Shown: positions 1-64,000 of the stretch, in pieces | Numbering within the stretch: the stretch's first letter is position 1 | How the letters are laid out: the number at the start of each line of letters is the position of its first letter | DNA from: Ardenticatenaceae bacterium | Lineage (GTDB): Bacteria > Chloroflexota > Anaerolineae > Promineifilales > Promineifilaceae | Length of the DNA stretch: 64,000 bases | Assembly (NCBI GenBank): GCA_030065875.1 | Contig: JASJCR010000001.1 | Span: 1-64,000 of the forward strand | Direction: 5' to 3' | The notes under the pieces: generated by a model | Told to the model about the DNA's origin: nothing | The model's input: only the letters and a program-made list of their open reading frames with translations | Database searches by the model: none | Program-made: the position numbers and the translations under genes

Positions 1-145
1 CCATGGAGACCGAAACCGGATAAATCCGGTTTTAACGCGATTTATCGCGTTTCGGTTTCCGTAGCGGCCGAATTTATTCGGCTGCGGCAAAATGGCGTCT
101 CTAAAATAAAGAAGTTAAGAATATTTTTGTAACAGTGTAATTAAT
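1..145 (+). repeat. Hairpin-rich dispersed repeat, copy 1 (upstream of ptsI)
   Basis: The segment folds as an outer stem (5' arm GGAGACCGAAAC near 4-15, 3' arm GTTTCGGTTTCC near 49-60, one G-U pair) around two small hairpins with GATAAATC/GATTTATC cores. A third hairpin follows (GCGGCCGAAT / ATTCGGCTGC), then an AT-rich tail ending in TTTTTGTAACAGTGTAA. A near-identical copy lies at 48884-49016 on the other strand, and related elements lie at 16735-16823 and 49011-49092. It ends about 60 bp before ptsI and may continue left of the window. Role unknown; it could supply a promoter or 5' leader. Confidence 0.8.
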
Positions 146-207
146 ATATCAGGGAAAGTTTTGCTGACATAAAGAAGTTCACATTCAAGACCACAGGCAT
201 CGAAGAC

Positions 208-1917
208 ATGAGTAAAACAATCAAAGGGCTTTCCGCTTCGCCAGGGGTGGCTATCGGACCTATATGGGTTTACCGGCCGGCTGAAATATTTATCGATGAT
301 GGGCAAACCAAACAGCCGGAGGAAGAGTGGATTCTGTTCCTGGATGCCACAGCCACTGCTCGCAGGCAGCTACAGGCATTGGAAGAGAAGGCCCGCCATG
401 AGATCGGTCCGGCGGAGGCGGAAATATTTGCGGCTCATCAAATGTTTCTCGAAGATCCGGATTTGCAGGGCATGATTGAGGGATTAATTCGGGAAGAGAT
501 GCTCAATGCCCCGGCGGCCGTTCAGAATGCGGTTGAGGGGTATGCTGGTGCGTTTGAAGAAATGGATGACGCTTATTTTCGGGAGCGGGCGGCCGATATT
601 CGTGACGTAGGCGCCAGGCTTATTCGCTGCCTGTTAGGGATTGATCACGATCTAAACAGCTTCCCTGACCGGCCGGTTATCATCGTGGCCGAAGATTTGA
701 CCCCCTCTGATACGGTGCAGTTCCCCAAAGAGCAGCTGCTCGGTTTTTGTACGATGCGCGGTGGCCCCACCTCTCATACGGCGATCCTGGCTCGCAGTTT
801 GGGTTTACCGGCCGTGGTTAGCGCCCCGGTGGATTTGGATTTTTTACAAGATGATACAACGGTAATTTTGGACGGCGGGTCGGGTCAAATCGTCATCGAC
901 CCCTCAAAGGGCTCCCTGGCCGAAGCCGAGAAAATGCAAGAGGCGTGGCTGGCTGCTGAAAAATCCGCTTTGGCGGCCGCGCACGACCCGGCTATCACGC
1001 TTGATGGTCAGGTGGTCGAGATTGTCGCCAATATCGGCAATCTTGCCGATGCCCATGAGGCCCTCGAAAAGGGTGCAGAGGGGGTGGGGCTGTTCAGAAC
1101 CGAGTTTCTCTTTTTAGAACGCGCGGATATGCCTGATGAAGAAGAGCAGTATCTAGCGTATCGGGATATTTTTCAGGTGATGGGGGAGCGGCCGATGCTC
1201 GTGCGAACGCTTGATATTGGGGGGGATAAGTCGGTTTCTTATATCGGTTTTGAGGAGGAGCAAAATCCGTTTTTAGGGTGGCGGGGCATTCGCATGATGG
1301 ACGATCACCCCCATTTGCTGCTGACTCAGCTGCGGGCCCTACTGCGAGCCGGGGCCGGATGCGATTTGCGAATTATGGTGCCAATGGTGGCCACAAAAAA
1401 TGAGGCGGAATTTGGGCGATCCCTTCTTGAAAAAGCGCAAACCCAATTGCGTAGTGAAGGGTTGAAGCAGGCCCAACAGGTGCAGTACGGCATTATGATC
1501 GAAGTGCCCTCGGCCGCCCTGATGGCCGCTCAAATTATCGACGTGGTCGACTTCTTCTCAATTGGCACCAATGATTTAACCCAGTATACGCTGGCTGTTG
1601 ACCGCACCAATGAGCGGGTGGCTCATCTGGGATCACCTTTTGATCCGGCGGTTTTAAAACTCATTCAAATGACCATCGATGCGGCCCATGCAAAAAACAA
1701 ATGGGTAGGCATGTGTGGTGAATTTGCCGGCCAGCCGCTGGCTGTCCCGGTCCTGTTGGGGTTGGGTCTGGATGAATTTAGCATGGCGCCAACGGCCGTT
1801 CCTGGAGTCAAAGAATGTATTCGCCGCTTGAGCGCCGCTGATTGCAAAGTGGTGGCTGAGAAGGTCATGGAGATGGGATCGGCAGATGAGGTGAGGGCTT
1901 ATTTGGAGAAGCAATAG
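208..1917 (+). CDS. ptsI: Phosphoenolpyruvate-protein phosphotransferase (PTS enzyme I)
   Basis: Enzyme I transfers phosphate from PEP to HPr, the first cytoplasmic step of the phosphotransferase system. The 569-aa product has the family's usual length. It has the N-terminal HPr-binding domain, the phosphohistidine loop GGPTSHTAILARS with the active His at residue 190, the PEP-binding signatures GLFRTEFLF and SIGTNDLTQYTLAVDR, and the active-site cysteine near the C-terminus (MCGEF, Cys503). These match E. coli His189 and Cys502. No HPr or EII gene is visible here, so partners must lie elsewhere. The ATG at 208 has no clear Shine-Dalgarno; no other start is available in frame before a stop at 142-144. 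A hairpin repeat occupies the upstream region. Confidence 0.95.
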   Translation: MSKTIKGLSASPGVAIGPIWVYRPAEIFIDDGQTKQPEEEWILFLDATATARRQLQALEEKARHEIGPAEAEIFAAHQMFLEDPDLQGMIEGLIREEMLNAPAAVQNAVEGYAGAFEEMDDAYFRERAADIRDVGARLIRCLLGIDHDLNSFPDRPVIIVAEDLTPSDTVQFPKEQLLGFCTMRGGPTSHTAILARSLGLPAVVSAPVDLDFLQDDTTVILDGGSGQIVIDPSKGSLAEAEKMQEAWLAAEKSALAAAHDPAITLDGQVVEIVANIGNLADAHEALEKGAEGVGLFRTEFLFLERADMPDEEEQYLAYRDIFQVMGERPMLVRTLDIGGDKSVSYIGFEEEQNPFLGWRGIRMMDDHPHLLLTQLRALLRAGAGCDLRIMVPMVATKNEAEFGRSLLEKAQTQLRSEGLKQAQQVQYGIMIEVPSAALMAAQIIDVVDFFSIGTNDLTQYTLAVDRTNERVAHLGSPFDPAVLKLIQMTIDAAHAKNKWVGMCGEFAGQPLAVPVLLGLGLDEFSMAPTAVPGVKECIRRLSAADCKVVAEKVMEMGSADEVRAYLEKQ

Positions 1918-1992
1918 GTAAGGTTTAAGCAACAGGCAGATTTGCTAAAGGGAATTTACCCCGGAGCCTTCATTTTCCATTATACTGTGGGT

Positions 1993-4890
1993 ATGTCTGA
2001 GACTTTGCTGCGCACGAAGTTCCATATTCCTTCGCCACGGCTGACCCATGTCTCTCGACCCCATCTCATTTTGCATCTCAACCAAGGTTTGCAGCTTGGT
2101 CACGGCCTCTTCCTCATTTCCGCTCCGGCCGGTTTTGGCAAGACAACGCTTGTCGCTGAATGGGCGCAGGAATTGAAATTGACGATTGAAGATTTACGAG
2201 ATACGAAATACGGGAAACGAGAGACGAAAGACGAAATACGAAATACGAAATACGAGGTACGAGACAATAAAAAACTGCGGGGTAGGGCAAAGGATAGCCC
2301 AATTGTCAATCATCAATCCAAAATCGCCAATCATTTGGTCTGGTTGTCACTTGATGAAGGGGATAACGATCCTGCCCGCTTCCTTTCTTATTTTACGGCC
2401 GCTTTGAGCCGCGGTGAGGACAAAATCGGAAACGGGGCGCGTCGTATGCTGCAATCGCCGCAGCTGCCGGTGGCTGAAGATGTTTTGACCTCATTAATCA
2501 ACGATATCGCCCTCCTCTCTGAAAAAATTATTGTAGTTCTCGATGATTACCACGTTGTGGAATCTGAAGAGGTTCATCGTGCGCTTGCCTTTTTGCTCGA
2601 CCATCTACCCCCCCAACTGCATCTGGTTATCGTGACCAGGGAAGATCCGCAGCTGCCGATCGCTCGTTTTCGCGCCCGCGGAAAATTGACCGAGCTGCGC
2701 GGTCTTGATCTGCGATTTACGCTTTCTGAAATTGAGGAGTTTTTTAACCGGGCGATCGCATTGAATCTTTCGGAAGCCGAAATCGCCGTGCTTGAAACGC
2801 GTACAGAAGGATGGATAGCCGGTTTGCAGCTGGCCGCAATAGCCATTCAGGGCAGCCGGGACAGCAGCACGCTTATCGGCTCATTTACCGGGAGTCATCG
2901 TTTTGTGCTGGATTACCTGGTCGAAGAGGTTTTAGACCAGCAGCCCAAGGAAATTCAAACCTTTTTGCTCAAAACGGCCGTTCTAGGGCGGATGACCGGT
3001 CAATTGTGTGATGCCCTTACCGGTTGGGACAATGGGGAAGAGATCCTTGAGCGTCTGGATCACGACAACCTTTTTGTCGTCCCTCTCGATGAAGAGCGAC
3101 ACTGGTATCGCTATCACCACCTCTTTTCTGATCTGCTGCGTTTGCGGCTAAGTCAAACGCGTGCCGATGATTTGTCTAAGCTCCATTTGCGGGCCAGCGA
3201 GTGGTTTGAACAACTTGGGCACGTTGATGAAGCGATTGACCATGCTTTGCGGGCGGAGAATTTTGAACGGGCCGCAGCGTTGCTGGAGCGGCGGGCGGAC
3301 GTGCTGTGGCAGCGTGGTGAACATGTTAAATTGCGCAAATGGCTGGCGAAGCTGCCTGATGAGCTAGTTTGTTCCCGGCCGGAACTATGCATCTTTGACG
3401 CCTGGTATTTATTTGCTAGTGGTCAGCATGATGTGGCTGAAGAGACGCTTAAAGCGGCCGAGCAAGCCTTTCAATCAATCACCGACTGTGGGACACTGAC
3501 GGCGCTGGTCGAGGTTGATCCAACAACCCATGCAGAGGAGGCACGGTTATGCGGCCGGGTGGCCGCGATTCGAGCCTTTATGGATTCATATCGCGGGGAC
3601 GTAGCGGGAATTATCCGCCACGCGAACCGGGCTCTTGTTTGCCTACCGGAAGGGGATCGGACCTGGCGCAGCATTACGGAGATCGTTTCCGGTGATGCGT
3701 ATGGGTTTAAGGGCGATCTGAGCGCCGCTTACCGATCACGTATGGATGCCTACCAGAACTGCCTGGCCGCGGGTGACACATACTACGCTATCCTGGCCGG
3801 TATTAAGGTGGCCATTACGCTGCGATCTCAGGGACACCTTCAGCAGACAATCGAGACTTGTCAGGATGTCATTCGGTTGGCTGACGAGTGTGGACTATCG
3901 TCTACAAGCGTCACCGGGCTGGCGTACGCTCTGAAAGGGGAAGTGCTGGCCGAATTGAACGAGATGGATGAGGCGTTCATTCATGCCCGCAAGGGGATCA
4001 GATTGGTCACACGCGGAATCGACCTCACCCTAAGCGGCTGGGGCTATCTCTGCATGATGAGGATCTATTTTTCATCGAAGGACGCGGCCGGCATCAGAGC
4101 GATCAGGCAAAAAATGGAGAATCTCGAGCAGGAATCGACCTTGCCTCCTTGGGTAAAAAGCCAAGTTGAGGCGTGGCAGGTAAGGGTCTGGCTGGCGCAA
4201 GGCGATCTACGGCCGGCCGTTGCCTGGGCAGCGGAGCGCGGTCTGGGAGCCGAGGATCAAAAGACGATTTTGCCCCCTGCTATTGATTTTATCGCCCTGT
4301 TTGATTACCTGGTGTTGGCCCGCATCCGGATTGAGCAAAAGCGGCTGGATGAAGCCTCTGATCTGCTCAGCCGGCTTCTGGAAACGGCCGAAGCCGGCGG
4401 CCGTATGGCCCGCACGATCGAAATTCTGCTGCTGCAGGCGCTTGTGTTACACGCTGGTGGTGACCTTACCAGAGCGATATCCCGATTGAAGAAGGCCGTG
4501 GCCCTCGCTGAACCGGAAGGGTTTGTGCGCATTTTTTTGGATGAAGGCGAACCGGTGGCTCGCCTGCTTCGGAAAATCGTACGCCGTGGGATGGCGACAA
4601 ATTATGCCAAGCGTTTATTAAATGCATTTTCAACGGCCGAATCGGTGGCTGAGCCCGAAAGAAACGTTGCTGATCCGTCTGCTCTGATTGAGCCGCTCAG
4701 TGAACGGGAACTGGAAGTACTCCATCACATCGCTCAGGGATTGACCAATCAGGAAATTGCCGATCGGCTGTACCTATCGCTCAATACGATTAAGGTTCAC
4801 ACCCGCAACATCTACAGCAAGCTCGATGCGCACAATCGCATGCAGGCGGTCGCCACGGCCCGCTCTTTGGGAATACTTCTTCGCGCCTGA
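1993..4890 (+). CDS. MalT-like LuxR-family STAND transcriptional regulator
   Basis: A large ATP-dependent activator (about 965 aa from the ATG at 1993; a TTG at 1942 is an alternative start). An N-terminal P-loop ATPase with Walker A APAGFGKTT near residue 45 is followed by WLSLDEGDNDPARF, Walker B IIVVLDDYH, a TPR-like helical region, and a C-terminal LuxR HTH (LSERELEVLHHIAQGLTNQE ... NTIKVHTRNIYSKL). Members sense an unknown inducer, oligomerise and activate transcription. Residues 61-114, between Walker A and the WLSLDEG motif, form a Lys/Arg/Glu-rich insertion encoded by tandem repeats that is not typical of the family. The gene sits just upstream of a hydrolase cluster and may be its activator (inference). 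Confidence 0.92.
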   Translation: MSETLLRTKFHIPSPRLTHVSRPHLILHLNQGLQLGHGLFLISAPAGFGKTTLVAEWAQELKLTIEDLRDTKYGKRETKDEIRNTKYEVRDNKKLRGRAKDSPIVNHQSKIANHLVWLSLDEGDNDPARFLSYFTAALSRGEDKIGNGARRMLQSPQLPVAEDVLTSLINDIALLSEKIIVVLDDYHVVESEEVHRALAFLLDHLPPQLHLVIVTREDPQLPIARFRARGKLTELRGLDLRFTLSEIEEFFNRAIALNLSEAEIAVLETRTEGWIAGLQLAAIAIQGSRDSSTLIGSFTGSHRFVLDYLVEEVLDQQPKEIQTFLLKTAVLGRMTGQLCDALTGWDNGEEILERLDHDNLFVVPLDEERHWYRYHHLFSDLLRLRLSQTRADDLSKLHLRASEWFEQLGHVDEAIDHALRAENFERAAALLERRADVLWQRGEHVKLRKWLAKLPDELVCSRPELCIFDAWYLFASGQHDVAEETLKAAEQAFQSITDCGTLTALVEVDPTTHAEEARLCGRVAAIRAFMDSYRGDVAGIIRHANRALVCLPEGDRTWRSITEIVSGDAYGFKGDLSAAYRSRMDAYQNCLAAGDTYYAILAGIKVAITLRSQGHLQQTIETCQDVIRLADECGLSSTSVTGLAYALKGEVLAELNEMDEAFIHARKGIRLVTRGIDLTLSGWGYLCMMRIYFSSKDAAGIRAIRQKMENLEQESTLPPWVKSQVEAWQVRVWLAQGDLRPAVAWAAERGLGAEDQKTILPPAIDFIALFDYLVLARIRIEQKRLDEASDLLSRLLETAEAGGRMARTIEILLLQALVLHAGGDLTRAISRLKKAVALAEPEGFVRIFLDEGEPVARLLRKIVRRGMATNYAKRLLNAFSTAESVAEPERNVADPSALIEPLSERELEVLHHIAQGLTNQEIADRLYLSLNTIKVHTRNIYSKLDAHNRMQAVATARSLGILLRA
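2179..2334 (+). repeat. In-frame tandem-repeat insertion inside the MalT-like gene
   Basis: The stretch consists of short ACGAAATACG-like units (about 2191-2265) followed by a CAATTGTCAATCATCAATCC-type stretch. It keeps the reading frame and adds about 50 residues to the ATPase domain. The opening words (ATTGACGAT ... TTTACGA.ATACGAAATACG) recur outside genes at 33072-33097, so this is a dispersed repeat family that has landed in a coding region. It has few stops in several frames, which would help such an insertion be tolerated. Confidence 0.7.
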
Positions 4891-4938
4891 TGCCCACACC
4901 CATTCAATCAAAGTTATAAGAGCCTGTCATTTACCCCC

Positions 4939-4987
4939 CAAATAACACCTTCGTAGTATGACATTAATACTGTCTTGCGCTTATGCT
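4939..4987 (+). promoter_or_regulatory. Promoter with composite box 1 (shared with 9681-9729)
   Basis: Three words are conserved with exact spacing at this site and at 9681: CAAATAACACC, six bases, GTATGACATTAATAC, ten bases, TTATGCT. A sigma70-like reading fits: -35 ATGACA (4958-4963), an 18-base spacer, -10 TATGCT (4982-4987), with CAAATAACACC as an upstream activator site. GTAT and ATAC frame an imperfect palindrome. It lies about 70 bp before the acyltransferase start. Confidence 0.6.
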
Positions 4988-5055
4988 AAAAGAGAGGAGC
5001 CATAATTGTCATGCAAAATATAGTCCGGTGATTTTGCCAGAAAGGAGAAAAAGCG

Positions 5056-6201
5056 ATGACAGGCATTGCAAAAAGTAAGAGGCTGCACTTTCTTGATAAT
5101 CTGCGTACTTTGATCATATTCTTTGTGGTTGTGGTTCACACCAGTGGACTTTATTTAATGGGTGACACCTGGTCCTGGTTCTGGATTGTGGAAGACCCGT
5201 CCAATAACAGCGTATCCGGCCTGATTTTTCTGGTATTGGATATTTTCCTGATGGCAACCCTCTTCTTCATTTCAGGTTACCTGGCCCCACCCTCTCTCAA
5301 AAAGAAATCACCAGGAGAGTTTTTCTGGTCGAAATTCAGGAGATTAATCATTCCCTGGTTGATCGCCGTTCTGACGCTTATCCCCCTGTACAAGGTCATC
5401 TTTTTGTATTCGAGGGGGCTACCTCAAGAGAACTGGACTACCTACTTTCATATCACCAACCCCAACAGCCAGAACTGGCTGTGGTTCCTTCCCGTGCTCT
5501 TCCTCTTTAACATCATATATGTGGTGATGTCAGAATCAAAAAGCAAGCTTCCCAAGATTTCATTTCGTTGGGCGGTTTTGACGACGTTTGTCGTTGGCTA
5601 TCTTTACAGTGTAGGGATGAGCTTGTATGGTTTGAGCGGCTGGACCTTAACCCCGCTGCTCGACTTCCAGAATGAAAGAATCTTGATCTACTTCATGTTC
5701 TTCCTGCTGGGGATTTTGGGCTACAGGTTGCGGATATTTGATGAGAAGCCGCAAAGCAGGGCCCTGTTTATCGCTGTGAACCTCACATCGTGGGTCCCCA
5801 TTACCGCATATATATTCTTCCTGCTCTATCCTCTGGTTTTTAGCCCCGGCAACTTTGTTGTTTCCAGAGTGGCCGATACCTGGATTACGTGGTTCTGCTT
5901 CCAGCTGGCCCTGTTTGGCCTGGTGTACCAGATGATTCAAACCTCCTGGCGCTTTTTTGACGGGACCGGGAGAATCTGGAGCGAGCTGAACCGCAATTCC
6001 TACGGCGTTTACATCATTCACGTGGTGGTGTTGGGGGTGATCGCCCTGTTCCTGCGCGAGACCGCCATGCCTTCGCTATGGAAGCACTTTACCCTAGCGT
6101 TATCCACCTACATCGTCTGCAACCTGCTCATTTCGATTTATCGACTGGTTGTCACCTCTAGTAGAGAGCTGCCGCAGCCGGAAATCGCAGCCAGCCGGTA
6201 A
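5056..6201 (+). CDS. Acyltransferase 3 family membrane protein
   Basis: The 381-aa integral membrane protein has about ten hydrophobic segments. Its N-terminus (FLDNLRTLIIFFVVVVHTSG) carries the histidine typical of acyltransferase family 3, which O-acylates sugars, peptidoglycan or exopolymers using acyl-CoA. A good Shine-Dalgarno (AAAGGAG) precedes the ATG at 5056. It is first in a co-directional set of hydrolases and is preceded by the shared composite promoter box. The substrate cannot be told from sequence. A 26-bp perfect palindrome lies just downstream. Confidence 0.85.
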   Translation: MTGIAKSKRLHFLDNLRTLIIFFVVVVHTSGLYLMGDTWSWFWIVEDPSNNSVSGLIFLVLDIFLMATLFFISGYLAPPSLKKKSPGEFFWSKFRRLIIPWLIAVLTLIPLYKVIFLYSRGLPQENWTTYFHITNPNSQNWLWFLPVLFLFNIIYVVMSESKSKLPKISFRWAVLTTFVVGYLYSVGMSLYGLSGWTLTPLLDFQNERILIYFMFFLLGILGYRLRIFDEKPQSRALFIAVNLTSWVPITAYIFFLLYPLVFSPGNFVVSRVADTWITWFCFQLALFGLVYQMIQTSWRFFDGTGRIWSELNRNSYGVYIIHVVVLGVIALFLRETAMPSLWKHFTLALSTYIVCNLLISIYRLVVTSSRELPQPEIAASR

Positions 6202-6231
6202 TCAGCCAGCATCAATTTTTCTAAGATGATG

Positions 6232-6257
6232 AACGGCCGCAGCATGCTGCGGCCGTT
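6232..6257. repeat. 26-bp perfect palindrome
   Basis: The sequence reads identically on both strands around a GCAGCATGCTGC centre with CGGCC/GGCCG arms. A degenerate copy with the same centre lies after the next gene (8335-8352). It could be a terminator-like hairpin after the acyltransferase gene or a protein-binding site; no T-tract follows it. Confidence 0.75.
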
Positions 6258-6265
6258 TATCCAGT

Positions 6266-6338
6266 TGTCATTCCCGCGAAAGCGGGAATCTACTGGGTTG
6301 TCACCGGCGGATCCCCGTCTACGTGGGGATGACGGGCC
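6266..6338. repeat. REP-like palindromic element
   Basis: This intergenic element opens with GTCATTCCCGCGAAAGCGGG and closes with TGGGGATGACGGG. A second copy lies at 16603-16696. Such elements are common intergenic repeats in many bacteria and can stabilise mRNA 3' ends. Confidence 0.75.
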
Positions 6339-6377
6339 TGTTCTGTTATAGATGAGGGTATAAGGAGGGACTTTAAA

Positions 6378-8324
6378 ATGAAAATCGTTATCAACAAAAC
6401 ATGGGCAGCGATCGCTCTGATTTTGGTCCTGGTTGCGGCCGTTGTCCTCATTTTTGTTAACCGGACCGGCCGAAAAAAGATCTCTCAATTTGGCCAATAT
6501 CCGGGGTATTCTGAGGCGGTTTACGATGGGTACGAGCGCCAATCACAATACCTGACGCTTGGCGACGGCACCCGGTTAGCTTATGACCTCTACCTGCCGA
6601 CAAAAGATGGGGAACCGGCAGACGTGCCATTACCAACCCTCTTTAAATATACCCCTTATCTGCGAGCATTTACGATTTATGATGAAGACGGTGATTTTCT
6701 TCTGGGCGATCTGTTTCCTTTAAAGGGATACCAGAAAGCCATGCTGCGGTTTCGCTACCAAACCTCCGATCAGGGCCACCTGATGGACGCGGTTTTCAAT
6801 ACAGAATGGCTGGAGACGATGCTCCATCACGGTTACGCTGTGGTGGTGGTTGAACGGCCGGGGACCGGCGCGTCTTTTGGCGTGATGGACCCATCCTTTG
6901 AGGTGGGGGCCAAACAGGCGGATGAAATTCTGAACTGGATGGCCGCCCAGCCGTGGTGTGATGGCCATATCGGCATGTTTGGCGACTCGTGGCAGGCGAT
7001 GATTCAGTTCGCGGCCGCCAGCACCGGCAACCCGCACCTCAAGGCGATCATGCCGGTTTCCAGCTCGCTCGACAGCTACAGCGCGGTCAACTACCGCGGT
7101 GGGGTGTATAACAACACCTTTAACACCCTGTTTTCCTGGTCAACCGGTGCGCTGGAGGTGATGGCTACTCCGGTCGACGAGGACCTAGACGGCGACCTGC
7201 TGGCCCAGGCCCGGGCGGAACGGAGTGGCGCCACGGTTGGTGAAAAATCAGATGAGGTGCTGCGTCTGTATCCCTATCACGACAGCATCACGGCCGGCGG
7301 GGAAAACGTCTGGGAAGGGGATTTTGCCCTTTATCCGTTTATCGGCCGGATCAACGAGGCCGGGGTCCCGATTTACATGACCAACGGCTGGTATGATCTA
7401 TTTACGAGCGACATGTTTCTCTGGTATGAGAACCTGACCGTGCCCCGCCGATTAATTGTGCGTCCCTTGGATCACAGTGAAGTGGAAGAGGATGCCTCTG
7501 ACCTCGATTTCGGGGCTGAAGCCCATCGCTGGTTTGACTACTGGCTCAAGGGAATCGAGAACGGAATTATGGATGAGCCGCCGATCGCCTATTGCGTGAT
7601 GGGCAAATCAAAGCGAGACGCCTGGCAGACAAGTGATGGGTGGCCGCCGGATAATCACGGGCAAACGCCCTTCTATTTTTCAGAGGGAAGAAGCGGGACC
7701 GTATCCTCGACCAATGATGGGTTTCTGATTTCTGCCGCACCACCTGCCCCAAACGGGCATGACGGCTACACGGTCGATTATTCAACTTCCACGGGCGAAC
7801 AGTCCCGCTGGGGCGCAGTGATGAGCGGCAGCGCATACTCAAATATGCGACCCAATGATGAAAAGGCATTAACCTATACGACTGCGCCGCTAGAAGAGGC
7901 CGTGCAGGTGACCGGACATCCGGTCGTGCACCTCTGGTTAGAAACAAACGCCCCAACTCTCGATGTTTTTGTCTACCTGGAAGAGGTAGATTGGTTGGGA
8001 AATTCGACCTACATCACTGAAGGAAACCTGCGGGCGACCCATCGTGCCTTGAGCGTTGCTCCATACGATAATTTGGGTCTGCCGTATCACAGCTTTGATC
8101 AGGAAGATATGGAGACCATTCCGGCCGGGGAGCCTTTTGAGCTGGTGTTTGATCTACTCCCGACCTCATATCTGTTTGAGAAAGGCAATCGCCTGCGAAT
8201 CACCGTAGCCTTTGCGGATGCCGATAATTTTGAGACGCCGAAGCTGGATCCGCCGCCGGTCCTCAAACTGCTGCGCAATCGATCGTTTCCAACCTACATT
8301 GAGCTGCCCGTCATTCATAATTGA
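6378..8324 (+). CDS. CocE/NonD (X-Pro dipeptidyl-peptidase type) hydrolase, membrane-anchored
   Basis: The 648-aa serine hydrolase has an N-terminal membrane anchor (residues ~8-30), so it probably acts outside the cell. The S15/CocE catalytic triad can be placed: nucleophile in GDSWQ (Ser204), Asp340 in NGWYD, and His366 in PLDHSE. A C-terminal jelly-roll domain follows (from about residue 480, HPVVHLWLETNAPTLDVFVY). The family cleaves Xaa-Pro dipeptides, acylated antibiotics or esters; the substrate here is unknown. A strong Shine-Dalgarno (AAGGAGGG) precedes the start. It is second in the hydrolase cluster, behind a REP-type repeat. Confidence 0.88.
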   Translation: MKIVINKTWAAIALILVLVAAVVLIFVNRTGRKKISQFGQYPGYSEAVYDGYERQSQYLTLGDGTRLAYDLYLPTKDGEPADVPLPTLFKYTPYLRAFTIYDEDGDFLLGDLFPLKGYQKAMLRFRYQTSDQGHLMDAVFNTEWLETMLHHGYAVVVVERPGTGASFGVMDPSFEVGAKQADEILNWMAAQPWCDGHIGMFGDSWQAMIQFAAASTGNPHLKAIMPVSSSLDSYSAVNYRGGVYNNTFNTLFSWSTGALEVMATPVDEDLDGDLLAQARAERSGATVGEKSDEVLRLYPYHDSITAGGENVWEGDFALYPFIGRINEAGVPIYMTNGWYDLFTSDMFLWYENLTVPRRLIVRPLDHSEVEEDASDLDFGAEAHRWFDYWLKGIENGIMDEPPIAYCVMGKSKRDAWQTSDGWPPDNHGQTPFYFSEGRSGTVSSTNDGFLISAAPPAPNGHDGYTVDYSTSTGEQSRWGAVMSGSAYSNMRPNDEKALTYTTAPLEEAVQVTGHPVVHLWLETNAPTLDVFVYLEEVDWLGNSTYITEGNLRATHRALSVAPYDNLGLPYHSFDQEDMETIPAGEPFELVFDLLPTSYLFEKGNRLRITVAFADADNFETPKLDPPPVLKLLRNRSFPTYIELPVIHN

Positions 8325-8332
8325 GATCCTGT

Positions 8333-8352
8333 AGGGCCGCAGCATGCTGCAG
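8333..8352. repeat. Degenerate copy of the GCAGCATGCTGC palindrome
   Basis: GGCCGCAGCATGCTGCAGC shares the 12-bp core and left arm with the perfect palindrome at 6232-6257. Both copies lie directly downstream of a stop codon in the same gene cluster. Confidence 0.55.
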
Positions 8353-8466
8353 CTTACGAGTTGGCGATGTGGGTCAAAGACAGCGCCTGAATCGAACGGG
8401 GAGAGAGGTTTGCCGGTCACGATGTCGATTAAATTTTAGATAGACAACGCCTACAGGGAGAAATTG

Positions 8467-9645
8467 ATGAGCAACATAAAAAGAATCAGAAAAAAAGAGT
8501 GCCAGAGGGTATTTAGCTTCCCGGCTGGCGTCATCTTGACCCTGTTCATGTTGATTGGCTGTGGACCATCGGCTGCGGAACTGGCAGCAGTTGATTACAC
8601 GCCGGATTCGGGCGGTGACTGGGAGATCTCGACCCCGGAAGCGGAGGGCTTGGACCCAGATCTGGTGGCGGAATTGTATTACAACGCGGCCGAGATGGAG
8701 ACCCTCTACGGGCTGTTGGTTGTAAAAAACGGCCGCCTGATTGCTGAAGGGTACTTTAACGAAGGCTCAATTGACCAGGCTTCAACCGGCCGGACATCGA
8801 CAGCGAAGAGCTTCACTTCGGCCCTGGTGGGCATCGCCCTGGAGCAAGGGTGTCTGGACAACCTGGATCAGAAAATGATTGAGTTTTTCCCGGAATTCGC
8901 TGACCAGCTAGAAGACCCGCGAAAAGAGCAGATCACGATTCGGGACCTGCTGCAAATGCGCGGTGGATATCCCGATGAGGAAATGACATCGAACTATTTT
9001 GATATTATGTTTTTCGAGGGCAACTGGAAATTTTTGCCACACCTGGTCGATTTTCCGCTAACCAGCGATCCGGGAACCGAATTTCAGTATAGCAATTTAA
9101 CCTCCCACATTCTCGGTGTCATTGTGAGTAGGGCGTGTGGGCAGGATTTGGATTCATTTGCCCAACAATACCTGTTTTCGCCACTGGATGCGGACTTATA
9201 CGGTTGGCAGGTCGACGACGATGGCTACTGCTGGGGTTTTGGAGAGATCTATTTAACTGCCAGGAACATGGCCAAGTTTGGGAAGCTGTATCTCGACGGC
9301 GGAGTTTATAACGGGCAGCAGATCATATCCCAAGAATGGACAGAGGCGTCAATGCAGAGACACTCAGAAAAAATTGTCCGTGGATGGCTCACTCCCCGAT
9401 ACGGTAATTTTTTTGATCGTGGTTATGGTTATCAATGGTGGTCTTCAAGGGCAGGGGATCATTATTTCAATTATGCCTCTGGGCATGGTGGCAACTACAT
9501 CATTTTGCTTCATGATCTGGACATGATTATTGTGACTACGGCCGATCCGCTACATGATATGTGGGATGGTGAAGATCCCTGGAAGTATGAAGGAGCCATT
9601 AACCGACTGGTTGCTGGTTTTATCAAATCATTACCGGCCGAGTAA
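8467..9645 (+). CDS. Serine hydrolase lipoprotein (class C beta-lactamase fold)
   Basis: The lipoprotein starts at the ATG at 8467, directly after a TTG, with GGGAG upstream. A signal peptide ends in lipobox LIGC (near residue 35). The penicillin-recognising fold is shown by STAK (Ser111, Lys114), YSN (Tyr208) and GHGG (His340, in place of KTG). The family includes esterases, D-aminopeptidases and transpeptidase relatives. It is probably tethered outside the membrane. A second member of the family lies at 11319, in the same cluster. Substrate unknown. Confidence 0.88.
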   Translation: MSNIKRIRKKECQRVFSFPAGVILTLFMLIGCGPSAAELAAVDYTPDSGGDWEISTPEAEGLDPDLVAELYYNAAEMETLYGLLVVKNGRLIAEGYFNEGSIDQASTGRTSTAKSFTSALVGIALEQGCLDNLDQKMIEFFPEFADQLEDPRKEQITIRDLLQMRGGYPDEEMTSNYFDIMFFEGNWKFLPHLVDFPLTSDPGTEFQYSNLTSHILGVIVSRACGQDLDSFAQQYLFSPLDADLYGWQVDDDGYCWGFGEIYLTARNMAKFGKLYLDGGVYNGQQIISQEWTEASMQRHSEKIVRGWLTPRYGNFFDRGYGYQWWSSRAGDHYFNYASGHGGNYIILLHDLDMIIVTTADPLHDMWDGEDPWKYEGAINRLVAGFIKSLPAE

Positions 9646-9680
9646 TCGTTTCTAATACCCTTGGTAGGCAGTTAACTTAT

Positions 9681-9729
9681 CAAATAACACCAACTGGGTA
9701 TGACAGTAATACCACTTCCCGGTTATGCT
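9681..9729 (+). promoter_or_regulatory. Promoter with composite box 2 (shared with 4939-4987)
   Basis: CAAATAACACC, six bases, GTATGACAGTAATAC, ten bases, TTATGCT: the same words and the same spacing as at 4939-4987. The -35 would be ATGACA (9700-9705), the spacer 18 bases, and the -10 TATGCT (9724-9729). It lies about 100 bp before the amidohydrolase start. The bases between the words differ between the two sites, so the conservation looks selected rather than recently duplicated. Confidence 0.6.
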
Positions 9730-9826
9730 GGATGTACTGACATAAAAGTATGATTGAGGCGATTGGTTAATCCAAAAAACTTTCCGCCTCTCAGACCAAA
9801 CCATGAAGCAGTTTGGAGGTGACAAA

Positions 9827-11188
9827 ATGAAAAAGAGTATCTTTATTTTTCTGCTGTTAACCTTCGTTCTCACATTTACAAATGCCTGTACAATATGGCA
9901 ATCTGTCCCTGGTTCTTCTCAAACCGATGAACCTTTCCCCATCATTGATATGCATATGCATACTTTTCAGTGGAACAAATATGGGGAACCCCCGCCGCCA
10001 AATCTAATTACCGGCAACATTCCCGAAGCAAGAACCAATGCCGAAGCGATTGAGGCGTATATGGCCGAGATGGATCGTTTCAATATCGTTCTGGCTGTGG
10101 GATCCGGAGAGATGGAGATGGTCGAGGCGATGCAATTATCGGCTGCAGATCGATTTCTCGCCGGCACTGAATTTCCCAGATTTACTACACCGGTCAATAA
10201 ACGGCTGGAGCAGTGGCCAAATATCGATGAACTGCGCCGTTTGTACGAGTCAGACAAACTTCAAATCATGGGTGAAATCACAGCCCAGTACGCCGGTCTG
10301 CCCCCAAATGACCCAAAACTGGAACCATATTTTGCCTTGGCTGAGGAATTGGATATTCCGGTTTGTTTCCATACCGGATTTGGTCCTCCCATGTCGCCGT
10401 ATATGGGTGACCCTGATTTCCGTATGCGCTACGGCAATCCTTTGCTGCTAGAAGATGTTCTGGTCAAACATCCCAACCTGCGAATCTATATTGCTCATGG
10501 CGGATATCCCTTTATCGAAGAAACGATTGCTTTGATGCTGATGTATCAGCAGGTTTATGTCGATATTTCGGCCATAAATTGGCTGTTGACACCGGAAGAG
10601 TTTCACGCTTATTTGCAGCAGTTAATGGAAGCCCGTCTGGGGAACCGCATCATGTTCGGTACCGATCAAATGATCTGGCCCGAGACGGTGGCCATGTCAA
10701 TTGAAGCGATTGAATCCGCATTATTTCTGACGGAAGAGCAAAAACAGGATATTTACTTTAACAATGCTGCGGATTTTCTCAGACTGGATAAAAGTATTTA
10801 TCTACCCGGATCAACTGAATATGTTGATGAATCCGGTGCTCGAGTTGTGGAAGTTGTCACCTCTGAAATTAGAATGAGACCGGCCGAGCCTGGTGATCAG
10901 GAGACGGTGTCGTTTAACCTGCAGTTGGGCGGAGTTACATCAACGGCCGTTCAGGTCACCGGCTGGGATATCGATGATATCTCTGAAACAGATTTGCTAA
11001 TTAACGGAAAGGAGATTGAGCTGCCGCAAGGCATCGTGGCTGACGTTGCGCCGAAGACCGTGACCATTGACCTTGAAGAAGGCACTTTAATAGAAGGTGA
11101 AAACACCATAACCTTTGTTTTTGCCGAAGCGTATGAAGGCACCACAGGTTTTTCTATTCTCGACGTCAGAATTTTGCTGCGGGATTAA
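9827..11188 (+). CDS. Amidohydrolase (amidohydrolase-2 type TIM barrel) lipoprotein
   Basis: The start is the ATG at 9827, six bases after GGAGGT; an ATG at 9803 has no Shine-Dalgarno. A signal peptide ends in lipobox TNAC. Metal-dependent hydrolase motifs follow in order: PIIDMHMHTF, VCFHTGFGPP, IYIAHGGYPF, and MFGTDQMIWPE with the catalytic Asp. About 110 C-terminal residues (from near 335) form an extra beta-rich domain, perhaps a beta-sandwich, ending in SILDVRILLRD. It probably acts outside the membrane as a decarboxylase or hydrolase of small organic compounds; the substrate is not evident. It is driven by the second shared promoter box. Confidence 0.85.
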   Translation: MKKSIFIFLLLTFVLTFTNACTIWQSVPGSSQTDEPFPIIDMHMHTFQWNKYGEPPPPNLITGNIPEARTNAEAIEAYMAEMDRFNIVLAVGSGEMEMVEAMQLSAADRFLAGTEFPRFTTPVNKRLEQWPNIDELRRLYESDKLQIMGEITAQYAGLPPNDPKLEPYFALAEELDIPVCFHTGFGPPMSPYMGDPDFRMRYGNPLLLEDVLVKHPNLRIYIAHGGYPFIEETIALMLMYQQVYVDISAINWLLTPEEFHAYLQQLMEARLGNRIMFGTDQMIWPETVAMSIEAIESALFLTEEQKQDIYFNNAADFLRLDKSIYLPGSTEYVDESGARVVEVVTSEIRMRPAEPGDQETVSFNLQLGGVTSTAVQVTGWDIDDISETDLLINGKEIELPQGIVADVAPKTVTIDLEEGTLIEGENTITFVFAEAYEGTTGFSILDVRILLRD

Positions 11189-11216
11189 TGGTTAAGTTTT
11201 TAAAGTAAACCCGAAG

Positions 11217-11274
11217 CCAGCCTTCGACAGGCTCGGACTGCGGGTCACAGCGGTGGCTGAGCTTGCCGAAGCCA
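11217..11274. repeat. REP-like inverted repeat (CTTCGACAGGCTCGG / GGCTGAGCTTGCCGAAG)
   Basis: Imperfect arms CTTCGACAGGCTCGG and GGCTGAGCTTGCCGAAG enclose a GC-rich loop. Elements of this type are scattered in intergenic DNA of many bacteria. Its last bases could be read as an N-terminal extension of the next gene, which argues for the later start at 11319. Confidence 0.7.
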
Positions 11275-11318
11275 CGTACCGTATCTTCTTTTTGCTTGAA
11301 CATCGATTGGAGGAAGAA

Positions 11319-13076
11319 ATGATGAAAAAAATTTTGCAAGTCAGTATGATCTTTCTGATCGCTTTGGCTTTTCTTTTTAGCGCTGTTTGGTTCTGGAATA
11401 CACTGCCAGGCTTTGTAAGCGCCGTTTTGATCATCATCGGCGTTTTTGTGGCTTTGTATGGCGCCATGGTTTTCTGGGCGTATTTGCCGAGCCGCAAATT
11501 TGAGCCAGTGGCTTATGAACCTATCAGACCTGACTACTGGCCAACCGACGGCTTCCGGCTGTCTACCCCTGAAAAACAGGGAATGGATTCGGAGAAACTG
11601 CTGGAAATTGTCGATTTTTATGAAGCGGCACGGGCCAAAGATCCAAACGTGAGCATTGACTCGATATCTGTCTTTCGCCATGGGTACCTCGTGGCCGATC
11701 TTTACTTTAATCCGCTTTTTCAAAAAGATACGTCCCACGTGATTCATTCCTGTACCAAGAGCATCATGTCGGCTCTGATCGGTATCGCTATCGAACAGGG
11801 GTATATCAAAAGCGTTGATGTGCCTATGATTGAGTTCTTTAAAGAGAAGGAGCACGCGATCACCGATCAACGTATGAAAAAGATCACTCTCAGGGATCTT
11901 TTAAGCATGGAAACCGGCGTCCGCAGCCGAGATTCGGTCATGTATCGCTGGGAAGGACTTTTTGCAATGCAGGCCACCAACGATTGGGTGGCGTTTATCC
12001 TGAGTTTGCCGGTTGATGAGACCCCGGGCGTTCGTTTTGACTACAGCAACATGAGCTCGTTCCTGCTTTCGGCGATCATTCAGTCCGCAACCGGAATGGA
12101 TACCCTGACATTTGCCCAGAAAAACCTGTTTGATCCGCTCGGCATTGGCGAGGTTCGATGGGAACGGAGTCCGCAGAGTATCTACATGGGCTATGCCCGG
12201 ATGTGGATGAAGCCGCAGGATATGGCAAAATTCGGTCTCCTTTATCTGCAGCAGGGGTTGTGGGATGGTCAGCAGATCGTCCCGGCCGCCTGGGTGAAAG
12301 AATCCGTTACGCCTCACGCCTTTCCCAGAGATTACGTCGAAATGCTCGATGCGAACGGCAAAAGAGATCAGGCGGCAACTTCTAGAAACTGGGTGTCGGC
12401 CAACTTCTTCCGGGCCTTCTCGGACGGCTACGGTTATCAGTGGTGGCTTGATAAATCCGGCACATACTCCGCTGTAGGTGTTGCCGGTCAGTACATTATG
12501 GTTGCACCCCAGGAAAACTTGGTTATGGCTGTCACCAGTTCGGCCAATAGAATGGGGGTCTTCTTCCCAAAGAAGATTTTGGATCAGTTTGTCCTGCCGG
12601 CCGTTCAATCAGATGGGCCGCTGCCGGCCAATGTAAGCGCTTACGAAGAACTTAAGAGAATCTCTGGGCCACCCAAGCTGATGCAGGAGCCTCAGCCCGT
12701 TCCGACCCTGCCGGCCGTCGCTATGAAAATTTCAGGCAAGACCTATTCCCTGGAGAAAAACAACTGGAATTACAACAATTTCAAGCTGGTGTTTAACCAC
12801 GATCAGGCGGAATTTAGCTATACGGTCAAAGAGGAAGATAGGGCCACCTTTGTCGTTGGTCTGGACGGCGTTTATCACTTCACCGAAACAGAAATTGGGT
12901 GTGTGGCCGCTTTTGGCAGCTGGACCGCCCCGGACACCTTTGAGATCAACAGCCAGCAGATCGGGTACACCGCTCCGACACGGTTTGTCCTGACCTTTAA
13001 GGGGGATGAGATTGAGGTAACGGAGGTTGGTCAGACCGGATCAACGACTTTTTCGGGAAAGGTAAAGCAAAATTGA
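11319..13076 (+). CDS. Membrane-bound serine hydrolase (beta-lactamase fold) with C-terminal beta domain
   Basis: The start is at 11319 or the adjacent ATG at 11322, after GGAGG; an in-frame start at 11253 lies inside a repeat. Two N-terminal membrane helices (about residues 7-27 and 30-52) anchor it. The beta-lactamase-like domain has SCTKS (Ser144, Lys147) and YSN (Tyr242); the usual HxG/KTG position reads AGQ, an unusual variant. About 120 residues at the C-terminus form a separate beta-rich domain, as in many CubicO-type hydrolases. It sits in the hydrolase cluster and is followed 18 bp later by an alpha/beta hydrolase, so the two are probably co-transcribed. Confidence 0.85.
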   Translation: MMKKILQVSMIFLIALAFLFSAVWFWNTLPGFVSAVLIIIGVFVALYGAMVFWAYLPSRKFEPVAYEPIRPDYWPTDGFRLSTPEKQGMDSEKLLEIVDFYEAARAKDPNVSIDSISVFRHGYLVADLYFNPLFQKDTSHVIHSCTKSIMSALIGIAIEQGYIKSVDVPMIEFFKEKEHAITDQRMKKITLRDLLSMETGVRSRDSVMYRWEGLFAMQATNDWVAFILSLPVDETPGVRFDYSNMSSFLLSAIIQSATGMDTLTFAQKNLFDPLGIGEVRWERSPQSIYMGYARMWMKPQDMAKFGLLYLQQGLWDGQQIVPAAWVKESVTPHAFPRDYVEMLDANGKRDQAATSRNWVSANFFRAFSDGYGYQWWLDKSGTYSAVGVAGQYIMVAPQENLVMAVTSSANRMGVFFPKKILDQFVLPAVQSDGPLPANVSAYEELKRISGPPKLMQEPQPVPTLPAVAMKISGKTYSLEKNNWNYNNFKLVFNHDQAEFSYTVKEEDRATFVVGLDGVYHFTETEIGCVAAFGSWTAPDTFEINSQQIGYTAPTRFVLTFKGDEIEVTEVGQTGSTTFSGKVKQN

Positions 13077-13094
13077 TCAATTAGGAGGTAAGAG

Positions 13095-14087
13095 ATGGGT
13101 AAATTCAAGATTGGCCGCTTATTAACAGGTGCTTTGGTCTTGGGCGGCTCGGCACTTCTGGTCCGCGTTTACAACCGATTTGGTCAGGATTTGCAGGCCG
13201 CGGAAGAGCGTTTACAAAGCGCGGGCAGCCCGGTTCTGGATACCGCCTGTGGCCCGATTGAATACGCTACTGCCGGTCAGGGGGTTCCGGTGCTGGTCGC
13301 TCACGGCATCTTTGGCGGCTTTGATCAGGGGCTTGTCATCGCCCGTGGCAATATCGGGGAAGATTTTCGCATCATCGCTCCCTCTCGTTTTGGTTATTTG
13401 AACTCCCCCCTGCCGGCAGATGCTTCACCGGCCGGACAGGCTGCTGCTTACGCCTCCTTATTGGATGAATTGGGTATTGAACGGGCAGCCGTGGTGGGCA
13501 CCTCGGCCGGGGGAACCTCGGCGATTCAATTCGCCCTGCGCTACCCGGATCGTTGCGCAGCCCTGGTCCTTTTTGCCTCAAACCTCCCAGGGGAGGTAGA
13601 AGCCGTCCTGCCGCCGGAAGCCGCAGCCCGGACCCTGTTTCGGTCTGATTTTATTTTCTGGTTACTCACCACTTATTTCCGTTCAAATATGAAGTCGATC
13701 ATGGGTGTGCCTAAAGGGTTCGAATTGACGGCGGAGTTTGAAGCGGAAGTGGCTGACGTCATGGAAACCATTTTGCCGGTGAACCCGCGTGCGGATGGGG
13801 CCCTGTTCGATATGTTTGTTTCAAACCCGGAGATCAACAGCGGGTACCCTCTGGAAAAAATCTCGGTGCCGACGATGATTATCAACGCCGTCGATGATCC
13901 GCTGGCTCTTTATGAAAATGCCCAGGCCGCTGCAGCACGAATTCCCGAGGCCCGGCTGGTCACGATCGCCGATGGTGGTCACATGATGTTGGGCCATGAA
14001 AAGAGGATCAGAACGGAGGTCGCGTCATTTTTGCATGACCAGGTAGCAGCCCGGCCGCAGCTGGCAACGATTGAAATTAGGGAGTGA
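13095..14087 (+). CDS. Alpha/beta-fold hydrolase
   Basis: The 330-aa protein has a hydrophobic N-terminus (TGALVLGGSALLV) that may be an anchor. It shows the nucleophile elbow GTSAGG (Ser137), a later acid in NAVDDPLAL and the histidine in DGGHMMLGHE, which together make a complete triad. A strong Shine-Dalgarno (TAGGAGGT) precedes the ATG. Esterase, lactonase and haloperoxidase-like activities all occur in this fold, so the substrate is open. It belongs to the same transcript as the serine hydrolase 18 bp upstream. Confidence 0.85.
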   Translation: MGKFKIGRLLTGALVLGGSALLVRVYNRFGQDLQAAEERLQSAGSPVLDTACGPIEYATAGQGVPVLVAHGIFGGFDQGLVIARGNIGEDFRIIAPSRFGYLNSPLPADASPAGQAAAYASLLDELGIERAAVVGTSAGGTSAIQFALRYPDRCAALVLFASNLPGEVEAVLPPEAAARTLFRSDFIFWLLTTYFRSNMKSIMGVPKGFELTAEFEAEVADVMETILPVNPRADGALFDMFVSNPEINSGYPLEKISVPTMIINAVDDPLALYENAQAAAARIPEARLVTIADGGHMMLGHEKRIRTEVASFLHDQVAARPQLATIEIRE

Positions 14088-14117
14088 TCGGAAATATTTT
14101 GGTTTTGGGGGTGATCG

Positions 14118-14390
14118 ATGATGAAAAAAGTCAATCATAAACTGTCGCTGGACCGGCCGACCACCTATCAAATCAAGGTACCGGGTCATCTAGATGCCCG
14201 CTGGGCGGAGTGGGTGGAAAAAATGATCGTTTCAGTTGATTGTGAGGAGAACGGCCGGCCGGTAACGACGCTTATTGGCACCATGGATCAGGCCGGGCTA
14301 CAGGGTCTGCTCCGCCGACTTTACGCACTTGGTCTACCCTTGATCTCGGTCAATATCCTTGCAGACAGTCCCAGCAGAGAGCAGGCGTGA
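14118..14390 (+). CDS. Conserved small protein of unknown function (90 aa)
   Basis: The protein ends in a hydrophobic beta-alpha-beta-like pattern (TTLIGTMDQAGLQGLLRRLY then LGLPLISVNIL). I have the impression that similar small proteins occur in Chloroflexota, but no family name comes to mind. There are two adjacent ATG codons (14118, 14121). It is the last gene of the hydrolase cluster, 30 bp after the alpha/beta hydrolase. Its final codons form one arm of a hairpin shared with the convergent gene. Confidence 0.7.
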   Translation: MMKKVNHKLSLDRPTTYQIKVPGHLDARWAEWVEKMIVSVDCEENGRPVTTLIGTMDQAGLQGLLRRLYALGLPLISVNILADSPSREQA

Positions 14391-14408
14391 TTGAGAAATC
14401 ACGCCTGC
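14381..14408. terminator. Palindrome spanning two convergent stop codons
   Basis: GCAGGCGTGATT (14381-14392) pairs perfectly with AATCACGCCTGC (14397-14408) around a GAGA loop. The left arm holds the last codons of the plus-strand gene and the right arm those of the minus-strand gene. Both therefore end CAG GCG TGA (Gln-Ala-stop). There is no T-tract on either side, so rho-independent termination is uncertain. Confidence 0.5.
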
Positions 14409-15019
14409 GTCATCAATCCCGTTTGCAGTTTAAAAGCCAGATGGCGGCCGCGCCCCTGCTGCAGCGCCATGACGAACCAGAGGCGAGCCAGGCTGTCGAT
14501 GATGTCGACCTGGTCCAGGCCACCGATATAGATGGGCCGTAAACCGATGTCGGCAATGAGATCGTTGACCATCTCCTGCCCCGAACCGCTGTCCCCACAG
14601 TAAAACAGATCGACCTGCTGGCCGCCGATGACCGGATCGGCAAAATTTTCCCACCCCAACGTCGAGAAAGCCCGGAAGATCGCGCTTTCAGGAGCGGCTT
14701 GACGCAGCAGGGGCAGCTGGTGCATCTGCTGCTGACCGACGTGATTGGTGGCATCGATCAGGATTTTGCCGTTTAAATTGTCTCCCAGCCGGCCGACGGT
14801 CTCCGCCATCGCCCCGCCGGGGATTGCAAACACCACGACCTCTGCTTCGGTAATAGACTTGTTTATGGAATGGGCCGTGGTTCCATGACTTTCCAACAGA
14901 ATCTGAACTTTCCCAGCCTGTGGGTCGCGCACCCCAAAAACGACCTGGTGCCCTTGGGTCGCCCATTTGCCGCCCAGCGTTCCGCCGATATTCCCGGCGC
15001 CGATGATGCTAATTTTCAT
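14399..15019 (-). CDS. NAD(P)-binding oxidoreductase, F420-dependent NADP reductase-like
   Basis: The 206-aa Rossmann protein begins with IIGAGNIGGTLGGKWATQGH, the dinucleotide-binding loop of the NADPH-dependent F420 reductase family, followed by the VVFGVRDPQ strand and a VVFAIPGGAMAE segment. Such proteins move hydride between F420H2 and NADP or act as small NADPH dehydrogenases. F420 use is not proven by sequence. It lies downstream of the DJ-1/PfpI gene on the same strand, about 250 bp away, and faces an HxlR regulator, which points to an electrophile or redox response. Confidence 0.8.
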   Translation of the reverse strand: MKISIIGAGNIGGTLGGKWATQGHQVVFGVRDPQAGKVQILLESHGTTAHSINKSITEAEVVVFAIPGGAMAETVGRLGDNLNGKILIDATNHVGQQQMHQLPLLRQAAPESAIFRAFSTLGWENFADPVIGGQQVDLFYCGDSGSGQEMVNDLIADIGLRPIYIGGLDQVDIIDSLARLWFVMALQQGRGRHLAFKLQTGLMTQA

Positions 15020-15094
15020 CTCAAATTGGTCCTTGTTTGTTAATCAGCAAGATTAAGTGGTTTAAAGTAGTTTGCAAAAAGAATTGTTAAAAAA

Positions 15095-15165
15095 AGCCAC
15101 AGATTAACACGGATTTTCACAGATTTCTCTTTCTAATCTGCGAAAATCTGCGTAATCTGCGGATA
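15095..15165. repeat. Dispersed repeat with ATCTGCG / CGCAGAT words, copy 1
   Basis: A run of AATCTGCGAAAATCTGCG and AATCTGCGGATAA words follows ACGGATTTTCACAGATTTCT. A second copy at 49121-49195 has the same word order. It occupies most of the 255-bp gap between two minus-strand genes. No coding potential is seen. Confidence 0.65.
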
Positions 15166-15273
15166 ATATTAATTATGAGACTTTTTGTAATCTACTAAAG
15201 TAAAAAGTGAAAAGGAGGATTATCCCTTCTAAAACAACCCGCTTTTCACTTTAAACTTTATACTATGCACTTC

Positions 15274-16020
15274 TTAAACGCCCAGGGCTTCGATGACCAG
15301 GCGGGCGGCCGCGGCACCGGAATACTGCTGCTGGCCGGTAATGAGCCGGCCGTCACGCACGGCATGAGCCTTGAAAGCGCTGTCGACAATAAAGTTAGTG
15401 TCCGATAGTTTCTTGGCTTCATCCTCGATCCAGAACGGCTGAATGCGCTGGCCAACAAAGTTGTCGGCAAATGCTTCTTCCGCGTTGGCAAAGCCGGTCC
15501 ACGTTTTGCCTTCGACCAGCAGTTCACCGGTAGAAAGACGGGTCTTGAGCAGCACGCTGGTGGCATGACAGACGACGGCGGTCACCTTGCCAGCTTCATA
15601 AGCGGTGGCGACAAAATCGTGCACGCGCTGATCGTTATAAAAAGTGAACATTGGTGCCTGGCCACCGACGAGGAAAATCGCGTCGTACTGATTGAGGTCG
15701 ACATCGCTGAGCGCCTTTGAACTTTGCGTCAGAGCAAAATGTTCGGGTGAGTTAATAAAACCCAGGCTGATCAGGTCATCGGCCGAGTATTTGCTTTCAT
15801 CGCGCGGATCGCTCCACGAATCCCACTGTAGGGCCCCGCCATCCGGGCTGGCGATATCGACCTGATAGCCGTGCTCGACAAACTCCCAATAGGGGTGGGT
15901 CAGCTCCGCCCACCAGAAGCCGATTGGCCACCCGGTTTGCTCCGACACGGCCGGATTGGATAGTAACATCAACACCCGCTTTGGGGCATCTGGATTTAAC
16001 ACATTAATAGCTGCACTCAT
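15274..16020 (-). CDS. DJ-1/PfpI family protein (type 1 glutamine amidotransferase fold)
   Basis: The 248-aa protein has the nucleophile-elbow cysteine in AVVCHATSVLL and the preceding strand DAIFLVGGQAPMFTF. The length and N-terminal insert (GFWWAELTHPYWEF) fit the Hsp31/glyoxalase-III-like branch, which handles methylglyoxal or damaged proteins. The start follows an AAAGGAG site. It is transcribed divergently from an HxlR repressor, with a palindrome between them that may be the operator. Confidence 0.85.
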   Translation of the reverse strand: MSAAINVLNPDAPKRVLMLLSNPAVSEQTGWPIGFWWAELTHPYWEFVEHGYQVDIASPDGGALQWDSWSDPRDESKYSADDLISLGFINSPEHFALTQSSKALSDVDLNQYDAIFLVGGQAPMFTFYNDQRVHDFVATAYEAGKVTAVVCHATSVLLKTRLSTGELLVEGKTWTGFANAEEAFADNFVGQRIQPFWIEDEAKKLSDTNFIVDSAFKAHAVRDGRLITGQQQYSGAAAARLVIEALGV

Positions 16021-16097
16021 GTTTGTTCCTGCTCTCCTTTATAGTCACCACTTTACAAGCGGCGCAAATCAGTGTAAATTGCAGCTATTATTAAATC

Positions 16098-16124
16098 AAG
16101 TATGCACTTTTTTGTAACATACTT
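16098..16124. promoter_or_regulatory. Inverted repeat AAGTATG-N13-CATACTT, candidate HxlR operator
   Basis: Perfect 7-bp arms lie between the divergent DJ-1/PfpI and HxlR genes, 30 bp before the HxlR start. HxlR/YodB-type dimers bind such inverted repeats overlapping promoters. Assignment is inferred from position and symmetry. Confidence 0.5.
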
Positions 16125-16154
16125 ACCAAAAAGAAAGTAAGGAGGCCTTGATCT

Positions 16155-16502
16155 GTGGCCGATCACCCCCGTATTCATGTTTGCCCTGTTGAAACCTGCC
16201 TGGAAATGTTAAGCGGCAAGTGGAAACCGCGTATCCTGTGGAAAATTTATCAGAATGAGGTCATGCGCTTCAATGAACTCCAGCGCAGCATTTCCGGCGG
16301 GATCACCGCCAAAATGTTGACCCAGCAGCTTCGCAGCCTGGAAAGGGACGGGCTGATTACGCGTGTTGTCTACCCGGTTGTGCCGCCCAAAGTGGAGTAC
16401 CGGCTGAGTGAATTTGGGCGGACCCTGATTCCCGTTCTGGATTCAATTGCCGCCTGGGGAACTGAGAATAACCAGCAGATTGTTGAATTTCTTCAGGCTT
16501 AA
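16155..16502 (+). CDS. HxlR-family winged-helix transcriptional regulator
   Basis: The 115-aa protein starts at a GTG preceded by AAGGAGG. The family core is clear: CLEMLSGKWKPRILWKIY, RFNELQRSISGGITAKMLTQ and LRSLERDGLITR. Two cysteines near the N-terminus (Cys10 and Cys15) include the position used for thiol sensing by YodB/HypR, so it may sense aldehydes, quinones or disulfide stress. It probably controls the divergent DJ-1/PfpI gene through the palindrome at 16098-16124, and perhaps the F420-reductase-like gene behind it. Confidence 0.9.
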   Translation: MADHPRIHVCPVETCLEMLSGKWKPRILWKIYQNEVMRFNELQRSISGGITAKMLTQQLRSLERDGLITRVVYPVVPPKVEYRLSEFGRTLIPVLDSIAAWGTENNQQIVEFLQA

Positions 16503-16602
16503 TCAATACTGTATTCCAAAAATTTCTCAACTTCTGATTGTATGCAGCCGAATATTGAAGATTTACAAATAAGTACGGATATGAACCGACTCTCAAAACA
16601 AG

Positions 16603-16696
16603 CCCGTCATTCCCGCGAAAGCGGGAATCCAATAGATTGCCACCGATGGATCCCCGCCGTAGTTCACCCCCGTGAAGACGGGGGCCAGGATGACGG
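16603..16696. repeat. REP-like palindromic element, second copy
   Basis: CGTCATTCCCGCGAAAGCGG opens the element and AGGATGACGG closes it, with GGATCCCCG internally, as at 6266-6338. It is longer than the first copy because of an extra CCCCCGTGAAGACGGGGG hairpin. It fills part of the 360-bp gap after the HxlR gene. Confidence 0.7.
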
Positions 16697-16734
16697 CGCT
16701 GTAATTGTATTAATTTGTTAAAACTCAAAATTCG

Positions 16735-16823
16735 ATTTCGGTTTCCTTGGCCGATGAATTCATTTATCGGCAAGGCAAGGTAGCGTTATAAGATAAGAAA
16801 ATTTTCGAAACTGTGTAATCACT
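16735..16823 (+). repeat. Hairpin-rich dispersed repeat, related copy upstream of flavodoxin gene
   Basis: ATTTCGGTTTCC is followed by a hairpin (TTGGCCGATGAATT / ATTTATCGGCAAG) and a tail (ATAAGAAAATTTTCGAAACTGTGTAAT). The order of parts matches the element at 1-145 and the one at 49011-49092. It ends 40 bp before the next start codon, on the same strand as that gene. Confidence 0.65.
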
Positions 16824-16862
16824 CGGCGAATAATAATAAGGATGGATAAGGAGAGAATTTCG

Positions 16863-17276
16863 ATGAATATCTCAATCGTCTATGACAGCAGCACCGGAAT
16901 TACCGCCAAGGCGGCGGAAGCGATGGGCAAAAAGCTAACCCAACATGGGCATCAGTGTCAGGTCCAATCGGTTGGAGATGTCAATCCGGGCGTCATCGCC
17001 AGGGCTGATCTTCTTTTGGTTGGGGGATGGGTAAACGGTCTATTTATCATCAGGCAGCATCCTTCAGCCGGCGCGATGAACTTTATCGAACGTCTGGATA
17101 ATTTAGCCGGCAAAAATACCGTTGTCTTTTGCACCTACAAGCTTGCGGCCGGGTCAACGCTCAAGCAAATGAAGCAGGCTTTGGAACACAAGGGTGCGAA
17201 TATTATTGGTGAGTTCAAATTTCGCGGCTCGGAGCCAAACAGTTCATTTGCCTCGTTTGCCTCGTCCCTGAGCTAA
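16863..17276 (+). CDS. Flavodoxin-domain protein
   Basis: A protein of about 137 aa. The ATG at 16863 follows an AAGGAGAG site; an ATG at 16842 has no such site. The N-terminus ISIVYDSSTGITAKAAEAM has the flavodoxin FMN-phosphate loop, and DLLLVGGWVNGLF and NTVVFCTYKL fit the later strands. It is probably a small cytoplasmic electron carrier or flavin reductase. It ends in a Ser/Ala/Phe-rich tail and is followed by a strong hairpin terminator. Confidence 0.8.
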   Translation: MNISIVYDSSTGITAKAAEAMGKKLTQHGHQCQVQSVGDVNPGVIARADLLLVGGWVNGLFIIRQHPSAGAMNFIERLDNLAGKNTVVFCTYKLAAGSTLKQMKQALEHKGANIIGEFKFRGSEPNSSFASFASSLS

Positions 17277-17282
17277 TAAACA

Positions 17283-17313
17283 AGACCGGGAGGCTGATAC
17301 AGCTTCCCGGTCT
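17283..17313. terminator. Bidirectional hairpin between convergent genes
   Basis: A 14-bp stem (AGACCGGGAGGCTG / CAGCTTCCCGGTCT, one G-U) with a 3-base loop lies just after the flavodoxin stop and before the end of the convergent Asp-rich gene. Confidence 0.65.
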
Positions 17314-17351
17314 AAATATGCCGCTGAGGTTAGTGATGATTAATGGTGAAC

Positions 17352-17918
17352 CTAATCGTCGTCATCGTCATCATCGTCGTCATCGTCGTCATCGTCGAAA
17401 TCGAGACCGTCCAGGTCATCGACTGAGTAGTAGATGACGCCGCATTCATTGGGATCTCCTTGGTATCCCGGCCCCCACCATTCGCCGTGACCTTCGAGGT
17501 CTTCCAGGTCGCCCTCACCATTGGTGATGATCCACTTCCCCTGCCAATCACCGTTATCGGTGTACCCGTCACCCACCACATCCATTTCCAGACCGCCGGT
17601 TACACCGTCTACTTCAACTTCATCAAAGACGACCGTTGACATAAACAGCTTCGGATTGAAGGAAGCATCGAAAATCAGGAGGCCGTACTCGGCCGATGTT
17701 CCGGTAAATGTTCCGGTCCAATACCCAACTTCAGTTGTAGTATAGAAGCTTTTTTCGCCGCTATACGGGTCGATTTGAATGTTGTCCCCTAATGTTGGGA
17801 GGTAGCACCAGATGCCGTCAACGTCCCGGTCATCATCATCGTCATCAGCAAAGGCGGGGATTAAGATCAGGGTCAACGCCATAAACACTCCCACTAAAAT
17901 GATTAATCGCTTTTTCAT
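17352..17918 (-). CDS. Secreted protein with poly-aspartate tail
   Basis: A 188-aa product with a clear signal peptide (RLIILVGVFMALTLILIPAFA), a short run of Asp just after the cleavage region, a Gly/Asp/Trp-rich beta-type core, and about 14 consecutive Asp at the extreme C-terminus. I know no family for it. The tail is encoded by alternating GAC/GAT codons, a microsatellite-like tract liable to change length. An acidic tail of this kind could bind divalent cations. It is followed on the same strand, 18 bp upstream, by a SnoaL-like gene. Confidence 0.75.
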   Translation of the reverse strand: MKKRLIILVGVFMALTLILIPAFADDDDDDRDVDGIWCYLPTLGDNIQIDPYSGEKSFYTTTEVGYWTGTFTGTSAEYGLLIFDASFNPKLFMSTVVFDEVEVDGVTGGLEMDVVGDGYTDNGDWQGKWIITNGEGDLEDLEGHGEWWGPGYQGDPNECGVIYYSVDDLDGLDFDDDDDDDDDDDDDD

Positions 17919-17936
17919 CGTAAACCTTTCCTTTAA

Positions 17937-18353
17937 TTAGAACAAACCTGTTTCGTCATAATTGAAGCAGTCGACGGCAATTTTCCAGGACCCGTCAATC
18001 TGCTTCTCCAAGATCGCTAAAAACTTCCCAGAATAAGTTGAAAATTCATCTTGCCCACTGGGCGATTTTTCAAAATTATAGGTGCCGTGAGAATATGCAC
18101 TTTGTCCGTTAATTCGCACCTCTTCAGGATCAATTCTGGCCTTACGGTATCTGAACTGCTGGAAAACTTGCGCCATCGCCTCCTGAATTTGTTCTCTGCC
18201 CTGACGACGCGGCATTCCCGGCGGCATCTGGATCCCATTTGGGGTCCAAAATGAGATCCATTTTTCCAGGTCGCCAGTGTTAACCGCGGCCGCAACTTCA
18301 CGCCACAGCCTATAAATCAGGGCGACATCGATGTTTTTAATCCGCTCGGTCAT
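17937..18353 (-). CDS. SnoaL/NTF2-like protein (DUF4440 type)
   Basis: The 138-aa protein has the NTF2-like pattern: an N-terminal helix (VALIYRLWREVAAAVNTGD), WISFWTPNGIQMPP, then the beta-sheet SAYSHGTYNFE and GSWKIAVDCFNYD. The fold hosts ketosteroid isomerases, dehydratases and binding proteins; the function here is unknown. A broken paralogue lies immediately upstream, so the pair arose by tandem duplication. Confidence 0.8.
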   Translation of the reverse strand: MTERIKNIDVALIYRLWREVAAAVNTGDLEKWISFWTPNGIQMPPGMPRRQGREQIQEAMAQVFQQFRYRKARIDPEEVRINGQSAYSHGTYNFEKSPSGQDEFSTYSGKFLAILEKQIDGSWKIAVDCFNYDETGLF

Positions 18354-18359
18354 TTCAAA

Positions 18360-18630
18360 TCATCCCTCTACAGTAGGAGGTCCATCGTAGTTAAAGCAGT
18401 CGACCAACATTTTCCAGGAGCCATCCGGCTGTTTCTCAAATACGGTCAAGAATTTGCCGTCAATTCTCATGGTGTCTCCCCCTTCTTTGGGCGTTAGGGT
18501 GTAGCCGTAGGTCCCGTGGGAATAAGCCTGATTGCCGAGGACCTCAACGCCATCTGGATAAATGGCAATTGTGCACCGCCTCAACCTGATTTATAATGTT
18601 TTCAAGAGTTTCCCATTCAATTTTTTTCAT
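18360..18630 (-). pseudogene. Remnant of a second SnoaL-like gene
   Basis: The C-terminal half is intact and close to the neighbouring gene (NQAYSHGTYGY and GSWKMLVDCFNYD). The N-terminal codons from an ATG at 18630 (MKKIEWETLENIINQVEAV) resemble a SnoaL first helix but are in another frame. The middle of the domain is missing. An internal deletion with a frame change explains this. Expression of the 74-aa C-terminal piece alone (from 18584) is possible but unlikely to fold. Confidence 0.6.
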
Positions 18631-18690
18631 CCTACTCAACTACTCTCCACTTTTTATCCACTCGGCGGAATATTCCGTGAGGGCGTGGGA

Positions 18691-20536
18691 ATGTTACACA
18701 AAACCAAACGAAGGTTGAGTTTATTGGGCCCAGCTCGCGTCGAAAAAATAGACGAGAGCCATTCCGAGATCGCAGATGGCAATCAGCCGCGTTTTCGATC
18801 GCGGCGTACGATCGGGCTGCTCGGCTATCTAGTGGCTGAGCAACGGCCGGTGGCCCGCGACTATCTGGCCGCCCTGTTCTGGCCAGATGAGGATCCCCCC
18901 AAAGCGCGTGCCAACCTGAGCCGCGAGCTGCATAACCTGGCCCAAATCCTGACCGATTGTTGGGAGTCGGATCGGCAGATGGTCGCATTTGAGCCCTCTG
19001 AAGAAATTGAGGTTGACCTGCATCAGATTGTTCGATATGCCGAGCAGGAAAGGTGGTCGGAAGCGGCCGCTGCTGCTCATCATCGATGACCTGCAGTGGG
19101 CTGATACCGCCTCGATCTCCCTACTTCTCCATTTGGGAAGACGTCTGGCAGAAGGGAGCTGTCGATTTCTGATGGCCTGCGCCTACCGGCCGGAAGAAGT
19201 TCCGCTGGATCAAGACGGAGGTCGCCATTCGCTGGCCAAAGTCCTGCGTGAAATTAAACGACAATTTGGCGATGTGTGGGTGGACTTAAGGGAAACTGAA
19301 AAAGAGACGAGTGGAAAATTTGTTGATGCGCTTCTGGACCTCGATCCGAATCATTTAAGTGAGAAATTTCGAGCAGCACTTTTTGAACGCACTGGCGGCC
19401 ATCCTCTTTTTACGGTTGAACTGCTGCGTTCCATGCGAGAGGGCGGTGATTTACACCGGAATTTGGAGGGGTTATGGGTTGAGGGATCATCGATGAACTG
19501 GAATCAATTCCCATCGCGGGTAGAGGCGGTGATCGAGGAGCGCATCGACCGACTCGATGCCAACTTGCGAGAGTTACTTTCTGTAGCTAGCGTGGAAGGA
19601 GAGGTGTTTACGGCCCAGGTTGTTGCCCGGGTAGCCCGTGTGGGTGAACGATATCTGCTGCGAAAAATCTCTCAGGAGCTGGAGCGCCGCCATCGGTTGG
19701 TGCTAGAAAATCAGGAGATCGAAACGAGATCGAGGCGGATGTCTCGCTATCGATTTGGACATGTGCTCTATATGGAATATCTCTACACCCAGCTTAGCCC
19801 TGGTGAGCGTCGCTTGATTCATCAAGAAATTGCGGAGGCTTTGGAAGAACTTCATGCCGGGGAGCTAGACGAAATTGATCATCGGGAATGGGAAATTTAC
19901 AATCGATTCTACCTGGCAATCTTATATACCGAGCTATTCGCTCTGGGTCAGGCCCGTAAATTGCTGGAAGAGGCCTTCAGGCAGGCTGTTGATCTGCAAT
20001 CCCCGCACCACATTCACCTGGTGAGTGGCGTCTTGGCCGGAACTTTCCTGGCCATGAACGAACTGCAGAAGGCCCAGGCGTGTCTGGATCGGGTTCTTAC
20101 ACCGCAAACCGATACTGTAGCCAGACGCTACTGCTGGGTCCGGCGGGCTGAACTCGCATTTGCCCAGGACGATCCGGTCCTGGGGTTGGATATTACCCAG
20201 CGTTTGATTTCTTCCACGCCCGCCAACAGCTCAAAAGAAATCATCACCCATTTGTGGCAGCTCAGGGGAGAGGGGCTGGCCAGGACAGGACGGGTCGAAG
20301 AGGGTTGTGTGTTACTGAACCTGGCCATCAAAAACGCCCACGAGCGAAGGGAGAAGTATCTTTTGTGGCGATTGTACGGAGCTTACGGCCGGATCTGTCG
20401 GGCCGCCCAGTACACCGTTGAGGCGAAAAAAGCTTTTGCAGCGGCGCAGGCGATCATCGATGAATTGGCGGCTACAATTTCAGATAAGGACTTGAAATAC
20501 GATTTTCAAAATGGTGCCGCGGGTGTTCTGCAATAA
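18691..20536 (+). pseudogene. AfsR/SARP-type regulator broken by internal deletion
   Basis: Frame 1 (18691-19089) encodes a DNA-binding N-terminus of the SARP/BTAD type (RTIGLLGYLVAEQRPVARDY, LFWPDEDPPKARANLSREL) that ends just as the BTAD domain begins (RWSEAAAAAHHR, stop). Frame 2 resumes at about 19055 with KRPLLLIIDDLQWADTAS, the Walker B of the AAA ATPase, and runs through ATPase and TPR parts to 20536. The Walker A region and most of BTAD are absent. The join sits at CGGAAGCGGCCGC, where both halves could share a few bases. The second frame could start near 18989, but it would lack the P-loop. Confidence 0.75.
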
Positions 20537-20549
20537 CCCCCAGTCAAAT

Positions 20550-20586
20550 AAAAAAACCTCCCGCAAATAAAAATACCTGCGGGAGG
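20550..20586 (-). terminator. Rho-independent terminator of the PA14 gene
   Basis: CCTCCCGCA (20557-20565) pairs with TGCGGGAGG (20578-20586). Reading the minus strand, the hairpin is followed by a run of T (the A-run at 20550-20556). It lies 17 bp after the PA14 stop and also between convergent genes. Confidence 0.8.
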
Positions 20587-20603
20587 TGAAACCTCACAAA
20601 CAA

Positions 20604-22274
20604 CTATCGGGATTCCCACTTGACCGCATCAAAGGCGATCAGACGAGAAAGACGCGGTTCAAAGGTGACATCGGCTAATGAAACATAGTCGGCCCGGGTC
20701 CCCTGGAACCGGTAGGTGCCCAGAGAAACCCATCTGTTACCATTGGTTGACTGGTCGACAATGCGCAGCGTATAGCCGTCCTGATGGGACACCCAGTAAC
20801 GGGCCTGTGATGTCGTGGTAAAGCGCTGCGGGATGTAGACGAACACTTCATACCGGCCGGCCGTCAGGCCCGGATACCACCGGGCCCAGTTGTAATTCGG
20901 CCGCATTCTGTCGTTGTTTTGCGTCCACAGCAGGCTGCCGCTATACCCTTCGTTTTGCGTGCGCCAGCCGGTCGCGCTGCCGCCCGTGACAAAGCCTGCG
21001 CTGGTGTTGTCCACCAGATTGCTGCCGGGATCGGGGCTGTCCAGCCGAGTGTAGCTCAGGCGTGCTTCGGCCAGGCCGTGCAGTTCACAATACTCCATCT
21101 GGATCGGAACGGCACCTCCAGGCAGGTAGATATCGCTGCTAAATGACCGGACTGACTGCTCGTTCCATTCGTCAATGAGCAGGCGATTGTTGACCCACAG
21201 GCGAACCCCGTCGTCTGCGGTGGCCGTGAAGCGGTATCTGCCGGCGGTCAGGTCAGGAGATTTCTTCCACCGTACAGAGAAAGTATCCCCATCAACACCC
21301 GCGGCCGGAGCGCCACGGCCCCAGTTGAAGTTGATGTTGCGGTCGGCACGCACGAGGGCTGGGGTGCCGCTCAGCGTGTCGTTGTTGAAGTATTCACCCT
21401 GCCAGGCGGTTGTTGGCTCGGAAATTCTCTCCCAGGCCAGGGTGATGACCGCGTGACGGGTATTATCGAAAAACTCCAGCTTGATCGGGATCGATCCACC
21501 GGTCAGGTAAATATCGCCGCTGTAGCTTTGCGCCGCCTGTACCTGCCATTGGTTAATGAGCAGGCGGTTGTTGACCCACAGGCGAACGCCGTCATCGGCA
21601 AGGACTCTAAACCGATAGGTGCCGGCAGGAAAATCAACATTTCTCGTCCAGCGGACGGAGAAGTTGTCGGCATTAATGACCGATGCCGGTCTGCCAAATC
21701 CCCAGTTGAAGTAAATCGAGCTGTCGTCGCGAACCAGAACCGGATCACCTCTCAACAACAAATTGTTAAAATATTCCCCCCGCCAGTTGTAAATTGTTGG
21801 TGGGGCGGCCGCCCAGTCTAATTTGATCGTCGCCAGACCGGTTCTTTCGTAATATTCTACTTTGACCAGATGATAACCGGTGTTGAGGGTGACGTCGGCC
21901 GTATTGACCTGAACCGCATGATCGGTCCAGTTATTGACCAGCAGGGTGTTATCCACCCATAAACGGACGCCATCATCACTGTGAACGGTAAAACGATAGG
22001 TACCGGCCGTCAGATCCAGATAGCGGGTCCAGCGGGCAGAGAAGTTGTCGTTATTGATCCGGCTGTCTGGAGATCCGGTCTGCCAATCAAAATCGATCGA
22101 TCGATCTTCTCGCTCCACAACCGGCGAACCGTTAAGATCGCGATTATTCCAATATTGAGCCTGCCAGGTGGGGTCGCTTTGTTCCGACCCAGGACCCCGG
22201 GCCAAAATTGGGCCACCTAACAGAATTGTCATGAAGGCAAAGGTAAACATGAGGCCCGAAAGTGTCTTCAACAT
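20604..22274 (-). CDS. Secreted protein with three PA14 domains and a golvesin-like C-terminal domain
   Basis: The 556-aa protein has a signal peptide (GLMFTFAFMTILLGGPILARG). Three tandem PA14 domains follow at about residues 36-155, 163-283 and 292-410; each has the pattern W.A.Y(W/F)NN...L.G.P, IDFDW/INFNWG, FSVRW and DDGVRLWVNN(R)LLI. The last ~125 residues (DNTSAGFVTGGSATGWRT, YEVFVYIPQRFTTTSQARYW) resemble the golvesin/xanthan-lyase carbohydrate-binding domain. It is probably an extracellular glycan-binding adhesin. The upstream leader is structured, and a terminator follows the stop. GGAGG precedes the ATG. Confidence 0.88.
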   Translation of the reverse strand: MLKTLSGLMFTFAFMTILLGGPILARGPGSEQSDPTWQAQYWNNRDLNGSPVVEREDRSIDFDWQTGSPDSRINNDNFSARWTRYLDLTAGTYRFTVHSDDGVRLWVDNTLLVNNWTDHAVQVNTADVTLNTGYHLVKVEYYERTGLATIKLDWAAAPPTIYNWRGEYFNNLLLRGDPVLVRDDSSIYFNWGFGRPASVINADNFSVRWTRNVDFPAGTYRFRVLADDGVRLWVNNRLLINQWQVQAAQSYSGDIYLTGGSIPIKLEFFDNTRHAVITLAWERISEPTTAWQGEYFNNDTLSGTPALVRADRNINFNWGRGAPAAGVDGDTFSVRWKKSPDLTAGRYRFTATADDGVRLWVNNRLLIDEWNEQSVRSFSSDIYLPGGAVPIQMEYCELHGLAEARLSYTRLDSPDPGSNLVDNTSAGFVTGGSATGWRTQNEGYSGSLLWTQNNDRMRPNYNWARWYPGLTAGRYEVFVYIPQRFTTTSQARYWVSHQDGYTLRIVDQSTNGNRWVSLGTYRFQGTRADYVSLADVTFEPRLSRLIAFDAVKWESR

Positions 22275-22321
22275 CTCGTTGAACCTCCGGGTAGAAATAA
22301 TCTACACCGACATCCCGGTGT

Positions 22322-22426
22322 TTGATCAACGGCACTGGCAACCTGGTTCTGTCAATCAATCAAATTTTCGGCCGCGTTACCCGTGGCTTTTATCGTTTCT
22401 TTTGGCAGCCAACCCGCGTTGACCAA
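22322..22426 (-). promoter_or_regulatory. Three-way-junction leader RNA upstream of PA14 gene, riboswitch-like
   Basis: On the minus strand, UUGGUCAACG (22426-22417) pairs with CGUUGAUCAA (22331-22322), a 10-bp closing stem with one G-U. It encloses a UGGCU/AGCCA stem and a GGUAAC/GUUGCC stem. The segment AAAGCCACGGGT resembles the conserved AAAGCC.CGGG core of c-di-GMP-I (GEMM) riboswitches, but other conserved positions do not line up well. It ends about 50 bases before the start codon, with small hairpins between. Class assignment is tentative. Confidence 0.35.
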
Positions 22427-22520
22427 AAGACCAGGCTATTAATGCAAATTACAAGTTGTCTCTGACGGAGGGGGAAAAGTTATAAATTGATATGTTTTGC
22501 CCCCTTTCACACCACCGCAT

Positions 22521-22578
22521 TAAAAGTGGGTGCGTCAGGCAGCAACATCTGGATGATAGGCCTTCTCATCCACTTTTA
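22521..22578 (+). other. Long-range stem in the 5' region of greA
   Basis: TAAAAGTGGGTG (22521-22532) pairs with CATCCACTTTTA (22567-22578) over 12 bp with one G-U and encloses about 34 bases. It lies in the 636-bp gap between the PA14 and greA starts, where no gene is convincing. It could be a structured leader or a small RNA. Confidence 0.4.
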
Positions 22579-22870
22579 GAATACATCTTTTACGCAGTCA
22601 CGTGAAGTGATGAACCACATAAAAATCATGTGATTTTCGTCAATGCTGATTGCGCTCTTTATCACTACTCATCGACCAGCAAAACCGTTACATTTAAAGA
22701 AGAGGGAACAAGCCTGATCTTCCTTTCTGTTCTGTTCTTTTGCGTATGGATGGGGAGCGATCACTTTTATAAGAGTGGTGTCTTCTCAACATCTGAATTT
22801 GGGAGAATAATTACCTCGGAGTAGTGACGAAAGGAAATTAAAATCGATTTACTCCGGAATGAGGTCATTG

Positions 22871-22894
22871 TTAGCAGCCTTGTTCCGCTGCTAA
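22871..22894 (+). promoter_or_regulatory. Hairpin directly before the greA ribosome-binding site
   Basis: TTAGCAGC (22871-22878) pairs with GCTGCTAA (22887-22894), then a short T-run, then AGGAGGTG. A possible second stem (GGAGTA with TACTCC) lies just 5' of it. The position suggests attenuation or translational control of greA. Confidence 0.45.
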
Positions 22895-22910
22895 TTTTAG
22901 GAGGTGTATT

Positions 22911-23384
22911 GTGGTGGCGTTTGATCGACCAATATATGTAACCAGTCATGGACTTGCCAAGCTTAAAGAAGAGTTTGAATATTTAAACAACACCAAGCGC
23001 CCAGAAACCATCGTGCGACTGCAGGAAGCGAGAGATAACAGCGACTGGATGGACCAGACTGAGTTTATGCTGGTTGAAGATGAAGTTGCATTTATTGATG
23101 GCCGTATTCAGCAGCTGCAGTACATCCTCGACCATGCTCAGCTCATTGAGCCCGGGAATGAAGACAATATCGTCGATATTGGCGAAACAGTCATTGTGCA
23201 GACGGAAGATGGCGAAATGGAGCGATTTACCATTGTTGGGGTTGCCGAAACCGATCCAACGGCAGGTTTTATTTCCAATGAATCACCTTTAGGGCGCGCT
23301 TTACTCGATCACAAAGTAGGTGAGGAAGTGGTTGTTCATGCCCCAGCCGGTGAAATTCGCTATCGCATTGTAGCTGTCACCTGA
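22911..23384 (+). CDS. greA: GreA/GreB-family transcript cleavage factor
   Basis: The 157-aa protein matches GreA architecture: an N-terminal coiled coil (residues 1-75) and a C-terminal FKBP-like domain (from about residue 80; SPLGRALLDHKVGEEVVVHA, RYRIVAV). GreA enters the RNA polymerase secondary channel and stimulates cleavage of backtracked RNA. The coiled-coil tip, usually GDLSENAEY, reads SDWMDQTEF: the first acidic residue is kept and the second is Asp instead of Glu. The start is GTG at 22911 or 22914 after AGGAGGTG. A 54-aa basic protein follows 23 bp later. Confidence 0.88.
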   Translation: MVAFDRPIYVTSHGLAKLKEEFEYLNNTKRPETIVRLQEARDNSDWMDQTEFMLVEDEVAFIDGRIQQLQYILDHAQLIEPGNEDNIVDIGETVIVQTEDGEMERFTIVGVAETDPTAGFISNESPLGRALLDHKVGEEVVVHAPAGEIRYRIVAVT

Positions 23385-23407
23385 TCGCCTTGGAGTGGAG
23401 GTGAATC

Positions 23408-23572
23408 ATGGCTCAAGCCCAGGAACCATCAAAAAAGAAATCCCGTCGCCGGCGCAACAAGAAAAAACGCGTTCGCCGGCATCGCGCTGAAAAAGCTAAG
23501 GCGAATAAGCGCAAAAAGATGGAGCAAAAAAAGAAAAAAGCGAAGTACAAACAGGGTAAGCGGGATCGTTAA
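23408..23572 (+). CDS. 54-aa strongly basic protein downstream of greA
   Basis: The ATG at 23408 is preceded by GGAGGTGA at ideal spacing. The product is about half Lys/Arg (KKKSRRRRNKKKRVRRHRAE, then KAKANKRKKMEQKKKKAK), with a few Ala/Glu and a QGKRDR end. No family can be named; the composition suits binding to rRNA, nucleic acid or RNA polymerase. The tight spacing to greA indicates one transcript. The strong ribosome-binding site and location make it a likely real gene. Confidence 0.7.
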   Translation: MAQAQEPSKKKSRRRRNKKKRVRRHRAEKAKANKRKKMEQKKKKAKYKQGKRDR

Positions 23573-23593
23573 ACGATGTGATCCACGGCCGAT

Positions 23594-24043
23594 TTAGCGG
23601 TAGACGGCCGAAACATCATTGCGCAATAACACAAAGAAGGGATGCCAGACGGTCATGAGCTGCGCCATGCGTGCTGCTACTTGGGCCTGATACGCTTCGG
23701 TGATTTCTCCTGCTGGAAATCGCTCGTATACTTTTGTCCATCCCCGATCCCACATCTCCACCTCAACCTTCTCTCCCAGAACGTCTCGAATTTCAATTAG
23801 GTGCCTGCGAAAACCGGTGAGGAGGTAGCGGTTGAGGTTTTTATCGCGTGATTCGAAGTGCAATCCCAACTCTAAATCTTTTTGGCGAGCGACCCGGCCG
23901 ATTTCATAGTGCAGCCGTCTCTCCCCGTAATTCATTTGAATCACCCAGCGAAACGGTTGATGCACCGTGAACCCCTGCAGTGGAAGTGGCAGCTGCGGTC
24001 GAATGAGTTCCGGCAGGGTGCGCAAAAACGTAAAGTAATTCAT
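23594..24043 (-). CDS. Conserved hypothetical protein (149 aa)
   Basis: Start chosen at the ATG at 24043 (MNYFTFLRTLPELI), since the upstream in-frame stretch overlaps the end of the regulator gene. The protein is rich in aromatic and charged residues (HYEIGRVARQKDLELGLHFE, RDVLGEKVEVEMWDRGWTKV) and has no membrane segment or signal peptide. The pattern around LHFESRD suggests a nuclease-like alpha/beta fold, but I cannot name a family. It lies 19 bp after the NB-ARC regulator gene on the same strand and is probably co-transcribed. Confidence 0.6.
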   Translation of the reverse strand: MNYFTFLRTLPELIRPQLPLPLQGFTVHQPFRWVIQMNYGERRLHYEIGRVARQKDLELGLHFESRDKNLNRYLLTGFRRHLIEIRDVLGEKVEVEMWDRGWTKVYERFPAGEITEAYQAQVAARMAQLMTVWHPFFVLLRNDVSAVYR

Positions 24044-24062
24044 AAAGTTAAGTATAAAGCGT

Positions 24063-27032
24063 TTAGGCGCCGCTGGGCAGGGGGTTTTGCAAAATTGACA
24101 GGGAATGTTCGATAAAGTGACGGCGGACAATGGGATCTTGCAGCTGCTGACTTTGCTGATGGATGTAAGTTTCGGCCGCTTCAAGAAAGCTGTGGGCGGC
24201 CGGACCTAAAATTTGATGGCAGATCGCCAAAACAGCAACCGGATCTTCGTACCCATCCAGTGAATGATTTACCGTCTGGCCTACTTCGCTTTCCTGCAGC
24301 AGCAGGCGCGCGGCCGCCTGATCCCCATCTAAAAACCGGATCCAGGCCAGATAGGCGGTCGTTTCCATGATTAACGTTTCTCGCTCCTGCTGTCGCCATT
24401 GATCCAGCGCTTTGTCGAGGTGATCGGCCGCCAGGTCCAGCGATCGTTGACCGAGGAAAGCCAGACCGAGTTGATAATGGGCTTCTCCAACCATTTGGGG
24501 GCTGTTAATTTGTTGGCTGAGGTGCAGCATTTCTCGAGCATCGGCCGCGGCCGCCTCATATACTCCCATTTGGCGATGCATCCACGCCCGATTGGCCAGC
24601 AGGCGGGTTAATCGCAGCCACTGCTGACGTTCCCGAGCCAGGGGGAAAGCCTGCTCAAAATAAGTTTGCGCCTGCCAGACATCCTTTTGCAGAAGAGCCA
24701 CAACCGCCAGCGAAGAGTAGGATTGAATGACCCCCACGATATTTTGCACTTCGCGCCGGATGGCCAGCGCCTGCTGATGATACGTTCGGGCATCGTCCCA
24801 CCGGCCGACGTTGTAGGCCACATTACCCATGTTATTCAGCAAATGTCCTTCTCCGACCCGATGACCAACCGCTCGAAAATGGGTGAGAGCCGGCTCATAA
24901 GACGCCATCGCCTGATCAAATTCTCCGCGTTCCGCATGCACGACGCCCAAAATAAGCAGCGACTGCCCCAGCAAACGGGTGTCTTTCTGCTGCTCATATA
25001 TTTTTTGGGCGGCCAATCCGTGATGGATCGCCTCGTCATACTGACCTTTGTGCAGCGCTGTCGTGGCTAGTCTGGTGTGCAGTCTGGCCTGAAGGGGAAC
25101 ATCCCGCAGCTGACGGGCGCGGTTGAGGGCTGTGGTTAATAAAATCGAGGCCTCGGGTAAATTGCTTTGAATGAGAAGACCGTCTACTGCCTTCATTTGC
25201 GCCGTAACCGTGAGGGCACTTGCCCCTAATTCGGCCGCCAGATCGGCCGCCTGCCGCAGCAAATTGACCGCTGCCTCGACATCGTCATCCATTTGCATGA
25301 GTGCCTGATTGATCCAGCGATAAGCCTGGGTGAGTGATTTTGGATCAGCGGGCAAGGATTGTGCGACGTGCTGCCACTTTTCAGCTTCACCGCTTCGACC
25401 GCGGTCGATGAGCAGCGGCAGATAGCCAAATAAAATGCGGCTAAATGAGTGGGCATCCCCCTGATTCTCCGCCAGGTGTAGAGCTGTTTGAATGTTGATT
25501 TGATCCCGCTCAATCTGGCTGTAATGATCGCGATGTGTTTCTCCAAAAGCGGCAAAGTAATCGATGATGCGGCCGGTTTTCCCGGATTCCGGAAGCAAAT
25601 GGGCAGCATAATCATGAATCAGCTGGTGAATCGTATAGCGATCTTCTGTATGCGGCTCGATGAGCCCGCAGTCGATCAATTTGTCCAAACCGGTTGACTG
25701 ATCGCTCAAGTGAAGGGCCACCTCGCGAGAAAAGGTGTTCGGTTTTGGTGGAAATGTGGTTAAGGCATGCAGCACCAGTTTTTCTTCAGGGGATAACTCC
25801 TCGCAGCTGAGGCCAATCACCTCACCAATTGAAATTTTTTGTTTTTTGTGCAGACCGGGATGTTTCTCTTGCTCTAGAAACGTTTGCGGCAGCGAGATTG
25901 AAAGCCGCTGCTCCGGCCGCTCCAGCTGTTCCAGAGCTTCCTGCAGGCGTGCTTTTTGCCCCCGAAAGGCGATCTTGTGCAGGTATTTGCCGATGACCAC
26001 CAAAGCCAGGGGCAGCCCTCCGATCTTGGGCCACAGGGCGGCCGGGTGTTCCAACTCCGGGACCAGTGCCTCCATTAATTGGGCACTTTCTGCAGGAGAG
26101 AGCTCCTCAAGCTGCCGGGCATCGGTTTCGGCGAAGTCGAGCGCCAGATCCAGGCTGCGTGTAGTGACTAGATGGCACGCCTGAGGGCCACCGACGCACA
26201 CGCCCAGCGCCGATTCAATTTCCCAGGCATCGTCGATAATGAATAATATTTTTTGCTTGCGGATGTGTTGATGGACATGCTGGGCTTTGGCGGCTGGCGT
26301 CAACAGCTTTTGAAATGAGTGATCGCTTACCCCGACCCGCTGAGCCACTTCTCCCAACAGCGCATCAAGATCCGGGCGAGGGCCCAAACCCAGCCAGATG
26401 ATCCCATCAGAAAAGTGGGCCTCTATGTCCGGATGATGCGCCATCTGGATGGCGATCGTTGTTTTTCCCACGCCGGGTAAACCGTGAATTGCCAGGCGAG
26501 AGGGGGGATTGATCAGCGTGTGGTGCAATTCGGACACCGTTTGCTCTCGGCCGACAAGTGTGTGGGTTGGAAGAGGAGGTGCCGTCAGGGTTTGGGGAAG
26601 TGAGTGGCCTCTCTGCTGGCTGTTGGTCTGAACCGCCTTGTTCTCCCAAAAAATGAAGCGATCGGTGATACCCTGGATACCGATTTCCAAAGCTTTGTAG
26701 ATCGTTCGTGGAGCAATGTGGAGGTGCTGCGCGATCCATTCGATTGGACGGCCGCTGGCATATCGTTCGCGGATAATGAGATACGGCCGCCAGGCCAAAT
26801 CAGTTGGATCTTCCTCTTGGGCGTTGGGCTGTAGTGAATGAAGGGCTTCATTGAGCAGATGCCGCATGGCCAGACCGCTGCCAATCGTCGACTCTCCATA
26901 GCCTAGCCTGGTCCTAGTGTCAGCCACAATCATCAGGCTGGCGAGAGGGTGCCGGCCGAGCTGCTCGGTTTTGTTCCACCGTTTGAGAAGCTGGCGAACG
27001 GCTGTCGAGTTGATTCCTTCTTTCGAAGCCAT
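24063..27032 (-). CDS. NB-ARC/TPR STAND-type regulator with N-terminal helix-turn-helix
   Basis: A 989-aa protein. The N-terminus (about residues 1-130) contains an HTH-like segment (PIEWIAQHLHIAPRTIYKAL). The NB-ARC ATPase follows: P-loop IHGLPGVGKTTIAIQM (near 190), Walker B ILFIIDDAW, LVTTRS sensor and GGLPLAL. From about 560 come many tetratricopeptide repeats (e.g. LLGQSLLILGVVHAERGEFD, VGEGHLLNNMGNVAYNVGRW). Such proteins are ATP-driven signalling switches; the DNA target and the ligand are unknown. The domain order recalls AfsR without its BTAD domain. Confidence 0.85.
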   Translation of the reverse strand: MASKEGINSTAVRQLLKRWNKTEQLGRHPLASLMIVADTRTRLGYGESTIGSGLAMRHLLNEALHSLQPNAQEEDPTDLAWRPYLIIRERYASGRPIEWIAQHLHIAPRTIYKALEIGIQGITDRFIFWENKAVQTNSQQRGHSLPQTLTAPPLPTHTLVGREQTVSELHHTLINPPSRLAIHGLPGVGKTTIAIQMAHHPDIEAHFSDGIIWLGLGPRPDLDALLGEVAQRVGVSDHSFQKLLTPAAKAQHVHQHIRKQKILFIIDDAWEIESALGVCVGGPQACHLVTTRSLDLALDFAETDARQLEELSPAESAQLMEALVPELEHPAALWPKIGGLPLALVVIGKYLHKIAFRGQKARLQEALEQLERPEQRLSISLPQTFLEQEKHPGLHKKQKISIGEVIGLSCEELSPEEKLVLHALTTFPPKPNTFSREVALHLSDQSTGLDKLIDCGLIEPHTEDRYTIHQLIHDYAAHLLPESGKTGRIIDYFAAFGETHRDHYSQIERDQINIQTALHLAENQGDAHSFSRILFGYLPLLIDRGRSGEAEKWQHVAQSLPADPKSLTQAYRWINQALMQMDDDVEAAVNLLRQAADLAAELGASALTVTAQMKAVDGLLIQSNLPEASILLTTALNRARQLRDVPLQARLHTRLATTALHKGQYDEAIHHGLAAQKIYEQQKDTRLLGQSLLILGVVHAERGEFDQAMASYEPALTHFRAVGHRVGEGHLLNNMGNVAYNVGRWDDARTYHQQALAIRREVQNIVGVIQSYSSLAVVALLQKDVWQAQTYFEQAFPLARERQQWLRLTRLLANRAWMHRQMGVYEAAAADAREMLHLSQQINSPQMVGEAHYQLGLAFLGQRSLDLAADHLDKALDQWRQQERETLIMETTAYLAWIRFLDGDQAAARLLLQESEVGQTVNHSLDGYEDPVAVLAICHQILGPAAHSFLEAAETYIHQQSQQLQDPIVRRHFIEHSLSILQNPLPSGA

Positions 27033-27130
27033 GGCAAAAGTTTAGAGAGGCAGCGGAAAATGTGCAAAAAGAACGATATCCCAGACTATTTTGCCGACTG
27101 TGAGACTATAAATAAAATACCACTCTTCAT

Positions 27131-27163
27131 AGACTGGACCAATCTCCAAGATTGGTCCAGTCT
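27131..27163. terminator. Perfect 15-bp hairpin downstream of the VOC gene
   Basis: AGACTGGACCAATCT and AGATTGGTCCAGTCT enclose a 3-base loop. It lies 8 bp beyond the end of the VOC gene, in the 139-bp gap before the divergently read region of the NB-ARC regulator. It may be a terminator or a dispersed hairpin repeat. Only a weak T-rich stretch follows on the minus strand. Confidence 0.55.
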
Positions 27164-27171
27164 CAGCAATT

Positions 27172-27522
27172 CTATTCTGATGTAATTTCGAGGTGATGCC
27201 CGGCCGGGTCCTGCAAATAAGCGGAGCGGCCCCAGTCATAATCCTGCGGCGGCCGCGTGGCGGTGATGCCTTTATCGCGCAGCTCTGCCGCGGCTTCATC
27301 TACATCTTCAACGGTAAAAGCCAGATGGTCAAACGGTGGGAGATCATTTTTATCATCCGGCTCGTAGGTGGTATGGATAAACAGCTTGACGTCACCGAGC
27401 ATAAAAATGGCTCCTCCCGGCCACGCCGAGAGCGGTTCTTGCCCCAAAAAGCGGCGATAAAAATCGGTCATTTCGGCCACTTTATCGGTAAACATGGCGA
27501 TTTCAGACAGTTTTTTGGTCAT
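27172..27522 (-). CDS. VOC-family (glyoxalase/bleomycin resistance fold) protein
   Basis: The 116-aa protein has the paired beta-alpha-beta-beta-beta modules of the vicinal oxygen chelate fold: MFTDKVAEMTDFYRRFLG, then FDHLAFTVEDVDEAAAELRD and AYLQDPAGHHLEI. Possible metal ligands are the His in FDHLAF and the final Glu. The reaction is not predictable. Its ATG overlaps the stop of the upstream RNA methyltransferase gene by four bases (ATGA), so the two are translationally coupled. Confidence 0.85.
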   Translation of the reverse strand: MTKKLSEIAMFTDKVAEMTDFYRRFLGQEPLSAWPGGAIFMLGDVKLFIHTTYEPDDKNDLPPFDHLAFTVEDVDEAAAELRDKGITATRPPQDYDWGRSAYLQDPAGHHLEITSE

Positions 27523-28910
27523 GACGTTCTCCTTAGCCCTTTGGGATAATGGTTTTTAACGCGGCCGTTGACCCGTTTGCCCCAGCCGAGGCCAAACCCG
27601 TCAACGGTGACCAGCACCCAGCCATCGGGTCCGGCCGATTCGAGCAGTTCGCCGCGCAGGTAAGCGGCCGTTTGCGGGTCATTCGGCCGCAGGTCAACCG
27701 GGTTATTCGCCATTTCCCGTTTGAGGGTCAGGGCCAGCGAGTGGCTGGGTTCAAAGCGCTTTTTTTTCAGGGTGCCCAGCCACCATCCAGGCCGGATAAG
27801 GCGCACCCCGGTTAAATCGGGCAGCGCCTGGGGCAGCTGATAAAGCTGGTCTTTATAAAGGTGAAGGTTTTGCCGCTCCCAGGGGAGGGTGTTGAGCGTT
27901 GGGGCGGCCCACTCAGCTGCCCGATGGACCGTCTCTTTGTCGGGGAAATGATGGTCAAACGCATTTAGCACGGCTGGAGGCGGCCCCTCTTTTTTTTGCA
28001 GGACGGCGATAAAATGCCCTTCTCCCTGCAGCCTGTGGGGCCACAGGCGCATGGTGTGGCGGGTGGGGTGGTCGGGCGGCAGGGAGGCCCAGGTGGGATT
28101 TCCGGGGGCAAAATATTCGTGTAGTGAAGATGGGGTGATTTTAAACTGAGCATGCTGCTCCAGGAAACGGCCGATCACCCCTTCATTTTCTTCCGGGGAG
28201 AAGGTACAGGTACTGTAAACCAGCCGCCCGCCCGGCCGTACCAGTTCGGCCGCGTCAGACAAAATTCTGCCCTGGCGAAGGGCGCAGCCGGTGACCAAAG
28301 CGGGCATCCACTCTGCCCGCGCTGCCGCACTTTTGCGAAACATGCCTTCGCCGGAACAGGGAGCATCTACCACGACGACATCAAAAAATCCCGGCAATTT
28401 TGCGGCCAGTTTCTCGGGAGAATCGTTGGTGATGGTGACGTTGGTGGCACCCCAGCGCTCCAGATTTTCGGCCAAATCCCAGACGCGGCGCGGGTTAATT
28501 TCGTTGGCCACAAGCAAGCCCTGATTATTCATCAGGCTGGCCAGGTGGGTGGCCTTGCCGCCGGGAGCGGCCGCCAGGTCAAGGACTCGTTCGCCAGGCT
28601 GCGGCGCGGCCGCCTCCGCGACCGCCATCGCGGAGGGGTCTTGCAAATAGTAAATCCCGGCCGCGTGATACGGGTGCCGGCCCAATCTTTTGTCACCGGC
28701 CACAGTCGAAAAAGTAAATCCAGCCGGGCACCAGGGCACCGGTTTGAGATTTGGAAATTCAAGACGATCGATCTGCTCGCGATCTACCTTCAGCGTATTG
28801 AAGCGCACACCGTGAACCGGCGGCCGATTAAGAGCCTCAGCCAATGCCGCAAACTCTGATCCTAAAAGTTTGCGCATGCGGGTATAAAACGGAGCAGGTA
28901 TGCCGGTCAT
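27519..28910 (-). CDS. RsmB/NOP2/RsmF-type RNA (cytosine-5) methyltransferase
   Basis: The 463-aa protein has the Sun/NOP2 catalytic core: SAM-binding DLAAAPGGKATHLASL, the proline-cysteine motif VDAPCSGEGMF and the catalytic cysteine of motif VI YSTCTFSPEENE. A C-terminal PUA-like extension (from about residue 320) fits RsmF/YebU, which modifies 16S rRNA; the exact target base is inferred only by family. It is coupled at its 3' end to a VOC gene. Confidence 0.9.
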   Translation of the reverse strand: MTGIPAPFYTRMRKLLGSEFAALAEALNRPPVHGVRFNTLKVDREQIDRLEFPNLKPVPWCPAGFTFSTVAGDKRLGRHPYHAAGIYYLQDPSAMAVAEAAAPQPGERVLDLAAAPGGKATHLASLMNNQGLLVANEINPRRVWDLAENLERWGATNVTITNDSPEKLAAKLPGFFDVVVVDAPCSGEGMFRKSAAARAEWMPALVTGCALRQGRILSDAAELVRPGGRLVYSTCTFSPEENEGVIGRFLEQHAQFKITPSSLHEYFAPGNPTWASLPPDHPTRHTMRLWPHRLQGEGHFIAVLQKKEGPPPAVLNAFDHHFPDKETVHRAAEWAAPTLNTLPWERQNLHLYKDQLYQLPQALPDLTGVRLIRPGWWLGTLKKKRFEPSHSLALTLKREMANNPVDLRPNDPQTAAYLRGELLESAGPDGWVLVTVDGFGLGWGKRVNGRVKNHYPKGLRRTS

Positions 28911-28920
28911 CTGACATTAT

Positions 28921-29379
28921 TTACAGCGTTTCGTCCAGCCGCTCTGGATGGTGCTGCAGCCAGAGGCGATACGCCTGGGCGATTTCTTCTAAATCTTCAA
29001 GACGATCCCGGCAAATATCGTAGAGTTCCTGCGGTTGAATATCATGATAGAAATGAACTAACCGGTTGCGGTACCCTTCCATTAACGTAAGTTTCTGGGC
29101 TGTCGATGGGGACAAGACGTTAAGCTCTTCCAGGCGTACGGCCGTTTCTTTATATTCGGTCACACCGATGGCAAACCCTTTTGCCAAAATGTGCCGTCCT
29201 AAGTCTAAAGCCGCTTCCAGGCCACGTCGTAGACAGGATTCGGCTGCCCAGACGTTACGATTGTCCGCGAAAAATTGGTTAGGGTCGCTCAGGGGCAGGG
29301 AGCGAATTTCTATGATCATTCGATCAATCCATTCTAATCGATCAACCACGACTCGCTTTAGAATGCTTTGGGGTGTCAT
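28921..29379 (-). CDS. hepT: HepT-like ribonuclease toxin (DUF86)
   Basis: The 152-aa all-helical protein carries the HepT active-site motif Rx4HxY as YRNRLVHFYHD near residue 106. HepT toxins cleave RNA and are silenced by the cognate MntA nucleotidyltransferase, which AMPylates the motif tyrosine. The start overlaps the end of the mntA gene by four bases, the usual coupled order of antitoxin then toxin. The N-terminal region (ILKRVVVDRLEWIDRMI) is typical of the family. Confidence 0.88.
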   Translation of the reverse strand: MTPQSILKRVVVDRLEWIDRMIIEIRSLPLSDPNQFFADNRNVWAAESCLRRGLEAALDLGRHILAKGFAIGVTEYKETAVRLEELNVLSPSTAQKLTLMEGYRNRLVHFYHDIQPQELYDICRDRLEDLEEIAQAYRLWLQHHPERLDETL

Positions 29380-29798
29380 GAGCGTAATTTATGTAGGATG
29401 ATCTGCTGTCGTTCTCGTTCCAGCGGTGCCAGATCACCGGCGCGCCGCAAAATATACAGATCGTACTCATCCGCTAAATAAAGATCGCTCGCATACAGTC
29501 TTTCACCTCGGATAATGTTGGCTGCCAAAAACGGATCAGCTTCCGGTAGAACTACCAGGTCAATCCGCGGTAGGTCAAACAAAGCTTCAAGTTCCTGGGT
29601 GAGTTTCACTTTTTGCTGGATTGTCATTGATTTTGCTGGTTTGACTCCTATGTCACCATCACTTTGGGCAGGAGATAATGCAGCAATTTCTTCCATTATA
29701 AATTGCTGCATTTCTTTTGCACGACTGCCAAAAGCATACAAGATTTGAATGCCAAATGCCTCACAAAGGGCATTAAGGGTTTGTTGCAGATGGTTCAT
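29376..29798 (-). CDS. mntA: MntA-type minimal nucleotidyltransferase antitoxin
   Basis: The 140-aa protein begins with a helix and LYAFGSRAKEM, the nucleotidyltransferase GSx motif. The paired acidic motif reads SDGDIGV and the third acid lies in PRIDLVVLP. About 20 residues separate GSRA from SDGD, longer than the usual GSRARG-to-SDID spacing, a lineage-specific insertion. It AMPylates and neutralises HepT, encoded directly downstream. Confidence 0.85.
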   Translation of the reverse strand: MNHLQQTLNALCEAFGIQILYAFGSRAKEMQQFIMEEIAALSPAQSDGDIGVKPAKSMTIQQKVKLTQELEALFDLPRIDLVVLPEADPFLAANIIRGERLYASDLYLADEYDLYILRRAGDLAPLERERQQIILHKLRS

Positions 29799-29904
29799 AT
29801 AGCTGCTTCAGAACTAAAACTTAATAGACGGCAATTTTGTCTTTAATACCATCATTTTAACAGATCAGTTCACAAATTGCCGTGCTCTGCAAAAACAACT
29901 TCAA

Positions 29905-32900
29905 TCAAACGACGGCCGGAACTGACAAAGAAGCCAGAAGCTGGTTAAAGCCGGCCACATCGGTAGCCATCACTTCTTCCAAATTATCCAGATGATCGGA
30001 AGCCTCGGCCGCAAGCTTACCGTAGACTCGAATTGATTGTTGAGTAGGTGGCGCATCCGCGCTGCACACCACCGGCGTCACCAGCCCGAGCTTCTCGATG
30101 AGCTTGAGCTCGATGTTCAACGAATCACCCGGCCGGAAATCGACGGCAATCAGCGCATTTTCAATCTCGTCCAATCTGACTTTAACCTGTTCGGCGTGTG
30201 TTTTGACCTTTTCAGCCGCAGCGTGATCCTTGAGCCTCTCCACATACCCGGCCAGCTGCTTCTTGACATCGCGAATTTTGTTGACCGCGGCCACCATTTC
30301 ATTGAGCTTGTCGTTGATTTTTTGGGCCAGGGCCAGCTGCGCTTCCATTTCTTTCTGAGTGGTGGTGACCCGCGGGTCAAGCAGCAGATGAAACGTCTGT
30401 GATTGAGACCAGTCACCGAAAGACAGGGTCACGGTGTATTTGCCGGGGAGGGCGAGCGGCCCACTCACCCGGCCGTGAATTTTGCTGTCTTTCACCTTTT
30501 CTCCATCTTTGTGGCGCATATCCCACGAGAAACGGTTTAAGCCGGTTTGAACCGGAAGGTAAACCCCTTCTCGATCTTCTTTTTTCTCGGGCATCGCGCT
30601 GGAAAATTCATTGACCAAATTCCCATCCTCATCGGTAATCGTTAATTTAACCTCACCTTCCGGCTTCTCTTTTAGATAGTAAAAGATTTGCGCCCCATAC
30701 GGATGATCTTCTCCAGCGTCGAGATAGGTGCGCTCGGTTTGCCCGGTTTCGCTTTTCTTTTCGATGAAGGTCGCGTTTTGGCCCAGCGTCACGTGATAAT
30801 ATTTACCTGCTTCGCCGCCCATCCAATCATAAAAGAGGGGGCGGGGATAGCGTATTTCATCACGCGGTTTGAGCAGGGCGTATTTTTCCGTTAAAACCTC
30901 ATCGGCCAGCTGGTGGAGGGGGGTCACGTCATCCAAAATCCAGAAAGAGCGGCCGTGGGTGGCAATCACCAAATCGTTTTCCTTGAGCAGCATGTCGTAA
31001 ATCGGGCTGACCGGCAGGTTGAGCTGCAGCGGCTGCCACGCTTGACCGCCGTCAAACGAGACAAAAACGCCGGTTTCGGTGCCGCAATAAAGCAGCCCTG
31101 GGCGGCCGGGGTCTTCCCGAACGACGCGGACAAAATCATCCTCTGGGAGACCGGCAACGATTTTTTCCCAGCTTTGCCCATAATCGGTTGTTTTAAAAAT
31201 ATGGGGGGCATAATCACCCATCTTGTGACCGGCCGCAGACACAAAAACCGTTCCCGGATCGTGAGGCGATTGTTCGATACAGGTCACCTGCGTAAATTTC
31301 TTTAACCCGTCCGGGGTGACGTTGGCCCACGACTGACCTTCATTTTTGGTGACGTGCACCAGGCCATCGTCCGAACCGGCCCACAGCACCCCCTGCTCAT
31401 GCGGTGAGGCGGCAAAGGCAAAAATGGTGGCATACGTTTCCGCCCCGGCGGTGTCGTGCGTTAGCGGCTGACCGGACACCTGCAGCGTTTCCGGGTCCGC
31501 ATAGGTGAGGTCCGGGCTGATTTCATCCCAGCTTTGCCCACCGTTGGTGGTGCGAAAGACGTGATTACCTCCAGCATACAGCACGTTGCTATCGTGGGGT
31601 GAAAAGACAATCGGGAATGTCCACTGGAAACGATAGCGGGCATCGGCAGGTCGATGTGGTTCTTCCGGCCAGATGTTTACCAGCTGGATTTGGCCGGTGC
31701 GATGGTCATACTTTTGCAGGGCATCCCCACCACCCGGAGAGCTGCCGATGGCGCCAACATAGACGATGTTGTGGTCATCGGGATGAGGGGCGATAAAACC
31801 GGACTCACCGGTCCCGGCCGCATAGCAGTTCATCCAGGAGATCGCCCCGGTGTGGGTGCGGCTGGGTATGGCGATGCTCGAATTGTCCTGTTGGGTGCCG
31901 TACACGTGGTAGGGATAGCGATTGTCGACGTTGACGTGATAAAACTGGGCGGTCATCTGGTTATAAATCGACGACCAGGAGCGGCCGCCGTTGTAGGTGA
32001 TCCAGGCCCCGCCGTCGTCGCTGCCGATCATCCGGCTGGGGTTTTGGGGATCGATCCACAAATCGTGGTTGTCACCGTGTGGGGTTGTAAATTCGTTAAA
32101 GGTTTTTCCGCCATCGTTCGACACAAACGCCTTTTGATTGAGAACAAATACCGTTTCCGGGTCGGTTGGGTGGGCGATGATGTGGCAGTAATACCACGGC
32201 CGCCAGATGAGCTGGGTTTCATCCGAGGTGTGCTCCCAATTTTGCCCAAAATCATCAGAGCGATAAACACCGCGCTTGCGACCTTCTGCTTCGATAATCG
32301 CCCAGACCCGGCCGGATTTGGCCGGCGATATCACAACGCCGCTTTTGCCTATGATGCCGTCGGACAATCCTTTGGCTTTAGTGATGTTTTCCCAGGACTC
32401 TCCACCATCCATCGAGCGCCACAATCCGCTGTCTGGCCCACCGGAGTCGATCGTCCAAAATTTACGGCGCCCCTGCCAGACGGTGGCGAACAGAATACGA
32501 GGGTTATGGGGATCCATGGCCAGATCAACCGCCCCGGCTTTGTCACTGATGAAGAGAACTTTTTCCCAATTTTGACCGCCGTCGAAGGAGCGGTAAACCC
32601 CGCGTTCCTCATTATCTTTGAACGCATGACCCAGGGCCGCGACGTAGACGAGATCGGGATTTTGAGGATGCACCCGGATTTTTCCGATATGACGGGTGTC
32701 TTTTAAACCCACGTGGGACCACGAGCGGCCGGCATCGGTCGATTTATAAACGCCATCCCCATGCGAGACATCGATGCGAATGGTGGTTTCGCCGGTACCG
32801 GCATAAATCACGTTGGGGTCGGATGGGGCCACGGCCAGCGCACCGATCGACGAGGTATTAAAAAACCCATCTGAAATGCATTCCCAAAATTGACCGCCGT

Positions 32901-33054
32901 CATCGGTCTTCCAGACGCCCCCGGCACATGCTCCAAAGTAAAATACCGCCGGATCGTGGGGATCGGCCGCAACGGTAACCACTCTTCCTCCCCGAGTTGG
33001 ACCGATACAGCGATAGCGAAGTGCTTGAAAATATGTGGGATCGATTGTTGTCAT
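29905..33054 (-). CDS. BNR/sortilin-like beta-propeller protein (glycosyl-hydrolase-like)
   Basis: A 1049-aa protein with many BNR/Asp-box blades of the form S.DGG.(T/S)W (e.g. STDAGRSWSHV, SFDGGQNWEKV, TTNGGQSWDEI, TKNEGQSWANV) across residues 1-700, as in VPS10/sortilin-like propellers. A beta-sandwich region and a C-terminal helical coiled region (QLALAQKINDKLNEMVAAVN) follow. Unlike most relatives it has no signal peptide from the chosen ATG, which has a GAGGAG site. Many such proteins are annotated glycosyl hydrolases without proven activity. Confidence 0.8.
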   Translation of the reverse strand: MTTIDPTYFQALRYRCIGPTRGGRVVTVAADPHDPAVFYFGACAGGVWKTDDGGQFWECISDGFFNTSSIGALAVAPSDPNVIYAGTGETTIRIDVSHGDGVYKSTDAGRSWSHVGLKDTRHIGKIRVHPQNPDLVYVAALGHAFKDNEERGVYRSFDGGQNWEKVLFISDKAGAVDLAMDPHNPRILFATVWQGRRKFWTIDSGGPDSGLWRSMDGGESWENITKAKGLSDGIIGKSGVVISPAKSGRVWAIIEAEGRKRGVYRSDDFGQNWEHTSDETQLIWRPWYYCHIIAHPTDPETVFVLNQKAFVSNDGGKTFNEFTTPHGDNHDLWIDPQNPSRMIGSDDGGAWITYNGGRSWSSIYNQMTAQFYHVNVDNRYPYHVYGTQQDNSSIAIPSRTHTGAISWMNCYAAGTGESGFIAPHPDDHNIVYVGAIGSSPGGGDALQKYDHRTGQIQLVNIWPEEPHRPADARYRFQWTFPIVFSPHDSNVLYAGGNHVFRTTNGGQSWDEISPDLTYADPETLQVSGQPLTHDTAGAETYATIFAFAASPHEQGVLWAGSDDGLVHVTKNEGQSWANVTPDGLKKFTQVTCIEQSPHDPGTVFVSAAGHKMGDYAPHIFKTTDYGQSWEKIVAGLPEDDFVRVVREDPGRPGLLYCGTETGVFVSFDGGQAWQPLQLNLPVSPIYDMLLKENDLVIATHGRSFWILDDVTPLHQLADEVLTEKYALLKPRDEIRYPRPLFYDWMGGEAGKYYHVTLGQNATFIEKKSETGQTERTYLDAGEDHPYGAQIFYYLKEKPEGEVKLTITDEDGNLVNEFSSAMPEKKEDREGVYLPVQTGLNRFSWDMRHKDGEKVKDSKIHGRVSGPLALPGKYTVTLSFGDWSQSQTFHLLLDPRVTTTQKEMEAQLALAQKINDKLNEMVAAVNKIRDVKKQLAGYVERLKDHAAAEKVKTHAEQVKVRLDEIENALIAVDFRPGDSLNIELKLIEKLGLVTPVVCSADAPPTQQSIRVYGKLAAEASDHLDNLEEVMATDVAGFNQLLASLSVPAVV

Positions 33055-33071
33055 GGTTTCTCCTCAAAATG

Positions 33072-33175
33072 ATTGACGATTTACGAAATACGACGAAGTG
33101 TCTCTTCTCTTTTCTCTATCTTTTCTCGCTGATCTGGAGTCTGTTGTCTGTAGTCTGTTGCCTTCTCCACGGCCA
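33072..33175. repeat. Low-complexity dispersed repeat tract
   Basis: The tract holds ATTGACGATTTACGAAATACG (as inside the MalT-like gene at 2179), a TCTCTTCTCTTTTCTC stretch (as at 54620-54655) and TCTGTTGTCTGTAGTCTGTT units. It fills the gap between two minus-strand genes and provides the last codons of the ICMT-like gene. Confidence 0.65.
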
Positions 33176-33778
33176 GAACAACGGCGTTTCCTTTTTATAT
33201 TGGGCGAAATCTGGATAGCGGGAGAGCGATTGGTCTTTCCGGTGCATATTCGGCCACCAGACGAAGATCACAAACAGTATGATAACGACAATGGGGAGCC
33301 AGTGCATGGCCAGGAGGCCAAAGCCAAGATAGATAAGCAGTTCCCCAAAGTAATTAATATTTCGGCTGTAGGCGAATAGTTCGCTGGTGATCAGGTGGCC
33401 AGGGTTAAGTTTTAGGGAGATATATTTTTGCATATCGGCCGAGAAATGGAAAAAAACACCCAGCGTATAGAGGGATACGCACACGGCCAACAGCCAGGGT
33501 GGGGCTTGAATGTCCCGGCTGGTGATCAGCCAGCCACCGATCCAGTAGAGGGTTAGACTGCTCCAAATAACCAACCCATATCCCCATCCGGTGGGTTGTT
33601 CCCATGCTTTGTCGGGGAAAAAATGGCTTTTTAACACCCAGAGCAGTCCATATGTGCCGTGCAGGGCTAAATAAATCAGGGCGGTCGGGTTTTGCCACCG
33701 GCCGTAAATTGAAATGAGAGCGATCATGGCCAAAAAGGTGATCCCCTTATGCCAATTAATAAAGTGCTTTTGTTTCAT
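33116..33778 (-). CDS. ICMT/DUF1295-like integral membrane protein
   Basis: The 220-aa protein has about six membrane segments. The C-terminal signature SRNINYFGELLIYLGFGLLA followed by RKDQSLSRYPDFAQYKKETP resembles the steroid-reductase/isoprenylcysteine methyltransferase superfamily, whose members use SAM or NADPH. The last 15 or so residues (RRQQTTDNRLQISEKR) are encoded by a dispersed repeat, so the natural C-terminus was probably shorter or different. Reaction unknown. Confidence 0.75.
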   Translation of the reverse strand: MKQKHFINWHKGITFLAMIALISIYGRWQNPTALIYLALHGTYGLLWVLKSHFFPDKAWEQPTGWGYGLVIWSSLTLYWIGGWLITSRDIQAPPWLLAVCVSLYTLGVFFHFSADMQKYISLKLNPGHLITSELFAYSRNINYFGELLIYLGFGLLAMHWLPIVVIILFVIFVWWPNMHRKDQSLSRYPDFAQYKKETPLFWPWRRQQTTDNRLQISEKR

Positions 33779-33999
33779 GGAGTTAACGTCGACTGATTGG
33801 GCATCCAGGTATTGCTGTCGTATAAAGAACTCACCGTGAAAACGGGATGAACGAAGACAATTATGCTTATATTATGGCCCAATTCAGTAAGGGTAGCTAA
33901 TAACAATTAAGGCGATTTTCCCTCAGGTCAGGGATTGGCTATAATTTTCTAAGTACCGTTTCCAGGATCGTGACCAGTTTGGAAAGAGGAAAACCCAAA

Positions 34000-35079
34000 A
34001 TGAGTATTCGAGAGCTGCTTGTGAATTACCCCACGGGCGAGTATGCCGTTAAGATTGGGGTGGATCTTTTGTCTTGCACGGCCGATTTTGCCCAAATATC
34101 CGGATCGGCGGTTATCGTTACTGATGATCGCGTTGGCCCCCTTTATGCGGATCAGCTGTCGAACTGTCTTTCGAAAGCCCCTATCGTGACCGTTCCATCC
34201 GGCGAGCAGCATAAAAACCTCCAAACAGTCAGCTCAATTTATGACCGGCTGTTTGAATTGGGAATCGATCGTCAGGCCACCCTTGTCGCTTTAGGTGGTG
34301 GGGTCATCAATGATATGGCCGGTTTTGTGGCGGCAACTTTTATGAGGGGCATAAAATTTGTCACTTGCCCGACATCACTTCTGGCCATGGTTGATGCCAG
34401 TGTAGGAGGCAAGACCGGGGTCGACATGCCTCAGGGCAAAAATTTGGTGGGGGCTTTTAAACAACCTGAAGTGGTCGTTGTCGATTTGGCGGTTTTGGAA
34501 AGTTTGCCGGCCGTTGAACTTCGCTGTGGGGTCGCTGAAATTATAAAGCACGGTTTGATTAGTGACCCGAATTTGCTAACCGAAGTGCAGTTAAGCGGGT
34601 GGGATCTGGGGCAAAAAGCGGATTTTCGGACTGAAAGGCTGCAAAATTTGGTGGCCGACGCCATTCAGGTCAAACGCGATGTAGTGGAAGCCGATCCGTT
34701 TGAAAGAGGGGAACGCGCTCATTTAAATCTCGGTCATACATTTGGACACGCGATTGAGCAGGTGAGCGGGTATGCGGTCCGCCATGGTGAAGGAGTGGCC
34801 ATCGGTTTGGTGTGCGCGGCTCATTTGTCGGCCGCTTTGGGTTACTGTCCCCCAGATTTACAACAGTTTATCGAAAAGTTATTGGATCATGTGGGATTGC
34901 CCAAGCGCATCCCCTCTCAATATGATCCGGAATTAATTTACAAGGCGATGTTTCAAGACAAGAAAAAGGCCGGCCGATCAATACGCTTCATCTTGTTAAG
35001 GGGCATCGGTCAACCAATTATTGATGGAGATGTCCCTTCAAGCATGGTCTTAGAAACGCTGACGGCTCTCAGAGGGTAG
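34000..35079 (+). CDS. aroB: 3-Dehydroquinate synthase
   Basis: AroB converts DAHP to 3-dehydroquinate, the second step of the shikimate pathway, using NAD and a divalent metal. Family motifs are all present: SGEQHKN, GGGVINDMAGFVAATFMRG, PTSLLAMVDASVGGKTGVDM, the metal-binding AEIIKHG and NLGHTFGHAIE with its histidines. At about 359 aa the length is normal. The ATG at 34000 is preferred; a GTG at 33970 would add ten residues. A TATAAT lies at 33940-33945. No other aro gene is adjacent. Confidence 0.95.
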   Translation: MSIRELLVNYPTGEYAVKIGVDLLSCTADFAQISGSAVIVTDDRVGPLYADQLSNCLSKAPIVTVPSGEQHKNLQTVSSIYDRLFELGIDRQATLVALGGGVINDMAGFVAATFMRGIKFVTCPTSLLAMVDASVGGKTGVDMPQGKNLVGAFKQPEVVVVDLAVLESLPAVELRCGVAEIIKHGLISDPNLLTEVQLSGWDLGQKADFRTERLQNLVADAIQVKRDVVEADPFERGERAHLNLGHTFGHAIEQVSGYAVRHGEGVAIGLVCAAHLSAALGYCPPDLQQFIEKLLDHVGLPKRIPSQYDPELIYKAMFQDKKKAGRSIRFILLRGIGQPIIDGDVPSSMVLETLTALRG

Positions 35080-35406
35080 AAAGGTCATCGTGAATAAGGT
35101 TCATTTATTCGTATATGATTGAGTAAAAAACCCCACTCCTCACGCGTGTTATTGAATACGGTAACCGTCAAGAATCATGCTACGATGTCTGATGGCGGCC
35201 TGGTGCCAAATCCCCTTGCGAAGATGAACGTATGCTGAAGTTTCATAAGAATAATGATTTTACATGTCGATCATGGGGTAGTTGTAGGGCAGTAGGAGTA
35301 ATGACCCTCGTCAGGTTGTGCTGCAAGCGAGTATAATTATTGAGCAGTACTAAAGTACGATTGTTTCAGGGTCCCCAGAGGCCGGTACGAGATAGGCAAC
35401 ATATTT
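35080..35406. other. 327-bp gap between aroB and the 819-aa gene
   Basis: I see no convincing ORF here. A TATAAT at 35332-35337 could serve as a -10 for the downstream gene. There are no recognisable repeats of the families described elsewhere in the window. An RNA gene cannot be excluded. Confidence 0.4.
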
Positions 35407-37866
35407 GTGACGATTCTCCAGCAAAACATCAGGGAGCTCAATAAAAAGACCGCAGATACGCTGCGCGAAATAGCGACTGATCCGGATATTCGCCGCTTAT
35501 CAAAATTGAGCCTGCCTCAAATCGATGGGGTGATTGATGATATTGTGCGGCTTCTGCCGGGTAATGATTTGCCGACTTTTATCCTGCGCGGTTTAACCAA
35601 GCTGCCCGGCCGGCAGGTGACCCTCGGCCGCATGCAAAAAGATACGGTTTCTTTGCTAGAAGCGTGGGAGCACATCAAGCAGATCGCCGTGTTTGGAACG
35701 GTTTTTGCCGGACCGGCGGCCGTCATCCTGCTGTATCAAAGGCTGCTCCAGCTGGCGGGAAAAACGGCCGAGCAGGCGTTTCCGGATGGGTATTGGCAAT
35801 TTTATGTGGATTTTGCCCTGCGCGAGGATTCTGCCCGTCACACCCATGAGACCGGTGGATTTGATCAGCTGCTCAGTAAACATGAGATTCATCTCGATCA
35901 GGTTGATCGCGTCACCGCCTGGGTTATGGCGGCGATTGAAATCCTTTTTGATTATCCGATGATTTTACGCAACGAGTGGCGCGAGCGAATTTATCTGCGC
36001 GAGCTTCGTCAGCTGGTCTCTCCAGGTCACAAATTGTACGAGCGGGTGCAGTTTGCCTCTAAATCGTGGTCGAAGAATCGCCCTTACCGGCGCGGGCCGG
36101 ATGTGCGACCTGGCGAATCTTACCCTTTTTATCGCCAGCGAAAGTTTGATGACTTCATCGCCGTTTATCTGGCGCAGTTGACCTACGCTGAACGGATGGC
36201 GTGGGTAGAGGTGATCCAGAAATTGAAGGAAGAAGATCTTCCCGCGTTTCAAGATCAGATGTCGATATTGGCCTATTTGGAGGCCGGCCCGTATGGGGAT
36301 CAGCGAATTCCCTTGAAATTAACAGATACTCACATCGGGATCATTTACAATGGCCATTATTATTTGATCCCGGCTGTGCGGCCAAATACGGCCGAGCCGC
36401 CGGATGTTACCGTTGTGCGCAGTCAGGTATTTGCCATCATCAATGAGCTTAGCCAATCATCGCCCCCTTCATCAACCTTGAAGCCTGTTGCGCGCTGCCC
36501 ACGTGCGTATCTAAAAGGGATGTTGAAAGAAGTTGACCGGGATACATTCGAACAGCTGAATCAGCTGAAGCGGATTCCCATTTTGATCAATATCGATAAC
36601 CACCCCTCCTCTTCTCCGCTGGCCCGAATCCGGCAGGCAGAACGGGGTATTGGCTCACATCCGGTTACCGTTTTTGATGCCGCCAATTCGTTTGTATTTG
36701 ATTTATCCCACATTTTTTTTGACGGGACCTGGGGTGCCGCTTTTTCAGAAATGATGACCAATACCGCCACCGCCTGGGCAGTATACCTGCATACGCTGCC
36801 TCAAATTCACCCGCAGGTTTCCCAACCACAGGTATTGCATTTTGACTTTTCGTCTCGTGAAAAGGATTTGTTTGCTCAAATTCCGGCCGTCGTTCAGGAA
36901 ACCAATGCGGAAACTGAAGGGGTTCATTTACGAAATTTGCTGGCCTTGCGACGGCTTTTTAAGCTGCGCAACGATTTAATCCGTTTAACAGTCAACGATA
37001 TTTTGGTGCTATATCGTGGGATTCACGCCTTGACCTACCAACCGGCCGCTAATTTGGTTGAAAAATTGCACGCTTTATCCCATGAACCGGCCGCCAGGGA
37101 GGCCGCCTTGCTAACCCTGGCTGAAATTCAGGCGGAATATCCGGAAAACCCAACGATGTTGATCCCCGTTGACGCCAGCGAGGAAAATCCGCGAGATCGA
37201 ATTTACCCGCTCTGTTTTCAGGTACCTGTCCGGGAGCTGCGGCTTATTTCTCTCCATCAAGAGGTCATTGAAGCACTGGATGCTTATAAAAACAGCACGA
37301 GCGATCGCGGAGAACTCTACCAACGATTTGATGATTTGCAGCGTCAATATCTGGGTATCCTGGCCGGTTTGGGCGTGGTTTTTATTACGGCGAAAAATGC
37401 CGCTGCCAGAGGGGATACCGTCAGCGTTAACACCTTAAAACTTCTGGCACACTTGCCTAAATCGGTGCAGCAGCTGCTCGATCAAATTCCAAATCGGGTT
37501 GACATGATCAACGAAATGATAAAGGGACAGGAGGTTTTTTCAAATATCGGGGTTGTCTCTTCATCAAGCAGTTTGGGGCGATTCCTCTCAGCTAAAGATG
37601 ACAACATCAACAAGCGGATGGCCTGGGGCATTTTAACCGATGCGCATCTGACCATGCGGATTACCTTGAGGGATTTCCGGCCGCACGTTCAGGCGCTGTA
37701 TGAAATTGGAGAAGGCGACCTGGCGGAAGCCCTAACCGTTGATTATTTAGAAACTTACACCAGCGGATTAAACCGCTACGTCAATGATTTGCGAAGAATT
37801 ACGATGACCAGTCGGGAAACCCGGTTGTCATCGGAGATAGGATTGTTGGATGTCCACCCTACATAA
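35407..37866 (+). CDS. Large uncharacterised protein coupled to a Ser/Thr kinase; possible acyltransferase-like fold
   Basis: An 819-aa protein from a GTG start. It has no signal peptide and is mostly helical. I do not recognise the family. Two features recall the CoA-dependent acyltransferase superfamily (CAT/condensation/WS-DGAT): an HxxxDG motif, FDLSHIFFDGTWG (His435, Asp439), and an ND motif, RLTVNDILVLYRG (Asn530-Asp531), about 90 residues later, like TVND in DGAT enzymes. Another repeated theme is LRRLFKLRNDLIR. Its last 17 bp overlap the start of the kinase gene, so the two are translated together. Functional link inferred. Confidence 0.7.
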   Translation: MTILQQNIRELNKKTADTLREIATDPDIRRLSKLSLPQIDGVIDDIVRLLPGNDLPTFILRGLTKLPGRQVTLGRMQKDTVSLLEAWEHIKQIAVFGTVFAGPAAVILLYQRLLQLAGKTAEQAFPDGYWQFYVDFALREDSARHTHETGGFDQLLSKHEIHLDQVDRVTAWVMAAIEILFDYPMILRNEWRERIYLRELRQLVSPGHKLYERVQFASKSWSKNRPYRRGPDVRPGESYPFYRQRKFDDFIAVYLAQLTYAERMAWVEVIQKLKEEDLPAFQDQMSILAYLEAGPYGDQRIPLKLTDTHIGIIYNGHYYLIPAVRPNTAEPPDVTVVRSQVFAIINELSQSSPPSSTLKPVARCPRAYLKGMLKEVDRDTFEQLNQLKRIPILINIDNHPSSSPLARIRQAERGIGSHPVTVFDAANSFVFDLSHIFFDGTWGAAFSEMMTNTATAWAVYLHTLPQIHPQVSQPQVLHFDFSSREKDLFAQIPAVVQETNAETEGVHLRNLLALRRLFKLRNDLIRLTVNDILVLYRGIHALTYQPAANLVEKLHALSHEPAAREAALLTLAEIQAEYPENPTMLIPVDASEENPRDRIYPLCFQVPVRELRLISLHQEVIEALDAYKNSTSDRGELYQRFDDLQRQYLGILAGLGVVFITAKNAAARGDTVSVNTLKLLAHLPKSVQQLLDQIPNRVDMINEMIKGQEVFSNIGVVSSSSSLGRFLSAKDDNINKRMAWGILTDAHLTMRITLRDFRPHVQALYEIGEGDLAEALTVDYLETYTSGLNRYVNDLRRITMTSRETRLSSEIGLLDVHPT

Positions 37867-39673
37867 CGAAGATCCTTTAATTGGCCAATGCTTGGCGAAT
37901 TACCGTCTGGAGCGGGTGATCGGCCGCGGTGGTATGGCGACCGTGTACTATGGCACGGACATCAAGCTCAACCGGCCGGTGGCTGTGAAGGTCATCGACG
38001 CCCGCTATCGCAACAATCCGGCCTATGCTGAGCGTTTTATTCGCGAGTCGCAGATTGTGGCGACGTGGCGTCATCAAAACATCCTGCAAATTTACTATGC
38101 CGATGACCAGGATGATTTGTATTATTTCGCCATGGAGTATGTTGACGGCCTCGATTTGCGACAGCTGGTTGACATGTACAATCAGGACAACACGCTCATG
38201 CCGCATGAAGATGTCTTGCGAATCGGTTATGCGGTGGCGGATGCGCTCGATTATGCTCATACCCACGGGGTCATCCATCGCGACGTCAAACCATCTAACG
38301 TCATGGTTGCTTATACGGGTCAGGTGTTATTGACCGATTTTGGATTGGCGATGCAGGTCACCGAAGGGTCAATTGGAGAAGTTTTTGGCACCCCCCACTA
38401 TATGGCCCCGGAACAGGCTCGACGCTCGGCCGATGCGGTTCCCCGATCCGACATTTATTCGATGGGGGTGATTTTATTTGAGTTGGTGACCGGCATGGTG
38501 CCCTTTAATGACGAATCGCCAACCAGCGTGGCGCTCATGCACCTGACGGAATCTCCCCCGCTCCCTTCAGAGTTTAACCCCAAGCTGCCTCGCGGCGTTG
38601 ATGATGTCATTCTTCAGGCACTGCAAAAAGAACCTCAAGAGCGTTATGCGACCTGCCGCCAGTTGGTTGAGGCGCTGCACGAAAGCTTGATGGGAGAAGC
38701 GGCCGATCCCAATCTGCTGCCGCCTTTTCCGGCTATGATTGAACGATCGCGGGTCGTCAACGGCCGGGATCGCGAATTAACGATGAACTACCTGACCGTT
38801 GCCGAGCGGTTGGCGCTTCATCAGCAGCTGCGGGTGGATGATCTGACTACCCCCTATCCAGATCCCGATATCGATCCGGTTTCCTCTCCATCAATTCCTG
38901 AAGAACGGCCGGAACCGTCATCTGGCCGCCTCACGCGCACCCAGCGAAGCTGGCTGATTGGCGGTGTGGCTCTGATTGGCATGATCTTAGTCATCGGATT
39001 TGGGGGCCGGGCGTTATGGGGGAATCCGGCAGTAGAAGTGGAACCTACCCCCCCATCAGTGGCTTTGGCGGTTGATCAACCGGACGATACCCCCACTCCA
39101 CCCAATCCAACCGCGACCCTGCCGCAGCCGCCGATTTCAACAGCGGAGCCAACCGCTACCCCCCGCCTACTGGTGGTTGACAATCCAACCGTCACGGCCA
39201 CAGTTGAGCCATCTTCAACCCCTCCCATCACTCCGGCATCGATCGGTCCGGCGCCAACCCAGACGCCCAGCGTGATTATCGAACCGGACTTATTGCTTAT
39301 CTACAATAATCCCATGGCTTTTTATATCGTGAACCAGACTGAGCGGGCGATTGATCTTTCCCCTTTGTCTTTCATCGCCGTAAACGAAGAGGGTCAGATG
39401 GTTGAATATGTTTTTCAGGTGGCAGACTGGACCAATACTCGTTTGGAGTCTGATAAATGCAGCGGTCTGGAAGTTGTTGAAGCCCGTCGTGACTTGAGGC
39501 CGCCGCCATGTTCAGGGTTTAACTGGGTGGACCACCCGGGCCTTGATTCAACTCGGATTTTCTGGCAATCTCGGCCGGCGGAAGGCGTCTTTTCTTTTCG
39601 CGTCATGTGGGCGGGTCAGCCTATCCAATCGTGCGTTACCTTGTCCGGTACCTGTGCCGTAGCCCTTCCTTAA
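37850..39673 (+). CDS. Transmembrane Ser/Thr protein kinase with C-terminal extracytoplasmic domain
   Basis: A 607-aa kinase. The N-terminal catalytic domain (about 15-280) has the glycine loop VIGRGGMATVYYG, VAVKVID, HRDVKPSNV, DFGLAM and a GTPHYMAPEQA activation segment. A single membrane helix lies near 367-389. A Pro/Thr-rich linker (about 395-480) follows, then an extracytoplasmic domain of about 125 residues with four cysteines, likely the sensor. The ATG overlaps the end of the 819-aa protein gene. Its substrate could be that protein (inference). Confidence 0.9.
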   Translation: MSTLHNEDPLIGQCLANYRLERVIGRGGMATVYYGTDIKLNRPVAVKVIDARYRNNPAYAERFIRESQIVATWRHQNILQIYYADDQDDLYYFAMEYVDGLDLRQLVDMYNQDNTLMPHEDVLRIGYAVADALDYAHTHGVIHRDVKPSNVMVAYTGQVLLTDFGLAMQVTEGSIGEVFGTPHYMAPEQARRSADAVPRSDIYSMGVILFELVTGMVPFNDESPTSVALMHLTESPPLPSEFNPKLPRGVDDVILQALQKEPQERYATCRQLVEALHESLMGEAADPNLLPPFPAMIERSRVVNGRDRELTMNYLTVAERLALHQQLRVDDLTTPYPDPDIDPVSSPSIPEERPEPSSGRLTRTQRSWLIGGVALIGMILVIGFGGRALWGNPAVEVEPTPPSVALAVDQPDDTPTPPNPTATLPQPPISTAEPTATPRLLVVDNPTVTATVEPSSTPPITPASIGPAPTQTPSVIIEPDLLLIYNNPMAFYIVNQTERAIDLSPLSFIAVNEEGQMVEYVFQVADWTNTRLESDKCSGLEVVEARRDLRPPPCSGFNWVDHPGLDSTRIFWQSRPAEGVFSFRVMWAGQPIQSCVTLSGTCAVALP

Positions 39674-39794
39674 GTGGAGCGATTTCCCCATACTGCACCT
39701 TTTCTTTGATTTCCATTTTCAATTTTTCGCATCTGCCTTAAATCCATGTACAATCATCGTTTTGGGCAATGCATACTGAATAGGAATGAGTGAT

Positions 39795-41330
39795 ATGAGC
39801 AATTGGCAGCCAAATGCCTTGGAGTCTCGGCGCATCGAAAAAATGGAGGCGCTTCGGGCGGCGGGCATGGACCCCTTTCCTCTACGGGCAGAAAGAACCC
39901 ATACGGCACAACAGGCGATACACCTGTTAGAAAAAAGCGAAGCGGACCTGAACGATGGTGATACGCTGCCCGATATGAAGGTGACGGTTACCGGCCGCAT
40001 TGTCAGTTTTCGGGACAAAGGAAAAATCGTATTTGCCCATATCGAAGATGAATCTGGCCGAATTCAGCTGTTTGTGCGGCTAAATAATTTGGGGCAGGAA
40101 TCGTATGAGCTGTTTAAAAAGCAGCTTGATTTGGGGGATTTTGTTCAGGCCACCGGGCTGATTTTTCGCACGCGGATGGGGGAACCCAGCGTCAACGTAA
40201 CGACCTGGAAAATCCTGAGCAAAGCCTTATCACCGCTGCCGGTCGCCAAGGAGCAGGAGGTAGATGGCGAGGTTGTGCGATACAGCGCCTTTTCCGATGT
40301 GGAAGAGCGGTATCGTCAGCGGTACGCCGATTTGGCGGTCAATCGAGAGGTACGCGATGTCTTTCGGGCGCGGGCGAAAATGATGACGGCGATTCGCCAA
40401 TTTTTTGACTCCAACGATTTCCTGGAAGTTGAAACCCCCGTGCTGCAGCCGATTTATGGTGGCGCCGCAGCCCGGCCGTTTTCAACCCATCACAACCAGC
40501 TCAAACAAGAGCTTTTCCTGCGCATATCGTTTGAACTATATTTAAAAAGATTGCTGGTTGGCGGGTATGAACGGGTATATGAGATCGGCCGGGATTTTCG
40601 CAATGAAGGGGTCAGCTTCAAGCACAATCCGGAATTTACTCAGCTCGAATTTTATGCCGCCTACTGGGATTATTACGACGTGATGGATTTTACCGAGCGT
40701 ATGATTGCCCACACCGCGGAAACAGTTACCGGAAGCTCAACGATCGTTTTTGGAGACCATACGATCAACCTTGCTCCGCCGTGGACGCGCATGACTTTGC
40801 GGGAAGCGATCAAAAAATATGCGGAAATTGATTATGTGGAGTATCCGGATGCGGCTGAACTAGCCACAGCGATCAAGAAGATTGGTGGACAGGCTTCCCC
40901 ATCAGCCAGCTGGGGTAAATTGGTTGACGGGTTGTTGGGTGATTACGTCGAACCCAACCTAATTCAGCCCGCTTTTATTACTGAATATCCCCGAGATATT
41001 TCTCCCTTCGCCAAGAAAATTCCCAACGATCCGGCGCATGTTGAACGGTTTGAATTTTTTATCGGTGGAATGGAAATGGGGAACGCATTTACTGAGTTAA
41101 ATGACCCGCTTGATCAGGAACAGCGCTTTTTGGATTTACAAACGTTGTACAAGGCGGATGAAGATTTAAACAACCCAATTGATGATGATTATCTGCGCGC
41201 GATGCGTTACGGGATGCCGCCCAATGGGGGATTTGGTATGGGTATCGATCGGCTAATTATGCTTTTAGCCGATAAGTCAACCATCCGGGAGGTTCTTCTT
41301 TATCCCCACCTGAGGGAAAAAATAGAGTAA
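39795..41330 (+). CDS. lysS: Lysyl-tRNA synthetase (class II)
   Basis: LysRS charges tRNA-Lys. The anticodon-binding OB fold ([20 protein letters not shown]) is followed by the class II catalytic domain with motif 2 ([20 protein letters not shown]), [12 protein letters not shown] and motif 3 ([13 protein letters not shown]). The ATG at 39795 lies nine bases after AGGA and is preferred over the ATG at 39786, which abuts it. The length is normal and a terminator follows. The gene stands alone, with no obvious operon partner. Confidence 0.95.
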
Positions 41331-41344
41331 AAAGGTACAGAAAA

Positions 41345-41374
41345 GCCGCAAGTTTGGCGCCTGCGGTTTTTTTT
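41345..41374 (+). terminator. Rho-independent terminator of lysS
   Basis: GCCGCA pairs with TGCGG around AGTTTGGCGCC, followed by eight T. It lies 15 bp after the stop and touches the end of the convergent gene. Confidence 0.85.
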
Positions 41375-41810
41375 ATTGTTGAATCTGTAAAATGCCTACA
41401 TCACACCCGTCGGGAGGGTAAGCCAATATTTTGCTGTATTTGGCCGGGCCATTTTGCGGGCAAATCAACAAAAGCGATTCGTTGGCCCACGCTTTTTTAA
41501 GGTGGCCGGTCACCAGCTGAAAAGATAGCAGATGCTTCTGCCGGTCCTCTGTTTTTAGGCGGACGCGGCCGATCTTTTCTCCAGACAGCGGATCGCGAAC
41601 CATCGCCTCATGAGTGAATTCCGATAAGACGGAATGAATTTCTTCCGCGGGTGGGTTTGATAAAACCTCCGATTCATCACTCGCCTCATTATAGGGGAAA
41701 GCGATAAATTCCTCCCTCATTTTTTGCTGTGCCCAAGATTTTTCATGTTTTTGCGAAGGTCGCGACCAGGGCCAAGTTGTCAAAGTTTCTGTCAAGCTAA
41801 ATAAAGACAT
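41373..41810 (-). CDS. Hypothetical protein (about 145 aa)
   Basis: The ATG at 41810 follows GGAGTAG and is preferred over one at 41828. The product is soluble. Its C-terminal half (RDPLSGEKIGRVRLKTEDRQ, then LLICPQNGPAKYSKILAYPP) looks like a small beta-barrel, but no family is recognised. The first 30 residues are Ser/Thr/Trp rich (LFSLTETLTTWPWSRPSQKH). It is convergent with lysS and not linked to the neighbouring methyltransferase operon. Confidence 0.6.
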   Translation of the reverse strand: MSLFSLTETLTTWPWSRPSQKHEKSWAQQKMREEFIAFPYNEASDESEVLSNPPAEEIHSVLSEFTHEAMVRDPLSGEKIGRVRLKTEDRQKHLLSFQLVTGHLKKAWANESLLLICPQNGPAKYSKILAYPPDGCDVGILQIQQ

Positions 41811-41942
41811 CACACTACTCCATTTCAAGCCAAAAAAGACTCATACCAGCATCTTATCTGCTTTTTTCTAAATTGATGTGAATGGAGCGTGAGCACTTGT
41901 GAGCGCCAATGCGAAATTGGTCCTATAGGATGCCGTTTTCCC

Positions 41943-42650
41943 CTATTTTACGGCCCCAAATGCGGCAAATGGCCCATTTTTGTGAAGGAAATCAACCTGT
42001 GTAAACCCGACCGCTCGCAGGGTGTCAATTTGAAACATAATCGGAGCGGGTGAATCTTCTTTTTCAATATAGGCAAATACCTGGTCCCGGTAGGCATCAT
42101 CTCGAAACTCACTTAAATATTTCCCATACCGCTGCCACATAACTTCCTGGACGGCCGGGATTGATTGGGTAATCAGGTCTGAAATCCAGAGTGAGCCCCC
42201 CGGCCGCAGCGCCCGGTAAAATTTAGCAAACACCTCTCGCCACTCATCTGGGGTTCGCAAATGGTGCAGCACCGCAGCTGCCAGGATCAGGTCACAGCTG
42301 TTTTCCCCAAGATCAAGTGCTCGGACATCTCCCTGAATTGGCTGCACGGTACCCGAAGTGGCGGCAGATACTCGTTCGGCCGCTCGCGTGAGCATCGGTT
42401 GGCTGAGATCAATGAGTCGCACATTGAGATTGGGCAGCTGTGACAGCATTTTCAGCGAATAATTGCCGGCCCCACAACCGACATCAATTAAATCGGTGGC
42501 GTGGGGTGTGCAGCGAGCGGCCGTTTGGGTAATTAATTCGAGAACCAAAGGAGCGTCTATAGTGGCCGACTGCCCGGTCTCCAAATTGGAAAAACGCTCA
42601 ACATCGTGGTCAAAGCGCGTGCGAATTTCTTCTACAGTTGATTTTGCCAT
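41943..42650 (-). CDS. SAM-dependent methyltransferase (class I)
   Basis: About 235 aa from the ATG at 42650 (MAKSTVEEIRTRFDHDVERF); earlier in-frame codons overlap the DMT gene. SAM-binding motif I is LIDVGCGAGNYSLKML and motif IV is DLILAAAVLHHL, followed by ALRPGGSLWISDLI. Substrate not predictable. Its ATG overlaps the TAA of the transporter gene by one base (TAATG), so the two are translated together, suggesting modification and export of the same small molecule (inference). Confidence 0.85.
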   Translation of the reverse strand: MAKSTVEEIRTRFDHDVERFSNLETGQSATIDAPLVLELITQTAARCTPHATDLIDVGCGAGNYSLKMLSQLPNLNVRLIDLSQPMLTRAAERVSAATSGTVQPIQGDVRALDLGENSCDLILAAAVLHHLRTPDEWREVFAKFYRALRPGGSLWISDLITQSIPAVQEVMWQRYGKYLSEFRDDAYRDQVFAYIEKEDSPAPIMFQIDTLRAVGFTQVDFLHKNGPFAAFGAVK

Positions 42651-43588
42651 TACTTTATCCCGATTTTTGATGACTCTTTTTGAGTTTTCCTTGCCCTTAA
42701 AGCGGCGGCTTTTGGCTCTCGCAGCAAAGTGATCCCGATCAAAATGATCGCCATGCCCAGGATCATCCACATGGTAATAATTTCCTGTAAAAAGAGGGCC
42801 CCACCGATCGTAGCCACAATGGGAATGACATATGAAGCGGATGAAGAAGCCAGCGCGCTAAAATGCTTGGTGATATAAAAATTTAGCATGAGCCCGCTGA
42901 ATGTACCAACGAGGGACGCATAGAGCAAGCCACCATAGCCGATCGGTTCAGTTTGAGAAAAATCAAACCCAACAAAAATAAAGGTGAGGGGAACGACGGT
43001 GACGGCGGCCGCTCCCATACGGATGCTGGCCACATCAAAAGAATCAAACGTACGCATATAGCGTCGGGCGTAGATGGTGGCCCCGCTCCCGGCGATAACG
43101 GCCACGGTCAACAGCAGGTAACCGATCAAGGAACCGGAAATATCAGGTAAACCGCTTTCTCCGCGCAAGGCCAGCTGAATAGCCCCACCCAAGGCCAGGG
43201 TGACCCCCAGAATTTTCCGATTGGTGAGTCGTTCATCATCTAGCGTGAAATGGGCCAATACGGCCACCACGGCTGGATTTAGGGTGATCATAATCGAGGC
43301 GATACCGCTGGAGACATATTGGAGGCCGGTCACAATCGCCGTCATCGGTAAGGCGGTGCCAACCACCCCGTAAAGAAACGCCCGACGCCACAAAAGAGGG
43401 TCTTTGGGGAATTTTCTTTGGCTGCTGAATAGGTAAACAAGTAGATGAATCGACGCGGCGATCAACAGCCGCAGACCGATATAATTTGTGGGTGAAAATT
43501 GCCCGGAGACGCTGAAACGAGATACCACGAGGGTTGAGCCGAATAAAAAGCCCAACATAAAAATATAGGGGATGGCTTGTATGGTCAT
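42650..43588 (-). CDS. EamA/DMT-family transporter
   Basis: The 312-aa membrane protein has ten hydrophobic segments in two homologous halves, each with the EamA pattern (LRLLIAASIHLLVYLF, then GVVGTALPMTAIVTGLQYVS; the second half has LYASLVGTFSGLMLNFYITK). Such carriers export metabolites or amino acids. A methyltransferase gene is coupled to its 3' end. It ends in a basic tail (RARKTQKESSKIGIK). Confidence 0.88.
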   Translation of the reverse strand: MTIQAIPYIFMLGFLFGSTLVVSRFSVSGQFSPTNYIGLRLLIAASIHLLVYLFSSQRKFPKDPLLWRRAFLYGVVGTALPMTAIVTGLQYVSSGIASIMITLNPAVVAVLAHFTLDDERLTNRKILGVTLALGGAIQLALRGESGLPDISGSLIGYLLLTVAVIAGSGATIYARRYMRTFDSFDVASIRMGAAAVTVVPLTFIFVGFDFSQTEPIGYGGLLYASLVGTFSGLMLNFYITKHFSALASSSASYVIPIVATIGGALFLQEIITMWMILGMAIILIGITLLREPKAAALRARKTQKESSKIGIK

Positions 43589-43700
43589 GAAGAGAGAATT
43601 CTACGATGAACTCATAAAAAATTCATGTAATTGAGAATATTTAATTTGTAGCCGGTCCGGGGGATATTAAGAAATACGTTGTTGACTCGGTTGGGCCGCT

Positions 43701-43955
43701 TTAATCATCAATTTCTTCGTCATCTAAAATGAACCAGCCTTTGCGACCGGAAATTTCTCCCTTGATCGGAGGAGTAGGCAAATTAGCTTCGTCACCGTAG
43801 ACAAGACGGATGAGGCGATCAACTTCTTCCATTGAGAGATAGACGGTGACTTCTCCCTGGTGTACCGCATAAATTTGCAGCGGCATTTTTTCAAACTCAA
43901 CCGGCTGCGTACCGTTTTTTATCCAGAACGGGTCATTTTTGCTCGGTATCATCAA
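43701..43955 (-). CDS. Small uncharacterised protein, third gene of a membrane operon (84 aa)
   Basis: It has two start choices (43955, 43952). The sequence has a hydrophilic acidic tail (WFILDDEEIDD) and a small beta-alpha core (AVHQGEVTVYLSMEEVDRLI). No family is recognised. The gene overlaps the end of the upstream 111-aa gene by about 23 bp, so translation is coupled. The function is probably tied to the membrane protein encoded first. Confidence 0.6.
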   Translation of the reverse strand: MMIPSKNDPFWIKNGTQPVEFEKMPLQIYAVHQGEVTVYLSMEEVDRLIRLVYGDEANLPTPPIKGEISGRKGWFILDDEEIDD

Positions 43956-44268
43956 CAGCGCCTCGCATCAATTTCATTCGTCGGTCTTCATAAATAGAAA
44001 TGCGCTCATTGAGAGATTTCCATGTATTCTCAGGGAGCAGAGGCCGCATTTCTTTTAAAATTGTTCTTGCCGCGGCTATAAAAGTTTCATAAAGAATCAA
44101 CTCTTCATCTGTTTTGGGTTGGAGCTCCTGGAGGTTGGTTAACAGGGGCTGCAGCACGTTGTCACACCGCTGAAACAGCATGATTCGACGGCGAAACTGC
44201 TCGTTTTCAAGATGTGATTCGATATCGTCAAACCATGACGGATCAGGGGTGCGCTTTTCATCACTCAT
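43933..44268 (-). CDS. Uncharacterised soluble protein, second gene of a membrane operon (111 aa)
   Basis: The helical protein (FDDIESHLENEQFRRRIMLF, ELILYETFIAAARTIL) has basic and acidic clusters and no membrane segment. It starts eight bp inside the end of the upstream membrane protein gene and overlaps the next. The arrangement suggests a small complex made from one transcript. No family recognised. Confidence 0.6.
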   Translation of the reverse strand: MSDEKRTPDPSWFDDIESHLENEQFRRRIMLFQRCDNVLQPLLTNLQELQPKTDEELILYETFIAAARTILKEMRPLLPENTWKSLNERISIYEDRRMKLMRGAVDDTEQK

Positions 44269-45112
44269 TCTTTTCCGCTATTTCCTCGTGATTTGTACTC
44301 TCTTTCCGATTTGAAACGGGTTGTGGGGCGGATAAGCCTGAAATTTCCGTTCTCGTCATGGAGATATTAAATATTGTATCTTGTCCTTCCATCGCCCGGT
44401 CGATGTTGTGGACATACATGATTTTTTGCCAGATTTTGCGGCTAAGCCCGCTGGTCAAATCTTCAATTTCGTTGACGGCCGCAACCGCCACTTCGTCATC
44501 AAACTCCTGGACATATAGGGCTGCGACCTTGCCAATTAAGGCCAACATTTCCGAACAGTAATCGAGGTAACGGGTTAATTCAAAAAGGGTGAGCGTTGAT
44601 GGGGGTGAATGTTCCGTGCTGCGGCCGTCACCCAAAACGTGCTCCGGATCTTTGGTTAACTGGTGCATGTCCACCACGTGAGCCAGCGATCGCAGCTCAT
44701 GGAGGGCGTCCAGCGTACGCTGCCGTTTAAGGCGGCGTTCTGACTGCAGGAGGAAGAAAATGCCCGCCCCGCTCAGCACGGCCGCGTTAATCCCCGCTTC
44801 AAACACCTGAATCGTTTCCGTAAATTGAACAACCCCTTCGGTAAACTGCAGCTTTGACCAGATAAAATAGGCCACTGTCAAAACCAACATAAGCAGTAGA
44901 CCGGCGATGCTGATCCGGACCGGGAGAATCGGCCGGGAGATCCATTCCGCCCGGGCATCCGCCTGCTCGGCATGCGATTTTAATTCCGCACATACCTTGA
45001 CGATGTTGCGCTCGGAAAATCGCTCGTGAATGCGTAAGCGCAGTTGTTCTATTTGTTTAACCAGAAGGTTCGGATTTAGGCTGCTATAAGGCATCGATAT
45101 CGTTAGCTCCAT
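44261..45112 (-). CDS. Uncharacterised two-helix membrane protein, first gene of operon (283 aa)
   Basis: A cytoplasmic N-terminal helical region (about residues 1-64) is followed by two membrane helices (VRISIAGLLLMLVLTVAYFI at about 66-86 and AGINAAVLSGAGIFFLLQ at about 105-124). A long soluble helical domain follows (HELRSLAHVVDMHQLTKDPE, LTRYLDYCSEMLALIGKVAA). No enzyme motif is seen. It heads a three-gene overlapping operon and is divergent from an FMN-reductase/carboxypeptidase pair. Confidence 0.65.
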   Translation of the reverse strand: MELTISMPYSSLNPNLLVKQIEQLRLRIHERFSERNIVKVCAELKSHAEQADARAEWISRPILPVRISIAGLLLMLVLTVAYFIWSKLQFTEGVVQFTETIQVFEAGINAAVLSGAGIFFLLQSERRLKRQRTLDALHELRSLAHVVDMHQLTKDPEHVLGDGRSTEHSPPSTLTLFELTRYLDYCSEMLALIGKVAALYVQEFDDEVAVAAVNEIEDLTSGLSRKIWQKIMYVHNIDRAMEGQDTIFNISMTRTEISGLSAPQPVSNRKESTNHEEIAEKNE

Positions 45113-45263
45113 TGGTAATCAATCTATTTATCTGATTCATTATTCACAAGAATATGAACCAGCACAAAGCCCTCATAGAATAGCTGAAGTCTGCCGGACG
45201 GTCTATTATAAAAATGGCATTATCAGAAATGGCGGGATAACCAAGTCAGATAAAATAAGCATC

Positions 45264-45800
45264 ATGAACCAATACGCATTTGTCAATGGAAGTTCTCGAA
45301 AAGACGGGAATTCACTGCAGCTGGCTCGCTATGCGGCCTCTTTTCTGCCAGAAGAATCGCAGCAAACCTGGTTGAATTTGCGCGAGCTCGATATGCCCCA
45401 ATTTGAGGATATCCGTCACTCTATCGGCGTTTATCCGGCCCCTCAGGGAGATATGGCCACACTGCTCGAGGCGACACTGGCGGCCACCGACCTGGTCATG
45501 GTGACCCCTCTTTACTGGTACACCGTTTCAGCTCCGATGAAGCTCTATCTCGATCACTGGAGCGCCTGGATGCGGGTGCCAAATTTAAATTTTAAACCGC
45601 GTATGAACAATAAGAGGATGTGGGCTGTCTCCGTCAGTTCTGGCAAAATAGAAAGCGCCCAGGCTATGTTTAAAACGCTGGAGCTGTGCGCTGAGTATAT
45701 GGGGATGAAATGGCAGGGCGTTTTGTGGGGAAACGGGTCAAAACCGGGTGATATTATGAGCGATCAGGATGCATTAAATGCGGCCAAAAATTTTTTTTAG
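45264..45800 (+). CDS. NAD(P)H-dependent FMN reductase-like protein
   Basis: The 178-aa flavodoxin-fold protein begins YAFVNGSSRKDGNSLQLARY, with the FMN phosphate-binding loop, and carries DLVMVTPLYWYTVSAPMKLY, the flavin-ring segment typical of NADPH-dependent FMN reductases and WrbA relatives. It probably reduces flavin or quinones. Its 3' end overlaps the next gene by 23 bp, so the two are co-translated, although any link between a reductase and a secreted carboxypeptidase is not obvious. Confidence 0.85.
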   Translation: MNQYAFVNGSSRKDGNSLQLARYAASFLPEESQQTWLNLRELDMPQFEDIRHSIGVYPAPQGDMATLLEATLAATDLVMVTPLYWYTVSAPMKLYLDHWSAWMRVPNLNFKPRMNNKRMWAVSVSSGKIESAQAMFKTLELCAEYMGMKWQGVLWGNGSKPGDIMSDQDALNAAKNFF

Positions 45801-46800
45801 TACTCCCTTCATCATACTGTTTTTGATCCTCGTTTCGTGTCAGGGGAATTCATCGGGGACAACCGAAGTGGCGGCTTCCCTACCAACGGTTGCCCCGACC
45901 ATTGAGCTGCCGACGCTGACGCCGACGATAACCTCCACGCCAACAGCTACGGCTACGGCGACCGCCACGCCGACGTTAACGCCTACCCCTACCAATACAC
46001 CCGTCGTCGTATTTGCGACAGAAACGCCAACCGCGGCCGTCCCTTCCGGGCTAAATGTCGCCTTGGAAGAACGCTTTGGCAACTCGTGGTGGAATTACGA
46101 TCTGTTAGCTTATCATATTGGGCAGGGGGAAAAACGGATCGTGGTGGTTGGGGGTATCCACGGTGGGTATGAGTGGAATACGATTTTATTGGCGTATGAT
46201 TTGCTGGATACGTTTGATGGAGACCCAACCCTTCTGCCGGAAAATGTCACCCTGACCATTATCCCTTCAGCGAACCCTGATGGTCAATTTAAAACGACCA
46301 GCAAGCTCGGCCGGTTTGCGGTCGAGGATGTCAGCGAAGACACCACATTTGGGCGCACCAACGGCCATGAGGTTGATTTAAACCGAAATTGGGATTGCAA
46401 TTGGGAACCGACCGGTTTTTGGCGTTCCCAGCCAATTAGTGGTGGAGATGTTCCTTTTTCGGAGACGGAATCCACGTCACTGCGAGATTTCTTGTTAAAA
46501 GTCGAGGCTGATGTGGTTATTTTTCTGCACAGCGCCTTTTCTGGGGTGTTCCCCGGCCGCTGCAATGTCGATCACGCTCCTTCGATTGAACTGGCTGAAA
46601 TTTATGCCACCGCATCCGGTTACCCCTTTTACGAAGAAGGATTTACCGCGTATGTAGTCACTGGAGACGCCAGTGATTATTTGGCTTCCATTGACGTGCC
46701 CGCTTTTTCGGTTGAACTCGATAATCATACTTCCCTTGATTATGAGGAAAATCTGGCCGGTCTGCAGGCGGTAATCGCCGCTGTTGCCGATCGGGAATAG
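45778..46800 (+). CDS. Secreted M14-type metallocarboxypeptidase lipoprotein
   Basis: The 340-aa lipoprotein has a signal peptide ending in lipobox LVSC (near residue 21), a long Thr/Pro linker (about 33-85) and an M14-like domain from about 95. Candidate zinc ligands are GGIHGGYEWN (His128, Glu132) and VIFLHSAF (His251). Substrate-binding residues are in VDLNRNWDC (Asn202, Arg203), and the general base is in FSVELDN (Glu313). It should trim peptides outside the membrane. The Thr/Pro linker uses repetitive ACG/CCG codons. A closely related domain is fused to a kinase at 49269-51140. Confidence 0.82.
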   Translation: MRPKIFFSTPFIILFLILVSCQGNSSGTTEVAASLPTVAPTIELPTLTPTITSTPTATATATATPTLTPTPTNTPVVVFATETPTAAVPSGLNVALEERFGNSWWNYDLLAYHIGQGEKRIVVVGGIHGGYEWNTILLAYDLLDTFDGDPTLLPENVTLTIIPSANPDGQFKTTSKLGRFAVEDVSEDTTFGRTNGHEVDLNRNWDCNWEPTGFWRSQPISGGDVPFSETESTSLRDFLLKVEADVVIFLHSAFSGVFPGRCNVDHAPSIELAEIYATASGYPFYEEGFTAYVVTGDASDYLASIDVPAFSVELDNHTSLDYEENLAGLQAVIAAVADRE

Positions 46801-46801
46801 C

Positions 46802-48862
46802 TCATTGCCCGCCATCAACCATCACCGGCTGCCAGACCGGCATTCGTTCTTCAACCGTTGAATTGGTGACTCGTTCCGGCTCGCTGCTGTCTATCTGAAG
46901 GGCGAAGATGTCGCGGTTTGAAGAATCACTGACACGAGCGTGATACAAAATCCACAAGCCGTCTGGGGACCAGCTGGGAAAAAACGCGTCCTGGGCGGCT
47001 GGGGTAATCGGCCGCTGTCCGCTGCCATCCGCATTCATCAGATAAATTCGCGACCGCTCATCCCCGTCGGTGACCTGATACAGCAGTTGGCTGCCGTCCG
47101 GAGACCACAGCGGAAAAACACTTTCATCCAGACCAAAGGTCAGCTGCTCTTGAAATGAACCATCGCGATTCATCAAAAAAATTTGCCGGCGATTGTCGAT
47201 TCGTCGATGAAAGGCGATTCGCTGCCCATCTGGTGACCAGGCAGGTCCAAAATCATCAACCGCATTGTCGGTGAGCTGCCGCACATCGGTCCCATCGACG
47301 TCAACGATGAAAATTTCAAAATCGCTGTCTCGATTCGAATGAAAAGCGATAAAGTTGCCGTTTGGTGACCACCTGGGGAAAGCATCATCAGCCGATGATT
47401 GGGTGAGGTTGCGCTGTCCGCCCCCGCGATTGTCCATCAGATATACTTCCCAATTGCCGTCCTGAAAAGTGTGATAGGCAATAAAGCGGCCGTCCGGCGA
47501 CCACACCGGGCCAAAATCGTTTGCGGGATCGGTGGTAAGCTGAAATTCACGATCCTGATCAAGCGGCCGCACAAAAATGTCGTAATTCCCGTTACGGTTG
47601 GAAGCGTAGCCGATAAATCCACTGCCCCCACCCCAGGAATCTGACAGGAGTGAAGGACCCGCTGGTGTCGGTGTTTCGGTGGGCTGTGGAACGGGTGTGG
47701 GCAGCACCGTTTCCTGAGGGGTTGGCTGGATGGCGTTTTCAGACTCACCTTCGGGATCCGGCACGATTTGGGTCACCACCACCACGACCTGGGTGGGTTC
47801 GTCCGTTGGGGATGGGGCAAATAGGGTGTCGCGCATCAACCACAACCCGCCACTGGCCAAAATAAGCACGGCAACAATAGTCAAAATCGGAAACAGCCAG
47901 GCCGGTCGGCCGCTGCCCGTTGGCGTTTGGAAATCACTTTCCGGGTCTGAAAACGGGATGGGGTGAGGCAAATCCGCCACGGCCGGATCTACAATCGTTT
48001 CCATTTGCGGTTGAATATCAGTTATGAGCGGATCGGTCGCGATTGGCGACGCATCTTGCCCCTCCGCCGCTATTTTAAACAGATTATACAGCTCGCCCGC
48101 TGATGAAGGGCGTTGGTCCGGGTCTTTGGCCATCGCTGCATCGATTAACGCCTGGAATTGGGCGGGTATATTTCCCAGATAGGCGGTTAAGCGCGGGATC
48201 GGTTCATAAACGTGCTGATACAAAACCGAAGCGGTTGTTTCTCCGCGGAAAGGTTGCTGGCCGGTTAACATTTCAAACAAAATCACGCCGAGCTGATATA
48301 CATCGGTGCGGGCGTCTAATGGTTTGCCCTGCGCCTGTTCAGGGGCCATGTAGTGGGCAGTTCCAATAATTGATGAGGTTTGCGTTCCCTCGGTCATGCG
48401 GGCGATACCAAAATCGGCCAGGTAAGCCATTTCATCATCATCAAAAAGAATGTTAGCCGGTTTGAGGTCGCGATGGATCACCTGATGGTTGTGGGCGCGA
48501 TCAAGGGCGGCACAAAGCCGCCGCATCATCTGATCGATAAATGATGGGTCCAGCGGCTGGCCGGTCATGCGATCTTGAAGCGTGCCCCCTTTCATCAGGC
48601 GCATGACGATAAAAGCGGTCTCATCTAAGCGGCCGAAATCATACACCGGCACAATGGCATTGGCTTCCAGCTGGGCGATGGTGCGGGCTTCATTGGTGAA
48701 ACGCCTTTCTGAGTCTGAATCGGTTAGCAAATGGCCGTGAAGCACTTTTATGGCCACCTCACGCTGAAAATGGGGGTCAAACGCCCGGTAAACGCGAGAC
48801 ATCCCTCCTTCTCCAAGCAGTTCGAGTATGTTGTAGCGATCGATGGTTTCTGGCAAATTCAT
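46802..48862 (-). CDS. Ser/Thr protein kinase with C-terminal TolB-like beta-propeller
   Basis: About 686 aa from the ATG at 48862; an upstream in-frame start lies inside the hairpin repeat. The kinase domain (about 8-270) has LLGEGGMSRVYRA, VAIKVLHG, HRDLKPANIL and DFGIARM. A membrane helix is near 322-345 (LFPILTIVAVLILASGGLWL), then a Pro/Thr linker and six PD40/TolB-like blades (PVWSPDGRFIAYHTFQDGNW, PRWSPNGNFIAFHSNRDSDF and others). It ends 2 bp from the convergent carboxypeptidase. The propeller is probably the extracellular sensor. The hairpin repeat at 48884-49016 forms its 5' region. Confidence 0.9.
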   Translation of the reverse strand: MNLPETIDRYNILELLGEGGMSRVYRAFDPHFQREVAIKVLHGHLLTDSDSERRFTNEARTIAQLEANAIVPVYDFGRLDETAFIVMRLMKGGTLQDRMTGQPLDPSFIDQMMRRLCAALDRAHNHQVIHRDLKPANILFDDDEMAYLADFGIARMTEGTQTSSIIGTAHYMAPEQAQGKPLDARTDVYQLGVILFEMLTGQQPFRGETTASVLYQHVYEPIPRLTAYLGNIPAQFQALIDAAMAKDPDQRPSSAGELYNLFKIAAEGQDASPIATDPLITDIQPQMETIVDPAVADLPHPIPFSDPESDFQTPTGSGRPAWLFPILTIVAVLILASGGLWLMRDTLFAPSPTDEPTQVVVVVTQIVPDPEGESENAIQPTPQETVLPTPVPQPTETPTPAGPSLLSDSWGGGSGFIGYASNRNGNYDIFVRPLDQDREFQLTTDPANDFGPVWSPDGRFIAYHTFQDGNWEVYLMDNRGGGQRNLTQSSADDAFPRWSPNGNFIAFHSNRDSDFEIFIVDVDGTDVRQLTDNAVDDFGPAWSPDGQRIAFHRRIDNRRQIFLMNRDGSFQEQLTFGLDESVFPLWSPDGSQLLYQVTDGDERSRIYLMNADGSGQRPITPAAQDAFFPSWSPDGLWILYHARVSDSSNRDIFALQIDSSEPERVTNSTVEERMPVWQPVMVDGGQ

Positions 48863-48883
48863 GGTTTTGGAAAAAGGGGTTAA

Positions 48884-49016
48884 ATACACTGTTACAAAAA
48901 TATTCTTAACTACTTTTTTTAGAGACGCCATTTTGCCGCAGCCGAATGAATTCGGCCGCTACGGAAACCGAAACGCGATAAATCGCGTAAAAACTATCCG
49001 GTTTCGGTCTCCATGG
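48884..49016 (-). repeat. Hairpin-rich dispersed repeat, copy 2 (upstream of propeller kinase)
   Basis: Nearly the same as 1-145 in reverse complement, except for a few bases lost from the first inner hairpin (ACCGGATAGTTTTTACGCG in place of the full GATAAATC hairpin) and a T-to-C change in the GAATTCATTC loop. The outer stem and tail are kept. It ends 22 bp before the kinase start codon and reads toward it. Confidence 0.8.
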
Positions 49017-49092
49017 CCGATGGATTTATTCATCGGCCAAGAAATGTGGCAACACGGTTAAAAATTAAGAAAACATTTGTTACGCAGTGTTA
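49011..49092 (+). repeat. Hairpin-rich dispersed repeat, second arm in opposite orientation
   Basis: CCATGGCCGATGGATTTATT and CATCGGCCAAG form a hairpin, followed by a tail (TTAAGAAAACATTTGTTACG, CAGTGTTAAG) similar to the tails at 1-145 and 16735-16823. It shares the central CCATGG with the copy at 48884-49016, so two elements lie back to back. Confidence 0.65.
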
Positions 49093-49120
49093 AGTGGATC
49101 ACAATAAGTTTTATAAAAAA

Positions 49121-49195
49121 ATGTCCGCAGATTACGCAGATGGCCGCAGATTAGAAAGAGAAATCTGTGAAAATCTGCGTAATCTGCGGACAATT
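49121..49195. repeat. Dispersed repeat with GCAGATT / AATCTGCG words, copy 2
   Basis: GTCCGCAGATTACGCAGATG and the reverse words AATCTGCGTAATCTGCGGAC flank AAGAGAAATCTGTG. It matches the repeat at 15095-15165. The 400-bp gap between the two kinase genes is filled by repeats only. Confidence 0.65.
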
Positions 49196-49268
49196 TTTTT
49201 GAAAAGATTTTGTAAATCACTTAAATGTCTCAACTGTCCAGTATCTTTGATTTGGATTCTCCGATTTT

Positions 49269-51140
49269 CTATTGGGCGGCGGCATAATCAATCACTTCAC
49301 GGATACCGCGGCTGTGGATATCCCAATTGTAATTGGAATAGCTTCGAAGCAAAATGGCAATGGCCGGTATCCCCTGCTGATCCAGCCAGTTGGTGCCATC
49401 ACCATTGACGTCATAGCTGGCGACATTTTCAAAATCAGAGAGGGGGAAGCGGCTGCCGCTGGCGTACGATTGCGCTAGATCAATCGAAACCTGGCTGACT
49501 TCCTGACAACCGCCGGGAGAAACCAGGCCGGAAGTGGCTCGGGCTTCCCAAAAAACAACCCCTACCGGATTTACCTGCCGTATAAATTCAGCTAAAACCT
49601 GGGTTTCCGGTTCGGAAAACGGCCGCTCTCCGCCGCTGACCGGCTGCTGAGCCCAGCGGGCGTCAGCCACCCAGTCGCAATCCCAATTTCGATTGAGATC
49701 GACCCCGTTGCCATTGAGGCGGCCGGGCAGTTCTCCCGGGTCGATGGGGCTGTCCGGATTTGCCACCGGAATGACATAAACAGATACATTTGCGGGCAGA
49801 TCGGCCGGTTGGTTTTTGAGAATTTCTATAAGCTGCTGAGCGATGCCCACCGTTGCCGGGGCAAAACCGGCATGCAGACCGCCGATAAAAATGATGGGAT
49901 TTTCCCCCTGCCCAAATTGATAGACTTCAAGCGGATTACCAGCTGCAGATCGGCCGATTTCACGGAGGGTGAAAGAGGGTGGTTCCGGGGTAGCGGTTGG
50001 CGGCTGTAGGGTTTCAGTCGGCGGGGGAAGCGAAGGAGGAGGCGGTTCGCTTTCCACCGTTTCCGGCGGTGAAGTTGCGATTTGAGTCACCACAACCACC
50101 ACGACCTCCGGTGTTTCCGAAACGTCAACCGCAACAGGATTTGTCAGGATTCCCCCATCAAAAAAGGAAAAGGCCAGCCAACCGAGTATCACCAGGGCGG
50201 TCAGACCGAGCCCTCCCCAAACCCATCGTGAGAAATTACCTTTGACCTCGTTGACGGGTTGAGAAAGCGGTATGGAACCATGTGGCTTGCTGATCGGATT
50301 GACTTTTGGAATCTCCGGTTGTGATGGCGTGGACGCAATGGGTTCCGGCTGGCGGCCGAAGCGGCGGTATAGTGCTCCGGCCGAGGGGGGCCGATCAGCC
50401 GGCTGTTTGGCCATCGCGCTTTGGATGACATTTTCCAGATAAGTTGGAAGTCCCTGGGCGTGGGTGCTCAGCGGCGGCACCGGTTCAGCCACGTGTTTCA
50501 TGACCAATTCGGTGATGCTGCTCCCTTCAAACGGCCGGTGGCCGGTCAGCATTTCGTATAGAATTACCCCCATTTGATATACATCGGTTCTTGGGTCTAA
50601 ATCTTCCCCCCGGGCTTGTTCCGGAGCCATATAGCTGGGGGTACCGATCACTGATCGGGTTTGAGTGCCTTCGATGACCCGGGCGATTCCAAAGTCAGCC
50701 AGATAGGGAACCCCCTGATCATCAAACATGATATTGCCGGGTTTTAAATCACGATGAACAATTTTATTGGCGTGAGCTTTGTCAAGGGCGGCACACATGC
50801 GGCCGAGGATCGTATCGATGTCATCCCAAGACAATCGACCTTGAGCCAGTCGGTCTTCAAGCGTGCCCCCCGTCATAAGGCGCATGACCATGTAGGGGTG
50901 ACCGTCATGGATGCCAAAATCATAAACCGGAACGATGGCAAAATGCTCGAGGTTGGCAATAACGCGCGCCTCATTTTCAAAGCGCTGCTCCAGGATCGGT
51001 GTCGTTAAACCAGACCCATCGATGAGTTTAACCGCCACCTCTCGTTGAAAGGCGGGATCCTTGGCCAGGTATACTTTTGCCATCCCGCCGCGACCGATTT
51101 GTTTTAGCAGTTGATACCGACCAATCTGAGTGATCTTCAT
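49269..51140 (-). CDS. Ser/Thr protein kinase fused to a degenerate M14 carboxypeptidase-like domain
   Basis: About 623 aa from the ATG at 51140. The kinase (about 8-268) has QIGRGGMAKVYLA, VAVKLID, HRDLKPGNIM, DFGIARV and GTPSYMAPEQA. A membrane helix lies near 313-335, then a Pro/Thr linker and an M14-like domain (about 400-622) homologous to the secreted enzyme at 45778: VDLNRNWDCDW and QPVSGGERPFSEPE match VDLNRNWDCNW and QPISGGDVPFSETE. Catalytic positions are changed: only the first His (H423) and NR remain; HGGYE reads HAGFA, the His of IFLHSAF is Ala, and the Glu of FSVELDN is Leu. It is probably a peptide-sensing pseudoenzyme. Confidence 0.9.
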   Translation of the reverse strand: MKITQIGRYQLLKQIGRGGMAKVYLAKDPAFQREVAVKLIDGSGLTTPILEQRFENEARVIANLEHFAIVPVYDFGIHDGHPYMVMRLMTGGTLEDRLAQGRLSWDDIDTILGRMCAALDKAHANKIVHRDLKPGNIMFDDQGVPYLADFGIARVIEGTQTRSVIGTPSYMAPEQARGEDLDPRTDVYQMGVILYEMLTGHRPFEGSSITELVMKHVAEPVPPLSTHAQGLPTYLENVIQSAMAKQPADRPPSAGALYRRFGRQPEPIASTPSQPEIPKVNPISKPHGSIPLSQPVNEVKGNFSRWVWGGLGLTALVILGWLAFSFFDGGILTNPVAVDVSETPEVVVVVVTQIATSPPETVESEPPPPSLPPPTETLQPPTATPEPPSFTLREIGRSAAGNPLEVYQFGQGENPIIFIGGLHAGFAPATVGIAQQLIEILKNQPADLPANVSVYVIPVANPDSPIDPGELPGRLNGNGVDLNRNWDCDWVADARWAQQPVSGGERPFSEPETQVLAEFIRQVNPVGVVFWEARATSGLVSPGGCQEVSQVSIDLAQSYASGSRFPLSDFENVASYDVNGDGTNWLDQQGIPAIAILLRSYSNYNWDIHSRGIREVIDYAAAQ

Positions 51141-51319
51141 TAAAATCAGATCCTTTTTTTGCTCCGCTTTTCCCTCTTCCTGATGTGTGTGTCCCTTATT
51201 CACCTTTCTTTAATCTTACAAGGTGAAAAATTATTAACTTTTGGGATAATATAGCAACTTCAACGCTTTGACCATCGAAAAACCGTGAAACAAATCGCCT
51301 GCAAAAAAATGGAGACCAC

Positions 51320-52174
51320 ATGAAGCCTGCTGTTTGTATTGCAACCGTTGGAGGACAACCTCAATTAATCACCTATTATCTGGATGGGCTCATTGAGAAA
51401 AGGGAACGAATAGAAAAGTTAATTTTGCTTCGTTTATCCCCACGCAACGCCCGCCTGCAGCAGGCGCATTCGAGGTTAATGGTCGAATTAAGGAGCGGCC
51501 GGTATCCGGGACTCAATGCTGAGTGGTTTACGTTAGCCGTTAACGGGTTTCCCCTTGAAGATATTCGCTCAACGGCCGAGGCGGATGCCGCCAGCTCAGC
51601 GATACACCAATTAATTCACGGGTTAAAGCTGGAGGGAAATCGCCTTCACGTTGGGGTGACCGGCGGGCGACGCATGTTGGGGATGGTGACGATGTCGACG
51701 GCGATGCTCAACTTTGATCGTAACGATCGCCTGTGGCACATGCACACGCCAGACGAGTTTAGAAAAGAAGCGCGTGGTGGAAACATCATGCACATCCCGG
51801 ACGGCATTGATTTTAAATTAATCGAAGTACCGATTCTACCTTTGGGCCACTATTTTGCGCAGCTGCACGGCTTTGGGGGGGTGACCCAACAGCGTTTTGT
51901 CCTCAATCAACAGGAAAAAGAGCGGGCGCAGCGGGTCGTCGACCAATTGACTCGCCGTCAAAAAGAAGTGCTGGCTTTGCTGGCTCGTGGCCAATCGCCT
52001 ACTGAAGCGGCCAAAACCCTTAAGGTAACGGTGGCTACGATCAATACCCACAAAACCGTTATCTTTGCTTGCTGTCGAAACGAGTGGGGGTTTCCGACTG
52101 ATGAGCGCCTGACCTACTATTTCTTGCAGAAAAAATTTGAGATGCACTTTCGAGATGATCAGTCTTTTTCTTAA
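51320..52174 (+). CDS. CARF-like (NE0113/ring-nuclease-related) domain fused to a LuxR-type HTH
   Basis: The 284-aa protein begins VCIATVGGQPQLITYYLDGL, then EDIRSTAEADAASSAIHQLI, and VGVTGGRRMLGMVTMSTAML with TGGRRM at residues 114-119. These parts and their order resemble CRISPR-associated NE0113/CARF ring-nuclease-like proteins (GGSPQ, DIR, GGRKxM). From residue 210 a LuxR-like HTH follows (LTRRQKEVLALLARGQSPTE, VTVATINTHKTVIFACC). No CRISPR array or cas gene lies in the window. It is divergent from the pseudo-carboxypeptidase kinase. Likely a nucleotide-responsive transcription factor; function inferred. Confidence 0.75.
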   Translation: MKPAVCIATVGGQPQLITYYLDGLIEKRERIEKLILLRLSPRNARLQQAHSRLMVELRSGRYPGLNAEWFTLAVNGFPLEDIRSTAEADAASSAIHQLIHGLKLEGNRLHVGVTGGRRMLGMVTMSTAMLNFDRNDRLWHMHTPDEFRKEARGGNIMHIPDGIDFKLIEVPILPLGHYFAQLHGFGGVTQQRFVLNQQEKERAQRVVDQLTRRQKEVLALLARGQSPTEAAKTLKVTVATINTHKTVIFACCRNEWGFPTDERLTYYFLQKKFEMHFRDDQSFS

Positions 52175-52983
52175 AGATCAATTTGCTCGAGCCAATCTGC
52201 GGCCGCCGGAATGCGCTTTTTATCTCTTAATTCCAAAATTAAACGGGGATCAGCGTCAATTCCTTTAAGGGCCGAAAGGACCGCAAACCAATTTATGCTT
52301 CCTTGTCCAGGGGCCCAATGGCGATCGGAGATGCCGTCATTGTCCTGCAAATGCACGTGCCCTAATTGAGGGGCCACCTGCTGAAGCCAGCTGTCGACCG
52401 ATGGGCCACCATAGGTGTGGCTGATATGGGCGTGGCCTGTATCGATGCTGTGTTTTAAAAATGGATGGTCAAAAGAAGAAATTAATGTTTTGAGGGGGCC
52501 GGAATTTTTGTCAAAAATATTTTCCACCACAACGGTACATTTGATTTTCGCCGCCTGTTCCAGAATTGGTCCCAGGAACTCGTGAGCTAAATCGATAAAT
52601 AAATTTAAATCGGTTGAGTGAGGCAGGTAAGCGTCCCCAAAAAAGAAAAATGGGCTGTGAACAACCATGTGGGTTCCGTTTATCTCGGCCGCAAAATCCA
52701 AAGCCTGCATCAAGCGTTCGTGGATAACCGCCTTAATTTTTGGGTCCATTGGTGAAATCGACATGCCGATGAAGGGGGCGTGGATGCCAATTCGCCCGGT
52801 AAACCCATCCAGCAATTGATTGATCTGATTGGTGATGGGGCGCCAATCGTTATCAAAAATTCCCCGGCGAACCGGTTCTTGAATTTCCAAGTCACGACCG
52901 CCTTCAAGCAGCCAGGAGGTTAGCTCGGGTAACTCTTCGCTGAGCAATGCCGCTCCGATTTTTCGATTTACGTGATTCGCCAT
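52171..52983 (-). CDS. Sugar-phosphate isomerase/epimerase-type TIM barrel (xylose isomerase-like)
   Basis: About 270 aa from the ATG at 52983 (MANHVNRKIGAALLSEELPE). AP-endonuclease-2-like features are IGIHAPFIGMSI, NGTHMVVHSPFF, CTVVVENIF, HSIDTGHAHISH and LGHVHLQDNDG, which contribute the metal-binding His/Glu/Asp. The reaction is probably on a sugar or inositol derivative. It converges on the CARF-LuxR gene with a four-base overlap at the stops. Confidence 0.85.
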   Translation of the reverse strand: MANHVNRKIGAALLSEELPELTSWLLEGGRDLEIQEPVRRGIFDNDWRPITNQINQLLDGFTGRIGIHAPFIGMSISPMDPKIKAVIHERLMQALDFAAEINGTHMVVHSPFFFFGDAYLPHSTDLNLFIDLAHEFLGPILEQAAKIKCTVVVENIFDKNSGPLKTLISSFDHPFLKHSIDTGHAHISHTYGGPSVDSWLQQVAPQLGHVHLQDNDGISDRHWAPGQGSINWFAVLSALKGIDADPRLILELRDKKRIPAAADWLEQIDL

Positions 52984-53038
52984 ATTGATTCTTACTCCAT
53001 CATTGGTCAATTCTGAATTTTTGAGAGACCATAACCTG

Positions 53039-53090
53039 AAAGGAGACAAGAGACAAGAGACGAGAGACCAGAGACAGGAGACAAGAGGTT
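53039..53090. repeat. Short tandem repeat of GAGACAAGAGAC units
   Basis: Purine-rich AGACAAGAGACGAGAGACCA units run with a period of about 7-8 bp. Similar tracts on either strand occur at 54620-54655 and 33097-33130. It is not a CRISPR array: the units are too short and there are no spacers. Confidence 0.6.
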
Positions 53091-53159
53091 GTTTTAACTG
53101 GGTACTCGGCAGTGAAAGGTTGGTAAATCGTCAAAAGGCCAGACGTGATTAGGTGAACT

Positions 53160-53681
53160 ATGATTATTGAGTACAATGGAAAATCTCCTCAAATTGCCGC
53201 TGATGTTTTTGTAGCCCCCACGGCCGTCATCATTGGCGACGTCCTTATTGGATCGGGGTCAAGCGTGTGGTTTGGGGCGATTATTCGCGGAGATACCGGC
53301 CGCATTCGAATCGGTTCTGGGGTAAGCGTGCAGGACAACGCCGTCATCCACGTCAACGGCCGCAACGACACCATCATTGAAAATGATATCACCATTGGGC
53401 ACGCGGCCGTCCTTGAGGGATGCCATATTTTTGATGGGGCCTTGATCGGGATGAACGCCACAATTTTAGACGGGGCGGTCATCGAGAAGGGAGCAGTTAT
53501 TGCGGCCGGCAGCGTGGTGCGCGAGAATTTTGTGGTGCCGGCGGCTACTTTGCTGGCCGGCGTGCCCGGAAAAGTCAGGGGGGCAATTTCACCGGAAGTT
53601 CAGGCCCGATTAGCCGCAGCCCCAGATGAATATCGGGGGTTTGCGGCTAATTATCTGGCGGCCGGCATCGACAAGCTTTGA
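53160..53681 (+). CDS. Gamma-class carbonic anhydrase family protein
   Basis: The 173-aa left-handed beta-helix protein has hexapeptide repeats (IRIGSGVSVQDNAVIHV, IGHAAVLEGCHIFDGALIGM). The zinc-ligand histidines sit in VIHV, IGHA and GCHI as expected for the gamma class; the activity of stand-alone members varies. It hydrates CO2 or acts as a related transferase (PaaY-like). No partner genes are linked. Confidence 0.9.
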   Translation: MIIEYNGKSPQIAADVFVAPTAVIIGDVLIGSGSSVWFGAIIRGDTGRIRIGSGVSVQDNAVIHVNGRNDTIIENDITIGHAAVLEGCHIFDGALIGMNATILDGAVIEKGAVIAAGSVVRENFVVPAATLLAGVPGKVRGAISPEVQARLAAAPDEYRGFAANYLAAGIDKL

Positions 53682-53690
53682 AATTTTTAT

Positions 53691-54557
53691 TTAATCATCA
53701 TCAAACGTGAATTTTCGATCCTGCCGCTTATCAGCAGAGATAGTGTTGCCCTGCGGCCGGCTAAATAATTCCCCACGCAGGATCGTGACCGCCTGGCCGG
53801 TTAATTTAACCCGCTCCCCATCGATTTCTACGATCATGGAGCCACTGCGGGCAGAAGCCTGGAGAGCGTTGAGCGACTTCTTATTCAATTTTTTGGCCCA
53901 GTACGGTCCAAGCGTGCAGTGAGCTGATCCGGTAACCGGATCTTCCGGCACGCCAACGGCCGGGCCAAAAAATCTGGATACGATATCAAATTCTTCATTT
54001 CCAGCAGCCGTGATGATGATCCCTCGGGCCTCAATTTGACTTAAGTGGCTCATGTCTGGTTTGAGCGAGATGACCTGTTCCGCCGATTCCAGCTCCAGCA
54101 GATAATCAAATTCACTTCGCCCAATAAAAACGGGGTTTTCCACCTTTAGGGCCTGCAGCAGTCCGGCCGGCTGTTCCGCTGGAACAGCCTCCTTGGCCGG
54201 AAAGTTCAGCGTAATATGCCCAGGATTGGCCATCGAGGCTGTTAAACGGCCGCTGCGAGTGTCAAAACGGGCTTCATCCGTGGGTTTGAGATATCCCTCC
54301 GTCCACAAAATGTGGGCGGTGGCCAGCGTCGCGTGCCCGCACAAATCGACTTCTACGGCCGGTGTAAACCAGCGCAGCTGAAATGCCCGGCTAAATGGAT
54401 CGGTCGGAGGAGAGACAAACGCCGTTTCTGACAGGTTCATCTCTGCGGCCACGCTTTGCATCCACGCCTCAGGCTGCTCTTTTTCGAGAATACACACCGC
54501 GGCCGGGTTGCCGCGAAACGGTTCATGGGTAAAGGCATCAACTTGAAAGAGTTTCAT
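53691..54557 (-). CDS. PhzF-family isomerase/epimerase
   Basis: The 288-aa protein begins LFQVDAFTHEPFRGNPAAVC and contains MNLSETAFV with the catalytic Glu, LRWFTPAVEVDLCGHATLA and EDPVTGSAHCTLGPYW, which together define the PhzF/DapF-like fold. The substrate is unknown; the family ranges from phenazine biosynthesis to amino acid epimerisation. It lies downstream of the subtilase gene on the same strand but may not be in its operon. Confidence 0.9.
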   Translation of the reverse strand: MKLFQVDAFTHEPFRGNPAAVCILEKEQPEAWMQSVAAEMNLSETAFVSPPTDPFSRAFQLRWFTPAVEVDLCGHATLATAHILWTEGYLKPTDEARFDTRSGRLTASMANPGHITLNFPAKEAVPAEQPAGLLQALKVENPVFIGRSEFDYLLELESAEQVISLKPDMSHLSQIEARGIIITAAGNEEFDIVSRFFGPAVGVPEDPVTGSAHCTLGPYWAKKLNKKSLNALQASARSGSMIVEIDGERVKLTGQAVTILRGELFSRPQGNTISADKRQDRKFTFDDD

Positions 54558-54619
54558 AATTTACTTCCTGTGCCCCGAGTATATTGAGACCGCAGATTAG
54601 AGACAACCATGTTTGGCCA

Positions 54620-54655
54620 TAGACTCTCTTCTCTTTTCTCTCTTCTCTTATCTTT
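54620..54655. repeat. Pyrimidine-rich low-complexity tract
   Basis: CTCTTCTCTTTTCTCTCTTC-type sequence overlaps the subtilase stop codon. It is the same composition as the tracts near 33100 and, on the opposite strand, 53040. Confidence 0.5.
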
Positions 54656-57074
54656 TTACGACCGGTATCCAACTTTGATAAACAAAATCAATGGGATAGA
54701 CCGCCACAGGGAAGCGGGCGGAAGAGATGTTGGCCTGATCCGGGGTTAAAACCATTTCGCCGGTCAGCCACGCCGTATCTAAAGGCTGTGATCCGGCGTT
54801 AAAGAATACCTGCAGGGTGATTGATTGATCAGGGGCCAGGGTAAATGAATCTGGCGTAACTGAGCTGATGGTGCCCATGGGGGTGGTGATCGCTGCCGAC
54901 CAGGTGATACTTTGGGTCGTTCCATTTGTGACGGTGCGCTCCCAAGAACAAACTCGCTGGCAATCCCCATCGATCAAGGTTGGGAAGTTGAGCGTTTCCG
55001 GATCCTTTCCGTCTACGGCCGGATTTAACGCTTCAAAATCAGCTGTTGTGATTTCCATGATTAAGCCGCTTGCCCCGGCCGCGCCCAGGTCAATTTGCCC
55101 TGAACCTTGTACGAAGGGGGATGCAATGTCAACCCCATCGGTATCTATCCCTACCGGTCGGGCGGTTAACATGAGCGCTGAGGCGATTTCCTGAGGGGTC
55201 CATTCGGGGTGTAACGCCTTTAAAAGCGCCGCTGCCCCGGCCACGTGTGGACTGGACATAGACGTGCCGTCCATTAGTCGAAAAGTCGACGTGCCGTCCC
55301 CCCCGCCGCCTTGCCGATGGGCTGATAAGATATTGACCCCTGGGGCAAACACGGCCGGAACCAAAACATCAGGAAAAACCGACGCCGGTCCCCGAGATGA
55401 AAACCGGGCGATATGACTTCCAAAGGTCGGATCGATCGTGGCTTGAGAGGTGTCGATTGTGCCGCTGATTGCACCACCGGGTGCGGCTGTTTGAAAGGCA
55501 ATGAGATTTTGATAATCGCTGTAGGTGATGTGTACCCCTGGGAGCACGTGCGCATCTGCAACCAGAGCCCCGAATCCCCCCGCAGCAGCCTCAGGCTGGG
55601 CTAAAATCAATCCACCTGCCCCCCCATCAAGGACGGTTTGCCCTTTGCTGACCCGACTATAAAAGCCGTCGCGTCGACAAACAACGATTTCTCCGGAAAA
55701 TGTGCCTGGCGGGAAAATTCCTGGTGAGCACCGGCCGACGTCATCCGGGGTGTACCCACCGCTTAAATCGGCCTGATTTTCGTAATCGGCCGCAAAAACA
55801 ACCGGGGCCAGCCCGCTCCCCCCATGACGAGTGAGGCCATAGAAAGAGAGAGTGCTGCCGTTGGTATCGCTGATTGTTACGGTGGCGGCAAATGCCCGAT
55901 TATGCGTGCCTGCCCCAACGATTGTCAGCCAGGGTAAATCAGCTGGAGCGCCGATGGTTGATAGATCAGGCCCCCAATTCCCGGCCGATGCAGCCACAAA
56001 AATCCCCGCGTCTCGGATCGAAAGCCACGTTTGGGAAGCGAGGTCTGACCAAACATCGAGGGTCGGAATCGGAGAACCGATTGAATAATTTACGACGTCA
56101 ACGACCCCATCCAGCAGGATTTGTTCCCAGGCCAGCTGCTGTGCCAGGCCAGGACAGCTGTTTAGGGAATCGGAACAAACATCATACATGATGATGTTTG
56201 CCTGCGGGGCGACACCCTGAATGGTGGTGGTGAAGAAACCATCTGGTGTCGAAATACCGGCGCTGATAACGTTGCCGGCGGCTGTCGCGGCGGTGTGTGA
56301 ACCGTGGCCATGTGTATCCCGCGGATTGGCGTCGGCGGGGGCAAATCCCCATACCCCGATAAGTTTATCATTGCAGGGAAAGGAAGGATCATACGCGACA
56401 ATCCCGGCCGCCGGAGCGGTATTGGATGAATCACATACTCCCAGATAATTTCCTGATCCCAGTGGATTGGTGTGGTCATACCCATCTCCACTGAGGTCCG
56501 CAAATGCCGGATTCCAGGGATCGATTCCGGTATCCATGATCCCGATGACAATATTTGCGCCGCGGGTGGCGGTCAGACCGGTCAACCCTTGCCACAGGGC
56601 AGGGGCGTTGACCCAATCCGGACCGGCATCGGTTAGGGGAGTGTAGATGACCTCTTCTTCGATATGCAGTACGGCCGGGTGCTGGGCCAGTTGAACTGCT
56701 TGATCAGCCGTGAGTTCGACGGCAAAACCGTTAAAAGTGGCCGCAAATTCCGCTTCAACCGACAGCGTCAAATCATAACGGTCAGCGACCGAATCGATAA
56801 AAGCGCCTCTTTTTTCAGCCAGGTAAACCGCATATGGATGATCGGTCGCTATCTTTTTGATTTTATCCTGCGCGGTCGAAACAGCTGGATAACCGGGGAG
56901 GTGGCCATCATACCGGGGGAGAGAGAGATCATCTAAAACCACAAAATAGATGGATCGCTCCGATTCACTACTGGCAGTGTTTGGATGGGTCAATGGTGAG
57001 AAAGATAAAAATATCATTCCAATCAGGGATGAAAATAAGGGAAAGAGCAGCCGATTTAAGAATTTAATTTTCAT
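54648..57074 (-). CDS. Secreted subtilisin-like serine protease (S8) with PA insert
   Basis: The 808-aa protease has a signal peptide and an inhibitor-like propeptide (about 40-150). The catalytic triad motifs are VIGIMDTGIDPWNP (Asp near 180), DTHGHGSHTAATAAG (His near 258) and DGTSMSSPHVAGAAALL (Ser near 606). A PA domain is inserted between His and Ser (about 390-530). The C-terminal 130 residues form a beta-rich tail ending in WIPVVKR with no sorting signal. Probably secreted and acting on external protein. Confidence 0.92.
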   Translation of the reverse strand: MKIKFLNRLLFPLFSSLIGMIFLSFSPLTHPNTASSESERSIYFVVLDDLSLPRYDGHLPGYPAVSTAQDKIKKIATDHPYAVYLAEKRGAFIDSVADRYDLTLSVEAEFAATFNGFAVELTADQAVQLAQHPAVLHIEEEVIYTPLTDAGPDWVNAPALWQGLTGLTATRGANIVIGIMDTGIDPWNPAFADLSGDGYDHTNPLGSGNYLGVCDSSNTAPAAGIVAYDPSFPCNDKLIGVWGFAPADANPRDTHGHGSHTAATAAGNVISAGISTPDGFFTTTIQGVAPQANIIMYDVCSDSLNSCPGLAQQLAWEQILLDGVVDVVNYSIGSPIPTLDVWSDLASQTWLSIRDAGIFVAASAGNWGPDLSTIGAPADLPWLTIVGAGTHNRAFAATVTISDTNGSTLSFYGLTRHGGSGLAPVVFAADYENQADLSGGYTPDDVGRCSPGIFPPGTFSGEIVVCRRDGFYSRVSKGQTVLDGGAGGLILAQPEAAAGGFGALVADAHVLPGVHITYSDYQNLIAFQTAAPGGAISGTIDTSQATIDPTFGSHIARFSSRGPASVFPDVLVPAVFAPGVNILSAHRQGGGGDGTSTFRLMDGTSMSSPHVAGAAALLKALHPEWTPQEIASALMLTARPVGIDTDGVDIASPFVQGSGQIDLGAAGASGLIMEITTADFEALNPAVDGKDPETLNFPTLIDGDCQRVCSWERTVTNGTTQSITWSAAITTPMGTISSVTPDSFTLAPDQSITLQVFFNAGSQPLDTAWLTGEMVLTPDQANISSARFPVAVYPIDFVYQSWIPVVKR

Positions 57075-57149
57075 AGGTCATCCAATGCCTTTCCCTCCAG
57101 AGGGGGTTCAGCGGCGGACAGGTAAAAATTCTGCCCTTAAACAGTCCGA

Positions 57150-57195
57150 CAAGCTCCCCTCTCCGTATTGGGGAGGGGCTGGGGGAGGGGTAAAT
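57150..57195. repeat. CCCCTCTCC/GGGGAGGGG hairpin repeat
   Basis: CTCCCCTCTCCGTATTGGGG and GAGGGGCTGGGGGAGGGG form a GC-rich imperfect hairpin in the 165-bp gap before the subtilase. This type of element is a frequent intergenic repeat in many genomes. Confidence 0.6.
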
Positions 57196-57238
57196 TGTCG
57201 AACTAAAAAGCGCATTTTCTCATTCATCAAGCTACCAG

Positions 57239-59440
57239 TCAGCGCCTGAATCCCAATAAGAGAGGGAAGAAACCAAAGGCCCCTTGAGAAGCTTCCCTTA
57301 AATCAATATTGACAAGACCAGAAAAAATCATCAACCATAAGAGCGCAACTGTCAATAGCAAAATTAGCATAAAAAGCAGCCATGTGGGAATTCGTGGAGG
57401 GATAATGACAATCCCCTCGGTCTTGCGGGCGATATCTTTGTTGTCAGTTTGCAAAATAAACGACAGTTTTTGTTTACGGCCGATCCATTGTCGTTTTAGA
57501 GAGCGTACGCGCACCGGGATAAGCGTATTTTGCCCCGGTTCGAGGGCCAAAACCTGGTCCGGAAGATCAAAAAGAAGGTTTTCCCCCTGATCGGGAGCCG
57601 AGATCGTTAATCTAGTGACCGCATTTCCCTGATTCTTTAGGGTGATTTCGCCACATTTGCCGTGAAAAATTTCTTTTGGTGAAAGGTCAATTTCAAATGC
57701 GGGAAAGGCGCGCAAGGTTAATTTGCCAGGGATTTCAAAATGTTGTTCTTCATCTGTTTCAACAGCGTCATTTTGGATCGGTTTTGAGTGAATGAGAACT
57801 TTAAAATGATAATCACCGGCAACGGCCGTGACGTGGCGAGGTGGATGGAGGGCGAAGGTCATGATGCCTTCCGACTGGCTGCCAAGTGAAAGTTGTTCCT
57901 CGACCGGTGTGACCCAATTTGCCGGGAGGTCAAGCAGTTCATATGAAAATCGACGTTGATGAGACGTTTGATTAAAGATATGGAGTTGAACGGGTACCCT
58001 TTGCCCCGGTTCTACAACGACTTCCTGCGGCCGAAGCGAAAATGAGTGATTGATCGAGGTGTCATCTAAAGATTTTGTTGGAGAGAGCGGCAGAGGGGAT
58101 CGGGGCCGCTCCGCCTCAGTTAACCGCAAATCACCCGTGCTTGTCATAGGCTGCTGATACGGCCGTGACCGGGTTATGCCGCTGGCTGATTGTGTTGCTG
58201 TTTGCCAAAAAATTGAAATGTTCCCGATGCGCACGATAGGTCCCACCCGCCAATATTCCGCTTTGTGAGGAGTTATTTTTGTGCCGGCTAAATAGGTTCC
58301 ATTGGTGCTTTCTAAATCGGTCAAGGTCCATCCATTTTCCGTGCGCTCGAGTTGAGCATGTTCGCGGGAGATACCTGATCCCGCCAGGATGATGTCGCAG
58401 GCGCGGCTGCGGCCGATCTTGTAGCTCTTTTCAGTCAGTTGGAAATGGTAAGACGACCCGTCTTTTTCGCGAATAACCAGGGTGTTTTGCGGCTCGGGGT
58501 GAGCCTTGGACCGGGATCCCCCTACGGCGGATTGATCGTGTAGAGAAGCGGCTGACCGGCTGTCGCTGATTGTTAACTGTTGGGCAGCTAATCGCACAGC
58601 CTGCGCCATTTCTTTTCCTTTTTGAAATCGCTCGGCCGGCTGTTTGGCCAGCGCCTTAAAAATTATTTGGGTCACCGCAGGAGGGATCCCGGATTGATAC
58701 TGGACTGGATCAGGAACGGGGGCTTCGATGTGCATTTTGACGGCCGAAGCGGGGGTATGAATGGCAAACGGCAGCCGGCCGGTCGCCAGCTGGAATAGCA
58801 CCGCCCCCAGGGCATAGAGATCAGCACGGCCGTCTATCTCTTGCCCTAAACATTGCTCTGGAGACATGTAAGGAAGCGTGCCGATCAAAGCCGCGTTGTC
58901 ACCGTCAAGCCCTTCGACGGCCACTCGGGCAAGCCCAAAATCTGAGACCAGGGCCCGAATTAACGGATCACCGGGTCGATCTGCTTTTTCAAGCGGCCGT
59001 AGAAGCACGTTGTCCGGTTTTATATCGCGGTGAACAATGCCCAGGCTGTGAGCGTGATCCAGGGCATCGGCTACCTGAGCCACAATGGCCAAACTTTCCC
59101 AAAGGTTTATCAGCTTACCGGTAATTGAGATGGATCGCATCGTCGCCCCTAAACTTCCTCCGGAAACAAGACGCATGACCATATAAAGATATTGCTCGTA
59201 GGCACCAAAGTGATAAATTGGGACGATATTGGGATGATCCAGGCGAGCGGCCGCCTGTGCTTCCTGGAGGAATTGCTGCCGAAATGAGCGCTGCCGGGCC
59301 AAATGGCTGTGCATAACTTTGATAGCCACCTGACGGTTCAAGTTAATGTCTAATCCCTGATAGACAACACCCATCCCCCCTTCACCAAGCAGGCCCGTCA
59401 AACGATAGTGATCTATTTGCTGACCGATCAATTTGTCCAT
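57239..59440 (-). CDS. Ser/Thr protein kinase with internal FHA domain and C-terminal membrane helix
   Basis: About 733 aa from the ATG at 59440. The kinase (about 10-275) has LLGEGGMGVVYQG, VAIKVMHS, HRDIKPDNVL and DFGLARV. An FHA domain (about 330-420: YKIGRSRACDIILAGSGISR, LTDLESTNGTYL) binds phosphothreonine. Two Ig-like segments follow (SLRPQEVVVEPGQRVPVQ, LRAFPAFEIDLSP), then a single helix near 688-708 close to the C-terminus. Kinase plus FHA is therefore tail-anchored on the cytoplasmic side, unlike the other kinases in the window. A 16-bp palindrome lies upstream. Confidence 0.88.
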   Translation of the reverse strand: MDKLIGQQIDHYRLTGLLGEGGMGVVYQGLDINLNRQVAIKVMHSHLARQRSFRQQFLQEAQAAARLDHPNIVPIYHFGAYEQYLYMVMRLVSGGSLGATMRSISITGKLINLWESLAIVAQVADALDHAHSLGIVHRDIKPDNVLLRPLEKADRPGDPLIRALVSDFGLARVAVEGLDGDNAALIGTLPYMSPEQCLGQEIDGRADLYALGAVLFQLATGRLPFAIHTPASAVKMHIEAPVPDPVQYQSGIPPAVTQIIFKALAKQPAERFQKGKEMAQAVRLAAQQLTISDSRSAASLHDQSAVGGSRSKAHPEPQNTLVIREKDGSSYHFQLTEKSYKIGRSRACDIILAGSGISREHAQLERTENGWTLTDLESTNGTYLAGTKITPHKAEYWRVGPIVRIGNISIFWQTATQSASGITRSRPYQQPMTSTGDLRLTEAERPRSPLPLSPTKSLDDTSINHSFSLRPQEVVVEPGQRVPVQLHIFNQTSHQRRFSYELLDLPANWVTPVEEQLSLGSQSEGIMTFALHPPRHVTAVAGDYHFKVLIHSKPIQNDAVETDEEQHFEIPGKLTLRAFPAFEIDLSPKEIFHGKCGEITLKNQGNAVTRLTISAPDQGENLLFDLPDQVLALEPGQNTLIPVRVRSLKRQWIGRKQKLSFILQTDNKDIARKTEGIVIIPPRIPTWLLFMLILLLTVALLWLMIFSGLVNIDLREASQGAFGFFPLLLGFRR

Positions 59441-59594
59441 ATTTGACACCCACAAATCAGATACCGCAACTTTAATCTGCTCTTTGCGGTAGATTGTGGT
59501 TCATCATGAGATTTTAACACAAATGTATTGGCTTCCGGCTTAGTAAAAAGATACTGTTTTTTTCTTACAATTCGGTTTTCTCTTTATCTCAGAT

Positions 59595-59610
59595 ATTGGA
59601 CCGGTCCAAT
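59595..59610. promoter_or_regulatory. 16-bp perfect palindrome ATTGGACCGGTCCAAT
   Basis: Located in the 375-bp divergent gap between the FHA kinase and the DUF1800 gene. Perfect dyad symmetry in a divergent intergenic region suggests an operator. No matching second site was noticed nearby. Confidence 0.4.
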
Positions 59611-59763
59611 GCCAGAGATTCGAGATCTTACGATGTCAAGGCGTCCCATTCACGAAAAATTCACGTGATTTGGGGTTTTTTGTACCTGGATTTATCCGTT
59701 GGAGTGTAATTTTTACTACACATTCCCTAAATTTGGATCGTTACTATTGAGTGAGGAGCCTTT

Positions 59764-59805
59764 ATGAAGAAGAGTGTGGTGTTAATCATTTTGAATAGTG
59801 GATAG
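59764..59805 (+). CDS. Possible 13-codon leader peptide before the DUF1800 gene
   Basis: ATG at 59764 follows GAGGAG at good spacing and encodes MKKSVVLIILNSG, stopping at 59803-59805, ten bases before the next start. The hydrophobic sequence and coupling to the downstream gene suggest translational coupling or attenuation. It is too short to be sure. Confidence 0.35.
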   Translation: MKKSVVLIILNSG

Positions 59806-59815
59806 GCGGGGAAAA

Positions 59816-61534
59816 ATGCAGCATACCTTGAGTAAAGATCAGACCCAATCTGAGAATGGATCGTCGCGTCGTGACTTTTTAAAACAGCTTGGCGTGGCGG
59901 GCACCCTAATGGCTTTTGGCGGGGAAACAACATTGCTTTCATCAACGGCGCAGCTCTCCGCGGAGATGTCGGCCGTCAGTGCTTCGCCGCCTTCTGTGGC
60001 CCTGATTGCTTTAAACCGGATGGGCTTTGGTCCTCGCCTGGGGGATATCGCCGCCTTTGAGGCCCTTGGCGGTAACGATGTTGATCGGATGAATGCGTAC
60101 GTCGATCAGCAGATCAACCCGGATACGATCGATGATTCAGCTTTTGACGCCCTTTATGCTCAATTTAATCCGCAAACGCTAAGTAAATCACGAACCCAGC
60201 TGTGGCAGGATCATATCGTTGCCGACCCGCAGTGGAACATTCGCATGCTCCCATTTTATGAAGTCGAGCGCATGACTTTTTTGCGGGCGATGTTTTCGAA
60301 AAAACAGCTGGTCGAGGTATTGGCTGATTTCTGGCACAATCATTTTAACGTTTACGCCTACGAGTATTACATCGGCCCTACGTGGCCGTATTTTGATCGC
60401 GAAGTTATTCGCAACAATATTTTTGGGAATTTCCGCGATATGCTGGGGTTGGTGGCTAAGAGCTCGGCGATGCTTTACTACCTGGATAATGCAGGCAATC
60501 GAGTGGCCGGCCCAAACGAAAACTATGCTCGGGAGCTGTTTGAACTACACACGTTAGGGGCTGAAAATTACCTCGGGGTTATGCCACAGGGAGATGTGCC
60601 TCTGGAAGACGGCGTGCCAGTCGGTTATGTGGATGGCGATATTTATGAAGCCACTCGCTGTTTTACCGGTTGGACGGTGAATGATCGCAATGATTACACT
60701 CCGGTAGGGAATACAGGTGAGGTGTATTATCGTGGCGATTGGCACGACCGTTTTCAAAAGTATGTGTTGGGTCAGTGGGTTCCTGCTGATCAAACGGTAC
60801 AGCAAGATGGAGAAGCCGTACTGGATCGAGTTGCTTATCACAAGGGCACCAGCCGCTACATTGCTCGTAAACTTTGTCGCCGACTGATCAGCGATAATCC
60901 GCCGGAACCTCTGATTCAGTCGGCTGCTGATATTTTTTACAATCAGCGGTTTGCCAGCGATCAATTAAAACAGGTGGTGGAACACATTCTGAAATCAACG
61001 GAATTCCGCACAACCTGGGGGGAAAAGGTTAAGCGGCCGTTTGAGTATGTCGTCAGCGCCTGCCGTGCATTAGACTCGAACCTCGTCATCAAAACGTACG
61101 ACAGCCCCAGCGATTCGTTTATGTGGAATTACGGCCGAACCAGCCAGAAACTCTTTCAGTGGCAGGCTCCGGATGGATATCCGGATGATAAAAACGCCTG
61201 GCTCTCAACCATGTCTTTGGTCATGAACTGGCGCATGGTCAAATGGTTTGTTGGGGCCAATCACAATGATATTTTTCATGCCGATATTGTGGGGCAAACG
61301 CCCACTAATCTGCAGACCGCTACAGAGCTCGCCGATTTTTGGATAAATCGCTTAATCCATCGCACCCTCGATGCCAATATTCGACAGGAAATCATCGATT
61401 TTATGGCCCAGGATGAGGGGGCGGATACCCCTCTGCCGGTATTCCAGGAATCTTGGCCTGGGCCTCAATACCGGAACCGCTTGCGGGTGATGGTGGCCCT
61501 TATACTGCAGATCCCTGCGTTTCACGAGAAATAA
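59816..61534 (+). CDS. DUF1800 family Tat-exported protein
   Basis: The 572-aa protein starts at the ATG at 59816 after GGGG/AAAA; the GTG at 59798 is less likely. Twin-arginine signal SRRDFLKQLGVAGTLMAFGG. The body matches DUF1800: ALNRMGFGPRLGDIAAFEAL, NHFNVYAYEYY, YARELFELHTLGAENYL and DGYPDDKNAWLST. Members usually pair with a DUF1501 gene, as here. Function unknown; proposed to act on extracellular polymers. Confidence 0.88.
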   Translation: MQHTLSKDQTQSENGSSRRDFLKQLGVAGTLMAFGGETTLLSSTAQLSAEMSAVSASPPSVALIALNRMGFGPRLGDIAAFEALGGNDVDRMNAYVDQQINPDTIDDSAFDALYAQFNPQTLSKSRTQLWQDHIVADPQWNIRMLPFYEVERMTFLRAMFSKKQLVEVLADFWHNHFNVYAYEYYIGPTWPYFDREVIRNNIFGNFRDMLGLVAKSSAMLYYLDNAGNRVAGPNENYARELFELHTLGAENYLGVMPQGDVPLEDGVPVGYVDGDIYEATRCFTGWTVNDRNDYTPVGNTGEVYYRGDWHDRFQKYVLGQWVPADQTVQQDGEAVLDRVAYHKGTSRYIARKLCRRLISDNPPEPLIQSAADIFYNQRFASDQLKQVVEHILKSTEFRTTWGEKVKRPFEYVVSACRALDSNLVIKTYDSPSDSFMWNYGRTSQKLFQWQAPDGYPDDKNAWLSTMSLVMNWRMVKWFVGANHNDIFHADIVGQTPTNLQTATELADFWINRLIHRTLDANIRQEIIDFMAQDEGADTPLPVFQESWPGPQYRNRLRVMVALILQIPAFHEK

Positions 61535-61576
61535 AGCATCACCAATTGCCTTTACTATTTCTGAGGTAAAACAATC

Positions 61577-62929
61577 ATGATTAAAACAACCAGACGTGGG
61601 TTTATGGTTGGCTGTTCGGCCGCCATTGCCGGTATGGCCGGTGCTCGAATGAATTTTGCTGCCTTTGGCAGTGCAGAGGCTGAGCCCAACCAGGAGATAT
61701 TGGTGGTGGTGTTCCTGCGCGGCGGATGGGATGTCCTTAATGTGGTTACTCCTCGTGTTGGTCATCCGGACCGCATACACTACGAGGAAAAACGGCCGGA
61801 TTTAAGATTGCCGGATAATTCTTTGCTTCCCCTTGGCAGCCACGCTTTTGGTCTTCATCCATCAGCCACTGGATTACACGAGCTGTACAATGCAGGCAAG
61901 TTATCTATCGTGCAAGCCACGGGAATGCACAGCAATACTCGCAGCCATTTTGATGCTATGGCTTACATGGAGCTTGGCACACCCGACAGCCGATCTTCAT
62001 CAACCGGCTGGATTACCCGACATATGCAGACCGCCACGTCGCTGCCGGAAGAAATGCTGTTTCCAGCTATGTCGGCCGGCAATTTGCAAAGTCAATCCCT
62101 CCTTGGGTATCACGAAGCGGTGGCTATGAGTTCGGTCTCCCGCTTTAATTTGCGCACCGGGCCGTGGGGATGGCATGATGAGCACGATCTTTCTCTCCAG
62201 AATATATACGGCGCCGGCACACCCGGCACATCACCGATTACAGATGCGGGTATGGCAGCCGTGGATGCGATGAAGTATGTAGATGATGCAACCGGTGGGA
62301 GCAGCAGCTACAATCCCAGTGGAGGCGCAGAGTACCCCAGCGGCAGTTTTGGCAACAACCTGAAGCTTATCGCCCAAATGATCAAGCTGCAGTTAGGTCT
62401 TCGGGTTGCCACAATTGATTTGGGTGGATGGGACACCCATGACAATCAAGCGTACAGCAACGGCACTCAAGGTCATTTCCCTAATCTCCTCAGGACACTA
62501 TCCGACGGGATGCGGGCATTTTACACCGACCTGAGCGGGTGTAATTCAAATTATGATCGTCGCACGACCTTGGTGGTGATGAGCGAGTTTGGCCGTCGTC
62601 TTCGTGAAAATGATCAGCGAGGAACCGATCACGGTCATGGCGGTATGATGCTGGCCATGGGTGGCACGATAAATGGCGGTTTGTACGGACAGTGGCCTGG
62701 ATTACACACGGATCAGCTGTATGATCAAGCGGATTTGGCCGTCACCACAGATTATCGCACCGTTTTATCCGAACTGCTGGTTAATCGACTGGAAAACAAT
62801 AATCTCAGTCAGGTTTTCCCCAGCTACACAGGACATACACCGATGGGTATTTTTAACCCGGTGAACCCGGCCGTTGATTATGCCATCGCCTGTAATAATC
62901 GCACCTATTTGCCCTCCGTTCTCAAATAA
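61577..62929 (+). CDS. DUF1501 family Tat-exported protein
   Basis: The 450-aa protein has a twin-arginine signal (TTRRGFMVGCSAAIAGMAGA). DUF1501 motifs are VVVFLRGGWDVLNVV, GMHSNTRSHFDAM, LGGWDTHDNQ and DHGHGGMMLAMGGTI. The fold is related to sulfatases/alkaline phosphatases (inferred). It is co-transcribed with the DUF1800 gene 42 bp upstream and followed by a terminator. Such pairs are common in Planctomycetota and Chloroflexota. Confidence 0.88.
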   Translation: MIKTTRRGFMVGCSAAIAGMAGARMNFAAFGSAEAEPNQEILVVVFLRGGWDVLNVVTPRVGHPDRIHYEEKRPDLRLPDNSLLPLGSHAFGLHPSATGLHELYNAGKLSIVQATGMHSNTRSHFDAMAYMELGTPDSRSSSTGWITRHMQTATSLPEEMLFPAMSAGNLQSQSLLGYHEAVAMSSVSRFNLRTGPWGWHDEHDLSLQNIYGAGTPGTSPITDAGMAAVDAMKYVDDATGGSSSYNPSGGAEYPSGSFGNNLKLIAQMIKLQLGLRVATIDLGGWDTHDNQAYSNGTQGHFPNLLRTLSDGMRAFYTDLSGCNSNYDRRTTLVVMSEFGRRLRENDQRGTDHGHGGMMLAMGGTINGGLYGQWPGLHTDQLYDQADLAVTTDYRTVLSELLVNRLENNNLSQVFPSYTGHTPMGIFNPVNPAVDYAIACNNRTYLPSVLK

Positions 62930-62958
62930 ATGGCATTAATCTGATACCCTCTTTCCTT

Positions 62959-62998
62959 GACGCACAGGGGACTTTAAGTGTCCTGTGCGTCTTTTTTT
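62959..62998 (+). terminator. Rho-independent terminator after the DUF1800/DUF1501 pair
   Basis: GACGCACAGG pairs with CCTGTGCGTC around a loop, followed by eight T (62992-62999). It lies 30 bp after the DUF1501 stop. Confidence 0.88.
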
Positions 62999-63214
62999 TG
63001 GTATGATCGAGCCCGTCCCAACATGCCCCTTCCCGCTTCGGGTTCAAGGGCGGACAGGTAGGCTGCAAACCACCTGTCATTCAGATTGGAGCGCAGCGGA
63101 GTGAAGAGCTGTCTTTCAGGAGGGCTGATTGGAAGAGATGAAAGCGCCTGGATGGCGAATGACACGAGCCAGCTGATTTGTGCCTTTCTTCTTGATTCAT
63201 CTGCATAGAGCGTC

Positions 63215-64000
63215 ATGTCACCTCGTCGATGGTTATTGATTTTATGGATTGGGTTTTTGGCCCTGCCTTTCACTGGATGTGAGACGTTAACCGCCGTTTC
63301 TCCAGCCACCCAGGTGTCCCAAGAGGCGGGCCCGGCCGTTCAGATCGTGCCGTCACCTGCCCCTTCTTTAACGCCGGAAAATGTGGCTCCGGCCGAGCGT
63401 TATCGCGCAGTCAGGATGTCTCTCTCTTCTGAGGTGCTGCCGGCTGAGGTAACACTCGATTTACTGATAAATAACGCCTGTACGCTGCAGCGGCCGGTCA
63501 AACCGATCTGGTCCGGCAGCGTGGTTATGCCAGAGGTGATGACCAACTGTGCTGCCGAACTGGCCCCCGACATGACCCCAGAAACCGTTTCTTTTCAATT
63601 AAATCCAACCGGGTTCCAGCCAGGATTTTATATTTTGGAGCTGAATGAGCTGCGCCAGCCCTTCACAATTTCCGCTGCCCAAACATTGCCGGTGGCCCCC
63701 ACGGCGGTTTTGGAAACCGGCAGCAGCATCATTACCGGTCGCGTCTGGCACGATATTTGCCGCAATCAGGTGCAAAATACAGAGTTAATTGATGGATGTA
63801 TTCGTCGGGGCGCTGACGATCAGCTGATTGCCAACGGCCGCATCGACGAGAACGAAGAGGGCATTCCCTTTATTTCAGTGATCCTGTGGTCCGGTGAATG
63901 CGGCAATATTCTGCTGGGAGCGGCCCAAACTGATCGGGTGGGCGCGTTTCGTTTTGAACAGCTGCCCGCCGGCCGATACTGTATTGAGCTGGACCTGCAA
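63215..64000 (+). CDS. Partial lipoprotein with SdrD-B-like repeat domain (continues past window)
   Basis: An open frame from the ATG at 63215 to the window end (at least 262 codons). The hydrophobic N-terminus ends in FTGC, a plausible lipobox. After a Pro/Ala-rich linker come an Ig-like segment and a Cna/SdrD-like prealbumin fold with the pattern ITGRVWHDICRNQ, DGCIRRGADDQ and RVGAFRFEQLPAGRYCIEL. Such domains are rigid extracellular spacers. The rest lies outside the window, so length and function are unknown. No clear Shine-Dalgarno precedes the ATG, so the start is provisional. Confidence 0.7.
   Translation, partial: MSPRRWLLILWIGFLALPFTGCETLTAVSPATQVSQEAGPAVQIVPSPAPSLTPENVAPAERYRAVRMSLSSEVLPAEVTLDLLINNACTLQRPVKPIWSGSVVMPEVMTNCAAELAPDMTPETVSFQLNPTGFQPGFYILELNELRQPFTISAAQTLPVAPTAVLETGSSIITGRVWHDICRNQVQNTELIDGCIRRGADDQLIANGRIDENEEGIPFISVILWSGECGNILLGAAQTDRVGAFRFEQLPAGRYCIELDLQ

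Follow-up and report, generated by a model that had tools for sequence, protein, structure and literature searches.

A Putative Nucleotide-Sensing CARF–LuxR Regulator of Type III CRISPR Loci that Has Likely Outlived its CRISPR System in One Lineage

Introduction

Proteins of the NE0113 type have been predicted to regulate transcription directly (Makarova 2014, in the part available; PMC4012209). Csa3 is named as the sole experimentally characterized non-nuclease CARF effector in the accessible portion of a 2022 review (PMC9704534), and a GTS motif I is given as a signature of cOA-degrading CARF proteins in the portion available of PMC10018336. The literature searched yielded no description of a fusion between LuxR and CARF domains, which the CARF classification of Makarova 2020 may already list.

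The gene described here encodes such a fusion and lies in the window, i.e., the whole 64-kb stretch of DNA that was analyzed. Its product is probably a cA4-type nucleotide-sensing transcription factor that normally belongs to a type III CRISPR locus and has likely outlived it in this lineage.

Domain Organization of the CARF–LuxR Protein

The gene and its parts are as follows.

51320..52174, + strand: CARF–LuxR gene, 284 amino acids, an intact ORF with an ATG start and a TAA stop
51320..51895, + strand: CARF domain (residues 1–192), NE0113/Crn1-like fold
51941..52066, + strand: LuxR-type HTH (residues 208–249), from PF00196, the family profile against the PDB and a model of residues 193–284
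52067..52171, + strand: conserved extension at the C-terminus (C252, W256, Y266, F273), for which an additional helix is predicted

Residues 13–183 match Pfam Cas_NE0113 (PF09623; 3e-24, 86.4 bits against a cut-off of 23) and residues 208–249 match GerE/LuxR (PF00196; 1.1e-7, 31.8 bits against a cut-off of 23.5), the latter match covering 42 of 57 positions and ending at position 42. PADLOC profile PDLC01855 ("CARF3--CARF") spans residues 3–278 (3.1e-85). The combination of an NE0113-type CARF domain and a LuxR-like HTH, proposed in a first-pass annotation of this DNA, is borne out by these three profiles, but the fusion is not wholly new, as had been supposed, because the PADLOC profile already covers the whole protein. 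By NCBIfam cas_NE0113 (TIGR02584) the protein scores 31.4 bits, below the cut-off of 80.65; winged-HTH families such as PF13551 stay below their Pfam cut-offs, and no AAA+ domain is matched in Pfam. Precomputed annotations of 60 listed proteins (P0001 being the window's own) give PF09623 in all 60 and PF00196 as well in 55.

Searched against the PDB, the family profile finds LiaR (7.2e-10). The top Foldseek rows for the HTH model are LuxR/NarL-type regulators (best E 8.1e-3), and no PDB match is found at E <= 0.001. Structural comparison of the CARF domain, a check suggested in the first-pass annotation, reveals likeness to cA4-binding CARF domains including that of Csa3, and the best neighbors include the Crn1 enzymes Sso2081 and Sis0455. 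By both profile cut-off and fold, the protein belongs to the PF09623/CARF superfamily and carries a PF00196/LuxR-type HTH.

Type III CRISPR Setting of the Relatives

A scan of genome contigs for 87 relatives left 80 loci, whose titles give Chloroflexota or groups within it; the exception (L008) is titled "bacterium." A homologue of AAA-Csx3, a member of the Crn3/Csx3 ring-nuclease family, adjoins the CARF–LuxR gene in 77 of the 80 (reference neighbor: C3a67, 4.6e-135; Cas_csx3, 1.5e-17). It is divergent in 75 loci and co-directional in two (L003, L034), and is not adjoining in three (L026, whose contig starts 73 bases upstream, L037 and L080). Over the 75 divergent loci, the two genes are separated, from aligned start to aligned start, by a median of ~60 bases, with some overlap, so that the control region common to both is very compact. 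A Cas10-like gene is present in 48 of the 80 loci, a count that includes cluster c19, assigned by its similarity to c9 and by context. In 45 loci this gene lies downstream on the same strand (within 400 bases in 28 of them), in two it lies upstream and in one on the opposite strand. This count is preferred to that of cas cluster matches (54 of 80), which rests partly on RAMP-like clusters not named by a profile. Cmr3, Cmr4, Cmr6, Cas6, Csx15 and a CARF4-PDDEXK protein were identified in single example loci. By their Cas10 and AAA-Csx3 counts, the relatives are ancillary proteins of type III loci.

A genome-wide Cas10 check of 30 of the 80 loci, mainly ones without nearby cas matches, gave a match in 19 genomes. 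Four loci (L028, L045, L055, L062) have no cas cluster match in ~10 kb on either side, but have Cas10 elsewhere in the genome. In three of these (L045, L055, L062; Thermogemmatispora), the ~10-kb flanks bring together the CARF–LuxR gene, AAA-Csx3, a gene of the CARF4-PDDEXK cluster and a gene of the Csx15 cluster.

Among 396 genomes of the class, the CARF–LuxR family is found in 119 (E <= 1e-20), Csx3 in 77 and the Cas10 palm in 185 (167 above cut-off); because PF22335 also scores above its threshold in Escherichia coli, a control, part of the 185 may hold another protein, which inflates presence and not absence. For the co-occurrence table, 83 of these 119 genomes were used, those with weaker matches being omitted. 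The 65 genomes with a match at E <= 1e-90 include 61 with Csx3 (in 60 of them within 3 kb of the gene on one contig) and 55 with Cas10, and the window's genome (G000) is the only one without either. At E <= 1e-68 (82 genomes), five are without both: G000, G119, G238, G257 and G346. The CARF–LuxR-like genes of G119, G238 and G257 (family f5) score lower and possibly represent a further CRISPR-free branch. Fourteen stretches of viral contigs were matched, none of which is a relative.

The first-pass annotation had regarded a LuxR fusion on its own as a new regulator. That such fusions stand on their own as a class is not supported: in Chloroflexota, the relatives go tightly with AAA-Csx3 and in many cases with type III cas genes. 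The unusual point is that the genus of the window combines the regulator with no detectable CRISPR system.

Searches for CRISPR Genes in the Window's Genome and Genus

The window belongs to a metagenome-assembled genome (MAG) of 7.42 Mb in 198 contigs (94.66% complete), in which the CARF–LuxR gene sits on a 155-kb contig with ~51 kb of sequence on one side and ~103 kb on the other. The genome-wide search for type III cas genes envisaged in the first-pass annotation found no match to RAMP or Cas10 palm profiles in the whole assembly, nor to Cas1 or Csx3, and a simple 20-mer repeat scan of the 64 kb gave no array resembling CRISPR, in keeping with the earlier remark that no CRISPR locus lies nearby. 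Profiles of mCpol and SMODS, which cover part of the cyclases, likewise had no match in the assembly. Among 14 control genomes, RAMP was found in 4, Cas1 in 9, Cas10 palm in 5, Csx3 in 0, mCpol in 1 and SMODS in 3; the sensitivity of the Csx3 search is shown instead by the 77 class genomes, and the mCpol control is weak, with none above cut-off. By these searches, no type III system accompanies the window copy in the assembly. As the CRISPR gene families searched were not found in the assembly, the regulator has likely outlived its immune system.

Five genomes of the genus were compared. The CARF–LuxR gene occurs in G000, G346 and G450 and is missing in G272 and G449; G346 and G450 appear to be the genomes of loci L037 and L003, respectively. 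Both genus-mate MAGs that hold the gene are 82% complete, and the genomes of L003 and L037 have no match to Cas10 and no RAMPs, as against RAMPs in six of six comparison genomes. Csx3 has no match in G346, whereas L003 retains a co-directional AAA-Csx3. No flanking genes common to the three genus members were seen.

It is unlikely that a type III locus exists on an unbinned island or plasmid missing from the MAGs, with the window protein acting in trans as an ordinary CRISPR-linked regulator. The genomes are indeed incomplete (94.66, 82, and 82%), and Cas10 can be distant from the gene, as in the four loci named above; but four CRISPR families are absent even from the most complete assembly, the usual neighbor AAA-Csx3 is absent from a position well inside a contig, and the two genus-mates likewise have neither Cas10 nor RAMPs.

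A tree was built from 123 rows, namely the 60 listed proteins and 63 of the 80 loci, predicted ORFs without an alignment over 200 residues being excluded. The window protein, P0002, P0003, L003 and L037 form one clade (support 99/97), which is nested in a 17-row group (100/97) with L006, L009, L012, L013 and L053, all of which have Cas10 or RAMPs in their genomes or loci. The simplest reading, a likely one, is a single loss of the type III CRISPR system in the lineage followed by losses of AAA-Csx3, with the regulator retained; its basis is three MAGs, which makes it likely and not proven.

That the gene is a relic, functionless and decaying after a recent loss of the CRISPR locus, is distinctly unlikely. 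Of the highly conserved columns, the window protein matches 44 of 51 (86%), P0002 45, P0003 42, L003 46 of 51 and L037 39 of 46, so that, measured against the remaining 118 rows (median 96%, 10th percentile 90.3%), the five clade members are just below or below the 10th percentile. This shortfall fits decay, as do the replacement of R118 by Leu in L037, the absence of the gene from two of the five genus genomes and the unlike flanks of its three holders. Yet part of this shortfall is to be expected, as the leave-one-out comparison favors rows whose close kin stay in the consensus; key motif residues are otherwise kept in the clade, and the C-terminus of L037 is not assessable because of an N-run within its HTH. 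P0002 is 90% identical to the window protein. The identity of the window protein to its genus-mates is 41–43%, and at this distance its intact ORF and its kept D81, R117 and R118 indicate long retention.

At L003:116-5493, an NB-ARC/TPR protein of 882 amino acids is encoded upstream of CARF–LuxR and the co-directional AAA-Csx3. As that genome matches neither Cas10 nor RAMP profiles, the arrangement is possibly a CRISPR-free sense-and-erase module.

Ligand Site and Ring-Nuclease Motifs

The motifs VGGQP, DIRST and TGGRRM, noted in the first-pass annotation, are confirmed at residues 10–14, 81–85 and 114–119. Residue equivalences to Sso2081 were taken from a profile alignment.

51344..51364, + strand: motif I region T9-V-G-G-Q-P-Q15, with G11-G12-Q13 aligned with Sso2081 G9-T10-S11
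51560..51562, + strand: D81, aligned with Sso2081 Asp75
51662..51673, + strand: motif II G115-G116-R117-R118, with G116, R117 and R118 aligned with Sso2081 G104, R105 and K106

The Gly-Arg-Lys of Crn1 motif II and Asp75 align with G116-R117-R118 and D81 of the window protein, a partial agreement in which Lys is changed to Arg and the other residues are unchanged. Motif I departs from that of a Crn1-type ring nuclease, as GTS reads GGQ. Outside the window clade, GGQ is near-constant (G12 in 118 of 118 rows, Q13 in 114 of 118), the R118 column has Arg in all 118 rows, the R117 column Arg in 107 rows and Pro in 10, and the D81 column Asp in 89; D81 and R117 are present in all five clade members. 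Sso2081 Glu17 is without a counterpart in the family, the aligned residue being aromatic or aliphatic.

Judged from these residues, binding of cOA by the CARF domain is plausible, and efficient ring cleavage is less plausible than binding. Replacement of GTS by GGQ points to a sensor more than to an efficient ring nuclease, in which case Csx3 would take care of degradation. It is quite improbable that the protein is chiefly a Crn1/Csx14-type ring nuclease and, through its HTH, a cA4 eraser tethered to DNA, even though Sso2081 and Sis0455 are among its best structural neighbors and Csx14 is, in the accessible part of PMC12409355, a predicted ring nuclease that apparently falls in Crn1. Besides the near-constant GGQ, a ring nuclease of another family already adjoins the gene in nearly all loci, and the score for NCBIfam cas_csx14 (TIGR03642) is 34.7 bits, below the cut-off of 90.35.

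Divergent Neighbor and Candidate Operator

The region upstream of the gene contains the following features.

49269..51203, − strand: gene for a Ser/Thr kinase with an M14 carboxypeptidase domain (Pfam Pkinase 1.7e-49, Peptidase_M14 2.9e-15), candidate target
51196..51230, no strand: inverted repeat TTATTCACCTT-N13-AAGGTGAAAAA, candidate operator, a prediction chosen after the fact
51223..51250, + strand: promoter-like site towards the CARF gene (consensus scan), its first hexamer inside the right arm of the repeat
51246..51274, − strand: promoter-like site towards the kinase gene (consensus scan)

The divergent arrangement with a Ser/Thr kinase gene, noted at first pass, is thus correct. The true start of that gene is possibly at 51140, and the inverted repeat sits between this likely start and 51320. 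The consensus scan gives four promoter-like sites in 1.2 kb (1.2 ± 1.3 in shuffles), with those towards the kinase close to the repeat. The exact core of the repeat is present as a single copy genome-wide, and 26 of 100 shuffled versions of the window contain a copy within three mismatches. The layout of repeat and promoters agrees with a predicted local autoregulation. A regulon is not claimed from it, the repeat occurring with up to two mismatches at three places as against five for the reversed control.

A family-wide operator was sought in 68 of the 75 divergent intergenic regions, short and near-duplicate ones having been removed, and no common palindrome was found; the best dyad, GCCA-N6-TGGC, occurs in 5 of 68 regions (maximum 2–4 in 20 shuffles), and frequent words are largely coding-like. 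Conservation of the kinase pairing was also rejected: of 15 ORFs of L037 tested, the CARF gene is the sole match to the window, and in L003 the upstream gene is the one for the NB-ARC/TPR protein.

Four kinase-like ORFs lie within 22 kb (37850–39673, +; 46802–48931, −; 49269–51203, −; 57239–59455, −), two being confirmed by Pkinase (one with PD40 repeats, one with M14) and two judged from their first residues. The window also encodes, at 1942–4890 (+), a 982-residue MalT-like regulator with AAA/TPR_MalT and a C-terminal LuxR HTH.

A Model for CARF–LuxR Function

In the relatives, cA4 made by Cas10 would be bound by a CARF dimer via the counterparts of Sso2081 Asp75 and Arg105, after which the LuxR HTH would alter transcription at the compact divergent promoter, which serves the AAA-Csx3 ring nuclease on one side and the regulator's own gene and the cas10 operon on the other. 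The tight pairing of the two genes suggests a feedback loop: cA4 could directly control how much of its own eraser is made.

The window protein may still bind DNA, most likely at the inverted repeat, and may regulate itself and perhaps also the kinase–carboxypeptidase gene in response to a nucleotide. A fuller departure from CRISPR can be entertained tentatively, as a doubtful possibility: in this genus, the sensor would have been exapted for housekeeping regulation, responding to an oligonucleotide, cyclic or linear, whose source is not Cas10, mCpol or a SMODS cyclase, and acting on local genes, e.g., that for the Ser/Thr kinase. The CARF–LuxR and AAA-Csx3 pair of L003 would then serve as a CRISPR-free sense-and-erase module.

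If true, the preferred reading of a cA4-type sensor from type III loci would extend the CARF transcription factors by a bacterial one of the LuxR type, to which 65 of the 396 sampled class genomes have a strong match. The control of the eraser is testable with proteins of cultured relatives, e.g., of Chloroflexus or Ktedonobacter, and the CRISPR-free genus allows one to ask if a CARF domain is kept and repurposed once the immune system that makes its signal is gone.

Comparison with Known Systems

The closest counterparts are relatives under PADLOC PDLC01855 or the JGI name "CRISPR-associated protein Csx14," which share both domains over the full length with the window protein; in these relatives AAA-Csx3 is a neighbor at 77 of 80 loci and Cas10 is present at 48 of 80, whereas the window copy lacks both. 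The fusion is a catalogued CRISPR regulator family, undescribed in the literature searched, and the novelty moves to the CRISPR-free lineage.

Csa3 carries a winged HTH behind its CARF domain and is tied to type I-A systems, whereas the window family is bacterial, has a C-terminal extension behind an HTH that matches GerE/LuxR above cut-off, and is tied to type III systems and AAA-Csx3. The Crn1/Csx14 ring nucleases Sso2081 and Sis0455 have GTS at motif I, as against GGQ and an added HTH in the window protein. RtcR is, in the accessible portions of PMC9650030 and PMC7790460, a CARF-bearing transcription regulator outside CRISPR, as is proposed for the window protein; it works via an NtrC-type AAA+ domain and sigma-54 (PMC4012209, in the part available), and no AAA+ domain is matched in the window protein. 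Finally, the NarL/LuxR-type response regulators LiaR, VraR and NarL have the fold and sequence of the HTH in common with the window protein, but take their input through a receiver domain, where the window protein has a CARF domain.
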